Source: Flammeovirgaceae bacterium 311
GTDB taxonomy: Bacteria > Bacteroidota > Bacteroidia > Cytophagales > Cyclobacteriaceae
Length of the DNA stretch: 64,000 nt
Direction of reading: 5' to 3'
NCBI GenBank assembly: GCA_000597885.1
Contig: CP004371.1
Location: forward strand, 3,550,501 to 3,614,500
Below the pieces are notes generated by a model. That model was not told the origin of the DNA. It made no database searches and was given only the letters and a program-made list of their open reading frames with translations. Every line of letters starts with the position of its first letter. Position 1 is the first letter of the stretch. The position numbers and the translations under genes were made by a program. Shown here one piece after another: positions 1-64,000 of the stretch.

Positions 1-42
1 AGGTCTCTTTTATTTGTTGCACATGCATGTTACCGCTGATTA

Positions 43-270
43 TCAGGCACTTTGCTGGTGCAGGAAACCTACAGGTATCACTTCAAAGTACTCTTCGAAC
101 TCCTGACGCTGCAGTAGCTTCGTTTGCTTGCCATTACCCCACTGTGGCGTTACCTCAAACAATCCGTTGAAGGAGCGTCCAGTATAGGTACGGTCTAACG
201 TAAAGCCTTCTAAACCCGAGTTGGCTTTAGGCATTTTGTTGCACTTGTAGTTGATTCTGAACTTGTCCAT
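43..270 (-). CDS. small hypothetical protein, 75 aa
   Basis: I do not recognise a named family with certainty. The protein is soluble, without signal peptide or membrane segment. Its pattern (Cys near residue 10, a segment GFTLDRTYTGRSFNGLFEV, then a hydrophilic end with FEEYFE) resembles small one-domain Bacteroidota proteins of the type that follow a C...LTLGKxYEV pattern. That similarity is from memory. It starts with ATG and is followed upstream by a long AT-rich spacer. Coding is likely but function is unknown. Confidence 0.55.
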   Translation of the reverse strand: MDKFRINYKCNKMPKANSGLEGFTLDRTYTGRSFNGLFEVTPQWGNGKQTKLLQRQEFEEYFEVIPVGFLHQQSA

Positions 271-671
271 ACCGATTATGCTTAAAAAATCTATCTATCT
301 TATACTGAAATTTGGGCTTGTAAGTTGCATTATCTTCTTAAAATATTTTTAAATATTTAGTAATGCTCTTTGCAAATTACCCTCTTTCCTACATGGCCAG
401 TAAGCCATTTCGATAGCAGATTTTTGTGTTATAGAGCAAAATTAGTGTATTTATTCCACATAAATAAAATTTTTTGCCGAAAAAATTTAAGTTTTTCTTG
501 CAAAAGAGCTGTAAAGCTAAGTAATTTACCATTATGTAAGGTTTTCATTGGAAAAGCACTAACATTAGCAGCGCCTTGTGGTTGTTGAACAGCCAAATTA
601 TCCTTCACCACAAGCCTGCCCACGCAACCCATACAGAACAATCAACACCCCACGTCAAACACTCAGGCACT
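271..671. other. AT-rich spacer without recognised gene
   Basis: About 400 bases separate the small minus-strand gene from the plus-strand gene starting at 672. It is AT-rich, probably holds the divergent promoters of both, and shows no ORF with convincing protein character. Short ORFs on both strands here are low-complexity and overlap one another. Confidence 0.5.
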
Positions 672-2210
672 ATGGAAGACTTGCTTAAGCTCATCGAGAT
701 TACCAAAAAAAGGGGACAGCGAAGCATCCAGCTCGTAAATTTGAACTTTAGGAAAAATGAAATTTCTAAAGATAACCAGCTGTACGATGGTATAGTAAAT
801 GGTCAGTTTCTGAACGACGATGAAGCCGCCAAAGCTATGTTTCGTTCTCACCCCGGTAACCGAAACTACCGCAATGCAAAAGCAAAGCTTAAGCAAAAAC
901 TGCTCAACCACCTTTACTTTCTGGATTACGACAAAAGCACCTACACCCTCTATAACAAATGTGAGTACGAATCCCGGCACATGCTGCACCAGTGCCAGAT
1001 TCTGGTAAAAGAAGGCGCACACGATATTGCCGCTAACGTTCTGCCTACACTAATAAAACATGCCAAGCAATTTGAGTGCATCGATATCCTCATCGAAGCC
1101 CTGAGCCTGCAGCGCAATGATTATGCCCGCCAGGGCAAGGTAACACCGTACCAGGAAGTTACTGAAGAGCTTGCTTATTACCAGGGTTTTAAACAGGCTA
1201 TAGAAGAAGCCGAAGCAGCCTACCAGGGTATTCTGGTATATGTAAACAAATCTGTAAGTGCACAAAACCGGGTAATGAGCGACATACCCGAAACTGTTGT
1301 GAAGCTGCAGAAGTATGCCCAGAAATATAAGAGCCGCCAGATAGACCGCCTGGTGTTTATGCTGCAAACCCTCTACAATGAGCTTAGCTGGAACTTTAAG
1401 GAAAACATTCGCCTCTGCGATGCCATCGAGGATCGTTACCTGAAAAAAGACAACAGCCTGGTAGAAATAGACCTGAACAAGAACGATGTGGTGCTCACCA
1501 AGCTTAAGGCCTACTACTGCCTGCGCGATGCCGAAGGCGGGGGTGCTTATGCCCAGAAAACCAGCAAATTATTTAAGGCAGGCAGCAGCCAGTGGTTCAG
1601 GTTTATGGAGCTGCACTTCCTGCTGATGATGAAGGGCCTGCAGTATAAAAAAGCAGGTGAAATCTTCCGCAAAGTGCGCACTAACAAAAACTACAGTGTA
1701 TTGCCTGAGCTTGAGAAAAAGCGCTGGAAGATTTACAGGGCCTTTTTAGTATTTGTGAACGATTCCAAGCTGCTGCGCTGGGGCTTTAACCTGGAGAAAT
1801 TTGTGGATACAATGCCTGACTATCCAAAAGAATTCTCTTCCTATAACATTGCCCGCCTGATCATCCAGTACATGTACCTGCTACGTGATGGCCGCATTGA
1901 AGAAGTACGCCGCCGTGTGGAAGAACTCCAGCAGTATAACTCAACCCACCTGGATAAGCGCCACAACTACCGCAATAGCATCTTTATCCGTTTGCTGAGC
2001 ATTGTAACCGAAAAAGAATTTAACTACGACCAGATCGAAGAAAAAGGCCGTACTTATTATAACAAATTGCGCAAAATCGATATTCCGTCTGAACCGGGTG
2101 TTGACATGGAGATTATTTCTTACGATGTGCTCTACAGCTTTATCCTGGAGTACCTCAAATCAAATAAACTCTACGTGCACTACCGCTTCTACAATGTAAA
2201 TGCAGTTTAA
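672..2210 (+). CDS. conserved hypothetical helical protein, 512 aa
   Basis: A long soluble protein with strongly alpha-helical composition, rich in Lys, Glu, Leu and Tyr, resembling TPR-like helical repeat proteins. No catalytic motif, signal peptide or transmembrane segment is visible. The start at 672 (MEDLLKLIEITKKRGQ) is preferred over an in-frame codon at 576, because the 32 extra residues are low-quality sequence rich in His and Thr. A strong terminator follows at 2251. Proteins of this kind are common as uncharacterised genes in Cytophagales (recollection, not a search). Function unknown. Confidence 0.75.
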   Translation: MEDLLKLIEITKKRGQRSIQLVNLNFRKNEISKDNQLYDGIVNGQFLNDDEAAKAMFRSHPGNRNYRNAKAKLKQKLLNHLYFLDYDKSTYTLYNKCEYESRHMLHQCQILVKEGAHDIAANVLPTLIKHAKQFECIDILIEALSLQRNDYARQGKVTPYQEVTEELAYYQGFKQAIEEAEAAYQGILVYVNKSVSAQNRVMSDIPETVVKLQKYAQKYKSRQIDRLVFMLQTLYNELSWNFKENIRLCDAIEDRYLKKDNSLVEIDLNKNDVVLTKLKAYYCLRDAEGGGAYAQKTSKLFKAGSSQWFRFMELHFLLMMKGLQYKKAGEIFRKVRTNKNYSVLPELEKKRWKIYRAFLVFVNDSKLLRWGFNLEKFVDTMPDYPKEFSSYNIARLIIQYMYLLRDGRIEEVRRRVEELQQYNSTHLDKRHNYRNSIFIRLLSIVTEKEFNYDQIEEKGRTYYNKLRKIDIPSEPGVDMEIISYDVLYSFILEYLKSNKLYVHYRFYNVNAV

Positions 2211-2250
2211 AAACACTATTGTTTTTTTTTGCTTGTTACCTTTACCAATC

Positions 2251-2281
2251 GCCTCCCGCAGTTCTGCGGGAGGCTTTTTTT
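2251..2281 (+). terminator. intrinsic terminator after the 512-aa gene
   Basis: A perfect 10-bp stem GCCTCCCGCA / TGCGGGAGGC with a 4-base loop GTTC is followed by seven T residues. It lies 40 bases after the stop codon at 2210. Confidence 0.9.
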
Positions 2282-2338
2282 GTTGTCAGCGCAGAACCGC
2301 CCCTGCCCTCCCTCCAAAAAAGCTGCCAGCAGTAATCA

Positions 2339-2359
2339 CAATACCCAATACCCAAAAAC
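2339..2359 (+). repeat. heptad repeat array, CAATACC type (copy 1)
   Basis: Two perfect tandem 7-mers CAATACC followed by a degenerate third (CAAAAAC). The array lies about 55 bases upstream of rmuC. The same heptad, in the same orientation relative to the downstream gene, occurs before the genes starting at 13656 and 38360. Confidence 0.6.
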
Positions 2360-2413
2360 ATATACTAAAATCAGCCGCAATCCTGTATATTGGTAAAAAC
2401 ATTTCAATTTTAA

Positions 2414-3793
2414 ATGACTGGTCTACCACTCCTCCTCCTTCTTTTTTCTGCCGGCAGCAGCCTGTTGCTGCTCTTCGGATGCCTGCATTTGTTTAAAAAA
2501 GGTAAAGAGGCCGGTCAAAAAAATATAGAAGCAGAGCAACGGGCACAGCTGGCAGAAGACCGCTACCAGCGCCTGCAGGAGCAGCACAACCGCCTGCTGC
2601 AGGAGCGGGAGCAGCTACAGTTTGCAGAGGCCGACCTGCGCAGCAGCCTGGTAGAAGCCCAAACCACCAACCGTCACCTGCAGGAAAAACTGGCCACACA
2701 AAAAGACGAACTGCACCAGCGCCAGGAGCAGCTGCGCCAGCAGTTCGAGAACCTGGCCCAGCAGGTGCTTAACCAGCAGCGGGAACAGCTGGCCGAGAGC
2801 AACAGCGAGCGCCTGAAGCTGATCCTGGACCCTCTGAAGGAGCGGATTGCCTCTTTTGAACAGCGGGTAGAGAAAAACCAGGAGCACCAGACGGTGCAAA
2901 GCGAGGTGCTGAAAGGCGAGCTCGAGCGTCTGGCACGCCTCAACCAGCAGATGAGCGAAGAAGCCCGCAACCTTACCCAGGCTCTGAAGGGCGACAACAA
3001 AACACAGGGCAACTGGGGCGAGCTGGTGCTGGAGCGCATACTGGAAAGCAGCGGTCTGCAGCGCGGCAGCGAATACCTGCTGCAGGGCGAAGACATGGGC
3101 CTGCGCAGCGAAGACGGCCAGGCCCAGCGGCCCGATGTGATCGTGCGCCTGCCCGAAGGCCGCCACCTCATCATCGATGCCAAAGTATCGCTAAAAGCCT
3201 ACGAATCTTTCTGCAACTGCCTGGATGAAACCGAACGAATTGGCTACCTGAAGCAGCATGTGCAGAGCCTTCGCAGCCACGTAAAAGGTTTATCAGAAAA
3301 GCATTATTACCGCCTGCATAAGCTCAATACGCCAGATTTTGTACTGCTCTTTGTTCCCATCGAAGCTTCCTTTAGCCTGGCCCTAAGTACCGATACCGAT
3401 AACCAGGGCGGCTCCGGTCTGGGCAGCGCCAGCCTGTTTCAGTATGCCTGGGAGCGTAAGGTGATTATTGTGAGCCCTACCACCCTGCTGGCTACCCTGC
3501 GCACCACCGCATCAATCTGGAAATATGAAAAGCAAAACCTCAATGCCCTGCAGATTGCTGAAGAAAGCGGCAGACTCTACGATAAATTCTATGGTTTTGT
3601 ACAGGAGCTGGAGAAAATAGGCGTCATGCTCCACAAAAGTCAGGAGACCTATGATGATGCCATGAAGAAGCTAAGCACCGGCAAAGGCAACCTGCTAAGC
3701 CGCGCCGAGAAGCTCAGAGCCATGGGTATTAACGCCAAAAAGGATATGGGAGAGCTGGGCCTGATAGCCGATGCAGCCGCCGGAGAGGAATAA
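2414..3793 (+). CDS. rmuC: DNA recombination protein RmuC
   Basis: The 459-residue protein has the RmuC layout: an N-terminal hydrophobic anchor (residues 3-27), a long Gln/Glu-rich coiled coil (about 30-190) and the conserved C-terminal nuclease-like domain. That domain shows NWGELVLERILESSGL, PDVIVRLPEG, IIDAKVSLKAYE and FVLLFVPIEASF. RmuC is known to limit inversions at short inverted repeats and its C-terminal domain belongs to the PD-(D/E)xK group; the Asp-Ala-Lys of the core is visible. Length is typical. ATG start with the anchor immediately after it. Heptad repeats lie just upstream. Confidence 0.93.
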   Translation: MTGLPLLLLLFSAGSSLLLLFGCLHLFKKGKEAGQKNIEAEQRAQLAEDRYQRLQEQHNRLLQEREQLQFAEADLRSSLVEAQTTNRHLQEKLATQKDELHQRQEQLRQQFENLAQQVLNQQREQLAESNSERLKLILDPLKERIASFEQRVEKNQEHQTVQSEVLKGELERLARLNQQMSEEARNLTQALKGDNKTQGNWGELVLERILESSGLQRGSEYLLQGEDMGLRSEDGQAQRPDVIVRLPEGRHLIIDAKVSLKAYESFCNCLDETERIGYLKQHVQSLRSHVKGLSEKHYYRLHKLNTPDFVLLFVPIEASFSLALSTDTDNQGGSGLGSASLFQYAWERKVIIVSPTTLLATLRTTASIWKYEKQNLNALQIAEESGRLYDKFYGFVQELEKIGVMLHKSQETYDDAMKKLSTGKGNLLSRAEKLRAMGINAKKDMGELGLIADAAAGEE

Positions 3794-3796
3794 GCT

Positions 3797-3913
3797 TTAG
3801 CCAAAAAACACGAACAGCAGGATGATCAGCAGGATCATGGCGGCGTACATAAGCACATCTACCAGCATATACTGCTTGTATTTGGTGTAGAAGTCTTTGA
3901 ATTTATTGATCAT
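3797..3913 (-). CDS. 38-residue single-pass membrane protein
   Basis: A complete short reading frame (ATG 3911-3913, TAA 3797-3799) encodes a charged, aromatic N-terminal half (MINKFKDFYTKYKQYMLVD) and a hydrophobic helix of about 18 residues ending VFFG. This is the composition of a genuine small membrane protein. It faces rmuC tail to tail, with stop codons 3 bases apart. In front of it TATATTTG fits the -7 element TAnnTTTG of Bacteroidota promoters and sits 6 bases before the ATG, so the mRNA would be almost leaderless. Function unknown. Confidence 0.6.
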   Translation of the reverse strand: MINKFKDFYTKYKQYMLVDVLMYAAMILLIILLFVFFG

Positions 3914-4072
3914 GGCTACAAATATACAAAAGCTGAACCGTAAACAGTAAACAGCCGCCCACAGGTTCCGGCTAAACGGATTGTTGACGAACAGCCAATA
4001 TAATAACCCAAAAAAGCTTTACATAAGAAACAACTTAGCCTAACTTGCGCCCTGTCTGGTAGTTTCGCGGGA

Positions 4073-5851
4073 ATGAATGGTAACAGCCTGCTGGCGCGCT
4101 TCTTAATCTGGCGCATCAAGCACATCAATAATAAGAATTTTGTACTGCTACTTGCTGGTGTCATCGGAATGATTTCCGGTCTGGCGGCAGTTACGCTAAA
4201 ATCAGCCGTCCATTTTATCCAGAGCAGCCTCACCGGCTTTTTCCACTACGGCTTCGCCAATATCCTCTATATTACCTATCCGCTTATAGGTATTTTACTC
4301 ACTGTGCTGCTGGCCCATTTTGTATTAAAAGAAAAACTTGGCCATGGCATTACTGATATCCTCTACATCATCTCTAAAAAGAGCAGCCTGATAGAGCGCT
4401 CCAAGATGTACTCCCGCATGTTTACCTCAGCCCTCACCGTTGGTTTTGGTGGTTCTGTGGGGCTGGAGGCGCCAATTGTAGTGACTGGCTCTGCCATAGG
4501 CTCCAACATTGGGCAGCTCATGCACCTCAACTACAAGAAGCGCACCATGCTCATTGGCTGCGGATCTGCCGGGGCAGTGGCAGCCATTTTCAATTCTCCC
4601 ATTGCAGGGGTAATCTTTGCCATAGAGGTAATTCTTTCTGATGTAACCATTGCCTCTTTTATTCCCCTGCTGATTGCCTCGGTAAGCGGACAGCTGGTTT
4701 CGCTGGTGCTGCTGGGCGAAGATGTACTCTTTACTTTCAGGCTGGAAGAGCCTTTCAGGGCAATAGAATCGCCCTACTTCCTGCTGCTCGGGGCTGTGTG
4801 CGGCATTACTGCCTTTTATTTCAACAGGGTAATGTATACTGTAGAGGGCTGGGTGGCACAGACCAAGGCCCGTGTTCCCCGTGCACTGATAGGCGGCATT
4901 GGCCTTGGGCTTATTATTTTCATCTTTCCGCCCATCTACGGCGAAGGCTACGACAGCATCAAAGGTATGCTGGATGGTCAGGACGACTACCTGCTTAGCC
5001 GCAGCCTGTTTTTCGATGAAGTAGAAAATCCCTACTTTCTGCTGCTGTTCCTTTTGGGCGTTTTGCTCATCAAACCTGTTGCTTCGGCACTAACCATTGG
5101 CGGCGGCGGGAGTGGCGGTGTATTTGCTCCCTCTCTTTTTATGGGTGCTGTTACAGGCTTTCTCTTTGCCCGTTTTATTAATTTGGTGCAGGTGGCGGGC
5201 CATGTAAGTGTTGCCAATTTTACCCTGGTAGGCATGTGTGGGGTCATGAGCGGCATTATGCATGCCCCATTAACTGCCATCTTTCTGATAGCCGAACTAA
5301 CAGGAGGCTATACGCTCTTTGTGCCCCTCATGCTGGTATCAGCCATCTCCTACAGCGTATCTTCTTATTTTCAGCGTTACTCCTTCTACACCAAAAACCT
5401 GATAGAACGAGGCGATTTCATCCCCTATGATAAAGACAAGCAGGTGCTGCGACTTATTTCACTTGAGAAACTGGTAGAAACCGATCTGCTGGAAATAAGG
5501 CCTACCGCAACAGTAGAGGAAATGGTTCAGCTGGTACAAATAAGCACACGCAACATATTTCCGGTAGTAGATGAACAGGGCATGCTGCAGGGAATTATTA
5601 CCCTCGATGATATCCGGGAAATTATGTTCGATATTGAAAAGCGGCAGAAGGTGATCATCAACACCATTATGCGGCAAGCTCCGGCCCATGTACTCCTAGA
5701 CGAAGATATGGAATCGGTGATGAACAAGTTTGAGAAAACCGGCGCCTGGAACCTACCTGTGATATATGGAGGCCGTTATGCAGGCTTTGTTTCCAAAAGC
5801 CGCATCTTTAACGCCTACCGCAAACGCCTCATCCGCCAGCAGCGGGAGTAG
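4073..5851 (+). CDS. ClC-family chloride channel/transporter with CBS pair
   Basis: An integral membrane protein of 592 residues with a ClC core (about 20-440) and two C-terminal CBS domains (about 475-585). Core motifs are visible: GHGIT at 90-94 in place of GSGIP, GGSVGLEAP with the gating glutamate E132, FNSPIAGVIFAIEV at 173-185 and GGGGSGGVFAPSL near 343-355. The position of the internal proton glutamate of E. coli ClC (E203) is Val185, as in ClC channels rather than the classical exchangers. The protein probably moves chloride or another small anion across the inner membrane; the CBS pair suggests nucleotide control. Gene stands alone. Confidence 0.9.
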   Translation: MNGNSLLARFLIWRIKHINNKNFVLLLAGVIGMISGLAAVTLKSAVHFIQSSLTGFFHYGFANILYITYPLIGILLTVLLAHFVLKEKLGHGITDILYIISKKSSLIERSKMYSRMFTSALTVGFGGSVGLEAPIVVTGSAIGSNIGQLMHLNYKKRTMLIGCGSAGAVAAIFNSPIAGVIFAIEVILSDVTIASFIPLLIASVSGQLVSLVLLGEDVLFTFRLEEPFRAIESPYFLLLGAVCGITAFYFNRVMYTVEGWVAQTKARVPRALIGGIGLGLIIFIFPPIYGEGYDSIKGMLDGQDDYLLSRSLFFDEVENPYFLLLFLLGVLLIKPVASALTIGGGGSGGVFAPSLFMGAVTGFLFARFINLVQVAGHVSVANFTLVGMCGVMSGIMHAPLTAIFLIAELTGGYTLFVPLMLVSAISYSVSSYFQRYSFYTKNLIERGDFIPYDKDKQVLRLISLEKLVETDLLEIRPTATVEEMVQLVQISTRNIFPVVDEQGMLQGIITLDDIREIMFDIEKRQKVIINTIMRQAPAHVLLDEDMESVMNKFEKTGAWNLPVIYGGRYAGFVSKSRIFNAYRKRLIRQQRE

Positions 5852-5923
5852 TAGGAATTGTTAGTTAAAAAATATACCTTAAATTATTGTCAATTTTTCA
5901 CCTCTATTCAATACAGAGTTAAA

Positions 5924-7324
5924 ATGATCAGACTACTTTTTCTTTTTGTACTTGCACTTATGAGCTTATATGCAAGAGCGCAAAGCCCGGTTTCAGTCAA
6001 GATCAATACTGCAAAGCCTCAAAGTGTTCACCTGGAAGAATTAAATAATGGCACCCGCTTTATCATCTTCAAAGACAAAATATCAAAATTAAACTTTTGT
6101 TTTATTTCCCAAAAAGGCCAGGAATCTACTGAAAAAGCTAAATGTTCATTTGGTGATGAAATTGTAGGCAGCCAGTCAAATGACAGTAGTATCAACATCT
6201 ATACTTTATCAGAACAGCGAAATCTGCTTCTGAAAAATATTAATATTTTCTCTAGTGGAAAAGCTACTCAAAAGCCACTCCTGGAACTCGATACAAAACT
6301 AGAGAAACTGTCTGCTGTTGTAAAGATGGACTCTGTGCATGCACTAATCACAGTTAGTAATGATGATCAGTTAATCTTTAGAAGCTTTGCCGGCGATAAG
6401 GTACTAAACACCTATTTGTTCAAGGCTAAAAATAAAGTTTTAACCGACAGGCTGAAAAAAGGAGTTGTTGTTTTCAATCAGGAGGGACAGGTTCCGCTGC
6501 TTTATTATGCAAAAGAAAAGTTAAAAGCCTTTTATGAGAATGGGCATTTAATTTTAGTATTAGATGCTACTATCAAAGGCTCTCCTGCTACGCTTGTAGA
6601 AGATTTTAACCTGGAGTCTCAAACCTCCAGTTCCTTTACTTATAAAGAGCATCACCAAAACTTCTACAGATCAGTTTCTTATTATCATAATGGCTATATA
6701 TACAGGCTCTTCGATCATAGACGAGATCTAATGCTTAACGTCCATGAATTAGGAAAAGAGGAGCTAACAGGAACTTACAACCTGTACAAAAAAAGCACTT
6801 TTTCTGGTGCACAACCACGCTTTACTACTAAGCAGTATCATAAAAGCTTAATAAACATAAAACCCATAACTGATTTTAGGGTTCAATCCAGAAATTTCAT
6901 GTTTGGCGAAAAATCGCTTTGCGTTATGCCCCTGGACGACGGTGGTATTCAAGTCAATATTGGTAATTATTACGAAGATAATACAGGTATTATAGGGGTA
7001 CCTGGTGCTGTAGGCCTCTTGATTACTGTTGCAAGCATGACAGCCAGAAGCTTACATGAGAGCGGGAAGGGCGTTGAGCGATATGTTAGCCTTAATTTTA
7101 ATAATAGTCAACTTTCCGGCTTATCTGGTAAAGAACACACAAGTGCATTGAACCAGTTAGATGATGTTTACCTGAACCTAATGAACCGCCATCAGAAACT
7201 ACTGTTTTTTGACTATTGTGTGCTGAACAGGGAAAAATATGTTGCCTTTGTTACTGCCAGAGAAAAGGATAAGCTACAGATATTTCCTTTATCGAATCTT
7301 GAGGCAAAGGAGTACCAGCAGTAG
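5924..7324 (+). CDS. exported protein of unknown function, 466 aa
   Basis: The start at 5924 gives a clean signal peptide (MIRLLFLFVLALMSLYARAQ, cleavage after ARA). An earlier in-frame start at 5858 would bury it. The mature part is hydrophilic, Lys/Ser/Asn-rich and looks beta-rich, with no motif I recognise. Base composition is visibly AT-richer than the flanking genes, which suggests a different history. It is separated from the ClC gene by about 70 bases and from the thioredoxin pair by about 140, so it is likely its own transcription unit. Confidence 0.7.
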   Translation: MIRLLFLFVLALMSLYARAQSPVSVKINTAKPQSVHLEELNNGTRFIIFKDKISKLNFCFISQKGQESTEKAKCSFGDEIVGSQSNDSSINIYTLSEQRNLLLKNINIFSSGKATQKPLLELDTKLEKLSAVVKMDSVHALITVSNDDQLIFRSFAGDKVLNTYLFKAKNKVLTDRLKKGVVVFNQEGQVPLLYYAKEKLKAFYENGHLILVLDATIKGSPATLVEDFNLESQTSSSFTYKEHHQNFYRSVSYYHNGYIYRLFDHRRDLMLNVHELGKEELTGTYNLYKKSTFSGAQPRFTTKQYHKSLINIKPITDFRVQSRNFMFGEKSLCVMPLDDGGIQVNIGNYYEDNTGIIGVPGAVGLLITVASMTARSLHESGKGVERYVSLNFNNSQLSGLSGKEHTSALNQLDDVYLNLMNRHQKLLFFDYCVLNREKYVAFVTAREKDKLQIFPLSNLEAKEYQQ

Positions 7325-7460
7325 TATTGCTAATTATGCGGCAGACCTGCTCCTTTCAAGCTAAGGTTTTCAATCGTTTTTAGCTTTATAATCTTTTTTA
7401 ACCCATCTTCGGACTTTTTGTCTTCTGCATGCGTTATCTTTCTGAACTATATGATAATGC

Positions 7461-7946
7461 ATGAAAAAGATTTTACTCTTACTGGCTTTTGGACTATTAA
7501 ATTTTGCACCTGCCATTGCACAGGATGTGGAAGTAATTAAGCTGGCAGACCTCAACAACCTGCTGAAGCAGCCTAAAGAAGGTGTTGTGCTGATTAACTT
7601 CTGGGCGACCTGGTGCAGGCCCTGCATTGAGGAGATGCCTTACTTCAGCAAAGCCCAGGAAGAGTTCGCCGACAAAGGCGTGAAAATGTACTTTGTAAGC
7701 CTGGATGATGTGGAAATACTTGAGAGCCGGGTAAAGCCTTTTGTAAAGAAGAAAAAGCTGAATGGCACTGTGCTGCTGTTAGACGAAACCGACCAGAATG
7801 CATTTATCAACCGGGTAGACCCGCAGTGGTCGGGCGCTATTCCCACCACCATTATTCTGGCTGGTAAACAACGTAAGTTGATAGAAGGTAAAATGGAGCC
7901 CCAGGAACTGAAGGCTCTGCTGAATAAATATACATCTGTTCCATAA
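7461..7946 (+). CDS. TlpA-like thioredoxin-fold protein, exported
   Basis: The protein of 161 residues has a signal peptide (residues 1-20, ending PAIAQ) and a thioredoxin fold with active site WCRPC (Cys52, Cys55) in the context NFWATWCRPCIEEMP. This is typical of periplasmic TlpA/ResA-type reductases that keep Cys pairs of secreted proteins or apocytochromes reduced. The cis-Pro loop is seen as GAIPTT. The next gene begins 13 bases after its stop and is another redox protein, so the two form an operon. Confidence 0.88.
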   Translation: MKKILLLLAFGLLNFAPAIAQDVEVIKLADLNNLLKQPKEGVVLINFWATWCRPCIEEMPYFSKAQEEFADKGVKMYFVSLDDVEILESRVKPFVKKKKLNGTVLLLDETDQNAFINRVDPQWSGAIPTTIILAGKQRKLIEGKMEPQELKALLNKYTSVP

Positions 7947-7959
7947 GCCTGAACCAACC

Positions 7960-8574
7960 ATGAAAAATGTTTATCTGTTAGTACTGGGAGCTTTAATTGT
8001 GCTGGTAAGCGCAGCTGCTATCCAGCCACAAAGCTACGAGGTGGGCGATTATGTTGCCGACTTTAAGCTCCGCAATGTTGATGGCAAAGAAGTATCGCTG
8101 GCCAACTATGCCAACAGCAAAGGCCTGATTGTGGTGTTCACCTGCAACACCTGTCCGTATGCAAAGCTTTATGAAGACCGTATAATTGCCCTGAACAAGC
8201 AATTTGCGCCTAAAGGATATCCTGTAGTGGCTATCAATCCTAATGACCCGAGCCAGCAGGCCGGCGACAGTTACCAGGAAATGCAAAAGCGTTCGAAGGA
8301 AAAAGCCTATGATTTCCCTTACCTGCAGGACAATACCGGAGCCGTTGCCAAAGCTTTTGGCGCCACCCGCACTCCTCATATCTACATCCTGAATAAAGAG
8401 GCAAAAGGGTTTAAAGTGGAGTATATAGGCGCTATTGATAACAACCATAAAGATGCCGCCGCCGCCGACCAGAAGTATGTAGAGGAAGCTATTGGGCAGC
8501 TGATGAGCGGCAAAAAGCCTAAGACCACCAGCACCAAAGCTATAGGCTGCACCATTAAATGGAAAGAAGCCTGA
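7960..8574 (+). CDS. thioredoxin-like (redoxin family) exported protein
   Basis: The 204-residue protein has an N-terminal hydrophobic export signal (residues 1-20) and a redoxin domain of the AhpC/TSA superfamily. A vicinal active site FTCNTCPYAKLYEDR contains Cys62 and Cys65, and TRTPHIYIL is the cis-Pro region. Homologues with the NTCPYAK motif are annotated simply as thioredoxin family proteins. It probably works in the periplasm together with the TlpA-like protein encoded 13 bases upstream. The pair ends at the bidirectional terminator at 8613. Confidence 0.85.
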   Translation: MKNVYLLVLGALIVLVSAAAIQPQSYEVGDYVADFKLRNVDGKEVSLANYANSKGLIVVFTCNTCPYAKLYEDRIIALNKQFAPKGYPVVAINPNDPSQQAGDSYQEMQKRSKEKAYDFPYLQDNTGAVAKAFGATRTPHIYILNKEAKGFKVEYIGAIDNNHKDAAAADQKYVEEAIGQLMSGKKPKTTSTKAIGCTIKWKEA

Positions 8575-8612
8575 TTTGAGTGTTGCGTATTTAGTACTAA
8601 GACTACCATAAA

Positions 8613-8646
8613 AAGCCCCGCACCTGTACAGGCTGCGGGGCTTTCT
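8613..8646. terminator. bidirectional terminator between convergent genes
   Basis: A perfect 10-bp stem AAGCCCCGCA / TGCGGGGCTT with an 11-base loop lies between the redoxin gene and the end of the GH3 gene. A-rich on one side and T-rich on the other, it can serve both strands. Confidence 0.85.
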
Positions 8647-8651
8647 TATAC

Positions 8652-10175
8652 TTAAACCTTTAGCATCTCCAGAATATCTTCCACATGCTCGCGGGTGTTG
8701 CTTAAGCGGGGCACTTTGTTCTGCCCTCCCAGTTTACCGCGTTTTTCCATCCAGCGGTAAAAGGTGCCTTTTGGCGCGTGGTGTACAATGGGTGCCTGCA
8801 GCGCCATGTCCTTAAAGCGCTTGGCATCATAATCAGAATTAATCTTACGCAGCGTTTCATCCAGTACCTGCTCAAAGTGGTTTTTATCCTGAGGCGGGTG
8901 CACAAATTCTATGATCCACTCATGGCTGGCCTTACTCTTTTCTCCAAAATAGCGGGGCGCAGCCGTAAAGTTATCGATCTCGGCACTGGTTTGCCGGCAA
9001 GCCTCGGCAATGGCCTGCTCTGCATTTTCAATTACCACCTCTTCGCCAAAGGCATTGATGAAGTGCTTGGTGCGCCCGCTGATGATGATGCGGTAAGGAT
9101 TGACAGAGGTAAATTTCACCGTATCGCCAATATTGTAGCGCCAGAGGCCCCCGTTGGTGCTAATAATGAGCGCATAGTTCTTACCCGGCTCTACCTGTTC
9201 CAGGCTAAGCACCTTAGGATTTTCTTTCTCCAGCTCTGAAGTTTCGATAAACTCATAGTATACACCGTAATCCAGCATCAGCAGCATTTCTTTGCTGTGC
9301 GTCTGGTCCTGTATGCCAAAGAAGCCTTCGGACGCATTGTATACATCCTGGTAGTACATGGTGTCGGAGGGGATCAGCTTTTTAAACAGCTGCTCATAAG
9401 GCGTAAAAGAAACGGCGCCATGGGTAAATACCTCCAGGTTTGGCCATACCTCCAGCATATTTTGCTTTCCGGTAATTTCCAGAATCCGCTCCATCAGCAG
9501 GAGCGTCCAGGTAGGCACCCCGGAAAGGTTGGTAATATTATCGTTGATGGTTTCCCGTGCCATGCGCTCCAGCTTCTCGTCCCACTCGCTGAGCAGGGCT
9601 ACCTCCAGACTTGGGGAGCGTACCATCTGCGCCCAGAAGGGCAGGTTGCGCATAATGATGGCGGAGATATCGCCATATTTAGAGGAACCCTCACTATCCT
9701 GCTCATTTACCTGCAGGCTGCCACCAATGGCCAGGTTCTTACCAGTAAATATTTTGGTTTCGGGAAAATTATTAACGTAAATGGAGATCAGGTCTTTGCC
9801 GCCTTTATAGTGGCAGTCTTCCAGTGCCTCGGGCGAGACGGGTATAAATTTGCTGCGGCTGCTGGTAGTACCGCTTGACTTGGCAAACCAGTCGATTTTG
9901 CCGGGCCAGAGAATATTCTGCTCCCCGCGCATCATACGGTCTATGTATGGCTTAAGCTCCTCGTAGGTGCTAACAGGCACGCGCTCCTGAAAAGCAGCGC
10001 TATGCTGCAAATCGGAATAGCCCCATTTCTGGCCCCATTCTGTGCTTTTGGCAGTCTCGAGCAGGTTACGGAGTACCTGCTGCTGTACATCGTGCGGATT
10101 GTTCATGAAATGCTCCACCTCCTGGATGCGCTTTTTCATGAACCATGTGAGAACAGAGTTAAACAAATCCAGCAT
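8652..10175 (-). CDS. GH3 auxin-responsive promoter family protein
   Basis: The 507-residue protein is a bacterial member of the GH3 acyl-adenylate-forming family. Recognisable segments are KSSGTTSSRSKFIPVS (ATP-binding P-loop, about residue 95), YNASEGFFGIQD and the C-terminal GRTKHFINAFGEEV. In plants GH3 enzymes join amino acids to acyl acids; the bacterial substrate is not established. It is the last gene of a minus-strand cluster recJ-lptB-GH3, starting 12 bases after lptB. That points to an envelope or lipid-related acyl substrate, but this is inference. Confidence 0.88.
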   Translation of the reverse strand: MLDLFNSVLTWFMKKRIQEVEHFMNNPHDVQQQVLRNLLETAKSTEWGQKWGYSDLQHSAAFQERVPVSTYEELKPYIDRMMRGEQNILWPGKIDWFAKSSGTTSSRSKFIPVSPEALEDCHYKGGKDLISIYVNNFPETKIFTGKNLAIGGSLQVNEQDSEGSSKYGDISAIIMRNLPFWAQMVRSPSLEVALLSEWDEKLERMARETINDNITNLSGVPTWTLLLMERILEITGKQNMLEVWPNLEVFTHGAVSFTPYEQLFKKLIPSDTMYYQDVYNASEGFFGIQDQTHSKEMLLMLDYGVYYEFIETSELEKENPKVLSLEQVEPGKNYALIISTNGGLWRYNIGDTVKFTSVNPYRIIISGRTKHFINAFGEEVVIENAEQAIAEACRQTSAEIDNFTAAPRYFGEKSKASHEWIIEFVHPPQDKNHFEQVLDETLRKINSDYDAKRFKDMALQAPIVHHAPKGTFYRWMEKRGKLGGQNKVPRLSNTREHVEDILEMLKV

Positions 10176-10187
10176 AGCTGAAAAAAA

Positions 10188-10919
10188 TCAGATTTTACGA
10201 CGAAGTTCGAAATGCTGACCTAAGTATACCTTCCGTACCTGCGGGTCGGAGGCCAGCTCTTCGGCAGAACCGGCTTTCAGCAGGCGACCCTCATACATCA
10301 GATAAGCTCTATCAGTAATAGATAATGTTTCATTAACGTTGTGGTCGGTAATAAGGATGCCTATGTTCTTATTTTTCAGCTGCGCCACAATGGTTTGAAT
10401 TTCCTCCACGGCAATGGGGTCTACACCGGCAAAGGGTTCATCGAGCAGCACAAACTTTGGATCTACCGCCAGCGCCCTGGCAATTTCCGTACGGCGGCGC
10501 TCACCACCGCTTAGCACCATGCCCAGGTTTTTGCGCACATGCGTAAGGCTGAACTCCTCCAGCAGGCTTTCCATTTTTTCCCTTTGCTGTGCTTTGGAGA
10601 GCTTCGTCATTTCCAGTACGGCCAGAATATTTTCTTCTACGGATAAGGTGCGAAAAACCGAAGCCTCCTGTGCCAGGTAGCCTATGCCTTTTTTGGCACG
10701 GCGGTACATGGGCAGAGAGGTGATTTCTTCGTCCTCTAAAAAAATACGGCCTTCGTTAGGCTTGATCAGCCCCACGATCATATAAAAAGAGGTTGTTTTG
10801 CCGGCACCGTTAGGGCCCAGCAGCCCCACAATCTCGCCCTGCTCTACCTGCACGGACACGTGGTTTACCACCGTGCGCTTTTTATATTTCTTTACCAGAT
10901 TTTCGGCTCGTAGTATCAT
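10188..10919 (-). CDS. lptB: LPS export ABC transporter ATPase LptB
   Basis: The 243-residue ATPase has all ABC motifs: Walker [10 protein letters not shown] (35-43), Q-loop near [11 protein letters not shown], signature [15 protein letters not shown], Walker [14 protein letters not shown] and the H-loop ITDHNV. The text following the signature and the C-terminal YLGQHF are characteristic of LptB, which powers extraction of lipopolysaccharide from the inner membrane with LptF/LptG (not in this window). It lies between recJ (42 bases upstream) and GH3 (12 bases downstream) on the same strand. Confidence 0.94.
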
Positions 10920-10961
10920 AAAAGGTTTCGGCTTGCGCTATTTGCCGTTCAGGCGCTCAAT

Positions 10962-12668
10962 CTATTCTTCAAATTTAATATCACGCAGGTACAATTCCAG
11001 AGTTCCTTCACCCCAGAAGGTGTTCTCTTCCAACGTATAGGCAATATCAAAACGCATGCCGCTGTCTATAAAATCAAAATAATCAGCCATATCAAAGCCA
11101 ACGGCCTCAAACGTAATACCGGTTTCTTCCTCCACCACCGATACTTTCAGGTGCCGGTTTTTCATGATGCGGGTTCTGCCGGCGGCCTTTACCTGCCTGG
11201 TCATAAACACTGGCTGCAGGTTTTCCGGGCCAAAGGGCGACATCTGTTTCAACACGCTGTAAAATTTAGGCGTGATCTGATCAAAGCCTAAAGGAATATC
11301 TATCTCCAGCTGTGGGATGAGTTGTTCCGGCCTGATACGCCTTGCTACTACCTCCTCGAACCGCTGCCTGAAAAGAGGAACGTTCTCAAGCTCCATGGTA
11401 AGCCCCGCTGCATACATATGGCCGCCATACTGCAGCAGCAGATCGCTACACTCCATGATGGCCTCATAGATATCGAAACCAACTACAGAACGCGCTGAGC
11501 CGGTGGCTTTGTTATTAGATTCTGTAAGAATGATGGTAGGGCGGTAGTAACAATCCACACAGCGCGATGCTACGATACCAATTACGCCTTTATGCCAGTC
11601 GTTCTTGAAAAGCACAGTGGTTTTGGCATTCTTGAAATCAGGATCCTGCTTCACCATTTCGTGCGCCTCCTCGGTAATGGTGCTGTCGAAGTTACGGCGC
11701 AGCGAATTTTTATCGTTGATGCCTTCTGCCAGAAAAGCGGCTTCCTCCAGTTCCTGTGTTAGCAACAGATTAACAGCTGCTTTGGCATGGTCGACACGGC
11801 CGGAAGCATTGATGCGCGGGCCAATGCCGAAAACAACATTGGTGATATCGATTGCTTTCTTGAAACCCGCCTGCTCTATGAGTGCCGATAAACCAGGCCG
11901 TGGCTGCATGTTTAGTTTTTTAAGCCCCCAATAGGCTAAAATGCGGTTTTCGCCGGTAATAGGCACAATGTCTGCAGCAATGCTTACAGCTACAAGATCT
12001 AAGTATTCATAGAGGTGCTCCAGTGGAATCTCGTTTTTAAGGCAGAAAGCCTGTAAAAATTTAAAACCAATGCCGCAGCCGCTTAGCTCTTTATAGGGAT
12101 AAGGACAATCGGAGCGTTTGGGGTCCAGCACTGCCACAGCCGGCGGCAGAATATCTCCCGGCAGGTGATGGTCGCATACAATAAAATCTACGCCGGCCTC
12201 AGCAGCACGCTTAATGGTATTGATGGCTTTTATACCACAGTCCAGGCTAATCACCAGCCCGAAATCTTCTTCAATGGCATAGGTAATGCCATCGTCTGAG
12301 ATACCGTATCCTTCTTTATAGCGGTCCGGGATGTAAAAATCCAGGTTAGAATAATGTTCTCGCAGGAAGCCGTAGGCCAGGGCTACAGAAGTAGTACCAT
12401 CTACGTCGTAGTCACCGTAAATCAGGATTCTTTCTCCCCGGTCAATGGCAAGCTCCAGCCGCTCCACGGCCAGTTCCATGTCTTTCATTTGCCAGGGGTC
12501 GTGCAGATCTTCCAGCTGCGGCCGGAAGTATTTGAAAGCCTCATTGTAACTCGTAATGCCTCTTTGCACCAGCAAATTAGCAATTACGGGGTCCACGTTT
12601 ATTTTTTCCGACAAGCGGGCAGCCGTCTCCGCATCAGCTCGTTCCTTTAATACCCACCGTTTTGTCAT
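10962..12668 (-). CDS. recJ: single-stranded-DNA-specific exonuclease RecJ
   Basis: The 568-residue protein carries the DHH phosphoesterase motifs of RecJ: GDYDVDGTTS (85-94), DCGIKA, VCDHHLPG and the DHHA1 region with ARSVVGFDIYEAI and GGHMYAAGLTM. It degrades single-stranded DNA 5' to 3' in mismatch repair and recombination. The start at 12668 (MTKRWVLKERAD) fits the family; six more residues would be possible from 12686. It is first in the cluster with lptB and GH3. A heptad-repeat array lies 56-97 bases upstream of its ATG. Confidence 0.94.
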   Translation of the reverse strand: MTKRWVLKERADAETAARLSEKINVDPVIANLLVQRGITSYNEAFKYFRPQLEDLHDPWQMKDMELAVERLELAIDRGERILIYGDYDVDGTTSVALAYGFLREHYSNLDFYIPDRYKEGYGISDDGITYAIEEDFGLVISLDCGIKAINTIKRAAEAGVDFIVCDHHLPGDILPPAVAVLDPKRSDCPYPYKELSGCGIGFKFLQAFCLKNEIPLEHLYEYLDLVAVSIAADIVPITGENRILAYWGLKKLNMQPRPGLSALIEQAGFKKAIDITNVVFGIGPRINASGRVDHAKAAVNLLLTQELEEAAFLAEGINDKNSLRRNFDSTITEEAHEMVKQDPDFKNAKTTVLFKNDWHKGVIGIVASRCVDCYYRPTIILTESNNKATGSARSVVGFDIYEAIMECSDLLLQYGGHMYAAGLTMELENVPLFRQRFEEVVARRIRPEQLIPQLEIDIPLGFDQITPKFYSVLKQMSPFGPENLQPVFMTRQVKAAGRTRIMKNRHLKVSVVEEETGITFEAVGFDMADYFDFIDSGMRFDIAYTLEENTFWGEGTLELYLRDIKFEE

Positions 12669-12723
12669 AGCCTTGTAAAATAACAAACAAAGCGGCGGAT
12701 TAAAAAGAGGATTGGGTAGATAT

Positions 12724-12765
12724 AGGAAGAGGGACCTGAGATTTGAGACATAAGACAGGAGATAG
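12724..12765 (-). repeat. heptad repeat array, RTCTC type, upstream of recJ
   Basis: Read on the plus strand the units AGGAAGA, GGGACCT, GAGATTT, GAGACAT, AAGACAG, GAGATAG follow one another with strict 7-base period (consensus near GAGAYAK). In the direction of recJ this reads as repeats ending TCTC. It is a different sequence from the CAATACC arrays but has the same period and position relative to a gene. Confidence 0.55.
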
Positions 12766-12897
12766 AAGTTTTAGGGCAGCTTTTTCTATGAAACCGTTTG
12801 AGCTTACTCTTTTAACGCTTCTTCCCTTTAACTATTCTGATCAACTGAATTTAAAAATTGGTTCAGGTCTAATACTACTACCCCGGCTTTCCTCTTA

Positions 12898-13656
12898 TCA
12901 ATGCACGTAACTGCCTGCATTGATATCAATGGTACTGCCGGTAGCATGATCGGCCAGGCCGCTGGCTAAAAATACAATGGTGGGCGCAATATCGGCCGGT
13001 TCGGTGAGCTTGTTTAGCGCAATATCATTGAGGGCATAATCTTCGCCATACTGGTCCATAAAATCCTGCGCCATATCGGTGCGGGTAAAGCCAGGTGCTA
13101 TGGTAAAAGCCTTGATGCCCTGCTTGCCGTAAGCCCGGGCCAGGCTGCGGGTAAGGGCTACCATGCCTCCTTTACTGGCAGCATAGGCCAGGTAATCGGC
13201 TGTATCGCCTCTAAAGGCTGCCCGGCTGCTGATGCTGATGATGCGGCCGCCCCCCTGCTGCTTAAAATGGGCCACTGCTTTTTTGCATAACAGCGCCGTG
13301 GCATTCAGGTTCACCATCATGGTGTGGCCCCAGTCGTGCAGCCAGGACTCATCATTTTTGTCCATATCGCTGCTAATGGCAATGCCGGCATTGTTTACCA
13401 GCACATCCACCCTGCCAAAAGCGCCTATTACCTGTTCCCACAGCTGTACAGGTCCGGCACCCGTTCCCAAATCAGCACCAAAGGCCTGGCTGCCGTTGCC
13501 AATCCCGGCTGCCAGCGCTTCTGCTTCTTCCCGGTTGTGGTTATAGTGCACTGCCACACGGGCTCCGCTTTTCGCCAGGGCTTCTGCAATGGCCCGGCCA
13601 ATTCCCCGGCTTGCACCGGTTACAAGTATATTTTTGTCTGTTAGATCTATGGTCAT
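12898..13656 (-). CDS. SDR-family oxidoreductase (FabG-like)
   Basis: A classical short-chain dehydrogenase of 252 residues: nucleotide-binding TGASRGIG (13-20), NNAG (88-91), catalytic Ser143/144, Tyr158 and Lys162 in YAASK, and the C-terminal ATGSTIDINAG. It is closest in style to 3-oxoacyl-ACP reductases, but its genomic setting (no fatty-acid genes nearby) does not confirm that substrate. NADP(H) preference is suggested by the Arg in the P-loop. Its 5' region is unusual: a CAATACC heptad array ends 12 bases before the ATG. Confidence 0.85.
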   Translation of the reverse strand: MTIDLTDKNILVTGASRGIGRAIAEALAKSGARVAVHYNHNREEAEALAAGIGNGSQAFGADLGTGAGPVQLWEQVIGAFGRVDVLVNNAGIAISSDMDKNDESWLHDWGHTMMVNLNATALLCKKAVAHFKQQGGGRIISISSRAAFRGDTADYLAYAASKGGMVALTRSLARAYGKQGIKAFTIAPGFTRTDMAQDFMDQYGEDYALNDIALNKLTEPADIAPTIVFLASGLADHATGSTIDINAGSYVH

Positions 13657-13668
13657 CTTATTTATTTG

Positions 13669-13710
13669 TATTGGGTATTGAGTAGTTGGTATTGAGTACT
13701 GGGTAGAGAA
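13669..13710 (-). repeat. heptad repeat array, CAATACC type (copy 2)
   Basis: On the plus strand six consecutive 7-mers can be read: TATTGGG, TATTGAG, TAGTTGG, TATTGAG, TACTGGG, TAGAGAA. In the orientation of the downstream SDR gene they read CTCAATA/CCCAATA. The array lies within the presumed 5' untranslated region of the SDR gene. Confidence 0.65.
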
Positions 13711-13805
13711 AGGGTATTGATTTTATGAGCAGGCAATTCACTTTAATAAATTAAACCTGCCCTGCATCAATTCTGATTTTCACATTAGCACATTAAAAAA
13801 TTAGA

Positions 13806-14645
13806 TTAACTACCTTCCACCTGCTCTGCCCACAGTTGTAGCAGCTTTTGGCTTACAGGGCCAGGCTTTCCGCTGCCAATGGAGCGGCCATCGATTTTAA
13901 CTACCGGCATTACGCGTTTGGTGGTGCCGGTAATAAAGGCTTCGTCGGCCTTCCCTACTTCTTCCAATGAAAAAATACGCTCCTCTGTTTCAATGCCCTG
14001 CTGCCGGGCCAGCGCCAGCACACCTGCACGGGTAATGCCTGCCAGGATATGATCCGTTGTTGGAGTGATTACTTTACCCCCTTTCACGATAAAAAAATTG
14101 CTGCGGCTGCACTCCAGCACCTCACCCTGCCAGTGATACAGTATCTCTGTAGCGCCGGCAGCACTCACCCTGGGCCAGTGCCTGATGGCATTCAGGTAGT
14201 TGGTGTGCTTTACCCCGGGCCAGTCGCGCAGGTACTCATCCGTGAGCAGACTCACGCCTTCGGTATAGGCTGTAGGTGGCGCAAGGATAGAATTTTCGAT
14301 GCGTATCACCAGGTTAGGTGCGGCAGGTGTGAACATATCTGCAGAATACCCACCCGTCAGCAGCAGACGCACCCCGCTTTCGGGAAAGTCATTCCGCTCG
14401 ATCAGCTCCAGAATAATCTTTGTCAAGGCTTCATCACTTTGCTGCAAAGCTAATCCCAGGGCTTCGGCAGAGCTGCGGAAGCGTTTCAGGTAGCGCTCCA
14501 GTAAAAGAGGTTTCCCCTGGTGGGTGCGGGCGTAGTCAAAAATCGCATAGCCCCTGAACATGCTTAGGTCCTGCAGGGGCAACACGGCTTCGTGGGCCGG
14601 TACAATACGATCATTAAAATAATAATACTTAGCTAAGGGAGACAT
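13806..14645 (-). CDS. class IV PLP aminotransferase (branched-chain/D-amino acid type)
   Basis: The 279-residue protein is a fold-type IV PLP enzyme. The PLP lysine is Lys146 in GVKHTNYLNAI. Conserved ECSRSNFFIV and GITRAGVLALA, which bind the cofactor phosphate, follow. Such enzymes include IlvE, D-alanine aminotransferase and aminodeoxychorismate lyase; the sequence alone does not settle which. The start at 14645 (MSPLAKYYYFNDRIVP) matches the family N-terminus; the 49 residues possible before it are unlike the family. It is monocistronic by spacing. Confidence 0.82.
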   Translation of the reverse strand: MSPLAKYYYFNDRIVPAHEAVLPLQDLSMFRGYAIFDYARTHQGKPLLLERYLKRFRSSAEALGLALQQSDEALTKIILELIERNDFPESGVRLLLTGGYSADMFTPAAPNLVIRIENSILAPPTAYTEGVSLLTDEYLRDWPGVKHTNYLNAIRHWPRVSAAGATEILYHWQGEVLECSRSNFFIVKGGKVITPTTDHILAGITRAGVLALARQQGIETEERIFSLEEVGKADEAFITGTTKRVMPVVKIDGRSIGSGKPGPVSQKLLQLWAEQVEGS

Positions 14646-14987
14646 CAACAATAGATTGATATTAAAAAATGCTTTGTACGAACAACGGCAGTAATTTGCA
14701 AAAAAGCAAAAGGGGAGGAAGAGGCAGCTTAGGATAAAGCTATGAGTTTTATTGAAGACAGGCTTAAACTCCTGGGCTAAATATGCCTGCATCTAAACAA
14801 GCTTCGCTGGTATATAGAATTTTGCTGTTCATATTTATCCCCGGGTTTCAACCCAGGCTTTGCTTAAGCTACCAACAGTAAACAAAGCATTAAACCAGTG
14901 TTGACAGCATTGGAGCGGGAAGAAAATCAGCATGCCTGCTTTGTTGTGCTTTAGACTTAAATAACGACTATTAGATTATAGATCATT
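14646..14987. other. spacer without recognised gene
   Basis: About 340 bases between two minus-strand genes. It should contain the promoter of the aminotransferase. I see a weak 5-bp inverted repeat (GGGTTTCAACCC, around 14846) but no coding sequence, RNA motif or convincing terminator. Confidence 0.4.
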
Positions 14988-15470
14988 TCACTCCTGCTCC
15001 CTCATTTCCTGGCGGCGCATGGGCATGGCATCAATGGTCTGGAAAAGGCGCTCGGTGGTGAGTAAATCGCGGCTGCGTAATTTTTCGCCTCCGTCTTTGC
15101 CTATCAGCAGTATAGCGGTTTCTTTTGGAGGAATAACATAGTGCTGCCGTAAATCCCGGGCATCTGTCTGCCCCAGTATTTTTCCATCCGGCAAAACTAT
15201 TTTATCTCCAAAAATATGGAAGGTCAGCAGGTCCCTTTGCTGAAGGCCTCTTTCCTGCTTCTGCAGTTCCCGGGACTGATTCCTGTAGCTTTCATCTTCC
15301 TCATCAGGCGCATAAAGGAGCAATAAGCGGTTTTTCCACTGATATTGATCTAGTAAGGGGGGTGCAGGTATTTCCATAGAGACTGGTTCTCCCGGTGTAA
15401 AAGAGAGCAATACTACAGCAATAGCTGTGATTAGCAATGTGCGTGTTTTACAGCTGTGGCTAAACTTCAC
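14988..15470 (-). CDS. DUF4174 domain-containing exported protein
   Basis: The 160-residue protein has an N-terminal signal (hydrophobic residues 10-25) and one DUF4174 domain. The typical features are a WKNRLLLLYAP strand, a Gln/Glu/Arg-rich helix, LTFHIFGDKIVLPDG and the late segment ETAILLIGKDGG. The domain has a thioredoxin-like appearance but no Cys pair is present, so it is not a reductase. Biological role unknown. It begins 6 bases after the stop of the cytochrome oxidase subunit III gene, so the two are co-transcribed. Confidence 0.75.
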   Translation of the reverse strand: MKFSHSCKTRTLLITAIAVVLLSFTPGEPVSMEIPAPPLLDQYQWKNRLLLLYAPDEEDESYRNQSRELQKQERGLQQRDLLTFHIFGDKIVLPDGKILGQTDARDLRQHYVIPPKETAILLIGKDGGEKLRSRDLLTTERLFQTIDAMPMRRQEMREQE

Positions 15471-15476
15471 TATACC

Positions 15477-16121
15477 TTAAAACATGATCAGGAAGTACAG
15501 GAACAGCGCCACCCACAGAAAATCCATAAAGTGCCAGTAGGTGGTGAGCATCTCCAGCTTCATCTTCTGGTAAGGGTTAGTTACGGTAATAAGCGTTTTT
15601 ACCGGATCTGTCGATATGCTGCTGGTGCGGATAAACTGGTGTGTCATGAAAAACATGGCCCCCACCAGGTGCAGAATGTGCAAGCCTGAAATAATGTAAA
15701 GATAAGCACCGCTGCTGATACCACTTAAGCCGTGCCCGGCCTGCTCCAGCTGATGCCACCCCCAGTACTGGCTGATGGTAAAAATAAAGCCAAGTACTAC
15801 GGTTATACCCAACATATTGCGGAGCTTTTTCATGTTCTCCTGCTCAAATGCCCGCATAAAGCGCGATACAAAATAAGAGCTGAACAGCAGCACCAGCGTG
15901 CTGAAGGTAAATGCTTTTGGAAGATGTATGGGTGCCTCGCCCTCCTGCAACACAGGGTGGTTGTTAGTGGCGGTAAAGGCAATGATCATGAACAGGAAAA
16001 TAAGGGTGCTGCCAAAAATGGCCAGGTAGAGGAGCATTTTGTGTGGGTGCAGCTTCTCAATTTTCTCCAGGGTAGCCTGCGAACCTGTATCGGTAATTTT
16101 TCTATTATGATATGGTAGCAT
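15477..16121 (-). CDS. cytochrome c oxidase subunit III (orphan)
   Basis: A membrane protein of 214 residues with about five helices. It has the COX3 signature ending ...TTYWHFMDFLWVALFLYFL, the start HPHKMLLYLAIFGST and the central GLHILHLVGAMFF. COX3 belongs to haem-copper oxidases that reduce O2 at the inner membrane. Subunits I and II are not adjacent, so this is a detached copy. ATG 16121 (MLPYHNRK) is chosen; a TTG at 16154 would add 11 residues. Confidence 0.85.
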   Translation of the reverse strand: MLPYHNRKITDTGSQATLEKIEKLHPHKMLLYLAIFGSTLIFLFMIIAFTATNNHPVLQEGEAPIHLPKAFTFSTLVLLFSSYFVSRFMRAFEQENMKKLRNMLGITVVLGFIFTISQYWGWHQLEQAGHGLSGISSGAYLYIISGLHILHLVGAMFFMTHQFIRTSSISTDPVKTLITVTNPYQKMKLEMLTTYWHFMDFLWVALFLYFLIMF

Positions 16122-16328
16122 AAAAAAATCTGTTATAAAAGTGTTGGGCTCCAAACCCGCTCACTAAAAAATAGAAGGGAAAACTTCTGCAAGCGTGATA
16201 TTTATAAAGCCGGGGCCTGTATTTAGTTTACTGTAGAAAATAAGGTTTGGTTGCGCCGCTTGCATACTATTTCTGCGCTTATTATCAGTACGATAAGAAG
16301 TTAGTGCACAGGCTAACTTTTTTCAAAC

Positions 16329-16336
16329 TAAATTTG
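16329..16336 (+). promoter_or_regulatory. possible -7 promoter element of mfd
   Basis: TAAATTTG matches the Bacteroidota -7 consensus TAnnTTTG and lies 32 bases before the mfd start. A matching TTG at -33 is not evident, so the call is tentative. Confidence 0.35.
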
Positions 16337-16367
16337 TCCCGCCTAATTACTAAAAGAGCAAAAACTT

Positions 16368-19300
16368 TTGAACTTGACGGTAGAAGATTTAAAAACCTTA
16401 TATACATCCGACAGCCTGGTGCAAACGCTGGCTTCCTATCTGGATCCTGCTAAAAAAAGCTGCCTCCAGATTAAAGGGCTGCGTGGCAGTCTGGATGCTG
16501 TACTGGCATCGGTTTTTTATAAAATCCATCAGCGGCCCTGCCTGTTTGTAATGCACGACCGCGATGAGGCCCAGTATTTCCTCAACGACCTGCAGTTTCT
16601 CACCGGCCGGCAGGAGGTGCTGCTGTTCCCCTCTTCCTGGAAGCGCCCCTACAGCTTTGATGAAACCGAAAATGCCAATGTGCTGCTGCGCGCCGAGGTA
16701 CTGAACCGCCTGAACCAGAAGGGCACCACCGGCGAGCTGGTGGTAACCTACCCCGAGGCACTCACAGAAAAAGTGATTAACCGACGCTCGCTTAAAGAAA
16801 ATACCTTTACCGTTCGTAAAGGAGAACGCTTAGACGTTCCTTTTATGGTGGAGCTGCTCCAGACGTACGATTTCGAGCCTACCGATTTTGTGTACGAGGC
16901 CGGCCAGTATGCAGTGCGTGGCGGTATTCTGGATGTATACAGCTTTGCCAACGAGCTGCCTTACCGCATAGAGCTTTTTGGCGATGAGGTAGAGAGCATC
17001 CGTACCTTTGATCCGGTAAGCCAGCTAAGCACCGAAAGCATCGACAGCATTTCCATAATTCCGAATGTACAAACCAGGCTGATTCAGGAAGAACGCCAGA
17101 GTCTGCTGGATTTCATGCAGGATGATACTGTTATTTTCCTGAAAGACTATCAGCAAATACTGGATGTGCTGGACAGCTATTTTGATAAAGCCAGCCATAG
17201 TTTTGCAGATGTGCTTAAATCGGCCGGCAATACCAAGCTGCTGATGAAACCGGAGCAGCTCTTTGAGACTTCCGCAACCTATAAAGATAAAATGCCCCTG
17301 TTTACCCGGGTAGAATGGGGCAACCGCTTTTATCTGAATCCTGATTATGAACACAGCTGGGAAGCAGAACCACAGCCCAGCTTTAATAAAAATTTTGAGC
17401 TGATAGCCGAGCGGATGGAGCGCAACAGCGAGGAAGGCCTGACCAACATCCTCGTAGCCGAACAGCAAAAGCAGCTGGAACGCCTCTCTACCATCTTTGA
17501 AGAAACAAATCCCTATCTGAAGTTCCAGACGCTGAACATAGCCTTTCGACAGGGCTTTGTAGACCGTGTACTAAAGCTGGCCTGCTATACCGATCACCAG
17601 CTCTTTGATCGCTTTCACCAGTTTCGCAACAAAAGCAAGTACAGCAAAAGCAAAGCCCTTACCCTGAAAGAGCTGCGCAGCCTGCAGCCCGGTGATTTTG
17701 TTACCCACGTTGACTATGGCATTGGCAAATTTGCCGGCCTCGAGAAAGTGGAGAACGGGGGTAAGGAGCAGGAAGCCGTACGCCTGATTTACCGCGACGA
17801 TGACCTGCTGTATGTAAGCATTCACTCCCTGCACAAAATCAGCAAGTACACCGGTAAGGAGGGAACACCGCCGCAAATCAGCAAGCTGGGCTCACAGGAC
17901 TGGGAGAATAAAAAGAAACGTGCCAAGAAGAAAGTACAGGATATTGCCAAGGACCTGATTAACCTCTATGCCAAGCGCAAAGAGGCATCGGGCTTTGCCT
18001 ACAGCCCCGATGGCTTTCTGCAGGCCGAACTGGAAAGCTCTTTTATTTATGAGGATACCCCCGACCAGGCCAAAGCCACTGCCGATGTAAAGGAAGACAT
18101 GGAACTGCCCCACCCGATGGACCGGCTGGTGTGCGGCGATGTAGGCTTTGGCAAAACAGAAGTAGCCATTCGGGCCGCCTTTAAAGCTGTAACCGACGGC
18201 CGGCAGGTAGCTGTGCTGGTGCCCACCACCATTCTGGCCATGCAGCATTATCGTACCTTTAACGAGCGGCTTTCCAATTTCCCGGTAAAGGTGGAGTACA
18301 TCAACCGCTTTAAATCTGCCAAAGACCTGAAGCAAACGCTACAGAATGTAAAGGAAGGCAAAACGGATATTCTCATTGGCACCCACCGCATTGTAAACAA
18401 AGATGTAGAGTTTAAGGACCTTGGCTTGATGGTGATTGATGAGGAGCAGAAATTTGGAGTAAAAACCAAGGAGCGCCTGAAAGAAATGCGGGTGAATGTA
18501 GATGCCCTTACCCTAACAGCCACACCCATACCTCGTACCCTGCACTTTAGCCTGATGGGCGCCCGTGATTTGAGCGTAATTGCCACACCACCCCCCAACC
18601 GCCAGCCCGTTACCACCGAGCTGCACTCTTTTAACGAAGAAATTGTGCGCGATGCCGTGAGTACAGAGCTGCGCAGGGGTGGCCAGGTATTCTTTGTGCA
18701 CAACCGTATCTCGGATATCGACAGCATTGGCAGCCTGATCAGGCGCCTGGTGCCTGATGCACGCATTGCCGTTGCTCATGGCCAGATGGACGGCGCTAAG
18801 CTGGAGAAAGTAATGGTAGCCTTTATTGAAGGGGAATTTGATGTGCTGGTAAGTACCAACATCATCGAAAGCGGGCTAGATATTCCCAATGCCAACACCA
18901 TCATTATCAACAGGGCGCATATGTTTGGTCTCTCCGACCTGCACCAGATGCGGGGCCGTGTGGGCCGCTCCAACAAAAAGGCCTACTGCTACCTGCTTAC
19001 GCCACCCGTGGCCCAGCTAAGCTCCGATGCCCGCAAGCGCCTAAGTACGCTGGAGGAGTTCAGCGATCTGGGTGATGGCTTCAGAGTAGCCATGCGCGAC
19101 CTGGACATCCGCGGTGCGGGCAACCTGCTGGGTGCCGAGCAAAGTGGCTTTATCTCCGATCTTGGTTTTGATATGTACCATAAAATCCTGGACGAAGCCG
19201 TTCAGGAGCTCAAGGAAACAGAATTCAGAGATCTTTTTGCCCGTGAGCTAAGCGAAGCCATCAAGGGGCCGGTGGTGCAGGATTGTACCATTGAGACAGA

Positions 19301-19727
19301 CCTGGAGCTGCTCATACCAGATGAGTATGTCAGCAACATCAGCGAAAGGCTGAACCTTTACAGCCAGCTGGATAATATCAAGAACGAGCTGGAGCTGCAA
19401 AAATTCGGCGACAGCGTGCGCGACCGCTTTGGTCCGCTGCCCGAAAGTGTGCAGGACCTAATCCAGACGGTGCGCCTGCGCTGGCAGGCCGAAGAGCTTG
19501 GTTTTGAGAAGCTTATCATAAAATCAGGCACCTTAAAAGCATATTTTGTTCCGGAAGAACGAGAAGAATATTATAAGTCGGAAACTTTTGGCAAAATTTT
19601 AAGGTATGTACAGATGCATCCACGCCGCTGCAGACTGAAAGAGCATAAGAAAAGGCTCATACTCAGCATACAGGAGGTTGGATCAGTAGAAGAAGCAAGG
19701 CAGTTATTGCAGGATATGAGCAGCTAA
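16368..19727 (+). CDS. mfd: transcription-repair coupling factor Mfd
   Basis: The 1,119-residue protein has the full Mfd layout: UvrB-like N-terminal domains, the RNA-polymerase-interacting module (LQPGDFVTHVDYGIGKFAGLE, near 440) and a RecG-type translocase. Translocase motifs are GDVGFGKTEVAIRAAF (near 590), DEEQKFGV (near 691), LTATPIPRTLHFSLMG and RGRVGRS, followed by the C-terminal TRCF domain. It removes stalled RNA polymerase and recruits UvrA. Length is normal for the family. The start is a TTG (LNLTVEDLKTLYTSD); no ATG fits. The gene is divergent from the COX3 gene. Confidence 0.96.
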   Translation: MNLTVEDLKTLYTSDSLVQTLASYLDPAKKSCLQIKGLRGSLDAVLASVFYKIHQRPCLFVMHDRDEAQYFLNDLQFLTGRQEVLLFPSSWKRPYSFDETENANVLLRAEVLNRLNQKGTTGELVVTYPEALTEKVINRRSLKENTFTVRKGERLDVPFMVELLQTYDFEPTDFVYEAGQYAVRGGILDVYSFANELPYRIELFGDEVESIRTFDPVSQLSTESIDSISIIPNVQTRLIQEERQSLLDFMQDDTVIFLKDYQQILDVLDSYFDKASHSFADVLKSAGNTKLLMKPEQLFETSATYKDKMPLFTRVEWGNRFYLNPDYEHSWEAEPQPSFNKNFELIAERMERNSEEGLTNILVAEQQKQLERLSTIFEETNPYLKFQTLNIAFRQGFVDRVLKLACYTDHQLFDRFHQFRNKSKYSKSKALTLKELRSLQPGDFVTHVDYGIGKFAGLEKVENGGKEQEAVRLIYRDDDLLYVSIHSLHKISKYTGKEGTPPQISKLGSQDWENKKKRAKKKVQDIAKDLINLYAKRKEASGFAYSPDGFLQAELESSFIYEDTPDQAKATADVKEDMELPHPMDRLVCGDVGFGKTEVAIRAAFKAVTDGRQVAVLVPTTILAMQHYRTFNERLSNFPVKVEYINRFKSAKDLKQTLQNVKEGKTDILIGTHRIVNKDVEFKDLGLMVIDEEQKFGVKTKERLKEMRVNVDALTLTATPIPRTLHFSLMGARDLSVIATPPPNRQPVTTELHSFNEEIVRDAVSTELRRGGQVFFVHNRISDIDSIGSLIRRLVPDARIAVAHGQMDGAKLEKVMVAFIEGEFDVLVSTNIIESGLDIPNANTIIINRAHMFGLSDLHQMRGRVGRSNKKAYCYLLTPPVAQLSSDARKRLSTLEEFSDLGDGFRVAMRDLDIRGAGNLLGAEQSGFISDLGFDMYHKILDEAVQELKETEFRDLFARELSEAIKGPVVQDCTIETDLELLIPDEYVSNISERLNLYSQLDNIKNELELQKFGDSVRDRFGPLPESVQDLIQTVRLRWQAEELGFEKLIIKSGTLKAYFVPEEREEYYKSETFGKILRYVQMHPRRCRLKEHKKRLILSIQEVGSVEEARQLLQDMSS

Positions 19728-20051
19728 ACCCATTTTTAGGGTATAGCTGCAGGTTTGGAATTAAAAAACCTTACATATCTTCTGCAGATACTGCATTTTT
19801 TCAATATTTTAGAAATACGTTTCCGGAAGAAACAGCGTTTGGTATTTGCGTTGCTATCACTTTACCCGAAAGGGGGGTTAAAGGGGCTTGCAAATAGATT
19901 AAAACAGATGTAATCTTACATAGTGAGTTATTTCTCCGGAATTGTACTTAAAATGTTAAGAGAATCGTTCAATTTTGTCATGTGCCAGCAAATAGGTGTA
20001 GCTGGCCAACAGGTATTGCGTTAAACAGCGTGTAGAATAAAAAAGTGTGTT
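19728..20051. other. upstream region of gldJ
   Basis: 324 bases with no coding potential. Immediately after mfd a T-rich stretch occurs without a clear stem. A G-run (GGGGGG near 19873) and AT-rich tracts are present. I do not find a convincing TTG-19-TAnnTTTG promoter, though the gldJ promoter must lie here. Confidence 0.35.
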
Positions 20052-21245
20052 ATGATCAACATTGTGAGCAAACTTAAAGGCTTAACAGCTTTGGCCTGCG
20101 GATTAGCATTGCTTGCTTCCTGCGGACGAGGCGGAACGCCTGATGCAGTAAACCCCGGCGAAGCAAGTACCGCTACTGGTTTGGAATACAACGAAGATGG
20201 CGGCTTTGCCGTACGCGATTTCCGCGGGCAGCCAGCCGGTCCAAACCTGGTATTTATACAGGGTGGCCGTACCACCCTGGGATCTTACGAAGAAGATATC
20301 TTAAACTCGCGCGATAACTTAGAGCGTACAGTTACGGTAGCTTCGTTCTATATGGACGAAACAGAAGTAGCTAACATCCACTGGCTGGAGTACCTCTTCT
20401 ATGTAAAGTTAGACTCAAGCCGTGAGTTCTATGAGTCAGCACTGCCAGATACAACCGTATGGGCACGTGAGCTGGCCTTTAACGACCCTTATGTAGAGCA
20501 TTACCTCCGTTACCCCGGCTTCCGTTACCACCCTGTGGTAGGTGTTACCTGGGTACAGGCAAACGACTACTGCAAATGGCGTACCCGCGTGGTAAACCAG
20601 AAGCTGGCCGAAGAAAACGGACTGGATGATGTTCCTGAAACTACCGGTGGCCGTATTCCTCTTGAAACCGGCGTTGTGCTTCCCGATTACCGCCTGCCAA
20701 CAGAAGCCGAGTGGGAATATGCCGCACAGGCCCTCATCGGTACCCAGTGGCTTGATGAGAACCAAACGCACAAGCGTCTGTACCCATGGGATGGACACGC
20801 CCTGCGTAACCCTTACGGTAAGCAGATGGGTTACTTCCTGGCTAACTTTAAGCGTGGCCGTGGTGACTATGCCGGTATTGCCGGTAAGCTGAACGATGGC
20901 GCCATGATCACTGCCTACATCTACGAGTTCCCGCCTAACGACTTTGGTCTGTACAACATGGCTGGTAACGTAAACGAGTGGGTACAAGACGTGTACCGTC
21001 CGCTTTCTTTCCGTGAGTTCGACGACCTGAACCCTGTTCGCCGCGATGGCTATATGGACGAAGGAAGTGCATACGATGCTGAAAACTCACTAATCAACGA
21101 CCGTGTACGGGTTTACAAGGGTGGTTCCTGGAAAGACATTGCCTACTGGCTGTCTCCTGGTACGCGCCGCTTCCTGGAAGAAGATTCTGCAACGGCAACT
21201 ATTGGTTTCCGTTGCGCCATGATCTCTGCCGGAACCAACTACTAA
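20052..21245 (+). CDS. gldJ: gliding motility lipoprotein GldJ (FGE-sulfatase fold)
   Basis: The 397-residue protein has a lipoprotein signal with lipobox LLASC (Cys24) and a domain of the formylglycine-generating-enzyme type: LVFIQGGRTTLGSYEED, FYMDETEVANIHWLEYL, GVTWVQANDYCKWR, RLPTEAEWEYAAQ, NMAGNVNEWVQDVY, YKGGSW and a final IGFRC. The spacing and wording (DETEV, NEWV, ARELAFNDPYVEHYLRYPGF) match GldJ. In Flavobacterium this protein stabilises the GldK/T9SS outer-membrane complex for secretion and gliding. The sibling GldK is an alternative but fits less well. Single gene followed by a terminator. Confidence 0.85.
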   Translation: MINIVSKLKGLTALACGLALLASCGRGGTPDAVNPGEASTATGLEYNEDGGFAVRDFRGQPAGPNLVFIQGGRTTLGSYEEDILNSRDNLERTVTVASFYMDETEVANIHWLEYLFYVKLDSSREFYESALPDTTVWARELAFNDPYVEHYLRYPGFRYHPVVGVTWVQANDYCKWRTRVVNQKLAEENGLDDVPETTGGRIPLETGVVLPDYRLPTEAEWEYAAQALIGTQWLDENQTHKRLYPWDGHALRNPYGKQMGYFLANFKRGRGDYAGIAGKLNDGAMITAYIYEFPPNDFGLYNMAGNVNEWVQDVYRPLSFREFDDLNPVRRDGYMDEGSAYDAENSLINDRVRVYKGGSWKDIAYWLSPGTRRFLEEDSATATIGFRCAMISAGTNY

Positions 21246-21267
21246 TATTGCTCACAGCGTATATCAG

Positions 21268-21297
21268 GCTCCTGCCCCAAAGGCAGGAGCTTTTTTT
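21268..21297 (+). terminator. intrinsic terminator after gldJ
   Basis: Stem GCTCCTGCC / GGCAGGAGC (9 bp), loop CCAAA, then seven T residues, 22 bases after the stop codon. Confidence 0.92.
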
Positions 21298-21314
21298 GTA
21301 TCAACCCTTATCAA

Positions 21315-22007
21315 TCAGGCGGTGGCCAGGGCAGCAAAGCTGATCTCGCTACAACCGGCCGCCTGCAGGGCCTCGGCGCAGCTCACCACCGTTGCCCCGG
21401 TGGTAATCACATCGTCTACCAGCAGCAGCCTGCTGCCTGCTACCTTCTCCGCCTCCACTACCTCAAATATTTCTGCTACATTTTGCCAGCGCTTGAGCCT
21501 GCTTTTGCGGGTTTGGGTTTCACTGGCGCTTTTCCGCACTACCACCTCTGCCCAAACAGGCAAGCCTAAACTTACGCCCAAACCTAGTGCAAAGTGGTAG
21601 CTTTGATTGTAGCCTCTTTTTCGTAACTTATCTTTATGTAGCGGTATGGGCACTACTGCATCAAAATGTTGCTGAAATGCCCCTTCTGCCAGTACAGCGC
21701 CATACCACCTGCCCAACTCCTCTCCCAGCTCAGGCATGTTCCTGTACTTGAGGTGATGCAACAATTGCTGGGTTCTGCCACTTTTTGTAAAAATAAGGTA
21801 GGCAAAGGCATACTTGAGGGGCAGGTGCACCACCAGCTGCTGATACAAAACATTGCTGGCGGGGTACAGATAATGATCGGTTTGTGGAAGGCGGGCACGG
21901 CAGTAGGTACAGATATTTTCCTCTCCCTGCACCAGCACCCGTTCACTGCAAACAATGCACGTACGCGGAAAAATCAGGTTCCAGAAATGATGTAAAATAC
22001 TTGCCAT
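21315..22007 (-). CDS. ComF family protein (phosphoribosyltransferase fold)
   Basis: The 230-residue protein has an N-terminal zinc-ribbon (CIVC...CTYC near residues 17-38) and a C-terminal PRTase domain with PRPP loop LLLVDDVITTGATV. Middle segments AYLIFTKSGRTQQLLHHLKY and the Arg/Tyr-rich VPIPLHKDKLRKRGYNQS are typical of ComF/GntX proteins. ComF assists DNA uptake in competent bacteria; in non-competent species the role is unclear. It converges on gldJ and is divergent from the DUF5686 gene. Confidence 0.9.
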   Translation of the reverse strand: MASILHHFWNLIFPRTCIVCSERVLVQGEENICTYCRARLPQTDHYLYPASNVLYQQLVVHLPLKYAFAYLIFTKSGRTQQLLHHLKYRNMPELGEELGRWYGAVLAEGAFQQHFDAVVPIPLHKDKLRKRGYNQSYHFALGLGVSLGLPVWAEVVVRKSASETQTRKSRLKRWQNVAEIFEVVEAEKVAGSRLLLVDDVITTGATVVSCAEALQAAGCSEISFAALATA

Positions 22008-22065
22008 TGTTTTATTAACTACAGCGGGTATCCTTTGGATAATATTAATTTAAGGCCTACTGAGC

Positions 22066-22073
22066 TAAGTTTG
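22066..22073 (+). promoter_or_regulatory. possible -7 element of the DUF5686 gene
   Basis: TAAGTTTG fits TAnnTTTG and lies 48 bases before the ATG at 22121. No clear TTG is found 19-21 bases upstream. Confidence 0.35.
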
Positions 22074-22120
22074 AAAAATCCCCCCTAACTTAGCTTATTG
22101 GTTGAAATGACAAGAGGCGA

Positions 22121-24628
22121 ATGAAACGCAACTCCCTTATAATTATACTTTTATTAATTATTTTCTGCACTACCGCCTGGGCGCAAACAGAGATAAAAGG
22201 ACGCGTTACTGATGCACGTACCAGTGAGCCTTTGCCCTTTGCCAACATCATCTTTACCGGAACCACCATAGGGGTAACCTCCAATTTTGAGGGTTATTTT
22301 CAACTGCTTAGCTCCCAGGCTTATGATTCTGTTACCATTTCCTACCTGGGCTATAAAAAGCAAACACTGTCCATCAGGCCGGGCCGCAGCCAAACACTTG
22401 AGATCAAAATGCTGGAAGATGCGCAAACCCTGCGAGAGGTAGTGGTGAGGCCGGGAAAGAGGAAATGGGAAAACCCAGCACACCCCATTATCCAGAAAGT
22501 ACTGGACCATAAAAGCACAAATAACAAAACCAGCCTCTCGGCTTACGAATACGAAGCCTATAATAAAATAGAATTGAGCCTGCAGCGCCTGCCGGAAGAG
22601 GCCAGCAAACGAAAAATGATGCAGCAGGTACAGGCTACATTCGACAGCATCCATCAGTATAAAACAGAAGATGGTGAGGCCCTGCTGCCCCTTTTCCTTT
22701 CAGAAAGCATAAGCCGGTTTTACTATCGCGTTAAACCACAGCTTAGAAAAGAGCATATACTGCATACCAACCTAAAAGGCTTTGGGGTAGAGGATGGCAC
22801 CTTTCTGTCGCAGCTGGTGGGAAGCTCCTTTCAGGAATACAACTTTTACGAAAACTGGCTGAACATCCTGGACAAAGAATTTGTATCGCCGGTGGCAGAT
22901 GGCTGGAAAATGTATTATGAGTACGACCTGCAGGACAGCCTGATGATGGACGGGGTACTTACCTATAAAATAGGTGTAGCACCCAGGCGGGAGCAGGACC
23001 TTGCCTTTTACGGCACCATCTGGATTAGCAAAAAAGACTATGCCCTGAAACAGCTGGACCTGCAGGTGCTGCCCAAAGCAAACCTGAATTTTGTACACAA
23101 AATCACGATCAGCCAGCAGCTAAGCCCATCAACAGCAGGGGCGGCGCTACCGGTTAAAACCAGGGTGATGATGGATGTGCGCAAGCCAGGCCCGAATGGA
23201 AGTGGCATCATAGCCAAATTCTATACCTCTCTGAAAGACCCGGTGGTCAACATGCCCAAAGACCCCGAGTTCTACGCCAATCCTTTAACTGTAGAGATCA
23301 AGGCTGCGCAGGCCAGTGAAACTTTCTGGAGTGCCAACCGCCATGACTCGCTCAGCTACGAGGAGCAAAAGGTGGCACAAATGATTGATTCTGCCAATAA
23401 AATTCCATCTGTCAGAAGATCCATTACGCTGCTGAAGATACTTGCAACAGGCTATTTTAAAGTAATTCCTGCACTGGAAATCGGTCCCTTTCCTAACTTC
23501 TACATCTATAATAACATAGAAGGCCATCGTATAGGATTTGGCGCACGCACCACTACTGCATTTTCTACAGACTATCGTGTAAGTGCTTTTGGCGCTTACG
23601 GTACCGGAGATGACCGCTTTAAATACAGTGTGCAGGCAGAGCGTATTCTTTCCCGCAACACCTGGACGGCAGTGCGCGCCTACCACAGCAGTGACCTGGA
23701 GCAGGTGGGCCTGGAGACAGATAAAATGGATGGCACCAACTATATTTTCTATGCCTCCAGCCGCTGGGGCAGTCTGCAACTGCCCTACCGCTACCAGCGT
23801 AGTGGTGTTCAGCTGCAATCGGACCTTTCCAGGGGCACCACAGTTTCACTATCGTATAACCACCGATATTTTTCGCCCATCTACCCCTTCAGCTATCATC
23901 CGGCAGATGATGCACAGGGAGTAGCAAGTGATTTCAGCACCTCGGAAGTACAGCTGGAAACGCGTTTTGCCAAAGGAGAAACCTACCTGATAAACGATTT
24001 TGAGCGTATACCTTCCAGCATGAAAACCTGGCCGGTGGTAACCCTGCGCTATGCCTATGGCATTCCGGATATGCTGGGCAGCGATTTTGAGTACCACCGT
24101 CTAAGCCTGCATGCTACCCAGCGGGTAAAAATGGCTTTTCTGGGCGTTTCGCGCTACACAATAGAGGGGGGCAAATACTTTGGTACCCTGCCCTACCCTT
24201 TGCTAAGGGTGCACCTGGGCAACCAGTCTCCTTTTTATACCTCGGCCGCCTATAACCTGATGGATCTGGCCGAATTTGCCAGCGATACCTATGCCTCTTT
24301 TCGCTACATACACTACTTTGAAGGCTTTTTGATGAACCGCATACCGCTGGTGCGCAAGCTTAAATGGCGCGCCATTGCTCACGGAAACCTGCTTTGGGGC
24401 CATCTAAGCCAGGAGAACCAGCAAATTATAGCGCCGGTAGAAGATGCATCCAGTTCCGGCTACACGCCGCCCCGCTCATTAGGCGATACTCCTTACATAG
24501 AAGTGGGCTATGGCATTGAAAACATCTTTAAATTTTTCAGAGTAGATGCCATCCACCGTCTTACCTACCTCGATACATCAAACGTGCGCCGCTTTGGTGT
24601 AAAAATCAGTATGACATTTGTACTATAA
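22121..24628 (+). CDS. DUF5686 outer-membrane protein with carboxypeptidase-like domain
   Basis: The 835-residue protein has a signal peptide (ending TAWAQ, about residue 22) and a CarboxypepD_reg-like beta-sandwich (about 25-105: IKGRVTDARTSEPLPFANI, YDSVTISYLGYKKQTL). The long DUF5686 region is predicted to end as an outer-membrane beta-barrel, with alternating aromatic strands and a last residue pattern ...RRFGVKISMTFVL. Such proteins are abundant in Bacteroidota and resemble TonB-dependent receptors without plug or TonB box; their substrate is unknown. Monocistronic, divergent from comF. Confidence 0.85.
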   Translation: MKRNSLIIILLLIIFCTTAWAQTEIKGRVTDARTSEPLPFANIIFTGTTIGVTSNFEGYFQLLSSQAYDSVTISYLGYKKQTLSIRPGRSQTLEIKMLEDAQTLREVVVRPGKRKWENPAHPIIQKVLDHKSTNNKTSLSAYEYEAYNKIELSLQRLPEEASKRKMMQQVQATFDSIHQYKTEDGEALLPLFLSESISRFYYRVKPQLRKEHILHTNLKGFGVEDGTFLSQLVGSSFQEYNFYENWLNILDKEFVSPVADGWKMYYEYDLQDSLMMDGVLTYKIGVAPRREQDLAFYGTIWISKKDYALKQLDLQVLPKANLNFVHKITISQQLSPSTAGAALPVKTRVMMDVRKPGPNGSGIIAKFYTSLKDPVVNMPKDPEFYANPLTVEIKAAQASETFWSANRHDSLSYEEQKVAQMIDSANKIPSVRRSITLLKILATGYFKVIPALEIGPFPNFYIYNNIEGHRIGFGARTTTAFSTDYRVSAFGAYGTGDDRFKYSVQAERILSRNTWTAVRAYHSSDLEQVGLETDKMDGTNYIFYASSRWGSLQLPYRYQRSGVQLQSDLSRGTTVSLSYNHRYFSPIYPFSYHPADDAQGVASDFSTSEVQLETRFAKGETYLINDFERIPSSMKTWPVVTLRYAYGIPDMLGSDFEYHRLSLHATQRVKMAFLGVSRYTIEGGKYFGTLPYPLLRVHLGNQSPFYTSAAYNLMDLAEFASDTYASFRYIHYFEGFLMNRIPLVRKLKWRAIAHGNLLWGHLSQENQQIIAPVEDASSSGYTPPRSLGDTPYIEVGYGIENIFKFFRVDAIHRLTYLDTSNVRRFGVKISMTFVL

Positions 24629-24772
24629 GCGTTCGGGATCTTTGCTTCAGCTCTTTCTCCCTAACCAGCTCGCCCTGCCCCGTTTGGTTTTAACAAAAGA
24701 GCAATTATATCTTGCATCAGCCCCAAATATATAATGCTATCTCCTATATTGTTAGCCAGTAATATGGTCGTT

Positions 24773-26344
24773 ATGCGTTACCCCCTACTTATTAGTCTCC
24801 TTAGCCTGTGCTGCTTTGCTGCCTATGCTCAGAAGTTAGCACTCCGGGAATTGCCAGCTCTGCACTACAGCTCCGCCCAGGAGCAGAAAGCTTTCGATGA
24901 GCTGGCTCCCCTTACTTTTGATAGCCAGTTCCGGCTCCTTTTCATTGGCAGCCCCGGCGCAGATCCCTCCCTACAGGCGGGGTATGCCAGGCAGCTAAAA
25001 GAATTTATTACACAGCTAAGCCCTAAGGTAGATAAAGCAAAAGGAGCACAGAAAAAGATAAAGCTTATCCATAAGGAGGTACACAACACCTTTCTGAAAA
25101 AGTACGTGCTGGTGAATCACTTTGCCGATATCTTCAGCAAGGGAGAATATAACTGTGTATCTGCCACAGCCCTCTATGCGTTTGTGCTGCAGCAACTGGA
25201 TATTCCCTACACCATCCAGGAAACCCCTACCCATGTTTTTCTGATCGCTTACCCGGCATCAGAACGCATTGCCCTGGAAAGTACAGATCCACAGGTGGGT
25301 TATATGGTGTTCGATGCCAGATTCAAAACACAATACGTAGCACAGCTCCGCAAAACAAAGCTCATCAGCGAGCAGGATTACCAGACAAAAGGGGTTGAAA
25401 AACTCTTTGATGAGATGTACTTCAACAACCAGGATATTTCGCTTAAAGAGCTGATTGCCCTGCAGTATTACAACGACGGGCTGTACCTGATGGATGAAGA
25501 AAAATGGGAAAGCAGCCTGCAGCAGTTTGAGAAAGGCTATGCCCTCTATCCCTCCGAGCGGGGTGGTTTTCTGGTCTTCAACTCCATACTGCTCGCCAAA
25601 GAAAAGAAAACTTATGCCGACGCTGCCTACATCGATTATCTTATCAAACTAGCCAATATCGATGGGCTCGATAATTACCACGACCAGCTGAAAGGTGAGT
25701 TTACACTTTTTACTGATGATCAGCTCTCTAACAAGGGGCAGACTGCCTATTACGACAAGATGTATCACAAGCTGCTTGGCTCGCTTAGCGATACGGTGCT
25801 TGTGGAGGAGATCTCCTACATCTATAATTTTGAAAAGGGCAGAACGGCCATGAGTGCCGGGCAGTTTACCGAAGGCCTGAAGTGGATTGAAAAGGCATAC
25901 CAGCTTAAGCCGGAAGCCACCAACAGCATGGGTCTGCTGCTTAGCTGCATTGGCCAGCGCTTAAATACCATTTATTCGCTGGATGAAAAAACAAGCTTTA
26001 TGGAGGACTACCTGAAAAAATACCCTGCCCTGGAAAATAACAACATACTCTACAGCCAGCTGCTTCAGTTTTACCTGGCTCGCTTTGGCCAGGCCTATGA
26101 GCTGGATCAGGAAAAGAAAGGCATACAATACCGCCAGATTTTTGAGCAGGCCTATCAGCGCAAAAAGGGAGGAACAGAAGGCTACATACTCGATAATGCC
26201 TTACTGGGCAGGTGTTACTCCGTGGCAGCGGTATATTATTTTAGAAGAGGCCAAACTGCACAGGCCCGCCAGCTACTAGACAAAGGCCTGGAGGTAGACC
26301 CGAACAACTATGAGCTTCTGCAACGCAAGCAAATAATTCGTTAA
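24773..26344 (+). CDS. exported TPR protein with transglutaminase-like domain
   Basis: The 523-residue protein starts with a signal peptide (MRYPLLISLLSLCCFAAYAQ). An N-terminal domain looks like a transglutaminase/papain-like fold, with Cys128 in GEYNCVSATALYAFVL, His154 in TPTHVFLIAYP and an acidic residue near 169-172 as a possible triad. The C-terminal half has several TPR-like helical repeats (for example ISYIYNFEKGRTAMSAGQF and ARQLLDKGLEVDPNNYEL). Whether it is a peptidase or a non-catalytic fold is not decided. An upstream in-frame ATG (24764) would add three residues only. Confidence 0.75.
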   Translation: MRYPLLISLLSLCCFAAYAQKLALRELPALHYSSAQEQKAFDELAPLTFDSQFRLLFIGSPGADPSLQAGYARQLKEFITQLSPKVDKAKGAQKKIKLIHKEVHNTFLKKYVLVNHFADIFSKGEYNCVSATALYAFVLQQLDIPYTIQETPTHVFLIAYPASERIALESTDPQVGYMVFDARFKTQYVAQLRKTKLISEQDYQTKGVEKLFDEMYFNNQDISLKELIALQYYNDGLYLMDEEKWESSLQQFEKGYALYPSERGGFLVFNSILLAKEKKTYADAAYIDYLIKLANIDGLDNYHDQLKGEFTLFTDDQLSNKGQTAYYDKMYHKLLGSLSDTVLVEEISYIYNFEKGRTAMSAGQFTEGLKWIEKAYQLKPEATNSMGLLLSCIGQRLNTIYSLDEKTSFMEDYLKKYPALENNNILYSQLLQFYLARFGQAYELDQEKKGIQYRQIFEQAYQRKKGGTEGYILDNALLGRCYSVAAVYYFRRGQTAQARQLLDKGLEVDPNNYELLQRKQIIR

Positions 26345-26465
26345 AGTCTACAAATTTATTTCGGGAAGGCCAGGGCAACTCTGTTTCTTAAATATTAATA
26401 CCAGGTTTGTTAGATACCATCAAACCATTTACTTATTTCCGTTGCCTGTTACTGTATTATTCTGA

Positions 26466-26827
26466 CTATCGCTCTGCAATTTCAGTTCTACTGATCTTGA
26501 TCTCAACCAGACTACTCCTTGAGATCATGAGAATTATGGTATTCAGATGATCCTCAAATAACTTTAGTAGCTGTTTATTTTATTTGGAATATTGCCTGTT
26601 CTCACAATAATTAACTTATGAGGTTCTGATTTTACCAGAAAAGATTCCAGAAAATCACTGTCTTTACTGATTACAACCCGAGCATCATCATTGGCAAATT
26701 TTGCTATCTGCCAATCCTTAGTTTTATACTGATCAGGCAAATCAAGGGTATGTATAGCATCAAACCCTCGCTGATTCAGAAAATATGATAGGAATTTGGG
26801 AAGCTGAGCATCTATCAGAAATTTAAC
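26466..26827 (-). pseudogene. DUF5615 PIN-like toxin, broken
   Basis: Downstream of the DUF433 antitoxin the minus strand reads KFLIDAQLPKFLSYFLNQRG, then a middle part with DWQIAKFANDDARVVISKDS, then KLIIVRTGNIPNK, exactly a DUF5615 toxin. It is then shifted: a 5-bp tandem duplication in an AAAT-rich run (about 26574-26586) throws it out of frame, and the end LLKLFEDHL...LVEIKISRTEIAER continues in another frame to a stop at 26466. In the toxin frame there is no ATG, GTG or TTG between the preceding stop and KFLIDAQ; the codon where Met is expected is GTT. The toxin is therefore probably dead. Confidence 0.8.
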
Positions 26828-27057
26828 GAGGCAATCCGATAGATACTTTTAATATGTGCAAGCTTAGAAGCATAATGCAAACATGCCAGAAAATCTTCAC
26901 GCTCTAAATCGGGATAGTCTTCAAGAAGTTCTTCGATTGTCATGCCCGAAGCCATCAACTCCAGCATATTCTCTACAGGATACCTTAACCCTCTTATAGT
27001 GGGTTTTCCGTGGCAAACCTCTGGGTCTAGAGTGATTCTTTCTGCCAGATTCTCCAT
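26815..27057 (-). CDS. DUF433 antitoxin
   Basis: An 80-residue protein with the DUF433 pattern: ITLDPEVCHGKPTIRGLRYP, VENMLELMASGMTIEELLEDYP and a helix FLACLHYASKLA. DUF433 proteins are winged-helix-like antitoxins that pair with DUF5615 PIN-like nucleases, and the remains of that partner overlap its 3' end by 13 bases. ATG at 27057 gives the normal family length; a TTG at 27138 would add 27 non-conserved residues. With the toxin disrupted the antitoxin is left as an orphan. Confidence 0.85.
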   Translation of the reverse strand: MENLAERITLDPEVCHGKPTIRGLRYPVENMLELMASGMTIEELLEDYPDLEREDFLACLHYASKLAHIKSIYRIASLNF

Positions 27058-27138
27058 ATCATCTACTTTTTTCAAATCTAATATAAATTCAGAACTTACT
27101 CTTGAGGCAGATGGTTTCTGCGCTTGCCGCTTACTCAA

Positions 27139-27170
27139 CTAAAAAGAAAAGGGTACCTGTTAGTACCCTT
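27139..27170 (-). terminator. terminator overlapping the stop of the MORN lipoprotein gene
   Basis: In the minus direction the 8-bp stem AAGGGTAC / GTACCCTT with a 6-base loop (which contains the TAA stop) is followed by CTTTTCTTTTTAG. Confidence 0.75.
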
Positions 27171-27915
27171 TGTTTTCTGCAGCAATGTTCACTTTGGTTG
27201 ATAACAAATAAGGCGTTTTCATTTGTGTTTCTGTTTCTGCCACTATTTGTATGGTTTCCATCATAAAAGTGCCCGGAGGCATGGTATAGACCAGTTCTGC
27301 AACACCGTTTTTATCAGGTATCCAGTTCAGGCCTGTGTCTCCTTTATACTTACCTTCAAGCAGCTCTCCGAAATAGAACCTTGTTTTTCCGTTTCTTTCG
27401 CTAAGGCTGATGCGGATGATGTACTTGTTGTTCTTCAGGAGGTTATCGATCTGCTCTACCTTTAGCTGGGGCAGCTGCTTTTTAGGCTTTCCTTCCTTGG
27501 TATACTCGATGGTACCAAGGCCAAGCTTGTCCTCTTTATAGGGTACTTCTGCCAGCAGCTGGCCCGTCTGCCGGTATAGTTTTTCTACTCCATCTTTTTT
27601 GCCGCGGGTGTAGGGTGTCTCCCGAAACACATTACCATTTTCATAATACATTTTGGTAATGCCATGGAGCTCCCCGTCTTCATAGTTAAACTCACCCTGC
27701 ACAGCGCCATTTTTGAAATAGCCCTTGGCATAGCCATGTCTTTTTTTGTCTTTATAGGTTATCTCGGAGGCCAGCGAACCATCATTATAATAATGCTGTA
27801 CCAGTCCCTCCAGCTTTTTAACCTTTTTTTCTTTAGCAGCTTGTTTGGCCGGAGGGTCACATCCCCAGCATAAAACCACCAGCAACAGCAGTGGGAGCAG
27901 AGAGAATTTCATCAT
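27160..27915 (-). CDS. MORN/YwqK-type repeat lipoprotein
   Basis: The 251-residue protein begins with a lipoprotein signal (LLLVVLCWGC) and contains about five MORN-like repeats: YYNDGSLASEITYKDKKRHG, YFKNGAVQGEFNYEDGELHG, YYENGNVFRETPYTRGKKDG and LYRQTGQLLAEVPYKEDKLG. Such repeats occur in YwqK-family proteins and form an extended beta surface of unknown binding role. The C-terminal 90 residues are unlike the repeats (SLSERNGKTRFYFGELLEG). It is probably anchored in the envelope. It is divergent from the carboxymuconolactone decarboxylase gene. Confidence 0.82.
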   Translation of the reverse strand: MMKFSLLPLLLLVVLCWGCDPPAKQAAKEKKVKKLEGLVQHYYNDGSLASEITYKDKKRHGYAKGYFKNGAVQGEFNYEDGELHGITKMYYENGNVFRETPYTRGKKDGVEKLYRQTGQLLAEVPYKEDKLGLGTIEYTKEGKPKKQLPQLKVEQIDNLLKNNKYIIRISLSERNGKTRFYFGELLEGKYKGDTGLNWIPDKNGVAELVYTMPPGTFMMETIQIVAETETQMKTPYLLSTKVNIAAENKGY

Positions 27916-28049
27916 AAGATCTTAAGATAATGTGCCATCTAAAGTATATAACAAATCATAAATATCCTACCACACTGGCTTCTTTTGTACACGCCTGCTT
28001 TCTCGTTCTTAGCATGTATATTTGTATCTATTAACACGTACCAGATTTT

Positions 28050-28436
28050 ATGAGCATAGTAACTGATTTTAATGATTACCGCGGCCGCATGAATGAGAAA
28101 ATCATGGAGGCTGATAATAAAGTACTGAAGCGCTTTTTTAACCTCGACACCAACACCTATATGGAGGGAGCGCTCGATACCAAAACCAAAGAGGCCATTG
28201 GTCTGGCCTGCAGCATGGTGCTGCGCTGCGATGATTGCGTACGTTACCACCTGGAAAAATGCCACCAGCTGGGCTATAGCAATGAACAGATGTACGAGAT
28301 CTTTTCCGTAGCCACCCTGATTGGGGGCAGCATTGTAATACCGCACCTGCGGCGGGCTGTAGAATTCTGGGAAGCCCTGCAGGCTGATGGCAGCCCCGCG
28401 GATGGCACCACCGAAACGCAGGAGGGAAATGCTTAA
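28050..28436 (+). CDS. carboxymuconolactone decarboxylase family protein (AhpD-like)
   Basis: A 128-residue all-helical protein with the CMD core: TKTKEAIGLACSMVLRCDDC followed by VRYHLEKC, and GYSNEQMYEIFSVATLIGGS. The Cys-x2-Cys-x3-His motif (CDDCVRYH) is that of AhpD-like redox proteins. The natural substrate is unknown. The stop codon overlaps the start of the next gene (ATGCTTAA), so the two are translationally coupled. Confidence 0.88.
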   Translation: MSIVTDFNDYRGRMNEKIMEADNKVLKRFFNLDTNTYMEGALDTKTKEAIGLACSMVLRCDDCVRYHLEKCHQLGYSNEQMYEIFSVATLIGGSIVIPHLRRAVEFWEALQADGSPADGTTETQEGNA

Positions 28437-28833
28437 AAAAGACCTTGACCTGGAGCGCCGCTGGCAGCAGCTGCGCCTGCGGCTGGGCGAGCAGGTTGGC
28501 CGCCGGCCCAAAGACCTGAATGCCATCCTGTTCCTGATTGGGGTGCAGGAGCTGGGGCAGGGGCGCCGTACCTTCAGCAAGGAAGAAAAGCAGGACCTGA
28601 TGCACATTGCCATCTGCAAAGCACTTAGCTACAGCGGCTTTTACGAGCTGGAAGGACTGGATGCCCAGGGCTGGCCTCACTGGAAAAAGATAAAGAACCT
28701 GCCACACTTTGACCTGCTGGAGCAGGAAAAGCTGCTGAAAATGCATGTGCTGGAATACTTTGAGCAGGAAATGGGCTGGGTTATCCTGCCCAACCCGGCC
28801 GCCCCGCCGCCAGATGATGCATCCTATTCCTAA
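28429..28833 (+). CDS. conserved hypothetical protein, 134 aa
   Basis: Starts at the ATG inside the last codons of the CMD gene (MLKKDLDLERRWQQ), giving a soluble, helical, 134-residue protein. Recognisable features are RRPKDLNAILFLIGVQELGQG and a basic/aromatic centre GWPHWKKIKNLPHFDLLEQE. No family with known function comes to mind. Overlap with the upstream gene by 8 bases implies a shared job with the AhpD-like protein. Terminated by the hairpin at 28837. Confidence 0.75.
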   Translation: MLKKDLDLERRWQQLRLRLGEQVGRRPKDLNAILFLIGVQELGQGRRTFSKEEKQDLMHIAICKALSYSGFYELEGLDAQGWPHWKKIKNLPHFDLLEQEKLLKMHVLEYFEQEMGWVILPNPAAPPPDDASYS

Positions 28834-28836
28834 GGT

Positions 28837-28862
28837 GCACCGCTCTCTTAGCGGTGCTTTGT
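28837..28862. terminator. terminator hairpin between convergent genes
   Basis: Stem GCACCGCT / AGCGGTGC with loop CTCTT, followed by TTTG. It overlaps the last codons of the convergent endonuclease III gene. Confidence 0.7.
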
Positions 28863-29516
28863 TACGCCCACCTGCCGGCACATGGAAAGCAGCAGGCAGG
28901 TAGAGCAGTGGGGGAGACGGCCTGTACAGATGTGCTTGCCAAAAGGCACCAGCAGGCGGTTAATCTCTACCCAGTACTCCTGCGGTAATTCCTTTTCCAG
29001 GGCTGCCATGGTTTTTTCGGGCGTGGGTGCTGCTACATAGCCCCAGCGGTTCATAACGCGGTGCACATGTATATCCACACCGATATAGGGCTGTTGGGCT
29101 GCTATGCCCAGTGCCAGTCCTGCACATTTTGGCCCCACTCCCTTAAAGCCTGTTAAGACCTCAAAGCTGGCCGGCAACTCTCCATTGTGCTCATGTTCTG
29201 CCTGCTGCGCAATGGTGAGTATGGTGGTAGCTTTGTTGCGGGCATAGGAGCTGTCGAAGATCGCTTCGGCAAGCTGCTCGGGAGTCAGCTTCAGCATTTC
29301 AGCTGGCGTGCGGGCCAGTGCAAACAGCCTTAGCGATGCAGGAATGGTGGTTTCATCAAAGGTGCGGATGGAAATAATACAGGCCACCAGCTGCTCAAAC
29401 ACACTGGTATAACCCCTTTCGTAAAGTTCAAACAGGGCTGCAGGCGGCAGGTCTGCCGTCATCTCTCTGAGCAGTGCTACTGCTTTGTGAATATCGAAAG
29501 GCTCTTTTGCTTCCAT
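28848..29516 (-). CDS. endonuclease III-like DNA glycosylase
   Basis: The 222-residue protein has the HhH-GPD fold: helix-hairpin-helix LTGFKGVGPKCAGLAL with the catalytic Lys130, and Asp148 in GVDIHVHRV. A [4Fe-4S] cluster loop is formed by Cys197, Cys204, Cys207 and Cys213 (C-x6-C-x2-C-x5-C). It removes oxidised pyrimidines and cuts at abasic sites. The sequence around the loop entering the base pocket (CIISIRTFDE instead of LLSAQATD) differs from standard Nth, so specificity may be different. I leave the symbol blank for that reason. Confidence 0.88.
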   Translation of the reverse strand: MEAKEPFDIHKAVALLREMTADLPPAALFELYERGYTSVFEQLVACIISIRTFDETTIPASLRLFALARTPAEMLKLTPEQLAEAIFDSSYARNKATTILTIAQQAEHEHNGELPASFEVLTGFKGVGPKCAGLALGIAAQQPYIGVDIHVHRVMNRWGYVAAPTPEKTMAALEKELPQEYWVEINRLLVPFGKHICTGRLPHCSTCLLLSMCRQVGVTKHR

Positions 29517-29603
29517 AGCATACTTTCTGCTAAAGCAGGGTCCGCTTTAGCAGGTATCTGCAATAATAATCGCTGCTGTAGCAGAAGGTTTTAGCGGCAA
29601 TAA

Positions 29604-29641
29604 AAAAAGCCCACTCACTACAGATGTGAATGGACTTTTTT
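29604..29641 (-). terminator. terminator after the 381-aa lipoprotein gene
   Basis: In the minus direction AAGTCCATTCAC pairs with GTGAGTGGGCTT over 12 positions, including two G-U pairs, followed by a run of T. It can also act on the plus strand. Confidence 0.75.
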
Positions 29642-29733
29642 GATTCGATGTCAACCAAATGCTAATGCAAACTAATGTAGCCCGGATCTAGCGCCAGAAA
29701 TAGCCAGAAATACTTATCATTTCCTACGTTACC

Positions 29734-30879
29734 CTAATACCTCGCATAGAAGCCCCGGCAGGCGTCGGTAAGCTGGGAGAAGATGGGGGCGGCAAAGCCG
29801 GCAAACATATCCTGTGGCGGTGGCGGTGGTACTTCGCGCAGCTGAACTATTTTCTTATGCCTGGGCTCCAGGGCGCGCTCGTCGCCGTTGAAGAAGCCCC
29901 ACTCGCTGAACCATACAAATTCGCCCGGGAACTGCCTGTGCTGTAGTACGGCATTGGTACGGGCATCTACAATGTACATGCTTACACGGCCTCTGGAAAT
30001 TACTTCTTTGCGAAAAGTGGTAAGCTTGGCTTCTACGGTACCGTATACCGGCACTAACGAATCTGGCTTTACTTTTACCTCGCCAATGCGCACGCTATCG
30101 CGCTTCAGCTGTTCTTTAAGTTCCTTTATATGCGTTTCGCCAATCACAAAATCTTCAAACTGGATCCTCACATAGTGGTCGGGTTGGCTGAGCTTTTCAG
30201 CATTTGCTTCTTCCAGGGAGTAGAAGCGTATAAAACCATGCTGCTGTTGCGCATTGTGCAGGTACGACTCTATCTGGTCGTTGAAGAAAGCTACATCCAG
30301 GGAGTAGCGGCCGGGTACCGGAATTTGCTCTACCAGCACCTTCAGGGTAGCCAGGTAATGGGCCTCCTGCAGTTTTTTCTCACTATCGCGATAGCCTGGC
30401 ACATAATGCAGAGCTGATCTAAAATGCTCATAGGCCTGGCGGGCTGCCTCGCGGCTGCCTCTGCTTAGCTCCCGCTGCCCCAATGTGTAGCTTTCGGCGG
30501 CTGCCTGCTCACGCGCCTCCTGTAGCTTGGCATGGTAGGGCTTTGGCACCGGCACTACCTGAAGGGCGCCGGGCGTATAGCGAATGGCATCGTAAAGGGC
30601 ATTTAACTGCTCATAGCGGCTCACGATGTTGCCCCAGCGGTTGGCAGTATTCAGGGTTTTCAGGTGGATGATGTCGGCCTCCAGGGCCTCCAGCGCCATG
30701 GGATAAGCCTGACGCAGGGTTTGCGATGCTTTTTTATGATCAGGCTTTTGCTTAAGCCTGTTGATTGCCTGCATGCTGGCTTCGTAATAGTTGCCCTGCT
30801 CCCAGGCTTTTTTGCCGGAACTGCAGCCAAAAGCAGCTACAGCCAGCACCAATATAAGGGTATGTAAAACGCGCTTCAT
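29734..30879 (-). CDS. lipoprotein of unknown function, 381 aa
   Basis: N-terminal lipoprotein signal with lipobox AAFGC (Cys19). The first half is TPR-like (EQGNYYEASMQAINRLKQKP, REAARQAYEHFRSALHYVPG). The second half appears beta-rich and contains a Pro-rich loop VPPPPPQ before the C-terminal helix. It is predicted to sit on the periplasmic side of an outer membrane. No named family is recognised. Flanked by terminators on both sides, so monocistronic. Confidence 0.72.
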   Translation of the reverse strand: MKRVLHTLILVLAVAAFGCSSGKKAWEQGNYYEASMQAINRLKQKPDHKKASQTLRQAYPMALEALEADIIHLKTLNTANRWGNIVSRYEQLNALYDAIRYTPGALQVVPVPKPYHAKLQEAREQAAAESYTLGQRELSRGSREAARQAYEHFRSALHYVPGYRDSEKKLQEAHYLATLKVLVEQIPVPGRYSLDVAFFNDQIESYLHNAQQQHGFIRFYSLEEANAEKLSQPDHYVRIQFEDFVIGETHIKELKEQLKRDSVRIGEVKVKPDSLVPVYGTVEAKLTTFRKEVISRGRVSMYIVDARTNAVLQHRQFPGEFVWFSEWGFFNGDERALEPRHKKIVQLREVPPPPPQDMFAGFAAPIFSQLTDACRGFYARY

Positions 30880-30950
30880 AAGCGGTAAAGGTTGAGGTTC
30901 TGTTATGGCAAATACAGAAATAGTGCCAATTTGATATAGACCTCAAATAT

Positions 30951-30980
30951 AAAAAAAGCAGCCACTGCTTAGCGGCTGCT
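30951..30980 (-). terminator. terminator after the DsbD-family gene
   Basis: Minus-strand stem AGCAGCC / GGCTGCT with a 10-base loop, followed by TTTTTTT. Confidence 0.75.
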
Positions 30981-31091
30981 GTAATATTATTTCTATTGTT
31001 GAATGATTTGATACTAAAGCAGTTGTCTGCACCCTTACATGCCGGCTTTATCGCCCAATAAGAAAATCTGCCGGAACCGGCTTTTGTACTT

Positions 31092-33374
31092 TTACTGCTG
31101 AGCCAGTGGTGCCTGCCTGAGCCGCGCTACCCCGGCCTCCAGAAAATCAACAAAATTCTTTACCTCCAGGTCATAGGCCTTGGGGGCTGCCAGCAGGGTT
31201 TCCGTGTGCGGATCTACCAGCGTATAGTAGGGCTGGGCATTGGCATTGAGCCGCTGGATCATAAAATCGAGGTTTTGTTTGCCAATCGATTTCTTCAGCT
31301 TGCCATCGTAGGCACTAACATACCAGTCTTCTGCTGGCAATTCCTTCTTTTCGTCTACATAGAGGGCTACTACCACATAATCTTCCCTCAGGCGGCGTAG
31401 TACTTCAGGATCGCTCCATACATTAGCTTCCATTTCGCGGCAGTTTACGCAGCCATGGCCGGTAAAGTCAATGAAGAGGGGCTTGTTCTGGGCTCTGGCA
31501 CAGGCAAGGGCCTGCTCATAATCAAAATAGCCACTCAGACCATGGGGCAGGTGCAGCAGCTCGTCGTACCTGGGCTTCTCACAGAGCTGGGGCAGTTCAG
31601 ATTTTTCTTCTCCCTTCAAAATAGCCACCAGGTTAAAATCATGGGTGCTCATGGGTGGCAGGTAACCGGCCAGGGCTTTCAGGGGTGCACCGAACATACC
31701 GGGAATGAGGTACAGCACAAAGCCAAAGGTAAGGATGGCCAGGATCAGCCCTGTGATAGATGTACTGGTGCGGGGGCTGTCGTGCGGCAGGCGGATCTTA
31801 CCCAGCAGGTAAAAGCCCATCAGGGTAAAAATAATGATCCAGAGTGCCAGGTATACCTCGCGGTCCAGCAGGCCCCAGTGGTAGGTTTGGTCGGCTACGC
31901 TTAAGAATTTCAGGGCCAGTGCCAGTTCTAAAAAGCCCAGCACTACCTTTACGGAATTTAACCAGCCACCGCTTTTTGGCAGGGAGTTAAGCCAGCCTGG
32001 AAAAATGGCCAGCAGGGTAAAGGGCAGGGCAAAGGCCAGGGAGAATCCCAGCATGGACACAACAGATTTTACACCAATCTCATCGGCGGTTTCAATCAGG
32101 ATGGTGCCCACAATAGGGCCAGTGCAGCTAAAGCCGATCAGCACCAGGGCAAAGGCCATAAAAAACACGCCCACCAGGCCGCCACGATCTGCCTGCCTGT
32201 CTACTTTGTTGATAAAGCTGTTGGGAAGCGTAATATCAAATAAGCCAAAAAAGGAAAGGGCAAAAAGAATAAAGATAAAGAAGAACAGGATATTGGGGAA
32301 CCAGTGGGTACTGAGTTCATTGGCATAATCGGCACCAAATATTTTAGCAAACAGGATGCCCAGCGAGAGATAGATCAGGACAATAGAAATGCCATAGAAA
32401 AGTGCGAACATGACCCCCTTGCGCCTGTTTCCCTGTCCCATTTTCAGAAAATAGGTTACCGTAAGCGGAATCATGGGATAGATGCAGGGTGTGAGCAGTG
32501 CCGTAATACCGGCTGCCAGGGAGATCAGGAACAGGGCAAGAAACCCGCTGCGGGATTCATCGCCTGTTTCCTCTCCAAATGGATTTTGAAAAGGATCGTA
32601 CTGGCGTACAGTTACTGCTTCGCTCCCGGCTGCCTGGGTTTGTGTTGCAGTTTCGGCCTCTTCGGCTGCACCAGATCTATCTGCCGGTACAAATACCTGC
32701 TGCTGTTCCGTTGTTGCCAATCCGGATTCACCGGCGCTCTCACTACCGGACTCCTCTTCAGGGCTGGTGATGGAAGCGTTACCCCCATCTCTTTGATAGC
32801 CTGTTTTTTCCTGTGGCTCTTTTTTGCCCTGTTTAGGAGGCGTAATCGTTTCGCCAGTCTGCTGCTGCCCCTCTTTCGCTTTCACAACCTGCAGGTTTGG
32901 AGTGGGCAGATCACTATCGAAGGGAATACACTGGCCGCTCACATCAGAACAGATCTGGTAGCTTACCGTAGCCTGTATTTTTGGATTTTCCTGCAGAACC
33001 TTTATTTTCTGGCGAAATTCGGCAGTGCCGGTAAAGTAGGTGTACTCGCCCTCCCAGAGGTCGTCGTACTTACGCTTGGCCCCTACCGGCTGCACCTTGC
33101 CTAACAGGGAGTAGCTGGCATGTGGTGTAAATGAAAATTCTGTTACCGTTGGCCCCAGCTCCGGGTCAAAATCAGTGGAGTAGAGGTACCAGTCTTTGGG
33201 AATCTGCGCCCTGATGATCAACTCTGCTTCGCCTCCCACAGGCACCTGTGCCGGCTTCACCTCTACCGTCCAGCGAGGAGCCTGCTGCATCTGGCTACGC
33301 CCCACCTGGGCCATACCTGACAAGTGCAGGACTACCAGCAGGAGCGTTAGTAAAAGAGCATAATGTATCTTCAT
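31092..33374 (-). CDS. DsbD-family protein-disulfide reductase
   Basis: A 760-residue inner-membrane protein in three parts. After a signal peptide comes an N-terminal DsbD-alpha-like domain with Cys pair ICSDVSGQC. A Glu/Ser/Gln-rich linker (about 205-275) follows. The membrane domain shows TPCIYPMIPLTVTYFLKMG and FSCTGPIVGTILI. The C-terminal thioredoxin domain has active site HGCVNCREME. It passes electrons from cytosolic thioredoxin to periplasmic thiols. The low-complexity linker is longer than in E. coli DsbD. The start at 33374 (MKIHYALLL) gives the signal peptide; 34 further in-frame residues upstream are rejected. Confidence 0.92.
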   Translation of the reverse strand: MKIHYALLLTLLLVVLHLSGMAQVGRSQMQQAPRWTVEVKPAQVPVGGEAELIIRAQIPKDWYLYSTDFDPELGPTVTEFSFTPHASYSLLGKVQPVGAKRKYDDLWEGEYTYFTGTAEFRQKIKVLQENPKIQATVSYQICSDVSGQCIPFDSDLPTPNLQVVKAKEGQQQTGETITPPKQGKKEPQEKTGYQRDGGNASITSPEEESGSESAGESGLATTEQQQVFVPADRSGAAEEAETATQTQAAGSEAVTVRQYDPFQNPFGEETGDESRSGFLALFLISLAAGITALLTPCIYPMIPLTVTYFLKMGQGNRRKGVMFALFYGISIVLIYLSLGILFAKIFGADYANELSTHWFPNILFFFIFILFALSFFGLFDITLPNSFINKVDRQADRGGLVGVFFMAFALVLIGFSCTGPIVGTILIETADEIGVKSVVSMLGFSLAFALPFTLLAIFPGWLNSLPKSGGWLNSVKVVLGFLELALALKFLSVADQTYHWGLLDREVYLALWIIIFTLMGFYLLGKIRLPHDSPRTSTSITGLILAILTFGFVLYLIPGMFGAPLKALAGYLPPMSTHDFNLVAILKGEEKSELPQLCEKPRYDELLHLPHGLSGYFDYEQALACARAQNKPLFIDFTGHGCVNCREMEANVWSDPEVLRRLREDYVVVALYVDEKKELPAEDWYVSAYDGKLKKSIGKQNLDFMIQRLNANAQPYYTLVDPHTETLLAAPKAYDLEVKNFVDFLEAGVARLRQAPLAQQ

Positions 33375-33548
33375 GGTGCGTGCTTCAGCCTTCAAGGTAC
33401 AAAAGTAACACATACTGCCGACAAAAAATTTGGTTGAAGCCGATAAAGCAGCTCCATAAATGCAGCAATGGTACAATGGTACTTCAGTATATTAAAAATA
33501 GAACGATCTTAAGACATTGTAATTGCTGTAAATTTCCACTGGCAGCAC

Positions 33549-33574
33549 AAAAAAGCCCGCTAATAACAGCGGGC
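33549..33574 (-). terminator. terminator after the hydrolase/PRTase pair
   Basis: Minus-strand stem GCCCGCT / AGCGGGC with a 6-base loop and a following T-run. Confidence 0.8.
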
Positions 33575-33630
33575 CCCATTTTAGATGTTTATCATTAAAA
33601 CATTACAAAAGCTGATGATCCACAAGAATG

Positions 33631-34275
33631 CTAGGCTTGCAGGTACTGCCTGTACCAGTTTGCCGCCAGGCGTGCTACGCTTTCCAGCTTTCCGGGCTCT
33701 TCAAATAGGTGTCCGGCGCCGGGTACTATCTCCAGCTGCTTAGGCTGTGGTAGCCGGGCATAGGCCTCTTCATTCAGCTCAATTACCTGCTGATCATCGC
33801 CACCTACTAGCAGCAGGGTAGCTGTTTGCACACCGGATAGCTCTGGTATGGCCAGATCGGGACGGCCGCCCCGGGATACAACTGCCTGTACAAAATTCCC
33901 AACACGGGCAGCTGCTTTAAGTGCCGAGGCAGCACCGGTACTGGCACCAAAGTAGCCTATGGGCAGGTTCTGCACCTCATTCTGGCGACCCGTCCAGCGG
34001 GTAACACTCACCAGCCGCTCGGTGAGCAACTCAATGTTGAAGCGGTTTTCATATACCCGGTCTTCTTCCAGGGTCAGCAAATCAAACAGCAGTGTAGCAA
34101 AGCCTGCCCGCTGCAGGTCGCCGGCAACCTGCTTGTTCCGGGGGCTATGCCTGCTGCTACCACTGCCGTGGGAAAAGATGACGAGTCCACGGGCATCTAC
34201 AGGCAGGATCAGCTCCCCTTCCAGGTGAATGTGCTGGCCTACCGGTATGGTAATATCTTCTTTGATCAGTTCCAT
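33631..34275 (-). CDS. dienelactone hydrolase-type alpha/beta hydrolase
   Basis: The 214-residue protein is an alpha/beta hydrolase: oxyanion region FSHGSGSSRHS, nucleophile elbow GASTG, the Asp-bearing strand LLLVGGDD and catalytic His in VPGAGHLFEEPG. Its partner gene upstream (13 bases away, same strand) encodes a phosphoribosyltransferase. The same pair occurs in many bacteria, sometimes fused in one protein (from memory), so the two probably act together. The substrate is unknown. Confidence 0.87.
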   Translation of the reverse strand: MELIKEDITIPVGQHIHLEGELILPVDARGLVIFSHGSGSSRHSPRNKQVAGDLQRAGFATLLFDLLTLEEDRVYENRFNIELLTERLVSVTRWTGRQNEVQNLPIGYFGASTGAASALKAAARVGNFVQAVVSRGGRPDLAIPELSGVQTATLLLVGGDDQQVIELNEEAYARLPQPKQLEIVPGAGHLFEEPGKLESVARLAANWYRQYLQA

Positions 34276-34288
34276 CTTTTACCTTCTT

Positions 34289-34918
34289 TTACCTTGATTC
34301 GAAGTGTCGCCGGTTGTGCAGCAGATCCGCTACTTCCTGATCTTCTACCTGGTTAAAATCCTGGTAAAACTGCCCAACCGCTCGGAACTCATTGGGCACT
34401 ATCAGGCAAACTACATCATCGGCCTGCTGCTCTATTTTACGAATGGCTTCTCTTGCCGAAACCGGCACCGCCACAATCAGCTTCCGGGGCTTATCCTTAC
34501 GGATTAGGTCAATTACCGACAACAGGGTATGTCCGGTTGCGACCCCATCATCGGTAATGATCACGGTTTTGTTGGTGAGGATGAGCGGATCCTGCCCGTG
34601 CAAATATATATGATAGTTATTGCGCAGCGTTTCCCGCACGCGGGCTATTTCTGTTTCGATATAATCTCTGGAAACTGGTATATCGTGGTTGATCACATAG
34701 CCATTCAGGCTTACGGCACCTATGGCAAATTCTTTATTGGTGGGATGCCCTATTTTTTTTGAGAGCGCAACATCCAGTGGCCAGTCAAGGGCCTCTGCAA
34801 TTTCGTGGCCTATGGGCACACCTCCTCTTGGTATTGCCAGTACTACACCATCTTCCTGCTGATATTTCCTTAGCTGATCAGCCAAAGCCTGACCTGCTTC
34901 TTTTCTGTCATTAAACAT
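34289..34918 (-). CDS. phosphoribosyltransferase-fold protein
   Basis: The 209-residue protein has the type I PRTase core: VVLAIPRGGVPIGHEIA near the start, PRPP loop VIITDDGVATGHTLL, and the pyrophosphate-loop region KKIGHPTNKEFAIGAV. The start at 34918 (MFNDRKEAGQALADQL) is the family start; an upstream codon at 34954 adds 12 residues. It is the first gene of a two-gene unit with the hydrolase. The base it handles is not known; some members may be regulators without enzymatic role. Confidence 0.87.
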   Translation of the reverse strand: MFNDRKEAGQALADQLRKYQQEDGVVLAIPRGGVPIGHEIAEALDWPLDVALSKKIGHPTNKEFAIGAVSLNGYVINHDIPVSRDYIETEIARVRETLRNNYHIYLHGQDPLILTNKTVIITDDGVATGHTLLSVIDLIRKDKPRKLIVAVPVSAREAIRKIEQQADDVVCLIVPNEFRAVGQFYQDFNQVEDQEVADLLHNRRHFESR

Positions 34919-35078
34919 AAGATTAGGGTTTAGGTGAAAAAATCTATTCAGCACCCGTTTGCGAACACGGGTCTAATTAAAACTACGTGTCTTATTATCA
35001 GATTGTTATGATTGTGTGCTTATGTCTAAAATCTCCGTGCCCGGGTACCTGAGGAGCAGAAGATTTGAACGTGGAAAC

Positions 35079-35106
35079 AAAAAAAGCCGCACCCGAAGGA
35101 GCGGCT
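35079..35106 (-). terminator. terminator after the NAD(P)-binding protein gene
   Basis: Minus-strand stem AGCCGC / GCGGCT with a 10-base loop and a run of seven T residues after it. Confidence 0.75.
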
Positions 35107-35128
35107 ATGCTTTCCAGCTAAAATGATG

Positions 35129-35776
35129 TTACACAAGCGGCAAATTAACCAGGGCCTTGTCAATAGGCGTATCTCCGCTTGTTAATTCAAAAACCTTGTT
35201 TTCGGTGTGGCGAATATCCAGGCAGGCTACCAGGGCACGGGCAACATCTTCGCGCGGTACGCTGCCCTCATAACTATCCAGCTTTTCAGTTGCGGTAACT
35301 TTACCGGTTCCTTTGTCATCAGAAAGATTGTTGGCTCTTATGATGGTATATAGAATACCACTGTATTTAAGCTCTTTATCTGCCTCATGCTTGGCCTCCA
35401 GGTAAGTTTTTAGTTCATCGGGACCTTTTCGGGGATCGTCGGCGCCTACGGAGCTAAGCATAATAAAACGCTGCACTTTGTGCTTATAGGCATCCTCTAT
35501 CAGCTTGATGGCTCCTTGTTTATCTACGGCTTCGGTTTTATCCTTTCCCGTACCGGCGCCGGAACCCGCTACAAAATAGACGGCATTGATGCCCTCCAGC
35601 GGGAAAAATTTATCTTTTTCCAGATCGGCTACTACTGGTTCGGCACCAAGCTTACGCATCTCTTCTGATTGGCTGGAATCGCGTATCATTGCCCGTACTT
35701 CATGGCCTTTTTCGCTTAGCATTTGCACCAGGTGGTGCCCTACTTTACCGTGTGATCCTGCAACAAGTATTTTCAT
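35129..35776 (-). CDS. atypical SDR / NAD(P)H-binding protein
   Basis: The 215-residue protein has a Rossmann start MKILVAGSHGKVGHHLVQ with GxxGxxG, then GHEVRAMIRD, AVYFVAGSGAGTG, RFIMLSSVGADDP and TIIRANNLSDDKGTG. This is the pattern of YwnB/NmrA-like atypical SDRs, which bind NADP and often lack the catalytic Tyr. Role unknown; oxidoreductase or redox sensor. ATG 35776 is chosen because everything upstream in frame lacks family resemblance. Confidence 0.82.
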   Translation of the reverse strand: MKILVAGSHGKVGHHLVQMLSEKGHEVRAMIRDSSQSEEMRKLGAEPVVADLEKDKFFPLEGINAVYFVAGSGAGTGKDKTEAVDKQGAIKLIEDAYKHKVQRFIMLSSVGADDPRKGPDELKTYLEAKHEADKELKYSGILYTIIRANNLSDDKGTGKVTATEKLDSYEGSVPREDVARALVACLDIRHTENKVFELTSGDTPIDKALVNLPLV

Positions 35777-35922
35777 GGTATATAAAATTCCGGTAATACA
35801 ATTATTAGATTTAAAAGATGAAAAAATGGTAAGCCCAGGCCTACCATCCTTTTCTCCGCTTTTAGATAACTGTGTAGGAATTGAGTTGTTTGCCCACAGC
35901 ATAATTTCGGTAAGCCGGGCTG

Positions 35923-36729
35923 CTATTTTCCCGAGGCAGTAAACTTCTTCTGCTTATACTTTGGCGGTACCTGCCATTTGTCTGCAGCCAGGGTAGTATT
36001 TTCAATGGCATTCATGGTTGAGGTGATCTCGGGCTGTCCCTGCACATCGTAATAAATACTTTTTACAGGCAGTCCCTCTACATCACCGGGCAGCATATCG
36101 GGGGTAGAGAAGGCCGTCATGCCAGGCATGTTACGGCCCATGGCCTGCAGCTGGTCCTGCAACAGTGTATACAGCGATACCAGTGCCTTGAACTGATCTT
36201 TATCCTCCCCCAGCTCCTGATAAGAGGCTATGTAAACCTCGTGCCGCAGCTTATCCCCGCTTTTGCCTACATACTTGGTACTTTTCCAGCTTTTAACCGG
36301 GGTTTCGGCTCCTTCTTTTTCGTATGTAATGGGCTCATTAGATCCCATAATACTGCTCATCTGTGCTTCCATCATTTTCCGCTGACTTTCCGGCATCTGC
36401 TGCAGGGTTAGCTCCATTTGCTTAGCAGCCTCCTGCAGTTGTGCATTCATGGCCTCCAGCGCTGCTTTATCCATCAGCGTGTACTCCTTCTTTTTATGAT
36501 CGATCAGGTACATTTCTTCCTTTTCAGCATCATACAGGGTGGTCATGTTCTTGTTGTCGTCTGATTCCATCAACAACTTGTCTTCGGTAAGGTACACACG
36601 GCTAATGCTGGACTTTGCTTTTTTATCCAGCATTTCGCTGGTGATCATCAGAACATCCTGTGCAAGCAGGGCGCTGCTGCACAGCAGGAGGCACAGGGAG
36701 GCAAGCAGCGGGAAAAAAATCTTTTTCAT
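35923..36729 (-). CDS. DUF4412 domain-containing exported protein
   Basis: The 268-residue protein has a signal peptide (ending SALLAQ) and a DUF4412-like beta-rich domain. It reads out as VLMITSEMLDKKAKSSISRV, KLLMESDDNKNMTTLYDAEK and EMYLIDHKKKEYTLMDK, followed by a Met/Gln-rich helix (QMELTLQQMPESQRKMMEAQ) and a second beta half. DUF4412 proteins are predicted envelope proteins, perhaps with a lipoprotein-carrier-like fold. Upstream lies another envelope gene (DUF4349), separated by 50 bases on the same strand. Confidence 0.75.
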   Translation of the reverse strand: MKKIFFPLLASLCLLLCSSALLAQDVLMITSEMLDKKAKSSISRVYLTEDKLLMESDDNKNMTTLYDAEKEEMYLIDHKKKEYTLMDKAALEAMNAQLQEAAKQMELTLQQMPESQRKMMEAQMSSIMGSNEPITYEKEGAETPVKSWKSTKYVGKSGDKLRHEVYIASYQELGEDKDQFKALVSLYTLLQDQLQAMGRNMPGMTAFSTPDMLPGDVEGLPVKSIYYDVQGQPEITSTMNAIENTTLAADKWQVPPKYKQKKFTASGK

Positions 36730-36779
36730 GTTAAAAAAATTTAAGGTTGAGAGACAATAGTCTCAAGATCAAAAAGTTG

Positions 36780-37739
36780 CTAATCTTTTGCAAGAGATTT
36801 AGGCCGATGTTTGCGGTACCTGACAATTGCCAGCCAAACCAGGGCAGCGATGATCCAGAGCGGCCATAGCCTGAATATAAAGAGCAGCAAACCGAGCAGC
36901 AGCTGCCAGCCGCCATCCAGGGCACCTAAAATACGCTGCCCGAAATGGGGGGTGCGGCTGGGCAGGTACTCGTACTTCTGTACCTGGTAGAGGTTGAGGT
37001 GAATGGTGCTGTAGCCTACCTGGTGGCTAAGGTAGCGCAGCTGGCCTTCTTTGGCCTCTATCTCCTCCTGCAGCTGGCGGAGCTTTTCTTCCACTTCCAG
37101 AATTTCTTTTACCGTGTTGGCTTTTTGCAGCAGCTCCTGGTAACGCTTCTCCACCTTTTTCTTGGTTTGCAGGCGGCTGCGCAAATCTACATACTGCTCG
37201 GTTACGTCCTGTGCCTCTACCGACTTATGGTCTACCCGCTCCGGCAGCGTGCCAAGCGCATTCAGCAGTGCATCGAAGTGGCGGGATGGTACCCGCAGGG
37301 TTAAATTGAGCTCGTGCCGCTGCTGGCTGTTGTTTTGGTGAGAGGAGGAGATGTAACCACCAGTCTTTTTCACCAGGCTATCTACTTTATGATTGGCCTC
37401 CTGCAGCGCTTTTACCTCATAGACCAGGGAGGCTGTTTTGATAATTTGCTTGGCGACGGTATCCAGGGGTGTGGGAATGGGCTGTGACACATTTGTATAG
37501 GCAGAGGGGCCACCGGCTACAGATGCCATATCAGCAGGTATTTCAATGGCTTCAAAGCTGATGTCTCCTGCCCGATCGTACATGTCCCGCATGGGAGGAG
37601 CGGCTTGTTCTTTCAATGGAGCATGAAAGACCTCTTCGAACTCATCGCCTGCATTATCACCTGAACTTTTGCTGTTTTCAGCATCGCAGGCGGTAAAGAG
37701 GAGGAGCAACAGCAGGGGGAGAAAGGGGAGCTTTTTCAT
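36780..37739 (-). CDS. DUF4349 domain lipoprotein
   Basis: A 319-residue protein: lipoprotein signal with lipobox LFTAC (residues 14-18), an acidic Ser/Glu-rich linker and the DUF4349 domain (TASLVYEVKALQEANHKVDS, KTGGYISSSHQNNSQQRHEL, VEAQDVTEQYVDLRSRLQTK). Next are a coiled coil (LEVEEKLRQLQEEIEAKEGQ) and a C-terminal transmembrane helix (WQLLLGLLLFIFRLWPLWI). The start at 37739 gives the lipobox. Function is unknown; the domain is widespread in bacterial envelopes. Confidence 0.82.
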   Translation of the reverse strand: MKKLPFLPLLLLLLFTACDAENSKSSGDNAGDEFEEVFHAPLKEQAAPPMRDMYDRAGDISFEAIEIPADMASVAGGPSAYTNVSQPIPTPLDTVAKQIIKTASLVYEVKALQEANHKVDSLVKKTGGYISSSHQNNSQQRHELNLTLRVPSRHFDALLNALGTLPERVDHKSVEAQDVTEQYVDLRSRLQTKKKVEKRYQELLQKANTVKEILEVEEKLRQLQEEIEAKEGQLRYLSHQVGYSTIHLNLYQVQKYEYLPSRTPHFGQRILGALDGGWQLLLGLLLFIFRLWPLWIIAALVWLAIVRYRKHRPKSLAKD

Positions 37740-37826
37740 AGGGAGAAAGAGGTTTTGGTAAAAAGCTTTTACCTTCAACGCCCTGCTGCTCCTGAAATTG
37801 TGACTAAATTTCTTCAAAAAGTAAAA

Positions 37827-38360
37827 CTACTGCCGGTAAATCTTTTCCAGCAGGCTCCATAGCACAATCCCCATTGTTACCGATACATTCAGGGAGTGCT
37901 TGGTACCCCACTGGGGTATTTCCAGGGCGGCATCGGCAAGTTTCATCACCCCTTCGCTTACTCCTTCCACTTCGTTGCCAAACACCAGGGCATACTTTTG
38001 CCCCTCTGCCGGCCTAAACTGCTGCAGCTGGGTACTACCTTCGGCCTGCTCTATAGCTAAAAGCTGGTAGCCTTCTTCCTTCAACCTTCTGCATAAATCA
38101 GCCACATCAGGGGCATGCGCCCAGGCTACTGTTTCCTGTGCGCCCAAGGCAGATTTATGGATTTCGCGGTGGGGCGGCGTGCCTGTAATACCACAGAGGT
38201 AGATCTTTTCTGCTGCAAAGGCATCGGCGGTGCGAAAGGCGCTGCCTACATTGTTGAGGCTGCGGATGTTATCGAGCACCAGTACCAGCGGGTGCTTGGG
38301 CAGCTGTTCAAATTCCTGGGGGCTAAGGCGGTTCAGTTCGTCGAGCTTAAGTTTGCGCAT
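37827..38360 (-). CDS. TrmH/SpoU-family RNA 2'-O-methyltransferase
   Basis: The 177-residue SPOUT enzyme shows the three family motifs: LVLDNIRSLNNVGSAFRTAD (motif 1), LVFGNEVEGVSEGVM (motif 2) and IPQWGTKHSLNVSVTMGIVLW (motif 3, split here by the knot). It transfers a methyl group from S-adenosylmethionine to ribose 2'-OH in tRNA or rRNA; the target is not identifiable. The gene starts at 38360, 6 bases downstream of a CAATACC-type heptad array, and is divergent from mutS. Confidence 0.88.
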   Translation of the reverse strand: MRKLKLDELNRLSPQEFEQLPKHPLVLVLDNIRSLNNVGSAFRTADAFAAEKIYLCGITGTPPHREIHKSALGAQETVAWAHAPDVADLCRRLKEEGYQLLAIEQAEGSTQLQQFRPAEGQKYALVFGNEVEGVSEGVMKLADAALEIPQWGTKHSLNVSVTMGIVLWSLLEKIYRQ

Positions 38361-38365
38361 GGTGG

Positions 38366-38400
38366 TATTGTGTAGTGGGTATTGAGTATTAGGTATAGCC
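38366..38400 (-). repeat. heptad repeat array, CAATACC type (copy 3)
   Basis: On the plus strand five 7-mers: TATTGTG, TAGTGGG, TATTGAG, TATTAGG, TATAGCC. In the direction of the TrmH-family gene they read as CAATA-type units, ending 6 bases before its ATG. Confidence 0.65.
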
Positions 38401-38545
38401 CGGCTGGCAAAAATATGGCAGTGCAAGAAATTGCCAGACCTGCACAATGAGTAGCACTCGCTACTAAAATGTAAAGTAGCAGCACATTTTTTTAAATACG
38501 AAAGCTTCTTTAGAAAGAGAATTCCTGCAAAGCAACTGAAATCAT

Positions 38546-38553
38546 TATCTTTG
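38546..38553 (+). promoter_or_regulatory. likely -7 promoter element of mutS
   Basis: TATCTTTG fits TAnnTTTG exactly and lies 33 bases before the mutS ATG. The -33 TTG is not clear. Confidence 0.4.
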
Positions 38554-38586
38554 AGATTGGCGGAGCCGGAAAGCCTTATACTAAAG

Positions 38587-41214
38587 ATGACGAAAGACAC
38601 AGCAGTTAAAACAAAAAAAGAAGAAACCCCTCTGATGAAGCAGTACAATGCCATCAAGGCAAAGCACCCAGGTGCACTGCTCCTTTTCCGGGTGGGCGAT
38701 TTTTACGAGACTTTTGGTGATGATGCTGTTACCGCCAGCAAGGTGCTGGATATTGTGCTCACCAAACGCTCTAACGGTTCGGCCTCCGAGGTAGAGCTGG
38801 CTGGTTTTCCGCACCACAGCCTCGACTCCTACCTGCCCCGCCTGGTACGTGCCGGCTACCGCGTAGCCATATGCGACCAGCTGGAAGACCCAAAGACGGT
38901 GAAGGGCATTGTAAAGCGGGGCGTAACCGAGCTGGTAACACCCGGCCTTAGCTTTAACGACCAGGTGCTGGAAAAAAGCCGCAACAACTACCTCTGCTCC
39001 CTGCATTTTGGCAAGGGCAGTATTGGCATTGCCTTTCTGGATGTATCTACCGGCGAGTTTATGGTGGCCGAAGGTCCGCAGGAGTACATCGAAAAGCTGA
39101 TGCAGGGCCTGCAGCCTTCAGAAGTGATCTACAGCAAGGGCTGCCGCAAGCGCTTTGCAGAACAGTACAGCAACTACAGTTTCAGCACTTATACGCCCGA
39201 GGACTGGGTTTTTCAGCACGACTACGCCTATGAGTGCCTCACCAAACATTTTGGTACTACCTCGCTTAAAGGCTTTGGCGTAGAAGACCTGCCCGAAGGC
39301 ATCATAGCCGCCGGCGCCGTGCTGCACTACCTGCAGGAAACCGAGCACCACGACATGAACCACCTGGTGCAGCTCTCGCGCATTGCCGAGGAGCACTATG
39401 TATGGCTCGATCCCTTTACCATCCGCAACCTGGAGCTGGTGTATCCGCAGCAGCCCGACGGCATTCCGCTCATCCATGTGCTGGACCAGACCGCTACCCC
39501 CATGGGTGCCCGCCAGCTACGCCGCTGGCTGGTAATGCCGCTTAAAGAGCTAAAAGCCATCCAGGAGCGGCTGGAGGTGGTAGAAGCCCTTACCAGGCAG
39601 CCCGAGCTACTGCTGCAACTCACCAAAAGCCTGCGCAGCATTGGCGACCTGGAGCGCCTGATCTCCAAAGTGGCAGTGGGCCGCATCAACCCGCGGGAGA
39701 TGCTGCAGCTGAAGAAATCGCTGAAGCACACCCTGCCCATCCGCGATATGCTGGCCGGGGGCAACATTGAGCCCCTGCGCAAGCTGGCCGACCAGCTGAA
39801 CCCCTGCACCTACCTCTACGAGCGCATTGAGCGGGAGCTGGCCGACGAGGTGCCCCTGGTGACCAACCAGGGCGGCATGATGCGCGATGGTATTCACGAA
39901 AAGCTGGACGAGCTGCGCAGCATTGCCTACAGCGGCAAAGATTACCTGCTGCAGATCCAGCAGCGTGAAACTGCACGCACCGGTATCTCCTCCCTGAAAA
40001 TAGCTTATAACAAAGTATTTGGCTATTACCTGGAGGTTACCAACGCCCATAAAAATAAAGTACCGCAGGACTGGATCCGCAAGCAAACCCTCGTTAATGC
40101 CGAGCGCTATATTACCGAGGAGCTCAAGACCTATGAAGAGAAGATCCTGAATGCAGAAGGCGAGATCAACAGCATTGAGCAGAGCCTCTTTAACGAGCTG
40201 GTAGCAGCCGCTGCCGAGTACACAATGCACATTCAGCAAAATGCCCGGGTGCTGGCCACCGTTGACTGCCTTTCGGGTTTTGCAGCCGTAGCCCAGAAGC
40301 GCGGCTACATCAAACCCCAGGTAAATGATGGTTTTGCCATCGACATCGAGCAGGGCCGCCACCCGGTTATTGAGCAGCAGCTGCCGCCAGATCAGCCCTA
40401 CATTCCTAACGATACGCTGCTTGACCCGGATGAGCAGCAGATCATGATTATTACCGGCCCTAACATGGCGGGTAAATCGGCCCTGCTGCGGCAAACAGCC
40501 CTTATTGTACTGATGGCGCAGGTAGGTTCTTTTGTGCCGGCCAAACGGGCTGCCATTGGCGTGGTAGACCGGGTGTTCACGCGTGTAGGCGCCTCCGATA
40601 ACCTGGCCCGTGGCGAAAGTACCTTTATGGTGGAGATGATAGAAACGGCCTCCATCCTCAACAACCTAAGCGACCGCAGCCTTGTGCTGATGGACGAGAT
40701 TGGCCGTGGCACCAGCACCTACGATGGTATTTCCATTGCCTGGAGCATTGTGGAGTACCTGCACGGCAACGATAAATACCGCCCCAAGACCCTTTTTGCC
40801 ACCCACTATCACGAGCTGAACCAGCTGGCCGAAGACCTGCCGCGGGTCCGTAACTTTAACGTATCGGTTAAAGAGCTGGGCGATAAGGTAATCTTTATGC
40901 GCAAACTGCAGCCAGGCGGCAGCGAGCACAGCTTTGGTATTCACGTAGCGCAAATGGCTGGTATGCCCAACCGGGTGGTGATCCGCGCCAGCGAGATCAT
41001 GCATCACCTGGAGGGTGATAAGAGCAGGCTACAGCACCAGCAAAAGGTAAAGGAGGTGCCCAAGAATACCTACCAACTAAGCCTCTTTGAGCTGGATCCG
41101 AAATTTGAGCAGGTGCGCGAGCTCATTGAAAAAACCGACATCAACACTATTTCACCGGTAGAGGCCCTCCTGAAGCTTAACGAGATCAAGGGCCTGCTGG
41201 AGAAGAAGGGATAA
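38587..41214 (+). CDS. mutS: DNA mismatch repair protein MutS
   Basis: The 875-residue protein has every MutS domain: mismatch-binding motif GDFYETFGDDA (Phe39, Glu41), core and clamp domains, and the ABC ATPase with Walker A GPNMAGKS (near 624), signature and Walker B LVLMDEIGRGTSTYDG and the His switch FATHYHELNQL. The C-terminal helices end in LLKLNEIKGLLEKKG. It recognises base mismatches and recruits MutL. The start at 38587 (MTKDTAVKTKKEETPLM) is preferred over the in-frame codon at 38551 because it lies downstream of the putative -7 element. Confidence 0.97.
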   Translation: MTKDTAVKTKKEETPLMKQYNAIKAKHPGALLLFRVGDFYETFGDDAVTASKVLDIVLTKRSNGSASEVELAGFPHHSLDSYLPRLVRAGYRVAICDQLEDPKTVKGIVKRGVTELVTPGLSFNDQVLEKSRNNYLCSLHFGKGSIGIAFLDVSTGEFMVAEGPQEYIEKLMQGLQPSEVIYSKGCRKRFAEQYSNYSFSTYTPEDWVFQHDYAYECLTKHFGTTSLKGFGVEDLPEGIIAAGAVLHYLQETEHHDMNHLVQLSRIAEEHYVWLDPFTIRNLELVYPQQPDGIPLIHVLDQTATPMGARQLRRWLVMPLKELKAIQERLEVVEALTRQPELLLQLTKSLRSIGDLERLISKVAVGRINPREMLQLKKSLKHTLPIRDMLAGGNIEPLRKLADQLNPCTYLYERIERELADEVPLVTNQGGMMRDGIHEKLDELRSIAYSGKDYLLQIQQRETARTGISSLKIAYNKVFGYYLEVTNAHKNKVPQDWIRKQTLVNAERYITEELKTYEEKILNAEGEINSIEQSLFNELVAAAAEYTMHIQQNARVLATVDCLSGFAAVAQKRGYIKPQVNDGFAIDIEQGRHPVIEQQLPPDQPYIPNDTLLDPDEQQIMIITGPNMAGKSALLRQTALIVLMAQVGSFVPAKRAAIGVVDRVFTRVGASDNLARGESTFMVEMIETASILNNLSDRSLVLMDEIGRGTSTYDGISIAWSIVEYLHGNDKYRPKTLFATHYHELNQLAEDLPRVRNFNVSVKELGDKVIFMRKLQPGGSEHSFGIHVAQMAGMPNRVVIRASEIMHHLEGDKSRLQHQQKVKEVPKNTYQLSLFELDPKFEQVRELIEKTDINTISPVEALLKLNEIKGLLEKKG

Positions 41215-41275
41215 TTGCCAATCTTTACATGCACATTGAATAGCAGCTCATCACATGCTTAAGCTCTTCGATAAA

Positions 41276-41306
41276 ACAAAAACCTGCCAGTAAAGGCAGG
41301 TTTTTC
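41276..41306. terminator. bidirectional terminator between mutS and the T9SS cargo gene
   Basis: Stem AACCTGCC / GGCAGGTT with 6-base loop AGTAAA, A-rich before and T-rich after, shared by two convergent genes. Confidence 0.88.
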
Positions 41307-41330
41307 TCATTAACACCTATTATGCATCAT

Positions 41331-43271
41331 CTATTTAATGATCTTTACTTGCTGGTTAAGCCTGTCGCCGCGTATCACAAGCAGGTATACTCCATTCGAC
41401 CATGTGCTGTGATCTACTGGCCAGTGATAACTACCGCCTGCTTTGGTCATGGGAAAGGCTTTTTCTGCTACCATACGTCCTTTCAGATCATAAACGGCAG
41501 CTTTTATCTCCTGATCCTTTTCCAGCTCAGGAAATGCCAGCCACAAACCTTCTGCTGTAAGCGGGTTTGGATAAGCCGTAATGGCAGATACTGAAGAAAC
41601 AGCTACAACAGTAGATTTTGTCTTTGCCTTATCCTTGGCTTTGCTCTTGCCCTTGTCTTTTGCCTTGGCTTTATGAATCACGATAGAACCACCTCCCAGG
41701 GAATGAGTAGCTTCGGCACCCAGGGCAGCTCCCGCCTGGTTATCGTACACAATTACGCCAGCAGGATTCCAGATGATCACGCGGATTTTATCGGCTACTT
41801 TTTTGCCCAGCATATCGCCATCAATTACAGATACCAGGTAACGATAGCCGCTTACTCCATTCAGCATGCCCATTCCCTGGTACAGCGCCTGATGATCTTC
41901 TACCTGCAGCCACTGCTGGCTGGTACCTTTGAAATTGAAGCCGCCGGCCTGCAGTTTGAAATTAAAACTCCCTTTAGGCGTAAGCTCTTTCTTGTGATGT
42001 TTGCTGTTTAGGCTAAAGTGTGCTTTGCCTTTAACAGCAGGTTTGCTAATCCAGGCACCCGGAGGGGAATAGAACCAGCCGCCACCTGTTAAAAATCCGG
42101 ATCCAGCGCCTGTAACCGGATCGGATACTATCAGCTTCTCATGATGGGTAATGGAAGCTGTTTCTCCACAACTATTCTCCAGGTACAACTCGATGGTATA
42201 CATGCCTGCACTGCTGTAGCGGTGGGCGCCTCTAATGGTATTTCCATCCAGGGTTGCTTCAGACTGGCTGCCATCGCCCCAGTACCAGATGGCGCTGCTG
42301 ATTTCACCACCATCCAGCATATTGATGCTTACCGCCACCTCGCCATTAACTGGCTGTACTCCTTCCGGGATTTGGATTTCCTCCAGGCTAAAGGCCGGGC
42401 ACTCCTCATAAGTGATCGTGACCAGTTGCGTAATAGAGACTGAATTACCATGATAATCACTGGCCGTCCAGGTAACAAGGGTTTCACCAACCGGGAAAGC
42501 AGCAGGCGCATCGTTCTTAAGCTCATAGTAGGTACAGTTTTCGGTAACCTGAGGTGCCGGCAGCACAAAAGTAGCTACCGTACTGCCCGGATCGGACGGC
42601 CGGGTAACAGGTTCGGGAATTGTAGTAAAAACAGGGGGCTGTTTGTCTTCAACAGTAATGTAAAGCGTAAAATAATCTGTATTTCCACTTTCATCTTTCG
42701 CTTCATACACTATTTCCGTCAGGCCTACAGGAAAATAATCTCCGGAAGTGTAATTGCCATTTACCACAGTAATGGTTGTCGAGCTACAATTATCGCCGGC
42801 GCCAGGTTCGGGAAATGTTACCTGTGCACCACACTGGCCATAAGGAGCTTCTACTGTGTAAGAGTCAGGTTGGAAATAGGGAAAAATAGGCGGCTGAGTA
42901 TCAGCAACAATAATGTTCTGTGTATCACTGGCCGTATTACCGAACTCATCTGTTACTGTCCAGGTAATTGTAGTAGTGCCTGGGTAGTAAATTGTATAGA
43001 ATTCATCATAATCATCCTCATTACTGCGGCTAACTGTACAGTTATTGCAGTTTTCAGGTATAATGGGAGTACCCAGGTCCTCATGAGGAATCAATACACT
43101 ACATTCCTCCCAGTCAACACCAATCTCTATGTCGGGTGGTGCAATGATGAATAGTTCCTGCCTATAGATTGAGGTAGTAGCTGTGTTGCCTGTTTCGGTA
43201 GCCAGCAGAGGTAGTGTGCAGAAAATTAAAAACATCACTGCCGCTCCAAAGAGTCTGTAGAAGTTCTTCAT
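41331..43271 (-). CDS. secreted HYR/PKD protein with type IX secretion C-terminal tail
   Basis: The 646-residue protein has a signal peptide (residues 1-25) and three HYR-type Ig-like domains in order (TITWTVTDEFGNTASDT, IVYEAKDESGNTDYFTLY, LVTWTASDYHGNSVSITQ). Then come a PKD-like domain (AIWYWGDGSQSEATLDG), a post-PKD module, a Lys/Ala/Asp-rich linker of KAKDKGKSKAKDKAKTKS type and a T9SS type A sorting domain (AYPNPLTAEGLWLAFPE, AAVYDLKGRMV, WSNGVYLLVIRGD). It is exported by the type IX system and attached to or released from the cell surface. Start 43271 is chosen for the signal peptide. Confidence 0.9.
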   Translation of the reverse strand: MKNFYRLFGAAVMFLIFCTLPLLATETGNTATTSIYRQELFIIAPPDIEIGVDWEECSVLIPHEDLGTPIIPENCNNCTVSRSNEDDYDEFYTIYYPGTTTITWTVTDEFGNTASDTQNIIVADTQPPIFPYFQPDSYTVEAPYGQCGAQVTFPEPGAGDNCSSTTITVVNGNYTSGDYFPVGLTEIVYEAKDESGNTDYFTLYITVEDKQPPVFTTIPEPVTRPSDPGSTVATFVLPAPQVTENCTYYELKNDAPAAFPVGETLVTWTASDYHGNSVSITQLVTITYEECPAFSLEEIQIPEGVQPVNGEVAVSINMLDGGEISSAIWYWGDGSQSEATLDGNTIRGAHRYSSAGMYTIELYLENSCGETASITHHEKLIVSDPVTGAGSGFLTGGGWFYSPPGAWISKPAVKGKAHFSLNSKHHKKELTPKGSFNFKLQAGGFNFKGTSQQWLQVEDHQALYQGMGMLNGVSGYRYLVSVIDGDMLGKKVADKIRVIIWNPAGVIVYDNQAGAALGAEATHSLGGGSIVIHKAKAKDKGKSKAKDKAKTKSTVVAVSSVSAITAYPNPLTAEGLWLAFPELEKDQEIKAAVYDLKGRMVAEKAFPMTKAGGSYHWPVDHSTWSNGVYLLVIRGDRLNQQVKIIK

Positions 43272-43988
43272 AAATGATGAAAAAAGTGGTTTAAGAAAAT
43301 TATCAGGAACATCTGGTGCTTTAGGAAGCCCTGGATCACTAATGCAGTACTGGTCCCTAATATTTACTATTGATCTCTGTTCTGCCAGATCCGGCTGTAT
43401 TACCTTACCTGCAAGGCTTTTGCCGATATACAATAAATTGACAGATACCCTGCCCGAAGCAAAATCAGTTTACGGGTGTTGCACTGTTGTATTTTCTCTG
43501 GCAGCCTGTCAAATAATACTACTTGGCTACAGGCAATCTGAACCCTAAAAAGTAAGCAGGCATTCTGAGGAGCAATCTTTATTAAAATAATCAGAGAATA
43601 AAGGTAACCAGTATGCTGTTTCATTGCAAGATTACACCATAATAAATCTGCCTTATATCCTATTTAGGAAAAGTATTGGTTAACGATCTATGCCAATGCT
43701 GCTGTTCAATTTATTTGCCATGCAAAAATTTCTATAGCCATGCTCTAATATTAGCTATTCAGCTAATATTGATTAGCAGAAAGCTGAAATGAATGGTAGA
43801 GATTGGAGATTACCACTAAATACTTTTCCTCCCCGTACTGACAAAGTATGTATGCTGATCAATTCGTTATCTGGTAATCCGGAGCAATAATTTCCTGATT
43901 ATCAGGCCAGATATTAAGTAGTACACTTTGCAGAAAACGGTACAGAGAAAATCAGCGTAAATTTTTTTAATTTTTTTGCGGCGAGCTA
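43272..43988. other. long spacer before the tRNA pair
   Basis: About 700 AT-rich bases with no convincing gene. The first part is the upstream region of the secreted HYR protein. Near 43747-43770 lies a perfect inverted repeat (listed separately). Short reading frames here have no protein-like character. Confidence 0.4.
43747..43770. repeat. perfect 10-bp inverted repeat
   Basis: AATATTAGCT, loop ATTC, AGCTAATATT. It is AT-rich and without a T-run, so more like an operator or a cruciform site than a terminator. Confidence 0.5.
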
Positions 43989-44018
43989 TTGCCTTTTTAT
44001 TTCGATGCACTACCTTTG
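43989..44018 (+). promoter_or_regulatory. promoter of the tRNA-Gly/tRNA-Leu operon
   Basis: TTG at 43989-43991, a 19-base spacer and TACCTTTG at 44011-44018 give an exact Bacteroidota sigma-A promoter (TTG-N19-TAnnTTTG). Transcription would start near 44024-44026, about 30 bases before the first tRNA. Confidence 0.8.
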
Positions 44019-44056
44019 TAATCCCAACCGGTTAGCGGAAGGGGAAAACACAAAAC

Positions 44057-44129
44057 GCGAAAGTAGCTCAGCTGGTAGAGCGCGACCTTGCCAAGGTCGA
44101 GGTCGCGGGTTCGAACCCCGTCTTTCGCT
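44057..44129 (+). tRNA. tRNA-Gly(GCC)
   Basis: Complete 73-nt cloverleaf: acceptor GCGAAAG pairing with CTTTCGC, D arm with AGCTCAGCTGGTAGAGC, anticodon stem CGACC/GGTCG with loop TTGCCAA (anticodon GCC), T arm GCGGGTTCGAACCCCGT. CCA is not encoded. Confidence 0.97.
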
Positions 44130-44201
44130 CAAAGAAGAGCATCCTGCCACGGGATGCTTTTTCGTTAAAAGGCTAGGTATGATACGATTACTTAGTCGGC
44201 C

Positions 44202-44287
44202 GCCGGGATGGTGGAACTGGTAGACACGCAGGACTTAAAATCCTGTGGCACGCAAGTGCCGTGCGGGTTCGATTCCCGCTCCTGGTA
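44202..44287 (+). tRNA. tRNA-Leu(TAA)
   Basis: 86-nt class II tRNA with a long variable arm. Acceptor GCCGGGA pairs with TCCTGGT (two G-U pairs), the anticodon loop CTTAAAA has anticodon TAA, the variable arm is TGGCACGCAAGTGCCG, and the T arm is GCGGGTTCGATTCCCGC. CCA is not encoded. Confidence 0.96.
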
Positions 44288-44296
44288 CGAAATAAG

Positions 44297-44336
44297 CCTC
44301 ATAACAAGCTGATTGCAGCAAGTTGTGAGGTTTTTT
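44297..44336 (+). terminator. terminator of the tRNA operon
   Basis: Stem CCTCATAAC / GTTGTGAGG (one G-U pair) with a 16-base loop, then TTTTTT, ten bases after the tRNA-Leu. Confidence 0.85.
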
Positions 44337-44495
44337 CATTTATAGCGCAACAACGGTGCAACAAGAAGTACTTTATAGCTTCACTTTTTGCTCTACGTTG
44401 TTAAAATATTTATGTAGGCCTGAAATATTTTGTTGCGCTGCTCCTGGAATATGCAGAGAAGAAAAACTGACAATACTTCTCTAGCAACAATCTAC

Positions 44496-44786
44496 CTAGT
44501 CTTTGGCTTCATGATGATGGGAGCGTTCGCCGACAATGGCAAATAGATCTAAGCTTTCTTGAGTCTTCAAAGCAACAGGAGGTTTACAAATCTTGCAAGG
44601 CTCAAAACCTTTAGCTCTAGCTTCCTTAACTGTTGTTTGAATCTTGCTCTTGCTTAGATACCGGCAACCATCCTCATGGTACTTTGCGCCAGTTTTGGTA
44701 ACATAGACAGTCTGTGCTGAAGCTGCATAGGTAAAGCCTATCAGCATAACCAGCATTAGCAGGGTACGTTGAATAAACCTTTGCAT
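44496..44786 (-). CDS. small exported protein with Cys-rich domain
   Basis: The 96-residue protein has a signal peptide (ending ASAQ, about 24 residues) and a compact domain with pattern KTGAKYHEDGCRYL, then KIQTTVKEARAKGFEPC and CKICKPP. The KTG-x2-YH-x3-C ... PC-x2-C arrangement is a known small Cys module found at the ends of secreted nucleases and alone. The four Cys/His residues could bind a metal. Alone as here its role is unknown. It is the first gene after the tRNA-Leu. Confidence 0.7.
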   Translation of the reverse strand: MQRFIQRTLLMLVMLIGFTYAASAQTVYVTKTGAKYHEDGCRYLSKSKIQTTVKEARAKGFEPCKICKPPVALKTQESLDLFAIVGERSHHHEAKD

Positions 44787-44871
44787 TGGGAGAGAGGTTT
44801 GTACTTAAGGTAGTAATTTATATTGTTATTACAATAGTCTTACCCCTACATAGCCCTATAACTTAAATGCT

Positions 44872-45699
44872 TTAGTCACAAGTAAATTCATAAGTTGAAG
44901 TTACGAGGGTAGGTTCGTTTGTGTCTACTGTAGTTATGATATCAGCTTTTGTAGGGTATCCATCTGAATCAAATTCATAATCATATTCTCTTGTCCTTTC
45001 AGAAACGGTACCGGCGATTAGATCATTCACTGTCCTTGAGTCACGTTTAATAAAGTTTTTATTATATGATATCACATCTGATACTCCAAAATGTGAAAGC
45101 AAAACCATAGTTTCAGCTCCCATCTTAGCTTTATTCTCACGGTCTTCATAATACTCATATTCATCGTTAACTCGAAAATCTCCTTGATTAGATTTTTTGG
45201 ATATTATATTGCCGTTTTGCCACATGAAAATGTCCGTAGCCGTCACCGTTTCAACACCATCTTTTTCTCTTAACCATGTGAGTGTGCTTATTTGGTTCTT
45301 ACTATCATATTCAGCCTTTACAATAATATTAAAAACCTCTCCACTAGTATACGAATGCCTGTCTTCTATCCAATTGCCCTTGGTATCATATTGAGTGATG
45401 TGCGTGCCATTTAGATTTGGAGCACTTGAACTAACTCGATGAAATCTGCTAATAAAGCCTTTTGTATCATAATCAAAAGTATAATATTGTAAAAGATCTC
45501 CTGTTTTAATTCCGATTTGTTCTAGTTTAATAAGTTGATCGTTGCTATTATAATGTTTAATATATTTAACGCCTGTGGTGTACGTTATACTCGTTTCTAA
45601 ACATTCTATCAGTTGAGGCACTGGCTCATTTTCTTCATTCTCACAGGATGTTATTAGTATTGGTATAAACAAAATACAAAGCACCAAAACATTTTTCAT
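44872..45699 (-). CDS. lipoprotein with YD-like repeats
   Basis: 275 residues with lipobox LITSC (after MKNVLVLCILFIPI) and several sheet-forming segments of the YD/RHS-like kind: YTFDYDTKGFISRFHRV, TQYDTKGNWIEDRHSY, KAEYDSKNQISTLTWL and EYDYEFDSDGYPTKADI. The protein is likely anchored on the envelope. AT-rich codon use compared with the core. Start 45699 gives the lipobox; 30 further residues upstream in frame have no signal. Confidence 0.72.
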   Translation of the reverse strand: MKNVLVLCILFIPILITSCENEENEPVPQLIECLETSITYTTGVKYIKHYNSNDQLIKLEQIGIKTGDLLQYYTFDYDTKGFISRFHRVSSSAPNLNGTHITQYDTKGNWIEDRHSYTSGEVFNIIVKAEYDSKNQISTLTWLREKDGVETVTATDIFMWQNGNIISKKSNQGDFRVNDEYEYYEDRENKAKMGAETMVLLSHFGVSDVISYNKNFIKRDSRTVNDLIAGTVSERTREYDYEFDSDGYPTKADIITTVDTNEPTLVTSTYEFTCD

Positions 45700-46090
45700 T
45701 GCAGATATTACAATATAATGTGAATTCAAAATTCTAATATATAATATAATTTGAGATGATATGGCGTTTGTTCGCAGATTGTTTATCATATAGCAGCTCG
45801 CTAGTCTTCACACTGAAAGCATGTTACTATGACGAGAAAGTTAATTTTAGACTTAATCTGCTAGCTGAAAGTGTTTGGTTACTTAGATCTTAAACAGGAT
45901 TAGTTTTAATTCTGCCTTTGTTTTTAGTTCTGGCTGGATCTATGGTTGAAAATCTTTTGTACCTCTAAAAGAGACCCCACCCGGTTAAATCTTTTCGTTT
46001 TCCCTTGAGCGACCCCACCCCCTTTTATATGCACTTACTCCACCTGTAGAGGTAAACAAGGCCTCTCACTTATATTTGCAGATTAGTACA
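45700..46090. other. AT-rich spacer with a duplicated GACCCCACCC motif
   Basis: About 390 bases between two minus-strand genes. Two direct copies of GACCCCACCC lie at 45973-45982 and 46011-46020, 38 bases apart, each preceded by GAG or GAGC. They resemble the repeated subterminal sequences of some insertion-sequence ends but no transposase is near. No gene seen. Confidence 0.4.
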
Positions 46091-47086
46091 TTACAAATCA
46101 TCTTCCTTAAGGTCTACTGAAAAATTATCCTTGCCCTTCTTTCTTTCTTTTGAGGAAAGATCTACAGTATCAACTGAAACAGTAATGTTATTTGCATCCA
46201 CCGCGACCTTGGCTAAATCATTCATGATTGGCATTTGAATTTCTTCAAAACCTAATAGCCACTTTTCATCATAATTGAATGGAAGAAAGATTTGATAGGC
46301 AAAGACTCCATAAAATAAAATTAGCGTATGTTCGGGACATGGGTAATTTTCTCTCTTGTATCTCCTTTTTGCTAAAAAAGCCAAAGGATGTTTGAAATAT
46401 TTAGACCCGCCTACTCTCCTGACTAAAAATAATAAGGGGTGAGGGGAGTCTGGTTCAGTATCAAATTCGTTGATCAACCATTTTCTAGTTAGATCATATT
46501 TTAACACCTCTTCGTTAGATAACATAGAATACCCTATCTTAACGAAAACCTTCAAGACATCTTGGGGAATATAAGAAGTCTTCTCTGTATTGAAATGTAA
46601 CTTATTATTCTTCCTATCAACTTTAACCGCATCATGACTCATAAGAAATTCATCTCTTGATAAAGAACTAGAACCTTCTGGATGAGTCAGCATAAGCTGA
46701 ACAGCACCATCCTGAACAAAGGCCTCAAAACTCCCCTTATTGCCTTTATATTTTGGTATTCCCCTCTTTCCCTTTATCATTGATAAGGTATTGATGATGC
46801 CTCCAAAATTGGCAAATGAATCTTCATACTTGGAAAATATTGAGTTGCAGGAATCACATTCAAAATTTGAAAAGAAAAGTTTGTTGCCTGTTAATTCAGG
46901 TATTAAGTGCGCCTTCTTTCTAAATGTAGTTTGTGTAGAATCACGGTTACAAAATCTGCAAGTTTTATTGTTGCTATCTCCAATAAAAATCTTCTTACCA
47001 GAACCTCCTGTAAGAGAATTAACGAATTCATAATTTATTAGCATAGGATCGATATCGCCATGTCCTAAACGAATACATCGGATCAT
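46091..47086 (-). CDS. HNH-endonuclease-like protein, 331 aa
   Basis: The N-terminal part (43-90) has the zinc-finger HNH layout CRFCNRD ... KKAHLIPELTGNK ... ECDSCNSIFSKYEDSF with Cys43, Cys46, His60, Cys77, Cys80 and Asn81. The remaining 240 residues are an uncharacterised domain. HNH proteins of this type are often nucleases of restriction or defence islands, and the accessory location fits that. The exact catalytic residues are inferred by pattern, not by alignment. AT-rich; no obvious partner gene on the same strand. Confidence 0.65.
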   Translation of the reverse strand: MIRCIRLGHGDIDPMLINYEFVNSLTGGSGKKIFIGDSNNKTCRFCNRDSTQTTFRKKAHLIPELTGNKLFFSNFECDSCNSIFSKYEDSFANFGGIINTLSMIKGKRGIPKYKGNKGSFEAFVQDGAVQLMLTHPEGSSSLSRDEFLMSHDAVKVDRKNNKLHFNTEKTSYIPQDVLKVFVKIGYSMLSNEEVLKYDLTRKWLINEFDTEPDSPHPLLFLVRRVGGSKYFKHPLAFLAKRRYKRENYPCPEHTLILFYGVFAYQIFLPFNYDEKWLLGFEEIQMPIMNDLAKVAVDANNITVSVDTVDLSSKERKKGKDNFSVDLKEDDL

Positions 47087-47234
47087 ATCTTAAGGCATTT
47101 GCTTATAACTATTACCTTCTTAACCTAAGAGATAATAAGCAAATTAACAAACATGGCCATTGTTGACAATATCAATAATGCAGGCCCCAGCCCCTTAAAC
47201 GGCTATCTTTATGCAATAGTAAGGAGGAAAGATT

Positions 47235-47912
47235 ATGAGCGGGATGCCAGCAATGGGCGGTATGAACTTAGGCAGTATGATTGCCGGAGCCGCACAAGGA
47301 ACAATGGCAATAGGTCAGTTTATGGGAGGCTTATTGATGAAAAAGGGCAAACGTCCGGTATACCAACCTCCTAAGGCTTTAACCGATTCTATACGTAGGG
47401 CTGAAGCTGAAGAGAGCGCAATAGCAGATCCTATGTTAGCCGCTGCACAAAACAAGATAAGCCAGAATACAGCCAACACCTTATCAGCACAGCAGAAAGC
47501 AACCCGTAGTTCTTCCCAACTGTTAAATGCAGCAAGCCAAGCCCAGGTAGTTGAAAACAATGGTATGAGCAACTTAGCTGTACAGGGTATGGGCATAAGG
47601 GAGCAGCGCAGAAACAGACGGTACAATTTAGCCTCTGTTATGGGCAGCGTTCAGGATCGTATGTGGCAAATAAACCAGATGGAACCGTACCAGGGAAGAG
47701 CAGCTGCAAAACGTGCATTAATGGGAGCAGGCATGCAAAACTTTATGAAAAGCTCTGAAACGTTTGGTGCAGGTGCATCTAGCGGCCCCGCTTCCAGTGG
47801 AGTAGCTACACCAGACACCACTGCTGCTTCTTCACAGATGTACAACCAAATGGGAGTATATAACCAGGCCAATCTATACAGCAACCCGAACCAGTACGCT
47901 AACTTAGGATAG
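47235..47912 (+). CDS. phage-like structural/virion protein, 225 aa
   Basis: The start is set by a strong Shine-Dalgarno (AAGGAGGAAAG, 5-6 bases before ATG 47235), unusual for this genome. The protein begins with a Gly/Met-rich hydrophobic stretch (about 5-35), then KKGKRPVYQPPKALTDSI, a long Ala/Gln/Ser-rich helical region and RMWQINQMEPYQGRAAA, finishing with an Asn/Tyr-rich tail. This build recalls uncharacterised virion or tail-associated proteins of Bacteroidota phages. It is my recollection, not a database match. The next gene begins one base after its stop. Confidence 0.55.
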   Translation: MSGMPAMGGMNLGSMIAGAAQGTMAIGQFMGGLLMKKGKRPVYQPPKALTDSIRRAEAEESAIADPMLAAAQNKISQNTANTLSAQQKATRSSSQLLNAASQAQVVENNGMSNLAVQGMGIREQRRNRRYNLASVMGSVQDRMWQINQMEPYQGRAAAKRALMGAGMQNFMKSSETFGAGASSGPASSGVATPDTTAASSQMYNQMGVYNQANLYSNPNQYANLG

Positions 47913-47913
47913 T

Positions 47914-48348
47914 ATGCCAACAGGAGGAAAACCAACTAATGAGAAAGAGTTAGTGCAGGAGTATAAAAAATGGGTAGCAGCTGGTAGGCCTATCAGTAAG
48001 GGTAATCCTAACTCAAATCTTGATAAGAGCAGAATTAACTCTGCCTATAATAAATCTGCCAACGAGGGTATATTTATACTGATGGATCAGGGAAGGTCTG
48101 CTGCTGATGCTTATGCTATAGCCAGTGCAAAAAGCAATAAGGTAGGCGTAACAGATGAAGACGCTGCACTGGCAACGAAACGCCAGATACTACAGGAAAA
48201 GAGAATGGCAGGTGCAACCCCGTGGGCCTTGCCTAATGGTAAATTAGCCCCAGGCTGGACATTAGATAAACAAGGTAGGCCAGTACAGCAAAAGTATGTA
48301 AACCAGCCTGACAGCAGGCTTAGTGCCGTAATGGGCAGTATAAGATAA
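47914..48348 (+). CDS. hypothetical protein next to the phage-like gene, 144 aa
   Basis: Starts with ATG one base after the previous stop. Soluble and basic, with ELVQEYKKWVAAGRPISKGN at the start, a helical middle (DQGRSAADAYAIASAKSNKV) and a Pro/Gln-rich end. The last segment, SRLSAVMGSIR, is close to ASVMGSVQDR in the upstream protein. Probably part of the same phage-derived operon. No known family. Confidence 0.55.
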   Translation: MPTGGKPTNEKELVQEYKKWVAAGRPISKGNPNSNLDKSRINSAYNKSANEGIFILMDQGRSAADAYAIASAKSNKVGVTDEDAALATKRQILQEKRMAGATPWALPNGKLAPGWTLDKQGRPVQQKYVNQPDSRLSAVMGSIR

Positions 48349-48522
48349 CTGAACCTTTAAAATATTGCCCCTTGTTTAAGGTGGGGCATATCATTATTTA
48401 TTTTATATACTGCTATTTCATTACATGCGTAACTAAAATAGCTAATATTGAATTATTAGAAGAATATTTTGCTTATTTTAGTGGTAAAGTATTGAAAGTC
48501 AATTACTTAAGTATGTGACTCC

Positions 48523-48614
48523 TTATTCCACTCAAATGGAATAAGAAATTCCTTATTCCATTTTTTTCCTTTTGAATGGAATAACTAACTTTATATTCCA
48601 TTTGAATGGAATAA
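48523..48614 (+). promoter_or_regulatory. three palindromic operators upstream of fic
   Basis: Three copies of an inverted repeat built on TTATTCCA...TGGAATAA: 48523-48544 (6-base centre), 48553-48584 (16-base centre) and 48594-48614 (TATTCCATTTGAATGGAATAA, palindromic except for one terminal A). The last ends 6 bases before the ATG of the Fic gene. This is the layout of a regulator that binds cooperatively to repress its own gene. The Fic protein itself has a winged-helix tail and is the obvious candidate. Confidence 0.75.
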
Positions 48615-48620
48615 GAATTT

Positions 48621-49721
48621 ATGAATCCAACGCCCCATTTACCGTCACATTTACCACCTAAGATAGACTATACCAGATTCTTAAGAGAATTAAGCGAGGC
48701 AAACCGTGCGCTAGGTGAATTGAAAGGTTTATTAGCAAACATTCCAAATCCTAGCCTTCTTAGCACTCCTTTACTCACTAAGGAAGCTGTTGCAAGCTCT
48801 AAGATAGAAGGCACTCAAGCCACAATTGAAGATGTTTTTAAATATGAGGCTGAAGGTAAGGTTACACAAGAAAGTTCAAAAGATCAGGACATACGTGAGA
48901 TTATTAACTATAGAAAAGCTATCAGAGTAGCTACTGAATTGCTTCAAGATAGGCCAATAGGTACCAACTTTGTACGGCAATTGCATGCAGTATTACTTGA
49001 TTCTGTAAGAGGCACAAACAAAGACAAGGGAAACTTTAGACGCATACCTGTATATATTGGTAAACCTGGAGCAACAATAGAGAGTGCTCTTTATGTACCT
49101 CCATCAGCTGGGCAGTTAGACGATTTGCTATCAAATTGGGAAAAGTACATAAACAGCGAAGATGAACCTGATGTGCTAGTTCAAACAGCAGTTGCACATT
49201 ACCAGTTTGAAGCCATTCACCCTTTCTTAGATGGTAATGGAAGAATTGGAAGGCTATTGATTCCCATAATGCTTTTTGATAAGCAGGTGTTGTCGTATCC
49301 TCTACTTTATGTTAGTGAGTTCTTTGAAGATCATAGAGAAGAATATTATCACTATTTAAGGCAGGTCGATAAAGAATCGGACTGGGAAAGCTGGATTAAA
49401 TATTTCCTTAACGCTATTAAGGCCCAGGCTTTAGACACTCAATCTAAGGTGAATAGTATGTTAGGGCTCTACAAAGAGATAAAAGAGAAATTATCTGGTT
49501 TCAACTCACAGTACTCAATTGATTTACTTGATATAATATTTGAAAACCCTGTTGTCTCTATCACCAAGATCAGAGAAAAGCTTCCTACAAACAGCCCTCA
49601 AACGATATATAACATCATTGCTAAGTTCGAAGAGGCGGAAGTTCTGGAAGAAATAACGAAAGGAAGAAGAAATAAGATTTATGTATTCAGAGATTTAATG
49701 AAGATTCTGCGAGTAGAATAG
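48621..49721 (+). CDS. class II Fic-family protein with winged-helix tail
   Basis: 366 residues: N-terminal Fic_N region with the inhibitory helix motif SSKIEGT (Ser60, Glu63), then the Fic core with active site HPFLDGNGRIGR (His200, Asp204, Gly205, Asn206, Arg208). It ends in a winged-helix domain (VSITKIREKLPTNSPQTIYN, VLEEITKGRRNKIYVF). Fic enzymes transfer AMP from ATP to hydroxyl side chains; class II members hold the inhibitory glutamate within the N-terminus. The layout matches Shewanella SoFic. Upstream palindromes suggest self-regulation. Terminator at 49729. Confidence 0.88.
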   Translation: MNPTPHLPSHLPPKIDYTRFLRELSEANRALGELKGLLANIPNPSLLSTPLLTKEAVASSKIEGTQATIEDVFKYEAEGKVTQESSKDQDIREIINYRKAIRVATELLQDRPIGTNFVRQLHAVLLDSVRGTNKDKGNFRRIPVYIGKPGATIESALYVPPSAGQLDDLLSNWEKYINSEDEPDVLVQTAVAHYQFEAIHPFLDGNGRIGRLLIPIMLFDKQVLSYPLLYVSEFFEDHREEYYHYLRQVDKESDWESWIKYFLNAIKAQALDTQSKVNSMLGLYKEIKEKLSGFNSQYSIDLLDIIFENPVVSITKIREKLPTNSPQTIYNIIAKFEEAEVLEEITKGRRNKIYVFRDLMKILRVE

Positions 49722-49728
49722 TAGATAG

Positions 49729-49752
49729 AGCCCTGTACTAGGGCTTTTCTTT
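49729..49752 (+). terminator. terminator after fic
   Basis: Stem AGCCCT / AGGGCT with loop GTACT, followed by TTTTCTTTT. Confidence 0.75.
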
Positions 49753-49812
49753 TACAACGCATAAACGACGAACAATAACAACAATCAGCAATAATTATAA
49801 TTCATTAAGCCA

Positions 49813-50805
49813 TTGATAAACGTAGCAGAAATTCTAGAATTCTTCCGGCCGGATAGCAATCACAAAAATGGAGAGTCAATTATTCCCAAATCAATTGGAG
49901 ACTACTTTAATACAAAAAAAGATCTTAATCTTCTTGAGGTAGGAAGGGTTGTTAAAATACTTACTAATCTAGGTCTGTTAATTCCAAGTGGATCAAAAGG
50001 TGGTTCAAGCCCGATGTTAGGAGATGCATATTACTGTTTTGCCTATGATGACTTTAGTGCCAAATATGGCACATACAATTATCTAGTATATGGGTTTCCC
50101 TCAATTAGGAATGACTTCGAAAAATCAGTCAAGCCTATAATTTTAAAATATCGAAACAGTGAAGATGAATTGATTGATGACATAGGAACTTGTTTTGTGA
50201 TTGGAGAAAATGCTCTAATAACTGCAAGGCATTGTTTACCCAATAAAAGTACTGCAAAGATATATGGTGCGAACAATGAATTAATTAAAGCCGCAGCTAT
50301 TTTTACCCCTAAAGATCCAAATGTTGATTTAGCATTGATGCTAACAAATGGTAATCCATTTTCTAATATCAAACAATTTAGATTAGGTAATGGCAATATA
50401 TTAGATGAGGTAATGACAATGGGCTATCCCCCAATACCAGGATTTGATGCCATCCAAGTTTCTGAAATCGCTCGAATTTCAGCACACTTAAAATCTAGCT
50501 TAGGCAATATCGTTGGTACTGGAAACTCATATCTTGATAAGCAAGACTACTTTTTGATAAGTGCTCGAGTTAAAGGGGGCAACAGCGGCGGGCCATTTAT
50601 AAATAAAGAAGGAAAAGTTGTGGGAGTTATAGCTCAATTACCTTCACAATCTAATGAACTTGATTCTTTAGGATATGGGATTGTGACGCTCTCTAGTGCT
50701 TTGATAGAACTAGCCAACTCAATCAAGTCAAATCAAGAAAAAATTGATTTTATTCCTTTTGAAAACAGGCAAGATGGAATTTGGATTAAAGATGTCAGAT
50801 CCTAA
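49813..50805 (+). CDS. trypsin-like serine protease with N-terminal domain
   Basis: 330 residues from a TTG start. The protease core has the triad of chymotrypsin-fold enzymes: His140 in ALITARHCL, Asp172 in NVDLALM and Ser258 in KGGNSGGPFINKEGKVVGVI. There is no signal peptide, so it acts in the cytoplasm. Residues 1-60 look like a small helical, possibly winged-helix domain (SIGDYFNTKKDLNLLEVG). Cytoplasmic trypsin-like proteases in accessory regions are often effectors of defence systems, but no sensor partner is next to it. The call of protease is firm, the role open. Confidence 0.8.
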   Translation: MINVAEILEFFRPDSNHKNGESIIPKSIGDYFNTKKDLNLLEVGRVVKILTNLGLLIPSGSKGGSSPMLGDAYYCFAYDDFSAKYGTYNYLVYGFPSIRNDFEKSVKPIILKYRNSEDELIDDIGTCFVIGENALITARHCLPNKSTAKIYGANNELIKAAAIFTPKDPNVDLALMLTNGNPFSNIKQFRLGNGNILDEVMTMGYPPIPGFDAIQVSEIARISAHLKSSLGNIVGTGNSYLDKQDYFLISARVKGGNSGGPFINKEGKVVGVIAQLPSQSNELDSLGYGIVTLSSALIELANSIKSNQEKIDFIPFENRQDGIWIKDVRS

Positions 50806-50812
50806 TTTATGC

Positions 50813-51196
50813 TTAACTATGCTCTTTTAAATTACGCTCAAGAGTTCTTAAAAAATATCTACCCTTCATACTTAACGCATATCTATTGGGAGTACTGACA
50901 CTAAGGCAGGAAATCATTTTACGCTTATATACACAATCTAAATGCCCGAATTGCTCAAGCTCCTTTATTCTGGTTGATAGGTAGCTTAAATGAAGAGAAC
51001 GGCCAGCCTCAAAAAGTTTAGCCTGCAACTCCTTTACACTGAAGGGTTCAGAATGAGAAAAGAAAAGCTCCGCAGCTGCCAGTATCCTAACATCAGATTC
51101 CTTTAATCCTTTAGCGCTAGCTGATTCGTTCTCAATCGTTCTTTTTATAGCCAGATTGAAGAAAAAGTAAGCCTTTATATTATCAATGTTCATCAT
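50813..51196 (-). CDS. winged-helix DNA-binding protein, 127 aa
   Basis: The protein has a winged-helix core resembling MarR-like regulators: SEPFSVKELQAKLFEAGRSL, then HLSYLSTRIKELEQFGHLD as the recognition helix, and a wing RYALSMKGRYFL. It carries no sensor domain. It starts at ATG 51196 (or 51193). It probably followed in operon the gene later split by IS66: the stop of that gene lies 65 bases upstream. The start region is oriented towards the insertion, so transcription may now come from the IS or an internal promoter. Confidence 0.72.
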   Translation of the reverse strand: MMNIDNIKAYFFFNLAIKRTIENESASAKGLKESDVRILAAAELFFSHSEPFSVKELQAKLFEAGRSLHLSYLSTRIKELEQFGHLDCVYKRKMISCLSVSTPNRYALSMKGRYFLRTLERNLKEHS

Positions 51197-51348
51197 GTTA
51201 CTTTGATAATTGGTAGGCTGTTGAATGTGACTTAGTTGGAAGTAGGGGAAGGGGGGAGTTCTTATTCCACCCATAGAGGCAGACACCTTGCAAATTTAAT
51301 TCATTCGCAATCTTCCGGTATCTCAACACATACTGTACAAGCCTCTTA

Positions 51349-51377
51349 TTAAATTGTATCCACCCGACCAACTACAG
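51349..51377. repeat. left end of IS66: target duplication and inverted repeat
   Basis: ATTAAATT (51349-51356) is the target duplication; the terminal repeat begins GTATCCACCCGACCAACTAC at 51357. Confidence 0.92.
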
Positions 51378-52955
51378 GTTGATTTTAAAATTTTGAGGGT
51401 ATAAGTCTCGGATATTCTTGTGGTTTATTGACATGACATTCTTCAGTGTGTGCTTTAACCACTGATAAGGGTTTACCTCGTGCTTTTTGCAGATTGCAAA
51501 GAAGGAGTAGATCATTGCTGCTCTTTGTGCAGCTTGGTGTGAGCCAGCGAACAGATAGTTTTTACGGCCCAGTACCACAGGGCGGATGGCGTTTTCCACC
51601 AGGTTGTTATCTATTTCCAGTACTCCATCATAGAGATAAGCCGATAAAGCATCCCAGCGATCCTGGCTATAGCGCATAGCTTTGCCAATAGGGCTTTTAG
51701 GCAGGGTGGTTTTTACTTCTTTGGAGATCCACTTACCCAGATTGTTAAGAATAGGCAACGACTTTTCCAGCCTTAGCACTTTTCTCTGCTCTGGGGTAAG
51801 CTTTTCTTCCCGGGCTCTGGCTTCTACGTCATAGAGCTGCTGGATGTAGAGCAGTGCTATGGAAGATTTGGCCTTATCATTATCCAGGGCTTTCTCAAAC
51901 TCTCTTCTGGCATGTGCCCAGCAGGCCAGATGTACAACATCCTTTTGCCGGCCAATCTTTTCATAGACCTTGTAGCCATCTGTTTGCAAATATCCCTTAA
52001 AGCCCGACAATATCTGATCTGGTCCACTGGCACCACGCGTGGGCTGATAATCAAAGAGCACAGTGTTATCTATGGGACTATTGTAGACCCAATAGTAGCC
52101 TTGGTGGGTAGCACCTTTCTTATCCTTATCCAGCACCTTTATAGGTGTTTCATCTGCCTGCAGATAGCCTTTGATTTTGGTATCTTCAAGCAGATAGTCG
52201 TAGAGGGGCTGAAGCTTTTCCAGGGCTGTCCTGGTCCAGCCATCCAGCGTGGAGGCGGCTATGGGGATGTTTTCTCTTAAGAACCTTTGCCGTTGGCGAT
52301 ACAGCGGCAAGTGATCCATGTACTTATCGACAAGAATGCTGGCCAGCAGACCAGGTCCTGGAATACCTTTGTCGATGATGCGCTCGGGAAGTTCACCAAT
52401 CACCACACCTTCTTTATTCTTAGGGGCGTATTTAAAGCGGATGTAGCGGCGTATGAAAAGCTTTGCAGGTACACACTCCAGCTCATCTGTAACTTCTTTG
52501 CCAATACACTGCATCTGGCTTAGGTCGCCTTCCGGGTAGATCTCTACTTCTTCTACTTCCACATGCTCGGGCAGGGCTACACGGCCTTTGTGGGCAGAGG
52601 AGCGCTGCTTCTTGCGCGCGTATTCGATCTTTTCTACCAGGGCTTCCTCTTGCTGCTGTGCTTGCTCTGGCGTAGCTTCAAAAGGAAGGGGTAGCTGCTG
52701 GCTGTCGACTTCAAAGCGTTCTCTTTTCTGGCCAAAGGCCATGCGCTTGAGTTGATCTACCTGCCACTGGAGAAGTTCCACTTTGTCTTGCAAAACCTCT
52801 TCCTGACGTTGGAGATGATCTACTTTCTTCTGTTTATGAGCAATGGCAGACTCTTGCTTTTCAATAGTAGATGCTTGCGCTTGAATAGTATGATCCTTTT
52901 GCTGGAGCAGGGCAAGGAGTTCTTCTTTGGAGAGCTGTTCCAGGGCTGGATTCAT
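51372..52955 (-). CDS. tnpC: IS66 transposase TnpC
   Basis: The 527-residue protein is the IS66 transposase: N-terminal coiled coil (LSKEELLALLQQKDHTIQAQ), a zinc-finger-like part near EVEEVEIYPEGDLSQMQCIG and the catalytic domain. Within that domain are YLQADETPIKVLD (catalytic Asp), HLACWAHARREFEKAL and the late NLVENAIRPVVLGRKNYLF (catalytic Glu). It performs cut and joining of element ends. The start at 52955 is chosen; six residues more are possible. The last codons reach into the terminal repeat. Confidence 0.95.
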   Translation of the reverse strand: MNPALEQLSKEELLALLQQKDHTIQAQASTIEKQESAIAHKQKKVDHLQRQEEVLQDKVELLQWQVDQLKRMAFGQKRERFEVDSQQLPLPFEATPEQAQQQEEALVEKIEYARKKQRSSAHKGRVALPEHVEVEEVEIYPEGDLSQMQCIGKEVTDELECVPAKLFIRRYIRFKYAPKNKEGVVIGELPERIIDKGIPGPGLLASILVDKYMDHLPLYRQRQRFLRENIPIAASTLDGWTRTALEKLQPLYDYLLEDTKIKGYLQADETPIKVLDKDKKGATHQGYYWVYNSPIDNTVLFDYQPTRGASGPDQILSGFKGYLQTDGYKVYEKIGRQKDVVHLACWAHARREFEKALDNDKAKSSIALLYIQQLYDVEARAREEKLTPEQRKVLRLEKSLPILNNLGKWISKEVKTTLPKSPIGKAMRYSQDRWDALSAYLYDGVLEIDNNLVENAIRPVVLGRKNYLFAGSHQAAQRAAMIYSFFAICKKHEVNPYQWLKHTLKNVMSINHKNIRDLYPQNFKINL

Positions 52956-53005
52956 GCTCTGAAGATACAACAAAAAGAGGCTCTACCATAGTAAAAACTG
53001 CATTT

Positions 53006-53347
53006 TTACAGCTGATAACGCACTTTTTGTATGCTGCTTTTTACCTGTATGCCCTCGATCATCAGCACCAGTTCGGGCCACTTCAACACACCATTTTCCA
53101 CCTGCATTCTGGGAGCTGTGAAGGTGCCCCGCTCCAATCTTTTGTAATACAAGACAAAGCCCCCACTCTCCCAGTGCAAAAGCTTAATGCAACTGCGACT
53201 CCGGTTCACAAACACATACACCTCACCAGATGCCGGATCTCTTTGCAGCTCATTTCTAACCAGGCCAGAAAGAGCATCAAAGCTCTTGCGCATATCGCAG
53301 GGCTGGCTGTAGAGCAGATAGCTGTGTGAGGAGCTAAGCGAAAACAT
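53006..53347 (-). CDS. tnpB: IS66 accessory protein TnpB
   Basis: 113 residues with the IS66 Orf2 signature: YLYSQPCDMRKSFDALSGL-type start (here LLYSQPCDMRKSFDAL), VYVFVNRSRSCIKLLHWESG and FVLYYKRLERGTF. It is required for efficient transposition in the family. Located 2 bases after tnpA. Confidence 0.95.
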   Translation of the reverse strand: MFSLSSSHSYLLYSQPCDMRKSFDALSGLVRNELQRDPASGEVYVFVNRSRSCIKLLHWESGGFVLYYKRLERGTFTAPRMQVENGVLKWPELVLMIEGIQVKSSIQKVRYQL

Positions 53348-53349
53348 GA

Positions 53350-53637
53350 TCAGTAAAGGCGGATCAGCTGGCTGATCAAAGAAAGACTAGCATCTGCTGC
53401 TTTTAAACGTACGCCGTTGGGATATATGATCTCCATATCCTGCTGCTGACTGGAAGCACAGGCTTCTACTTTTACAAAGCTGCCAGCAGGCTGCAACTGG
53501 TGATGATCCCTGTACTTGCACGCCCAGTAATTGAATTTAGCATACGCTATGCCCACTTCCTGGCTATACTGTTTCTGGGTTTTACCACTTCGATGGCAAT
53601 CCTTCACCAACTCAAACATCTTCTCTGTTAATTCCAT
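53350..53637 (-). CDS. tnpA: IS66 accessory protein TnpA
   Basis: 95 residues with a helix-turn-helix (CHRSGKTQKQYSQEVGIAYA, KFNYWACKYRD) and a C-terminal part MEIIYPNGVRLKAADASLSL. It is the first of three IS66 genes. ATG 53637 (MELTEKMF) is preferred; upstream in-frame residues lie toward the IS end. Confidence 0.9.
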   Translation of the reverse strand: MELTEKMFELVKDCHRSGKTQKQYSQEVGIAYAKFNYWACKYRDHHQLQPAGSFVKVEACASSQQQDMEIIYPNGVRLKAADASLSLISQLIRLY

Positions 53638-53687
53638 AGCTTTATTGTTTAGCACAAAGCTATGCCGCAATTAACTCCCTGTAAATA

Positions 53688-53716
53688 TGTACTTGGTCGG
53701 GCGGATACATTAAATT
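53688..53716. repeat. right end of IS66: inverted repeat and target duplication
   Basis: GTACTTGGTCGGGCGGATAC (53689-53708) is the inverted copy of the left end; ATTAAATT (53709-53716) is the second copy of the target duplication. Confidence 0.92.
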
Positions 53717-54096
53717 GGCCCGATACATCTACCGGTTGAAGTACATACTTTTCAAACTTATCCCACAAGCTGTAGTACTCGCAATCCTCAACACATAGCA
53801 TACTTACAATATGACGCTTTCTGATGCTGTGCAGGTGGGCAAAGCCAACGATAAACATCCTGGCAATGTATTCGCCGTCTTCTTTGTTCCTGTCAGTTTG
53901 GAATAATATAGTTGGGTTGGGCTTAAGATGGCAATGCTTGCTTACTGCTCTGAAAATTTCACGAAGTTTATCAATCTGCTGCTGCTCTTTCCGGTGGTCT
54001 ATAAGCATTAGGTAGGGGTTGGTAATACTATAAAGATAATATCCTTAACCCCTTGCCTACTGCATTATTGATCCACCGTTGAACTGTTCTGTATTA

Positions 54097-54879
54097 TTAA
54101 AAATTATATCCAACACCAAAGCCCGCAAATAAAGGAATACTCTCCCTAGCAGAATTGATGCCAACCCCCAACATATAGTTTATGCTCAATCTGCCTTGGC
54201 GTGACCAAATTGTAGCCTTACCATCATAGTAAAGCCTAGCACCAATCTTTCTTGTTCCAACCTCTAAATCAGAGGTAGAATAGTATGTAGATTCTGTATT
54301 GAAATAGTAAATAATATCGGCATTTAAGCGGTTGATCATCGTGCCCTGTGCTTCGCCATAGCTATCATGTATCTTCCAATGTGTATGTTTAGCCTTTAAT
54401 AAAGAAAATCCACCAAATACACCTGTTGTTGAATGATAGCCCGTTGCTTCAACCAGTTTAGAATAATCTACCATATTGGCTCCCATATGAAGGCCAAAGG
54501 ATCTATGCTTTAATGCGGGTACTTTGATCACATATTTTGTGTTATGCGTCATTTTAACGCTTTGCTTTAGTTTTATCTGCTTCGTTGCAGTAGCAAAGAA
54601 GATACTACCATCTATGTGCGCTCCTGTTTTCCCCACCAAACCATTGATAAAATACTTACCTGGTTTGTAATGATTTGCACCTAGAATATGTGCGCCTTCT
54701 GGCCCGAAATATCCCAAGAAGATAGATGTGTTTCTTCCTGCATCAGGATCTACACTTACAATATTTACGTCAACTTGAGTGCCATCATCAGCTCTATAAG
54801 TTTCTCTCTGCGCTAGAGCTTCAATTTGGAAAAGGGTTGAGATTAAAATAAAGATTAGAAGGCCGTAAATTTTACTCAT
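54097..54879 (-). CDS. exported protein, possible small beta-barrel, 260 aa
   Basis: A signal peptide (ending IEALAQ) is followed by a beta-rich protein with repeated short strands: RSFGLHMGANMVDYSK, HSTTGVFGGFSLLKAK, RKIGARLYYDGKATIW and a Gly/Phe C-terminus (FAGFGVGYNF) that ends in Phe as outer-membrane proteins do. There is no close family in memory. AT-rich codon use. A gene of the accessory region; it lies upstream of nothing on the same strand for 200 bases. Confidence 0.65.
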   Translation of the reverse strand: MSKIYGLLIFILISTLFQIEALAQRETYRADDGTQVDVNIVSVDPDAGRNTSIFLGYFGPEGAHILGANHYKPGKYFINGLVGKTGAHIDGSIFFATATKQIKLKQSVKMTHNTKYVIKVPALKHRSFGLHMGANMVDYSKLVEATGYHSTTGVFGGFSLLKAKHTHWKIHDSYGEAQGTMINRLNADIIYYFNTESTYYSTSDLEVGTRKIGARLYYDGKATIWSRQGRLSINYMLGVGINSARESIPLFAGFGVGYNF

Positions 54880-55059
54880 TTTGATATTGTTGAAAATGTT
54901 CTTTTAATACTATTTATTAAATGGCCCAACAATATACACAGAAGGTAAAATCAGAAAGGCTAGCTGTAAGTTTAAATGCCTCTTTACTTGCTATTAGCGT
55001 CTCATTGTCAAGTGCATGCCAAAGCTTAAGGGATATAAAGTGTTTTAACGATGGGATGC

Positions 55060-55090
55060 AAAAAAAACTCTGATACTTTACGAATCAGAG
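55060..55090 (-). terminator. terminator after the excisionase-like gene
   Basis: In the minus direction the 7-bp stem CTCTGAT / ATCAGAG with a 9-base loop is followed by TTTTTTTT. Plus-strand A-run at 55060-55067. Confidence 0.85.
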
Positions 55091-55167
55091 CTTAGTAAGA
55101 CAAGAGAAGTTTTTACAGTTAATGAATTAACTATCTATCCCAGTGTATAAATAAGATGAAGTTGACA

Positions 55168-55425
55168 TTAATATCTGGTTTTCCTCCTGTAGGATGTGGC
55201 ATTGATTTCTTTGCTTCTTAAACCATCACTCCTAGTAATTATATATTTTGACCTTGCAAACCAATTCATCAGGGCTGCCTTTTCATATCTTACAGGTCGG
55301 GCTTTGATATATGGGAGACCCGCAGCCCGATACGTTTTCATTTGTCTTTCTGAACACTTCAGTAGTTCTCTTGCTTCTTCTCCGGTAATAATTTCTAGGG
55401 AGATATTTACTTTATCATTCTTCAT
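55168..55425 (-). CDS. excisionase-like/MerR-type helix-turn-helix protein
   Basis: 85 residues: MKNDKVNISLEIITGEEARE followed by LLKCSERQMKTYRAAGLPYIK and RYEKAALMNWF. This is the winged-helix arrangement of Xis-type DNA-binding proteins found at the ends of integrative elements. The protein may be a directional factor for an integrase that is no longer present, or a small regulator. No integrase was found in the window. ATG 55425. Confidence 0.65.
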   Translation of the reverse strand: MKNDKVNISLEIITGEEARELLKCSERQMKTYRAAGLPYIKARPVRYEKAALMNWFARSKYIITRSDGLRSKEINATSYRRKTRY

Positions 55426-55906
55426 AACGGCAGTGCTATAGGATGTTATGGTAAAGCTCTGGTGGCAGTATCTCAAAAGTTACATCACCAGCTGATACTC
55501 TTCTAGCCATACAAGGCAAATCCTTTAGGAAAAACAACTCACAGAAGGCAGCAGGCAACAGGCTGGTAATTCCTCCAAATGGAATTCCCCTAAAAAAGTG
55601 GAGGGTTAGAAAAGAGTATATTAACTTAATCTAACCAATAACTACTATGGCAAAAAGGAAGGAGTATTCCAAGGAGTTCAAAGAGGAGGCTGTGAGGCTG
55701 GCTCAGGAGAGTGGCAATGTCAGTGAAACAGCCCGTAATTTAGGATTGCATTTAAGCATTCTGCGTAGGTGGAAAATAGAAGTGGAACAAGAGGGGGAAA
55801 AGGCATTTCCAGGCAAGGGTCATATTAAAGACGAGGAGCTGCGCCAGTTGCAAAGGGAGAATCAACGTCTAAAGGAGACAGTAGAGATTCTAAAAAAGGC
55901 AGTGGG

Positions 55907-55920
55907 CGGCAGCCGCGCTG
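55907..55920 (+). repeat. GC-rich micro-insertion 1 (14 bp)
   Basis: CGGCAGCCGCGCTG. Removing it gives ...AVGIFSSRSQ-stop, a normal end of an IS3 orfA. Boundaries may slide by one or two bases. Confidence 0.6.
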
Positions 55921-55952
55921 TATCTTCAGCAGCCGCTCCCAGTGAGATACCA

Positions 55953-55966
55953 GCGACCGACGCCCG
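55953..55966 (+). repeat. GC-rich micro-insertion 2 (14 bp)
   Basis: GCGACCGACGCCCG. Removing it gives VRYQFIREHRGEY, the usual start of orfB in the -1 frame. Confidence 0.6.
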
Positions 55967-56266
55967 GTTCATTAGGGAGCACAGAGGGGAATATTGCCTG
56001 GAGCGCCTCTGCCAGGCCATGGACGTTTCGCTAAGTGGCTACTATGCCTGGGTCAGCAGACCAGAGAGTAAGCGACAGCAGGCAAATGAGCAAATCCTAA
56101 GGGAAATAAAAGACATACATAGGCAGAGCCGCCAGAGTTACGGCAGCCCCAGAGTTTATCATGATCTAAAAGAAAAGGACATCAAATGCTCGGAAAATAA
56201 AGTGTCACTCCTGATGCAAATGAATGGCATAGCAGCTAAAAGGAAAAGAAGATTTATGGTCACCAC

Positions 56267-56280
56267 CGGGCGCCGGGCGC
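56267..56280 (+). repeat. GC-rich micro-insertion 3 (14 bp)
   Basis: CGGGCGCCGGGCGC. Removing it gives FMVTTDSKHSLSVAENKLNQ, the expected IS3 sequence. Confidence 0.7.
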
Positions 56281-56336
56281 AGATTCCAAACATAGTTTGT
56301 CAGTGGCAGAAAATAAACTCAACCAGGAGTTCTCAG

Positions 56337-56350
56337 CGGGGCTGCCCCAG
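56337..56350 (+). repeat. GC-rich micro-insertion 4 (14 bp)
   Basis: CGGGGCTGCCCCAG, with inverted repeat GGGGC/GCCCC. Removing it gives EFSASRPNEKWVTDIT, containing the first catalytic Asp. Confidence 0.7.
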
Positions 56351-56387
56351 CCAGCAGACCAAATGAAAAGTGGGTCACAGACATCAC

Positions 56388-56403
56388 GGCACGGGCCGCC
56401 CCG
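56388..56403 (+). repeat. GC-rich micro-insertion 5 (16 bp)
   Basis: GGCACGGGCCGCCCCG. Removing 16 bases gives WVTDITYIWTKEGW. Confidence 0.6.
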
Positions 56404-56589
56404 CTATATTTGGACTAAAGAAGGGTGGCTATATCTAGCTGTAGTGCTGGATCTGTTCTCCAGAAAAGTAGTGGGCTGGGCTATGGATGAGACCATGGAA
56501 AAGTGCCTGGTAATGACTGCTCTGACTATGGCTCTGAAGACCCGCCAGCCACAGGAAGGTCTGCTGCACCACTCAGATCGAGGAAGTCA

Positions 56590-56604
56590 CGGGGTCGCCC
56601 GGCG
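56590..56604 (+). repeat. GC-rich micro-insertion 6 (15 bp)
   Basis: CGGGGTCGCCCGGCG. It is in frame and adds five residues; without it the sequence reads HSDRGSQYASLDYQ, the second catalytic Asp region. Confidence 0.75.
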
Positions 56605-56793
56605 ATATGCCAGTTTGGATTACCAGAAACTGCTTCGGGATCAACAAATAATCTGTTCCATGAGTCGAAAGGCAACTGCTATGATAACGCTGCCATGGAA
56701 AGCTTCTTTGCTACACTGAAACAGGAACTGGTATATCATCGACAGTATGAGAACCGACAGCAAGCAAAACAGGATGTCTTTGAGTATATTGAA

Positions 56794-56808
56794 CGGGGCC
56801 GCCCGGCG
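56794..56808 (+). repeat. GC-rich micro-insertion 7 (15 bp)
   Basis: CGGGGCCGCCCGGCG, one base different from insertion 6. In frame; without it the text is [19 protein letters not shown]. Confidence 0.75.
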
Positions 56809-57048
56809 GTCTGGTATAACAGAAAAAGAAGACATTCATCCCTTGGCTATATGAGCCCTGAAAAATTTGAAACAATCAATTACTTTGCACTAGCTGCATA
56901 ACCTTTTCTAACCCTCCATCTTTTTAGGGGAAGTTCAAACAGCCCTTTGAGAATAGTTTGTCTAAGTATAGGTGCTACAACCAGCACCGGCTTATTTCCG
57001 TATTAGTTTAACATATAGAACTAATTTTTTAACATAAATTTTTTAGTC

Positions 57049-57240
57049 ATGCATTCAAAAGAATATAGAGCCCGCGGTAATTGGAATGAAATCAAAGGTG
57101 GGCTGAAACAGAAATATGGAAACCTGACGGATGATGACGTAACTTACCAGGAAGGTAAGGAAGACGAGTGGTTGGGTAAGCTTCAGCAAAAGACTGGCGA
57201 AACCAAGGATAAGATTAAGAGCTGGATCGACAGACTATAA
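57049..57240 (+). CDS. CsbD-family stress protein
   Basis: 63 residues with the CsbD pattern: GNWNEIKGGLKQKYGNLTDD, then a charged GKEDEWLGKLQQKTGETKDK and a final helix. CsbD-like proteins are small, hydrophilic and induced by general stress in several bacteria; molecular role unknown. It is a single gene followed by a hairpin at 57339. Confidence 0.92.
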   Translation: MHSKEYRARGNWNEIKGGLKQKYGNLTDDDVTYQEGKEDEWLGKLQQKTGETKDKIKSWIDRL

Positions 57241-57717
57241 GCCCTCAGACCAGTTAATGTACTTACTGATGCTGGCAAGTAACGTAATACTTATATAAGT
57301 GCATTACTTTATCAACAGAAGTGATGAATAGAATAAGACCTCCTGCTCCAGAGATGAAGTGAAAAAAAGATTCATCGTGAAAGCAGGGGGTTTTTTGCAG
57401 CTCATTTCTAAGCGGCATTTCTGTATGGCTGCAGCAGCCTGTGAGAATTATGATATAAGCACTTTTTGTCATTTATACTCCTGCTTTCCAAGGGCTTCTG
57501 AAAAAATATTTCAGCCCCTTTCTATCATAATGGTTATAGGATAACCGATAAAACATGTTTGTAACATTGCATATACACTTATGCAAAATTTTCTATCCAG
57601 CTACTAAGCTTTTTATCTGTAAATAAAAGATAGATGATGTTTGTAACACTAGGAATATCAATATAAAATATTGAAATTTAATCAGCGTCTCTTTTTTCAC
57701 CTCGTATTTGTATTTTT
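57241..57717. other. spacer between csbD and the TPR membrane gene
   Basis: About 480 AT-rich bases. Besides the hairpin at 57339-57396 (listed) I see no gene. The stretch near 57540-57700 is very AT-rich and probably carries the promoter of the gene at 57718. Confidence 0.4.
57339..57396 (+). terminator. large hairpin terminator after csbD
   Basis: Outer stem CCTCCTGCT / AGCAGGGGG (one G-U pair) and an inner stem GATGAA / TTCATC, then TTTTTT. The long arm suggests a stable two-part structure. Confidence 0.7.
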
Positions 57718-58218
57718 ATGTCCATTTGTATTCTGTGGCTTGTGTTATCTCTCTTAGTAGGCACTTTAGGCCGCAACCGTACTATTGAATTTAGTGGTGC
57801 TTTTGGCCTCTCCCTGATCCTAAGTCCTCTTGTAGGTTTTGTAATCGTATTATTCACTCCGCAGGTTTATGATAAAGGCGCATTAGCCCTGGCTGCAGGT
57901 GAACGACTGCTAAAGAAAAGGAAAGTTGATAAGGCTATCAGTTCATTTAAAACTGCGCTGCAGACAAGACCCTCTTGTGTTACCGCTCATTATGGTTTAG
58001 CCAGGGCTTATTCCTTGAAGAACATGCCTGAAAAATCACTCTATCACTTAAATAAGGCATTTGCAAATGGTTACTTTAACCTGCACAGGCTACAGCAAAA
58101 TCCCGATTTGCACAACCTAAGGAGCTACGAAGGCTTTAAATCATTTGAGCCAAACAGGTTTATGCTGGGATATTTTTTAAGTGAATCAAAAAAACACCAT
58201 CTGCTCAGAGCTTCGTAA
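57718..58218 (+). CDS. membrane-anchored TPR protein, 166 aa
   Basis: Two transmembrane helices at the start (residues 2-15 and about 27-48: GAFGLSLILSPLVGFVIVLF), then TPR-like repeats LKKRKVDKAISSFKTALQTR and VTAHYGLARAYSLKNMPEKS up to residue 130. Such proteins usually act as small membrane scaffolds. No family name is known to me. Monocistronic. Confidence 0.7.
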   Translation: MSICILWLVLSLLVGTLGRNRTIEFSGAFGLSLILSPLVGFVIVLFTPQVYDKGALALAAGERLLKKRKVDKAISSFKTALQTRPSCVTAHYGLARAYSLKNMPEKSLYHLNKAFANGYFNLHRLQQNPDLHNLRSYEGFKSFEPNRFMLGYFLSESKKHHLLRAS

Positions 58219-58719
58219 AGCGGCAGGCAACATTTTTTTTTAGCAACTGCCAGGATTAGACTTTCACCTGACAATTTTTGCTGCTGCCGGGCAGCGCTGC
58301 ATAGAAATTATGTCAGTATCTACATGGTGCAGGAATCAATCTCTTGCATTGATCCACCATGTTGTGCTCCTAAGCCGACCTCAGTCCACAGCTGGTTCAT
58401 TCACCTTCTTCCTATCCTGCATTTCTTAAATCCATTGATATTCAGACTTTTGTTCTGGTATGCCTATACCGTTATCGGCAATAGCCGTTATCTGAGCATT
58501 TTACAGATCTGCTATACCCTGTCTTTTTATTTGTATGATAGTTGATTTACTCATGCAGCCACAGGCAGGAGAGACCCTAAGGGGATGAGTTGCCAGTGTG
58601 CTGAGGAATCTAGCGTTAAAGCCAACAAAATAAATAAATTTCAGTTTAAGAGAGGATAATAGCCTTAGCAGGATCTATCCGTTTAGCGGAAGATTTTTTT
58701 AGATCTAAACATTACCATA
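58219..58719. other. spacer of 500 bases, no gene recognised
   Basis: An open frame of 73 codons at 58324 has no family resemblance and looks accidental. Nothing else stands out. The M48 promoter must lie near the end, but I see no TTG-19-TAnnTTTG match. Confidence 0.4.
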
Positions 58720-60186
58720 ATGAATAAAACCGCGCTCACCAGCCTGATTGTTGCTGTAGTTCTTATGTTTACCTCCTGCGCCACCAACCCGGTTACGGGC
58801 AGACGTCAGGTAAGCCTGGTCTCTACCGAGCAGGAAATAGCCATGGGCCAGCAGGCCGACCCGCAGATCGTAGCACAGTTTGGCTTGTATGAAAGCCCTG
58901 AACTGCAGCGCTTTATTCAGAATAAAGGCCAGCAGATGGCTGCCGTATCACACCGCAGTGAGCTTAATTACGAGTTTAAAATCTTAGACTCACCGGTTAT
59001 CAATGCCTTTGCCGTGCCAGGGGGCTACGTTTATTTTACACGTGGTATTATGGCCCATTTTAATAATGAAGCACAGTTTGCGGGGGTACTGGGACATGAA
59101 ATAGGCCACATTACTGCCCGCCACTCTGCACAACAGCAAACAAAAGCAACCCTGGGGCAGGTAGCCCTTATTGGTGCCATGATTGCCTCGCCGGAGTTTG
59201 CCCAGTTTGGCAATACGGCAGCCCAGGGGCTACAGCTGCTCTTTTTAAAGTATGGCCGTGACGACGAACGCCAGTCTGATAAGCTGGGGGTTGAGTACTC
59301 CTCTAAAATTGGCTACGATGCTTCCGAAATGGCAGATTTCTTCCTGACACTGCAGCGGCAGTCGGAAGGAACCGGATCCGAGGAAATCCCTGGTTTTCTT
59401 TCTACCCACCCTAATCCCGGAGATCGTTACCAAGATGTACATGAGTTAGCGGCTAAATGGAAAAAACAGCTACAGCTCACAAATGCCGAAGTAAACCGGA
59501 ACAATTACCTGAAGATGATTGAAGGGATGACCTACGGCGAGGATCCAAAACAGGGATTTGTAGAAAACCAGGTGTTTTACCATCCGGAGCTTAAATTTCA
59601 GTTCCCAATTCCTGCTAACTGGCAACACCAAAACAGTCCGCAGGCATTTCAGATGGCGGCACAGGATGGTAAAGCCATGATGATGCTTACCCTTGCCCCG
59701 GGCAACTCCCTGGAAGAAGCCGCCCGGCAAACGCTTGAGCAGTACGGACTGCAGGTGGTGGAGTCCAGACAGGTTACCGTTAATGGGTTTCCGGCCATTG
59801 CCATGGTGGCAGATCAGGCACCACAGCAGGGGCAACAGCAGCAACAGCAGCAGGCACAGACCATCCGCACCTTGATTTACCTGATCCAGTATGGCGGCAA
59901 TATCTACAGCATGATTGGTGTTTCATCGGCCAACGATTTCAATAACTATGCGCAGCTCTTCACCAACACCATGCAGGCATTTAACGCCCTGAACGATCCG
60001 GATAAATTAAACCGCCAGCCGGAGCGAATCCGTATACGCACTGTTCAGCAGGCGGCTACACTGCAACAGGTACTTAGCAGCTTTCAGGTTCCCAGCAACC
60101 GTATGGAGGAGCTGGCCATACTAAATGGTATGCAGCTAAGCGACCGGGTAGAACAGGGAACGCTCATTAAAGTGGTAGGAAAATAA
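58720..60186 (+). CDS. M48-family metalloprotease lipoprotein with LysM-like tail
   Basis: 488 residues with lipobox FTSC (Cys20), followed by a zinc protease domain with HEIGH (His126, Glu127, His130) in FAGVLGHEIGHITARHS and ERQSDKLGVEYSSK as the third-ligand helix. A long C-terminal part ends in a LysM-like segment (FQVPSNRMEELAILNGMQL). An unusual poly-Gln run (QQGQQQQQQQAQ, near 371-382) interrupts the C-terminal half. It acts in the periplasm, probably in quality control of outer-membrane proteins like BepA. Single gene with a strong hairpin downstream. Confidence 0.9.
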   Translation: MNKTALTSLIVAVVLMFTSCATNPVTGRRQVSLVSTEQEIAMGQQADPQIVAQFGLYESPELQRFIQNKGQQMAAVSHRSELNYEFKILDSPVINAFAVPGGYVYFTRGIMAHFNNEAQFAGVLGHEIGHITARHSAQQQTKATLGQVALIGAMIASPEFAQFGNTAAQGLQLLFLKYGRDDERQSDKLGVEYSSKIGYDASEMADFFLTLQRQSEGTGSEEIPGFLSTHPNPGDRYQDVHELAAKWKKQLQLTNAEVNRNNYLKMIEGMTYGEDPKQGFVENQVFYHPELKFQFPIPANWQHQNSPQAFQMAAQDGKAMMMLTLAPGNSLEEAARQTLEQYGLQVVESRQVTVNGFPAIAMVADQAPQQGQQQQQQQAQTIRTLIYLIQYGGNIYSMIGVSSANDFNNYAQLFTNTMQAFNALNDPDKLNRQPERIRIRTVQQAATLQQVLSSFQVPSNRMEELAILNGMQLSDRVEQGTLIKVVGK

Positions 60187-60211
60187 AGCTGTTATAAAGC
60201 AGCCTGTACAA

Positions 60212-60255
60212 AATAGCAGAAGCCCCGGAGCAAATGTTCCGGGGCTTCTGCTATT
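60212..60255. terminator. perfect 18-bp hairpin between convergent genes
   Basis: The stem AATAGCAGAAGCCCCGGA / TCCGGGGCTTCTGCTATT with loop GCAAATGT is perfect over 18 pairs. The T-run is weak, yet its place between convergent genes suggests a shared terminator. Confidence 0.75.
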
Positions 60256-60323
60256 AATAAATCTTATGATAAATTATATCAGGAGCTGGTACAGTTGTTA
60301 TAGTGCCTGTACCTGCCAGGCTA

Positions 60324-60641
60324 TTAATTTTCGTGTCTGATAAAGCTGATTGCGCTGCTGTCCAGGGCCGGATCCTTGATGGAATAAAAGGTAAACTGCT
60401 GCCCTCTGTAAACAATCTTTACCCGGTCGTATTCTTTCAGGCCTTCTTCAATAACAGATCGCAGGCTTGTAAAACAGGTTAAAAATGCTACCGATACCGC
60501 TGTGCTCAATGTATCATACCCGTGCTTGCCTAAACGAATGGCTGTTTCGCAGCACTCATCCAGAATCAGGCTGTGCAGCGGGTGTAATTCGTCAATCTGA
60601 TGATCTTCTATGAATTGCTCCTTTAAAGTGTACAACTCCAT
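60324..60641 (-). CDS. hypothetical protein, 105 aa
   Basis: Soluble, slightly acidic, mainly helical, with LILDECCETAIRLGKHGYDT as a Cys-containing helix and YRGQQFTFYSIKD as a beta part. No family recognised. The ATG at 60641 (MELYTLKEQFIEDH) is preferred to the in-frame codon at 60704, which adds 21 hydrophobic, low-quality residues. Confidence 0.6.
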   Translation of the reverse strand: MELYTLKEQFIEDHQIDELHPLHSLILDECCETAIRLGKHGYDTLSTAVSVAFLTCFTSLRSVIEEGLKEYDRVKIVYRGQQFTFYSIKDPALDSSAISFIRHEN

Positions 60642-60752
60642 GTAAATGCATAGGGATGATATATTAGATTTTACGGAAATAAAGGAAAAAAGTAAACACG
60701 CCATTTTACCATAGTGGCAACTGTTAAACTATTTTATACCATACCTGCACGG

Positions 60753-61127
60753 TTATTTAACAAGATGCTGCTCCAGCCATTCCCTGATCCGACTATAATC
60801 AGCCCTGCTGGTGGCAATGTCCAGCATCAGGCTATGCCGCTCCTCTTCGGTAGCGGCTATTTTAAATCCATGCTCCAGCAGCAGCAGTTTCATGACCACA
60901 TAGGCTGTACGTGTGTTGCCTTCATGAAAAGGATGATTCTTCACCAGGCTTTCTGTCAGGGCGGCAGCTTTTTCAACAGGACCCTGGTACAGATCCTCTC
61001 CACCAAAGCTTGCCAGGGGCCGGGCTAAGGCTGCAGAAAGCCCGCGCTCATCCCTAATGCCCGTATCGCCAAAGAAACGTTCATTGAGCATTTCGTGCAG
61101 GTAAATCAGTTCTTCACGCGCTATCAT
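60753..61127 (-). CDS. doc: Doc-type Fic-fold toxin
   Basis: 124 residues with the Doc/Fic motif HPFHEGNTR (His65 to Arg73) and the Doc-like N-terminus EELIYLHEMLNERFFGDTGI. Doc toxins phosphorylate elongation factor EF-Tu. Glu69 stands where Asp is common and the motif keeps Gly70-Asn71, so either kinase or AMP-transfer activity is conceivable. It overlaps its antitoxin by 4 bases (ATGA), which is translational coupling. Confidence 0.88.
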   Translation of the reverse strand: MIAREELIYLHEMLNERFFGDTGIRDERGLSAALARPLASFGGEDLYQGPVEKAAALTESLVKNHPFHEGNTRTAYVVMKLLLLEHGFKIAATEEERHSLMLDIATSRADYSRIREWLEQHLVK

Positions 61128-61300
61128 CTGCCCAGGCGTTTTAGCAAAAGAGCATCTTCCTCCATGATCCGTGCTATTAGCTTCCTGCGTTCTTCGGCCT
61201 GCTGGTGCTTTTCCACCTCCTGCTCAAGGCTTAGCAGCGTTTCTTCGGGTAGTGCATCAATAAGCTGGTGCAGGCGCTGGCGTATTTCTTCTGCTGTCAT
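61124..61300 (-). CDS. antitoxin partner of Doc, 58 aa
   Basis: 58 residues from ATG 61300 (MTAEEIRQRLHQLIDALPEE), followed by a charged helix VEKHQQAEERRKLIARIMEE. The size, acidity and position directly upstream of doc on the same strand fit an antitoxin whose C-terminal part would block the toxin cleft. It is not of the Phd type by sequence. Family not recognised. Confidence 0.75.
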   Translation of the reverse strand: MTAEEIRQRLHQLIDALPEETLLSLEQEVEKHQQAEERRKLIARIMEEDALLLKRLGR

Positions 61301-61374
61301 ACTAATCAAACTGGTACAAAGGCCTGTGGTTTAGGCTATGGGGTCTGGATATGAATAGATATGCCTCTAAAGTA

Positions 61375-61947
61375 CTATTGCGCCTGTTCTACTCCCATCT
61401 CTTTAAAATACAGGCCCATCAGGCCCCTATTGTCCATAACACCCCGGGGCAGGGTGCCTGGTGGCAGAATGGCTGTATCAGGGTTAATAGATTTTATCCA
61501 GCCTGTCACTGCATGTATCCTGTTTTCGGTATGCTGAAGGATGATCCATTCCCAGCGGGCGTAATGTGCCAGCATCCAGCCGAGTTCTTCGCTTACCCAG
61601 CCTTTATCAATCACCCTGTTCAGGGCAAAATAAGCTTCGGTAATTTTATCTTCCCACAAATCTGCCAGGCCGGTAAAAGAAGCAGGTTCCAGCTCAGAGT
61701 ACCAGCCAAGAAACACAGCTCTTTTCAGGGCTTCGTTACGCACCCCTCTTTCTGTTTTAAAACTGCAGAGCGCTACATACTCGGCATGTATCTGGCGGTA
61801 GTGTTCAAAAATTCCCTGTTGCTGCAGTAAACGGTTAAGCTCTGCTGCACTTCCAGGACTTGTGTATATCCTGGTGTAAATTTCAAACTCCTGCTCCGAG
61901 AGTTCCCGGAGCCTGAGCTGCTTGGCACTCATGCTATTAATATTCAT
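61375..61947 (-). CDS. hypothetical protein, 190 aa
   Basis: A helical protein, hydrophilic, with several aromatic residues: LRELSEQEFEIYTRIYTSPG, GWYSELEPASFTGLADLWED and GWMLAHYARWEWIILQHTEN. It has no signal peptide, membrane helix or known motif. Start at ATG 61947 or the ATG five codons later. Function unknown. Confidence 0.65.
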   Translation of the reverse strand: MNINSMSAKQLRLRELSEQEFEIYTRIYTSPGSAAELNRLLQQQGIFEHYRQIHAEYVALCSFKTERGVRNEALKRAVFLGWYSELEPASFTGLADLWEDKITEAYFALNRVIDKGWVSEELGWMLAHYARWEWIILQHTENRIHAVTGWIKSINPDTAILPPGTLPRGVMDNRGLMGLYFKEMGVEQAQ

Positions 61948-62111
61948 ACCTGCCCGGCGACGTACTGGTAATAAAAGGGGTATCTACTAACGTTATCAGC
62001 AAAGTATATATGAACTGCGCAATCTTTTATAGCACCAAACTGCTATCTTCAGCAGGCAGTTGTTAAATCTGTTGCACAATAATACCAAAAGCCCAATCTT
62101 TGTTGCTAAGA

Positions 62112-62762
62112 ATGAAGCACTTTGTTGTTACACTAGTATGTTGCTGCTGCCTGTTTGCAGGCTCGGCGTTTGGGCAGATGTCGGTTGGCGTTCGCGGAGG
62201 TTATGGGTTATACCGTATTCAGTTTAACGAAATTCTTAATTTAGCCGTACCCGCACAGGAGTGGACTCCTGGTTTGGGGGGAGGTATCGTGTTTCGTTCC
62301 CTAAATTCACCTCACCTGGGCTTGCAGCTGGAGTTGTTAATGGAACAAAGAGGCTGGCACCTGTTTTCCGGCACTTCTGAGGCCTATCATGTACAGGAAC
62401 AGCACCTAAGCCTGCCCATTCAGAGCCTTGTTATTGTAGGAAGCGGCCGTTTGCAGCTACTGATTACCGGCGGAGCCTTTGCCTCCTACATATTCAGCGA
62501 TGAAATACTGGAAAATGGGGTTGACGTAAGATACCCTATTAACTACAGGCGACAGCCTATGCAGGACTGGCAATATGGCTTGCTGGGCGGACTGGGGCCT
62601 GCTGTTCGGTTGGGAAATAACCTGCTGCAGCTCGAAGGGCGGTTTGCCTATACCCTAAGCAACAGGCTGGAACCAAACCTGGCACGCAACGATGCCTTTA
62701 ACGGAAGCCAGCAAATGGCCGTAACTGTTTCGCTGGTGTGGACAACACAACTTAAGCCATAG
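62112..62762 (+). CDS. outer-membrane beta-barrel protein (PorT-like), 216 aa
   Basis: Signal peptide (MKHFVVTLVCCCCLFAGSAFG) followed by beta strands of a small barrel: MSVGVRGGYGLYRIQFNEIL, GLQLELLMEQRGWHLF, SLVIVGSGRLQLLITGGAFA, and a last strand QMAVTVSLVW. Typical of the PorT/OmpA-like 8-strand barrels of Bacteroidota. Function unknown. Upstream, TTG at -33 with 20 bases to AATCTTTG is a fair promoter match. Confidence 0.78.
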   Translation: MKHFVVTLVCCCCLFAGSAFGQMSVGVRGGYGLYRIQFNEILNLAVPAQEWTPGLGGGIVFRSLNSPHLGLQLELLMEQRGWHLFSGTSEAYHVQEQHLSLPIQSLVIVGSGRLQLLITGGAFASYIFSDEILENGVDVRYPINYRRQPMQDWQYGLLGGLGPAVRLGNNLLQLEGRFAYTLSNRLEPNLARNDAFNGSQQMAVTVSLVWTTQLKP

Positions 62763-62831
62763 GCATAAATACCAAGCAGGGCGCCAGTGCGTTCCTATGT
62801 TCAGTAAATAAAAGATACACCTTATATATAG

Positions 62832-63842
62832 ATGGAAGACTTTTTTTCAGGCACCAGTAGCCGCGGGAATGACCGCCGCCAGGAGCATCAGCGAAAAATC
62901 AAAGATGTGTTTCAAGAGATAAGCAAAATGGTCGTGGGGCAGCAACACATGATTAACCGCCTGCTGATTGGCCTGTTCACCAACGGCCATATCCTGCTGG
63001 AAGGGGTGCCTGGCCTCGCCAAAACCCTTACGGTAAATACACTGGCCCAGGCGCTGCACCTCGATTTTAAACGCCTGCAGTTTACGCCAGATCTGCTGCC
63101 TGCCGACCTGATCGGCACCATGATCTATAATCAGCAAACCAGTAATTTTGAGGTTAAAAAAGGTCCTATATTTGCCAACATCATCCTGGCCGATGAGGTG
63201 AACCGCTCACCCGCCAAGGTGCAAAGCGCTCTGCTGGAGGCCATGCAGGAAAAGCAAATTACCATTGGCGATACCACCTACCAGCTCGACAGGCCTTTTT
63301 TGGTACTGGCAACCCAGAACCCGGTAGACCAGGAGGGAACTTACCCCTTACCCGAAGCACAGGTAGACCGTTTTATGATGCGGGTTTTTGTAGATTACCC
63401 TACTAAAGACGAGGAACTGGAGATTATGCGCCGCATGGCTAATACCTCCTTTAAGCCACAGATTGGCACCATTCTTACCAAAGAAGACATCTTTGAGATA
63501 AGAGATGAGATCAATGCAGTAAATATTAACGACTCACTGGAGCGCTACATTATTGAGCTGGTATGGGCTACCCGGCAGCCTGCCAACTATGGCCTGAAAG
63601 ACGAAGCTGCCTATATTCAGTTTGGAGCATCGCCCAGGGCCAGTATTAACATCAATATGGCAGCCAAAGCAGTAGCCTATTTCGACGGGCGCGATTATGT
63701 GCTCCCGGAAGATGTAAAAGAAGTAGCAGAAGATGTGCTCAACCACCGCATTCTGCTCAATTACGAGGCCGAAGCCGAAGCCGTAACGGGTAAAGACCTG
63801 GTTAGGTCAATACTGCAAAAAATACCGATCAGCAGCTTGTAA
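62832..63842 (+). CDS. MoxR-family AAA+ ATPase
   Basis: 336 residues: Walker A LLEGVPGLAKT (58-65 for the loop), Walker B ANIILADEVNRSPAKVQSAL, sensor 1 VLATQNPVDQEGTYPLPEAQ and arginine-finger helix VDRFMMRV. MoxR ATPases act as chaperones that mature metal- or vWA-containing complexes. In Bacteroidota they normally precede a DUF58 and BatA/BatB genes, but the 158 remaining bases hold only a hairpin, so such partners are not adjacent. Confidence 0.93.
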   Translation: MEDFFSGTSSRGNDRRQEHQRKIKDVFQEISKMVVGQQHMINRLLIGLFTNGHILLEGVPGLAKTLTVNTLAQALHLDFKRLQFTPDLLPADLIGTMIYNQQTSNFEVKKGPIFANIILADEVNRSPAKVQSALLEAMQEKQITIGDTTYQLDRPFLVLATQNPVDQEGTYPLPEAQVDRFMMRVFVDYPTKDEELEIMRRMANTSFKPQIGTILTKEDIFEIRDEINAVNINDSLERYIIELVWATRQPANYGLKDEAAYIQFGASPRASININMAAKAVAYFDGRDYVLPEDVKEVAEDVLNHRILLNYEAEAEAVTGKDLVRSILQKIPISSL

Positions 63843-63878
63843 GGAGGCAGTTAGCTGGTTAGCTAATAAAGCATCAGC

Positions 63879-63920
63879 AACTTTGGTAACGCCACAGCAG
63901 GAGGCACTACCAAAGTTTTA
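63879..63920 (+). terminator. terminator after the MoxR gene
   Basis: Stem AACTTTGGTA / TACCAAAGTT (10 bp) with a 19-base loop, followed by TTTAA. This explains the lack of a following operon gene. Confidence 0.65.
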
Positions 63921-64000
63921 AATGATTGCCAGATGCTGCCAATGGGCAGGCACTTTGGGTGCAGGAGGAAGCAGGGTAACCATACTTTAATGCTGGCCTG

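What the first reader, a model, noticed from the sequence alone, without database searches (positions are those of the whole stretch)
55580..56937. Seven related GC-rich 14-16 bp insertions inside one IS3 transposase
The transposase coding region is interrupted at seven separate places by 14-16 bp inserts that are almost pure G+C and resemble one another (best copies CGGGGTCGCCCGGCG and CGGGGCCGCCCGGCG; several contain GGGC/GCCC inverted halves). Excision of each restores exactly the sequence expected for an IS3 family protein, for example SQYASLDY, IEVWYN, TTDSKHS and ASRPNEKWVTDIT. Such repeated entry of a micro-sequence into one gene is not a normal decay pattern. It suggests either a mobile mini-element, a templated repair process, or hairpin-forming translational bypass segments like those of some mitochondrial genes. 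I know of no described bacterial equivalent. Inserts of 14 and 16 bp shift the frame, those of 15 do not.
Basis: partly seen in the sequence, partly recalled or inferred. Interest (0 to 1): 0.85.

Follow-up and report, generated by a model that had tools for sequence, protein, structure and literature searches.

The report
Tiny mobile inserts inside transposase genes
The transposase gene in this window is broken up by seven tiny DNA inserts, and other transposase genes of related bacteria carry comparable inserts at recurring places, often in genes that look otherwise healthy, which suggests a so far undescribed kind of miniature mobile element that may be skipped when the gene is expressed.

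Summary
Confirmed, and larger than reported. The window's IS3 (55585-56932) carries seven GC-rich inserts (net 14,14,14,14,16,15,15 bp). Against a same-genus genome, 5 of 10 GC-rich indels (10-40 bp) in 431,586 aligned bases lie in this 1.36-kb element; GC-rich runs occur at 3.68/kb in it, 0.025/kb in intergenic DNA. Similar runs lie in other transposases of the genus. In G063, G127, G140 and Rhodocytophaga aerolata, inserts of mostly 15-34 nt, many strongly structured, occupy recurrent sites in transposases of several IS families; identical letters occur in different families and genera. Eight of 15 insert-bearing copies show no stop or one- or two-base frameshift; one has eight inserts in an otherwise clean 472-codon frame. 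Selection is not clearly relaxed. Of 37 inserts, 31 shift the frame and 1 has matched codons. Reading: site-preferring mobile micro-inserts concentrated in transposases, perhaps skipped during expression; plain inactivation is a close rival. The window's copy also has a one-base deletion and is probably dead.

The parts
55585..55614 (+). left terminal inverted repeat of the IS3 element
   Evidence: self-match of 55585-55614 with 56903-56932 on the opposite strand, 93%
56903..56932 (-). right terminal inverted repeat
55647..55903 (+). orfA (IS3 helix-turn-helix part), up to just after the A6G slippery site; end approximate. The listed ORF runs on to 56366
   Evidence: ORF 55647-56366; junction alignment
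55904..55918 (+). insert 1, GC-rich, net 14 bp, at the orfA/orfB junction
   Evidence: absent in L297, L303, L309, L312; exact edges ambiguous by a few bases
55954..55967 (+). insert 2, net 14 bp; a near-identical one sits at the same site in L006 (G029)
55968..56901 (+). main part of orfB (DDE part; start approximate), interrupted by five inserts and one single-base deletion near 56666
   Evidence: frame-aware alignment to L297: 74% aa identity over 286 codons, no in-frame stop
56266..56280 (+). insert 3, net 14 bp, between TT and DSKH
   Evidence: absent in L005 and L297
56334..56348 (+). insert 4, net 14 bp
   Evidence: absent in L005 and L297
56388..56404 (+). insert 5, net 16 bp, at the WVTDIT motif; shared letter for letter with L005 of G001
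56590..56604 (+). insert 6, CGGGGTCGCCCGGCG, net 15 bp, at the SDRGSQY motif
56794..56808 (+). insert 7, CGGGGCCGCCCGGCG, net 15 bp; the only other exact copy in the genome is in a second transposase (IS630 type, L023)

Best explanation
The inserts belong to a class of very small non-coding mobile inserts that enter transposase genes at preferred sites, many of them in conserved motifs. Shown: in the genomes examined they are concentrated in transposase genes, recur at the same sites in different IS copies and genera, occur in several unrelated IS families and in both orientations, and mostly shift the frame; in the genomes of the second system many are strongly structured, and one type shows compensating base changes. 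By inspection, many add their length minus about one base. Inferred: they move by a site-preferring insertion process and not by gene conversion. Also inferred, and less sure (about 0.4 by itself): the interrupted frame is still expressed as one protein because the inserts are skipped by the ribosome without matched codons or removed from the mRNA, so an IS can carry up to eight of them and stay under selection; skipping would also keep transposase output low. The window's copy has since lost one base and is probably dead. That the GC-rich 14-17-mers of this genus and the mostly 15-34-nt inserts of the other genomes are one class is inferred from location and behaviour, not from shared sequence.
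For: Concentration in transposases; 10 of 10 matches of one G063 pattern are in transposases by recognised motifs (the backward control has 5 matches); 19 matches of a looser pattern in 400 kb of fetched G063 sequence lie in or look like transposases, 0 of them in the 180 kb of random stretches. Recurrent sites. Same letters in different IS families and genera, and both orientations. Clean frames: 8 of 15 insert-bearing copies, L208 with eight inserts; about 23 stop codons would be expected had L208 been dead along its whole branch (assuming an even split of dS). Selection: omega 0.09-0.19 among seven IS1182 copies, 0.10 between the window IS3 and L005, which share a frame-shifting insert at dS 0.57; private N/S of four of five insert-bearing copies is within or below the range of the two insert-free ones, and far below the neutral 2.85. 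One IS1182 multiplied with its three inserts: four full copies, three identical and one 99.6%, plus a split one. In-frame inserts not favoured: 6 of 37. Flanks not converted. Compensating pairs: 6 of 15 positions in 13 hand-picked inserts.
Against: [quoted passage not shown] 1-4 in shifted controls). At several sites excision does not recreate the residue of insert-free relatives (C, W or Y becomes R or H). Trans-mobilisation is possible: G063 holds an intact insert-free relative (L179). Some shared inserts are more alike than the gene around them, which fits recent entry, so clean frames could mean 'recently hit'. 7 of 15 insert-bearing copies do have other lesions, the window's included; L005 also lacks most of orfA. 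L202 has a private N/S of 1.50 and a stop, and in a direct comparison the insert-bearing G063 element has a higher N/S (1.00) than insert-free L201 (0.68). L203 and L208 have 7 extra bases at codon 470 of 472. The GC-rich inserts, and three of the GGACCTGCTACG type, fold no better than shuffles. No RNA or protein data.
Confidence: 0.5

Rival explanations
1. Site-preferring mobile micro-inserts that simply inactivate transposases, as parasites of ISs or as a host device that silences them. Nothing is skipped; clean frames are copies hit recently, and multi-copy carriers were moved in trans by insert-free relatives.
For: Many inserts sit in conserved or catalytic motifs, as I recognise them; some shared inserts are more alike than their flanks; 7 of 15 insert-bearing copies carry other lesions; an intact insert-free relative exists in G063; no matched codons; six transposase loci of G000 and G001 with long open frames have no GC-rich run (L114, L123, L127, L132, L135, L144).
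Against: L208 would need eight inserts before its first stop or frameshift, in a small fraction of its branch; no clear relaxation of selection in four of five insert-bearing IS1182 copies; a shared frame-shifting insert with omega 0.10 at dS 0.57, unless both gained it independently; the insert-bearing IS1182 of G063 has no insert-free near copy among the 40 of 55 candidates scored.
Confidence: 0.38
2. Ordinary small palindromic repeats (REP-like) that land anywhere and survive only where harmless, that is in dead ISs.
For: Six of seven inserts tested share an 11-mer with 4-6 places elsewhere in the fetched parts of the genome (for one of them two of these places are itself), among them the intergenic repeats at L065 and L066; chance was not estimated.
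Against: Such repeats should be commonest between genes; GC-rich runs are rarest there (2 in 79.9 kb), and the G063 inserts found by pattern are in transposases.
Confidence: 0.07
3. Sequencing or assembly artefact.
For: None found.
Against: Same or near-identical insert at the same site in different genomes (L005 and window; L006 and window; L298 and L311).
Confidence: 0.01
4. Segments of normal protein in this IS3 group, or ordinary random indels.
For: Two of the seven are 15 bp and keep the frame. Decayed copies L302, L305, L306 and L314 also show insertions of 9-42 nt, though in poor alignments (38-51% identity).
Against: Insert-free relatives align through every site; 5 of 10 GC-rich indels of 431,586 bases fall in this one element.
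Confidence: 0.02

Closest known systems
Byps, the bypassing elements of Magnusiomyces capitatus mitochondria (passages of the reviews PMC5009743 and PMC4592705 read; the primary paper PMC4000857 is not held)
   Same: Blocks of nucleotides inserted at many places in coding sequences, disrupting the frame, thought to come from mobile elements; perfectly matched codons are missing in several cases there too
   Different: There in 12 of 15 mitochondrial protein genes, here in bacterial transposase genes; no expression data here; matched codons in 1 of 37
Phage T4 gene 60 coding gap (PMC5009743 passages)
   Same: A structured non-coding gap inside a reading frame
   Different: Single case with matched GGA codons and nascent-peptide signal; here many inserts, variable codon phase, no matched codons
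Reported 29-nt hop in a Prevotella loescheii adhesin gene (PMC5009743 passage, which notes a lack of follow-up)
   Same: Similar length; same phylum (recalled)
   Different: Single gene, not a transposase
REP elements (PMC2817692, PMC3733652: start of abstracts in search listings only)
   Same: 20-40 bp palindromic repeats
   Different: REPs are extragenic and numerous; these are in transposase genes, and GC-rich runs are nearly absent between genes
Rickettsia palindromic elements (search listing only; features recalled)
   Same: Palindromic mobile pieces inside protein genes
   Different: Longer and inserted in frame so that they are translated (recalled); here 31 of 37 shift the frame
Programmed -1 frameshifting of IS3 elements (PMC3711429 passages)
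   Same: The A6G site is present; one insert site lies just after it
   Different: Frameshifting at A6G cannot cross the other inserts

Membership tests
IS3 family insertion sequence (host of the inserts) | two frames with A6G slippery site, DDE integrase domain, terminal inverted repeats | tested here: met
   (rve over the curated cut-off)
Mitochondrial byps / programmed bypassing | inserts disrupt the frame of a gene that stays under selection | tested here: inconclusive
   31 of 37 shift the frame; low omega and clean frames in many copies, but recent inactivation is not excluded
[quoted passage not shown]
   1 of 37 inserts, controls 1-4; edges depend on the alignment
Mitochondrial byps / programmed bypassing | insert kept in mRNA, absent from protein | not testable with these tools
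   needs RNA and peptide data
REP elements | extragenic location in high copy | tested here: not met
   for the stretches fetched
MITE | size above about 50 bp (recalled) and target-site duplication | tested here: not met
   36 of 37 inserts are 14-34 nt, one is 47; exact direct repeats at the junctions are 0-4 bases, mostly 0-2
Rickettsia palindromic elements | in-frame insertion, translated (recalled) | tested here: not met
   6 of 37 in frame
Structured RNA element (one type of the second system) | compensating base changes in paired positions | tested here: met
   6 of 15 positions, 170 Watson-Crick and 3 G-U of 177 cells, in 13 hand-picked, hand-segmented inserts, without a control; crossing stems and an alternative nested fold are both possible
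Structured RNA element (window inserts) | folds better than shuffles | tested here: not met
   mean z -0.34 over 16 GC-rich inserts, 5 of them from the window

The most novel reading that the evidence does not exclude
Bacterial transposase genes of Cytophagales host a population of mobile micro-introns or bypass elements of about 14-50 nt: structured, site-preferring, present or absent at fixed sites, shared among unrelated IS families, and skipped during expression, so that an IS can carry eight of them and still make transposase. It would be, as far as I know, the first abundant bacterial case of interrupted genes repaired at the level of expression by pieces this small.
Probability: 0.38. 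Interest if true: 0.95.

Novelty: categorically new. Interest (0 to 1): 0.8.

Why it matters
If the inserts are skipped, bacteria have a counterpart of mitochondrial bypassing or the smallest intron-like elements known to me, in culturable organisms where it can be tested. If they are not skipped, there is a process that strikes transposase genes at conserved motifs far more than the rest of the genome, which would be a way of silencing insertion sequences that I have not seen described. Either way, annotation that calls such copies simple pseudogenes may be misleading.

Tried and rejected
Rejected: assembly error (same inserts in other genomes); normal protein segments; gene conversion as the way of spread (flanks of shared inserts not more alike, 13 comparisons); classical matched-codon bypass; random REP-like insertion. 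The idea that the window's 15-mers are selected hairpins failed against composition-matched shuffles.

Led nowhere: the S15 runs of the genome (listing capped) that I looked at are mostly ordinary GC-rich codons, in what look like RND, PNPase and mutase genes, or intergenic repeats; L136 looks like natural IS21-type sequence. Literature: searches showed no described bacterial equivalent; one had no hits (65), one was too broad to be useful (85). The 47-nt insert in L208 and the recurrent T-to-C change after inserts are unexplained.

Dropped or chosen before counts; alignments under 74% identity or with less than 70% new coverage; the extra G001 contigs were chosen for their matches to this IS, and intergenic DNA aligns poorly; 23 loci, only windows more than 700 bases from the ends. 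L180, L181, L182, L207 and L215 are partial or poorly aligned and are not among the '15 copies'; L207 and L215 gave identical results and are probably one locus; which insertions belong to the class was judged by eye; insertions of 9-42 nt in L302, L305, L306 and L314 were not counted because the alignments are poor, nor were 101- and 24-nt ones in L300 and L301. L300 and L301 left out, as was the 14-bp tandem duplication of L005; L202 kept. The 15 insert-bearing copies are G063x5, L202, L203, L204, L208 and window, L005, L007, L298, L299, L300, L301, L310, L311, L313; clean are G063x5, L203, L204, L208, L007, L299, L311, L313. 'Clean' means no stop and no one- or two-base frameshift in the aligned part; one-residue gaps, two three-base insertions (L313) and 7 extra bases at codon 470 of 472 (L203, L208) were allowed. 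The orfB test does not see inserts at the junction (L304 has one). Names of IS families rest on motifs that I recognised, except the rve and DDE_3 hits.

Full report
What was claimed and what is there. The window lies in a 6.67-Mb single-contig genome (G000), which holds one full copy of this IS3 element. Its ends are a 30-bp inverted repeat at 55585-55614 and 56903-56932. Against insert-free relatives the transposase carries seven inserts: two at the orfA/orfB junction and five in orfB, net 14, 14, 14, 14, 16, 15 and 15 bp. The copy also has a one-base deletion near 56666, so it is probably not functional now.

Is it chance? I aligned 644 kb of this genome with 655 kb of a same-genus genome (G001) and six extra G001 stretches chosen for IS matches. 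After filtering, 431,586 bases were aligned; 90 indels of 10-40 bp appeared, 10 of them with GC of 80% or more, and 5 of these 10 are in the 1.36-kb IS. The other five were not studied one by one; one, a 14-bp one at 3722253, lies in sequence sharing 11-mers with two inserts. Runs of 13 G/C in 14 bases occur at 3.68 per kb in the IS, 0.296 per kb in coding (ORFs of 80 codons or more) and 0.025 per kb in the rest. Intergenic DNA is under-represented in the alignment, which is why the second test matters.

Same phenomenon elsewhere in the genus. The only other copy of CGGGGYCGCCCGGCG in the genome, with up to one mismatch, is in an IS630-type transposase. In 23 transposase loci, GC-rich runs lie in L115, L121, L133 (five), L136 and L157 besides the window's own (L118) in G000 and in L117, L120 (the known L005), L126, L129 and L140 (the last two overlap) in G001; twelve loci have none, among them six with long open frames (L114, L123, L127, L132, L135, L144). 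Reading frames left and right of the runs fit an interruption in most, not in L136, which looks natural, and not clearly in the second runs of L115 and L126 or in L121. L129 looks like an IS1-type transposase.

Shared and private inserts. The G001 copy (L005) shares one of the window's inserts letter for letter at the same site, lacks the other four of orfB and has one that the window lacks. With inserts taken out, the two copies differ by dS 0.57 and dN 0.059, omega 0.10 over 286 codons; right of the shared frame-shifting insert omega is 0.07. Either the insert is old and the gene stayed under selection with it, or the same 16 bases entered the same place twice. L005 itself lacks most of orfA and has a tandem duplication.

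The second, clearer system. In G063 (order mate, 9 Mb, family f5) the inserts are mostly about 30 nt with complementary ends. A pattern GGACCTGN{10,22}AGGTCC has 10 matches in that genome, against 5 for the backward control, and all 10 lie in transposases by their motifs. A looser pattern in 400 kb of fetched G063 sequence (220 kb chosen around ISs, 180 kb random) has 19 matches, all in what I recognise as transposase-like genes (IS3, IS1182, and one each that look like IS256, ISL3 and IS481 type), none in the random part. Another kind of insert, GGACCTGCTACG...GCATCGGCTCC, was found in 2 of 390 genomes of the order, G063 (16 matches) and G140 (8), control 0. All 8 of G140 and the 10 of 16 listed for G063 lie in what look like transposases of IS5, IS1182 and IS630 type. 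The same element occurs in both orientations and in different IS families. The insert at IS3 site SRQT/YGSPR is identical, 30 of 30, in two genera (L298, L311) whose genes around it are 68% identical. Relatives of the G063 IS1182 came mainly from Rhodocytophaga aerolata contigs (6 of 8 loci).

Fixed sites and clean frames. A frame-aware protein-to-DNA alignment (IS1182, reference L201; IS3, reference L297) gives inserts and lesions copy by copy. IS1182: the multi-copy G063 element has 3 inserts, R. aerolata L203 has 3, L204 has 2 and L208 has 8, with no stop or one- or two-base frameshift otherwise; L202 has 2 and one stop. L203 and L208 have 7 extra bases at codon 470 of 472. Sites recur: aa 101 in four elements, 246 in four (with two unrelated insert types), 288 in six and 310 in four, partial copies included. 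IS3: L007 with 3, L311 with 4, L299 with 1 and L313 with 1 are clean; the window, L005, L298, L300, L301 and L310 have other lesions. In all, 8 of 15 insert-bearing copies are clean. Copies L302, L305, L306 and L314 (38-51% identity) show stops in three of the four and insertions of 9-42 nt that I could not class.

Selection. Pairwise omega among seven IS1182 copies is 0.09-0.19 (dS 0.76-1.50, so values are rough). Private nonsynonymous to synonymous changes are 0.91, 0.74, 0.80 and 1.00 in the clean insert-bearing copies and 1.50 in L202, against 0.78 and 1.35 in the insert-free ones; 2.85 is expected without selection, though the count conditions on conserved codons. In paired comparisons L208 has 1.09 against 1.31 for insert-free L179, but the G063 element has 1.00 against 0.68 for insert-free L201. 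Had L208 been dead along its branch, about 23 stops would be expected and none is seen. This says L208 was alive for most of its branch, not that it was alive with its inserts.

Multiplication with inserts. The IS1182 of G063 is present in four full copies, three identical and one 99.6%, plus one split copy, with its three frame-shifting inserts; the nearest full insert-free relative found there (40 of 55 candidates scored) is 70% identical and intact. Mobilisation in trans is possible. An IS5-type element with a 28-nt insert is in seven copies, but that insert keeps the frame.

What the inserts do to the frame. Of 37 inserts in 13 copies, 31 shift the frame and 6 do not; matched in-phase codons at the insert distance occur in 1, against 1-4 in shifted controls; junction repeats are 0-4 bases. 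Many inserts are at homologous sites, so these are not 37 independent events. Where the pre-insertion allele can be read, the insert often takes the place of about one base, often T (by inspection). At several sites the residue of insert-free relatives is not recreated by simple excision. This speaks against classical matched-codon bypass and leaves unmatched bypass, RNA removal or no removal.

Structure. Inserts of the second system fold better than shuffles on average (mean z -3.0 over 21), but not three of the GGACCTGCTACG type (z 0.16, 0.23, 0.70); those of this genus do not (mean z -0.34 over 16). In all, 15 of 37 reach p <= 0.05 for energy and 10 of 37 for crossing stems. In 13 hand-picked inserts of one type, 6 of 15 paired positions show compensating changes and 173 of 177 cells pair. 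Two of the stems cross, so they are a pseudoknot or alternative hairpins; the energy model gives a nested fold.

Spread. At 13 shared-insert comparisons the 24 codons around the insert are no more alike than many other windows of the gene (fraction of windows at least as alike 0.16-0.93), so conversion tracts are not seen.

Mechanism. Shown for the genomes examined: concentrated in transposases, recurrent sites, several IS families, small, mostly frame-shifting, often in otherwise clean genes. Inferred: mobile and site-preferring. Less sure: skipped during expression. The rival, targeted inactivation, differs only in the last step and is nearly as likely. I searched open full texts and read passages of PMC5009743, PMC4592705 and PMC3711429; none of what I saw describes such inserts in bacterial transposases. 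Nothing outside that library was searched.

Noticed in passing
L208 (Rhodocytophaga aerolata), insert at aa 288 of the IS1182 frame: A 47-nt insert looks like the usual 28-30-nt one with about 20 extra nucleotides inside its loop, as if one insert had entered another.
   Followed up: no
IS1182 sites aa 101 and 288, IS3 sites SRKGN/C and SRQT/Y: After these inserts (29 or 31 nt) the next base is C where insert-free relatives mostly have T, so the replaced codon reads R or H in place of C, W or Y.
   Followed up: partly
L313 (G000 5274 kb) insert; L065, L066: The insert at ESF/FATLK shares 11-mers with intergenic palindrome clusters of the same genome, a possible source of inserts.
   Followed up: partly
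L065 about 10118 and L066 about 9859 (G000): Composite palindromic intergenic repeats beside terminator-like hairpins, both with the same GC-rich 16-mer.
   Followed up: no
L300 (G127) and L313 (G000): Different inserts at the same IS3 site (ESF/FATLK) in two families of the order.
   Followed up: no
L298, L301, L304, L007, L310 junctions: IS3 elements of the second system carry a 30-33-nt element just after the A6G frameshift site; it may be an insert, a frameshift stimulator, or both.
   Followed up: partly
window 57049-57240: Small ORF that looks like a CsbD-type stress protein (recalled, not searched).
   Followed up: no
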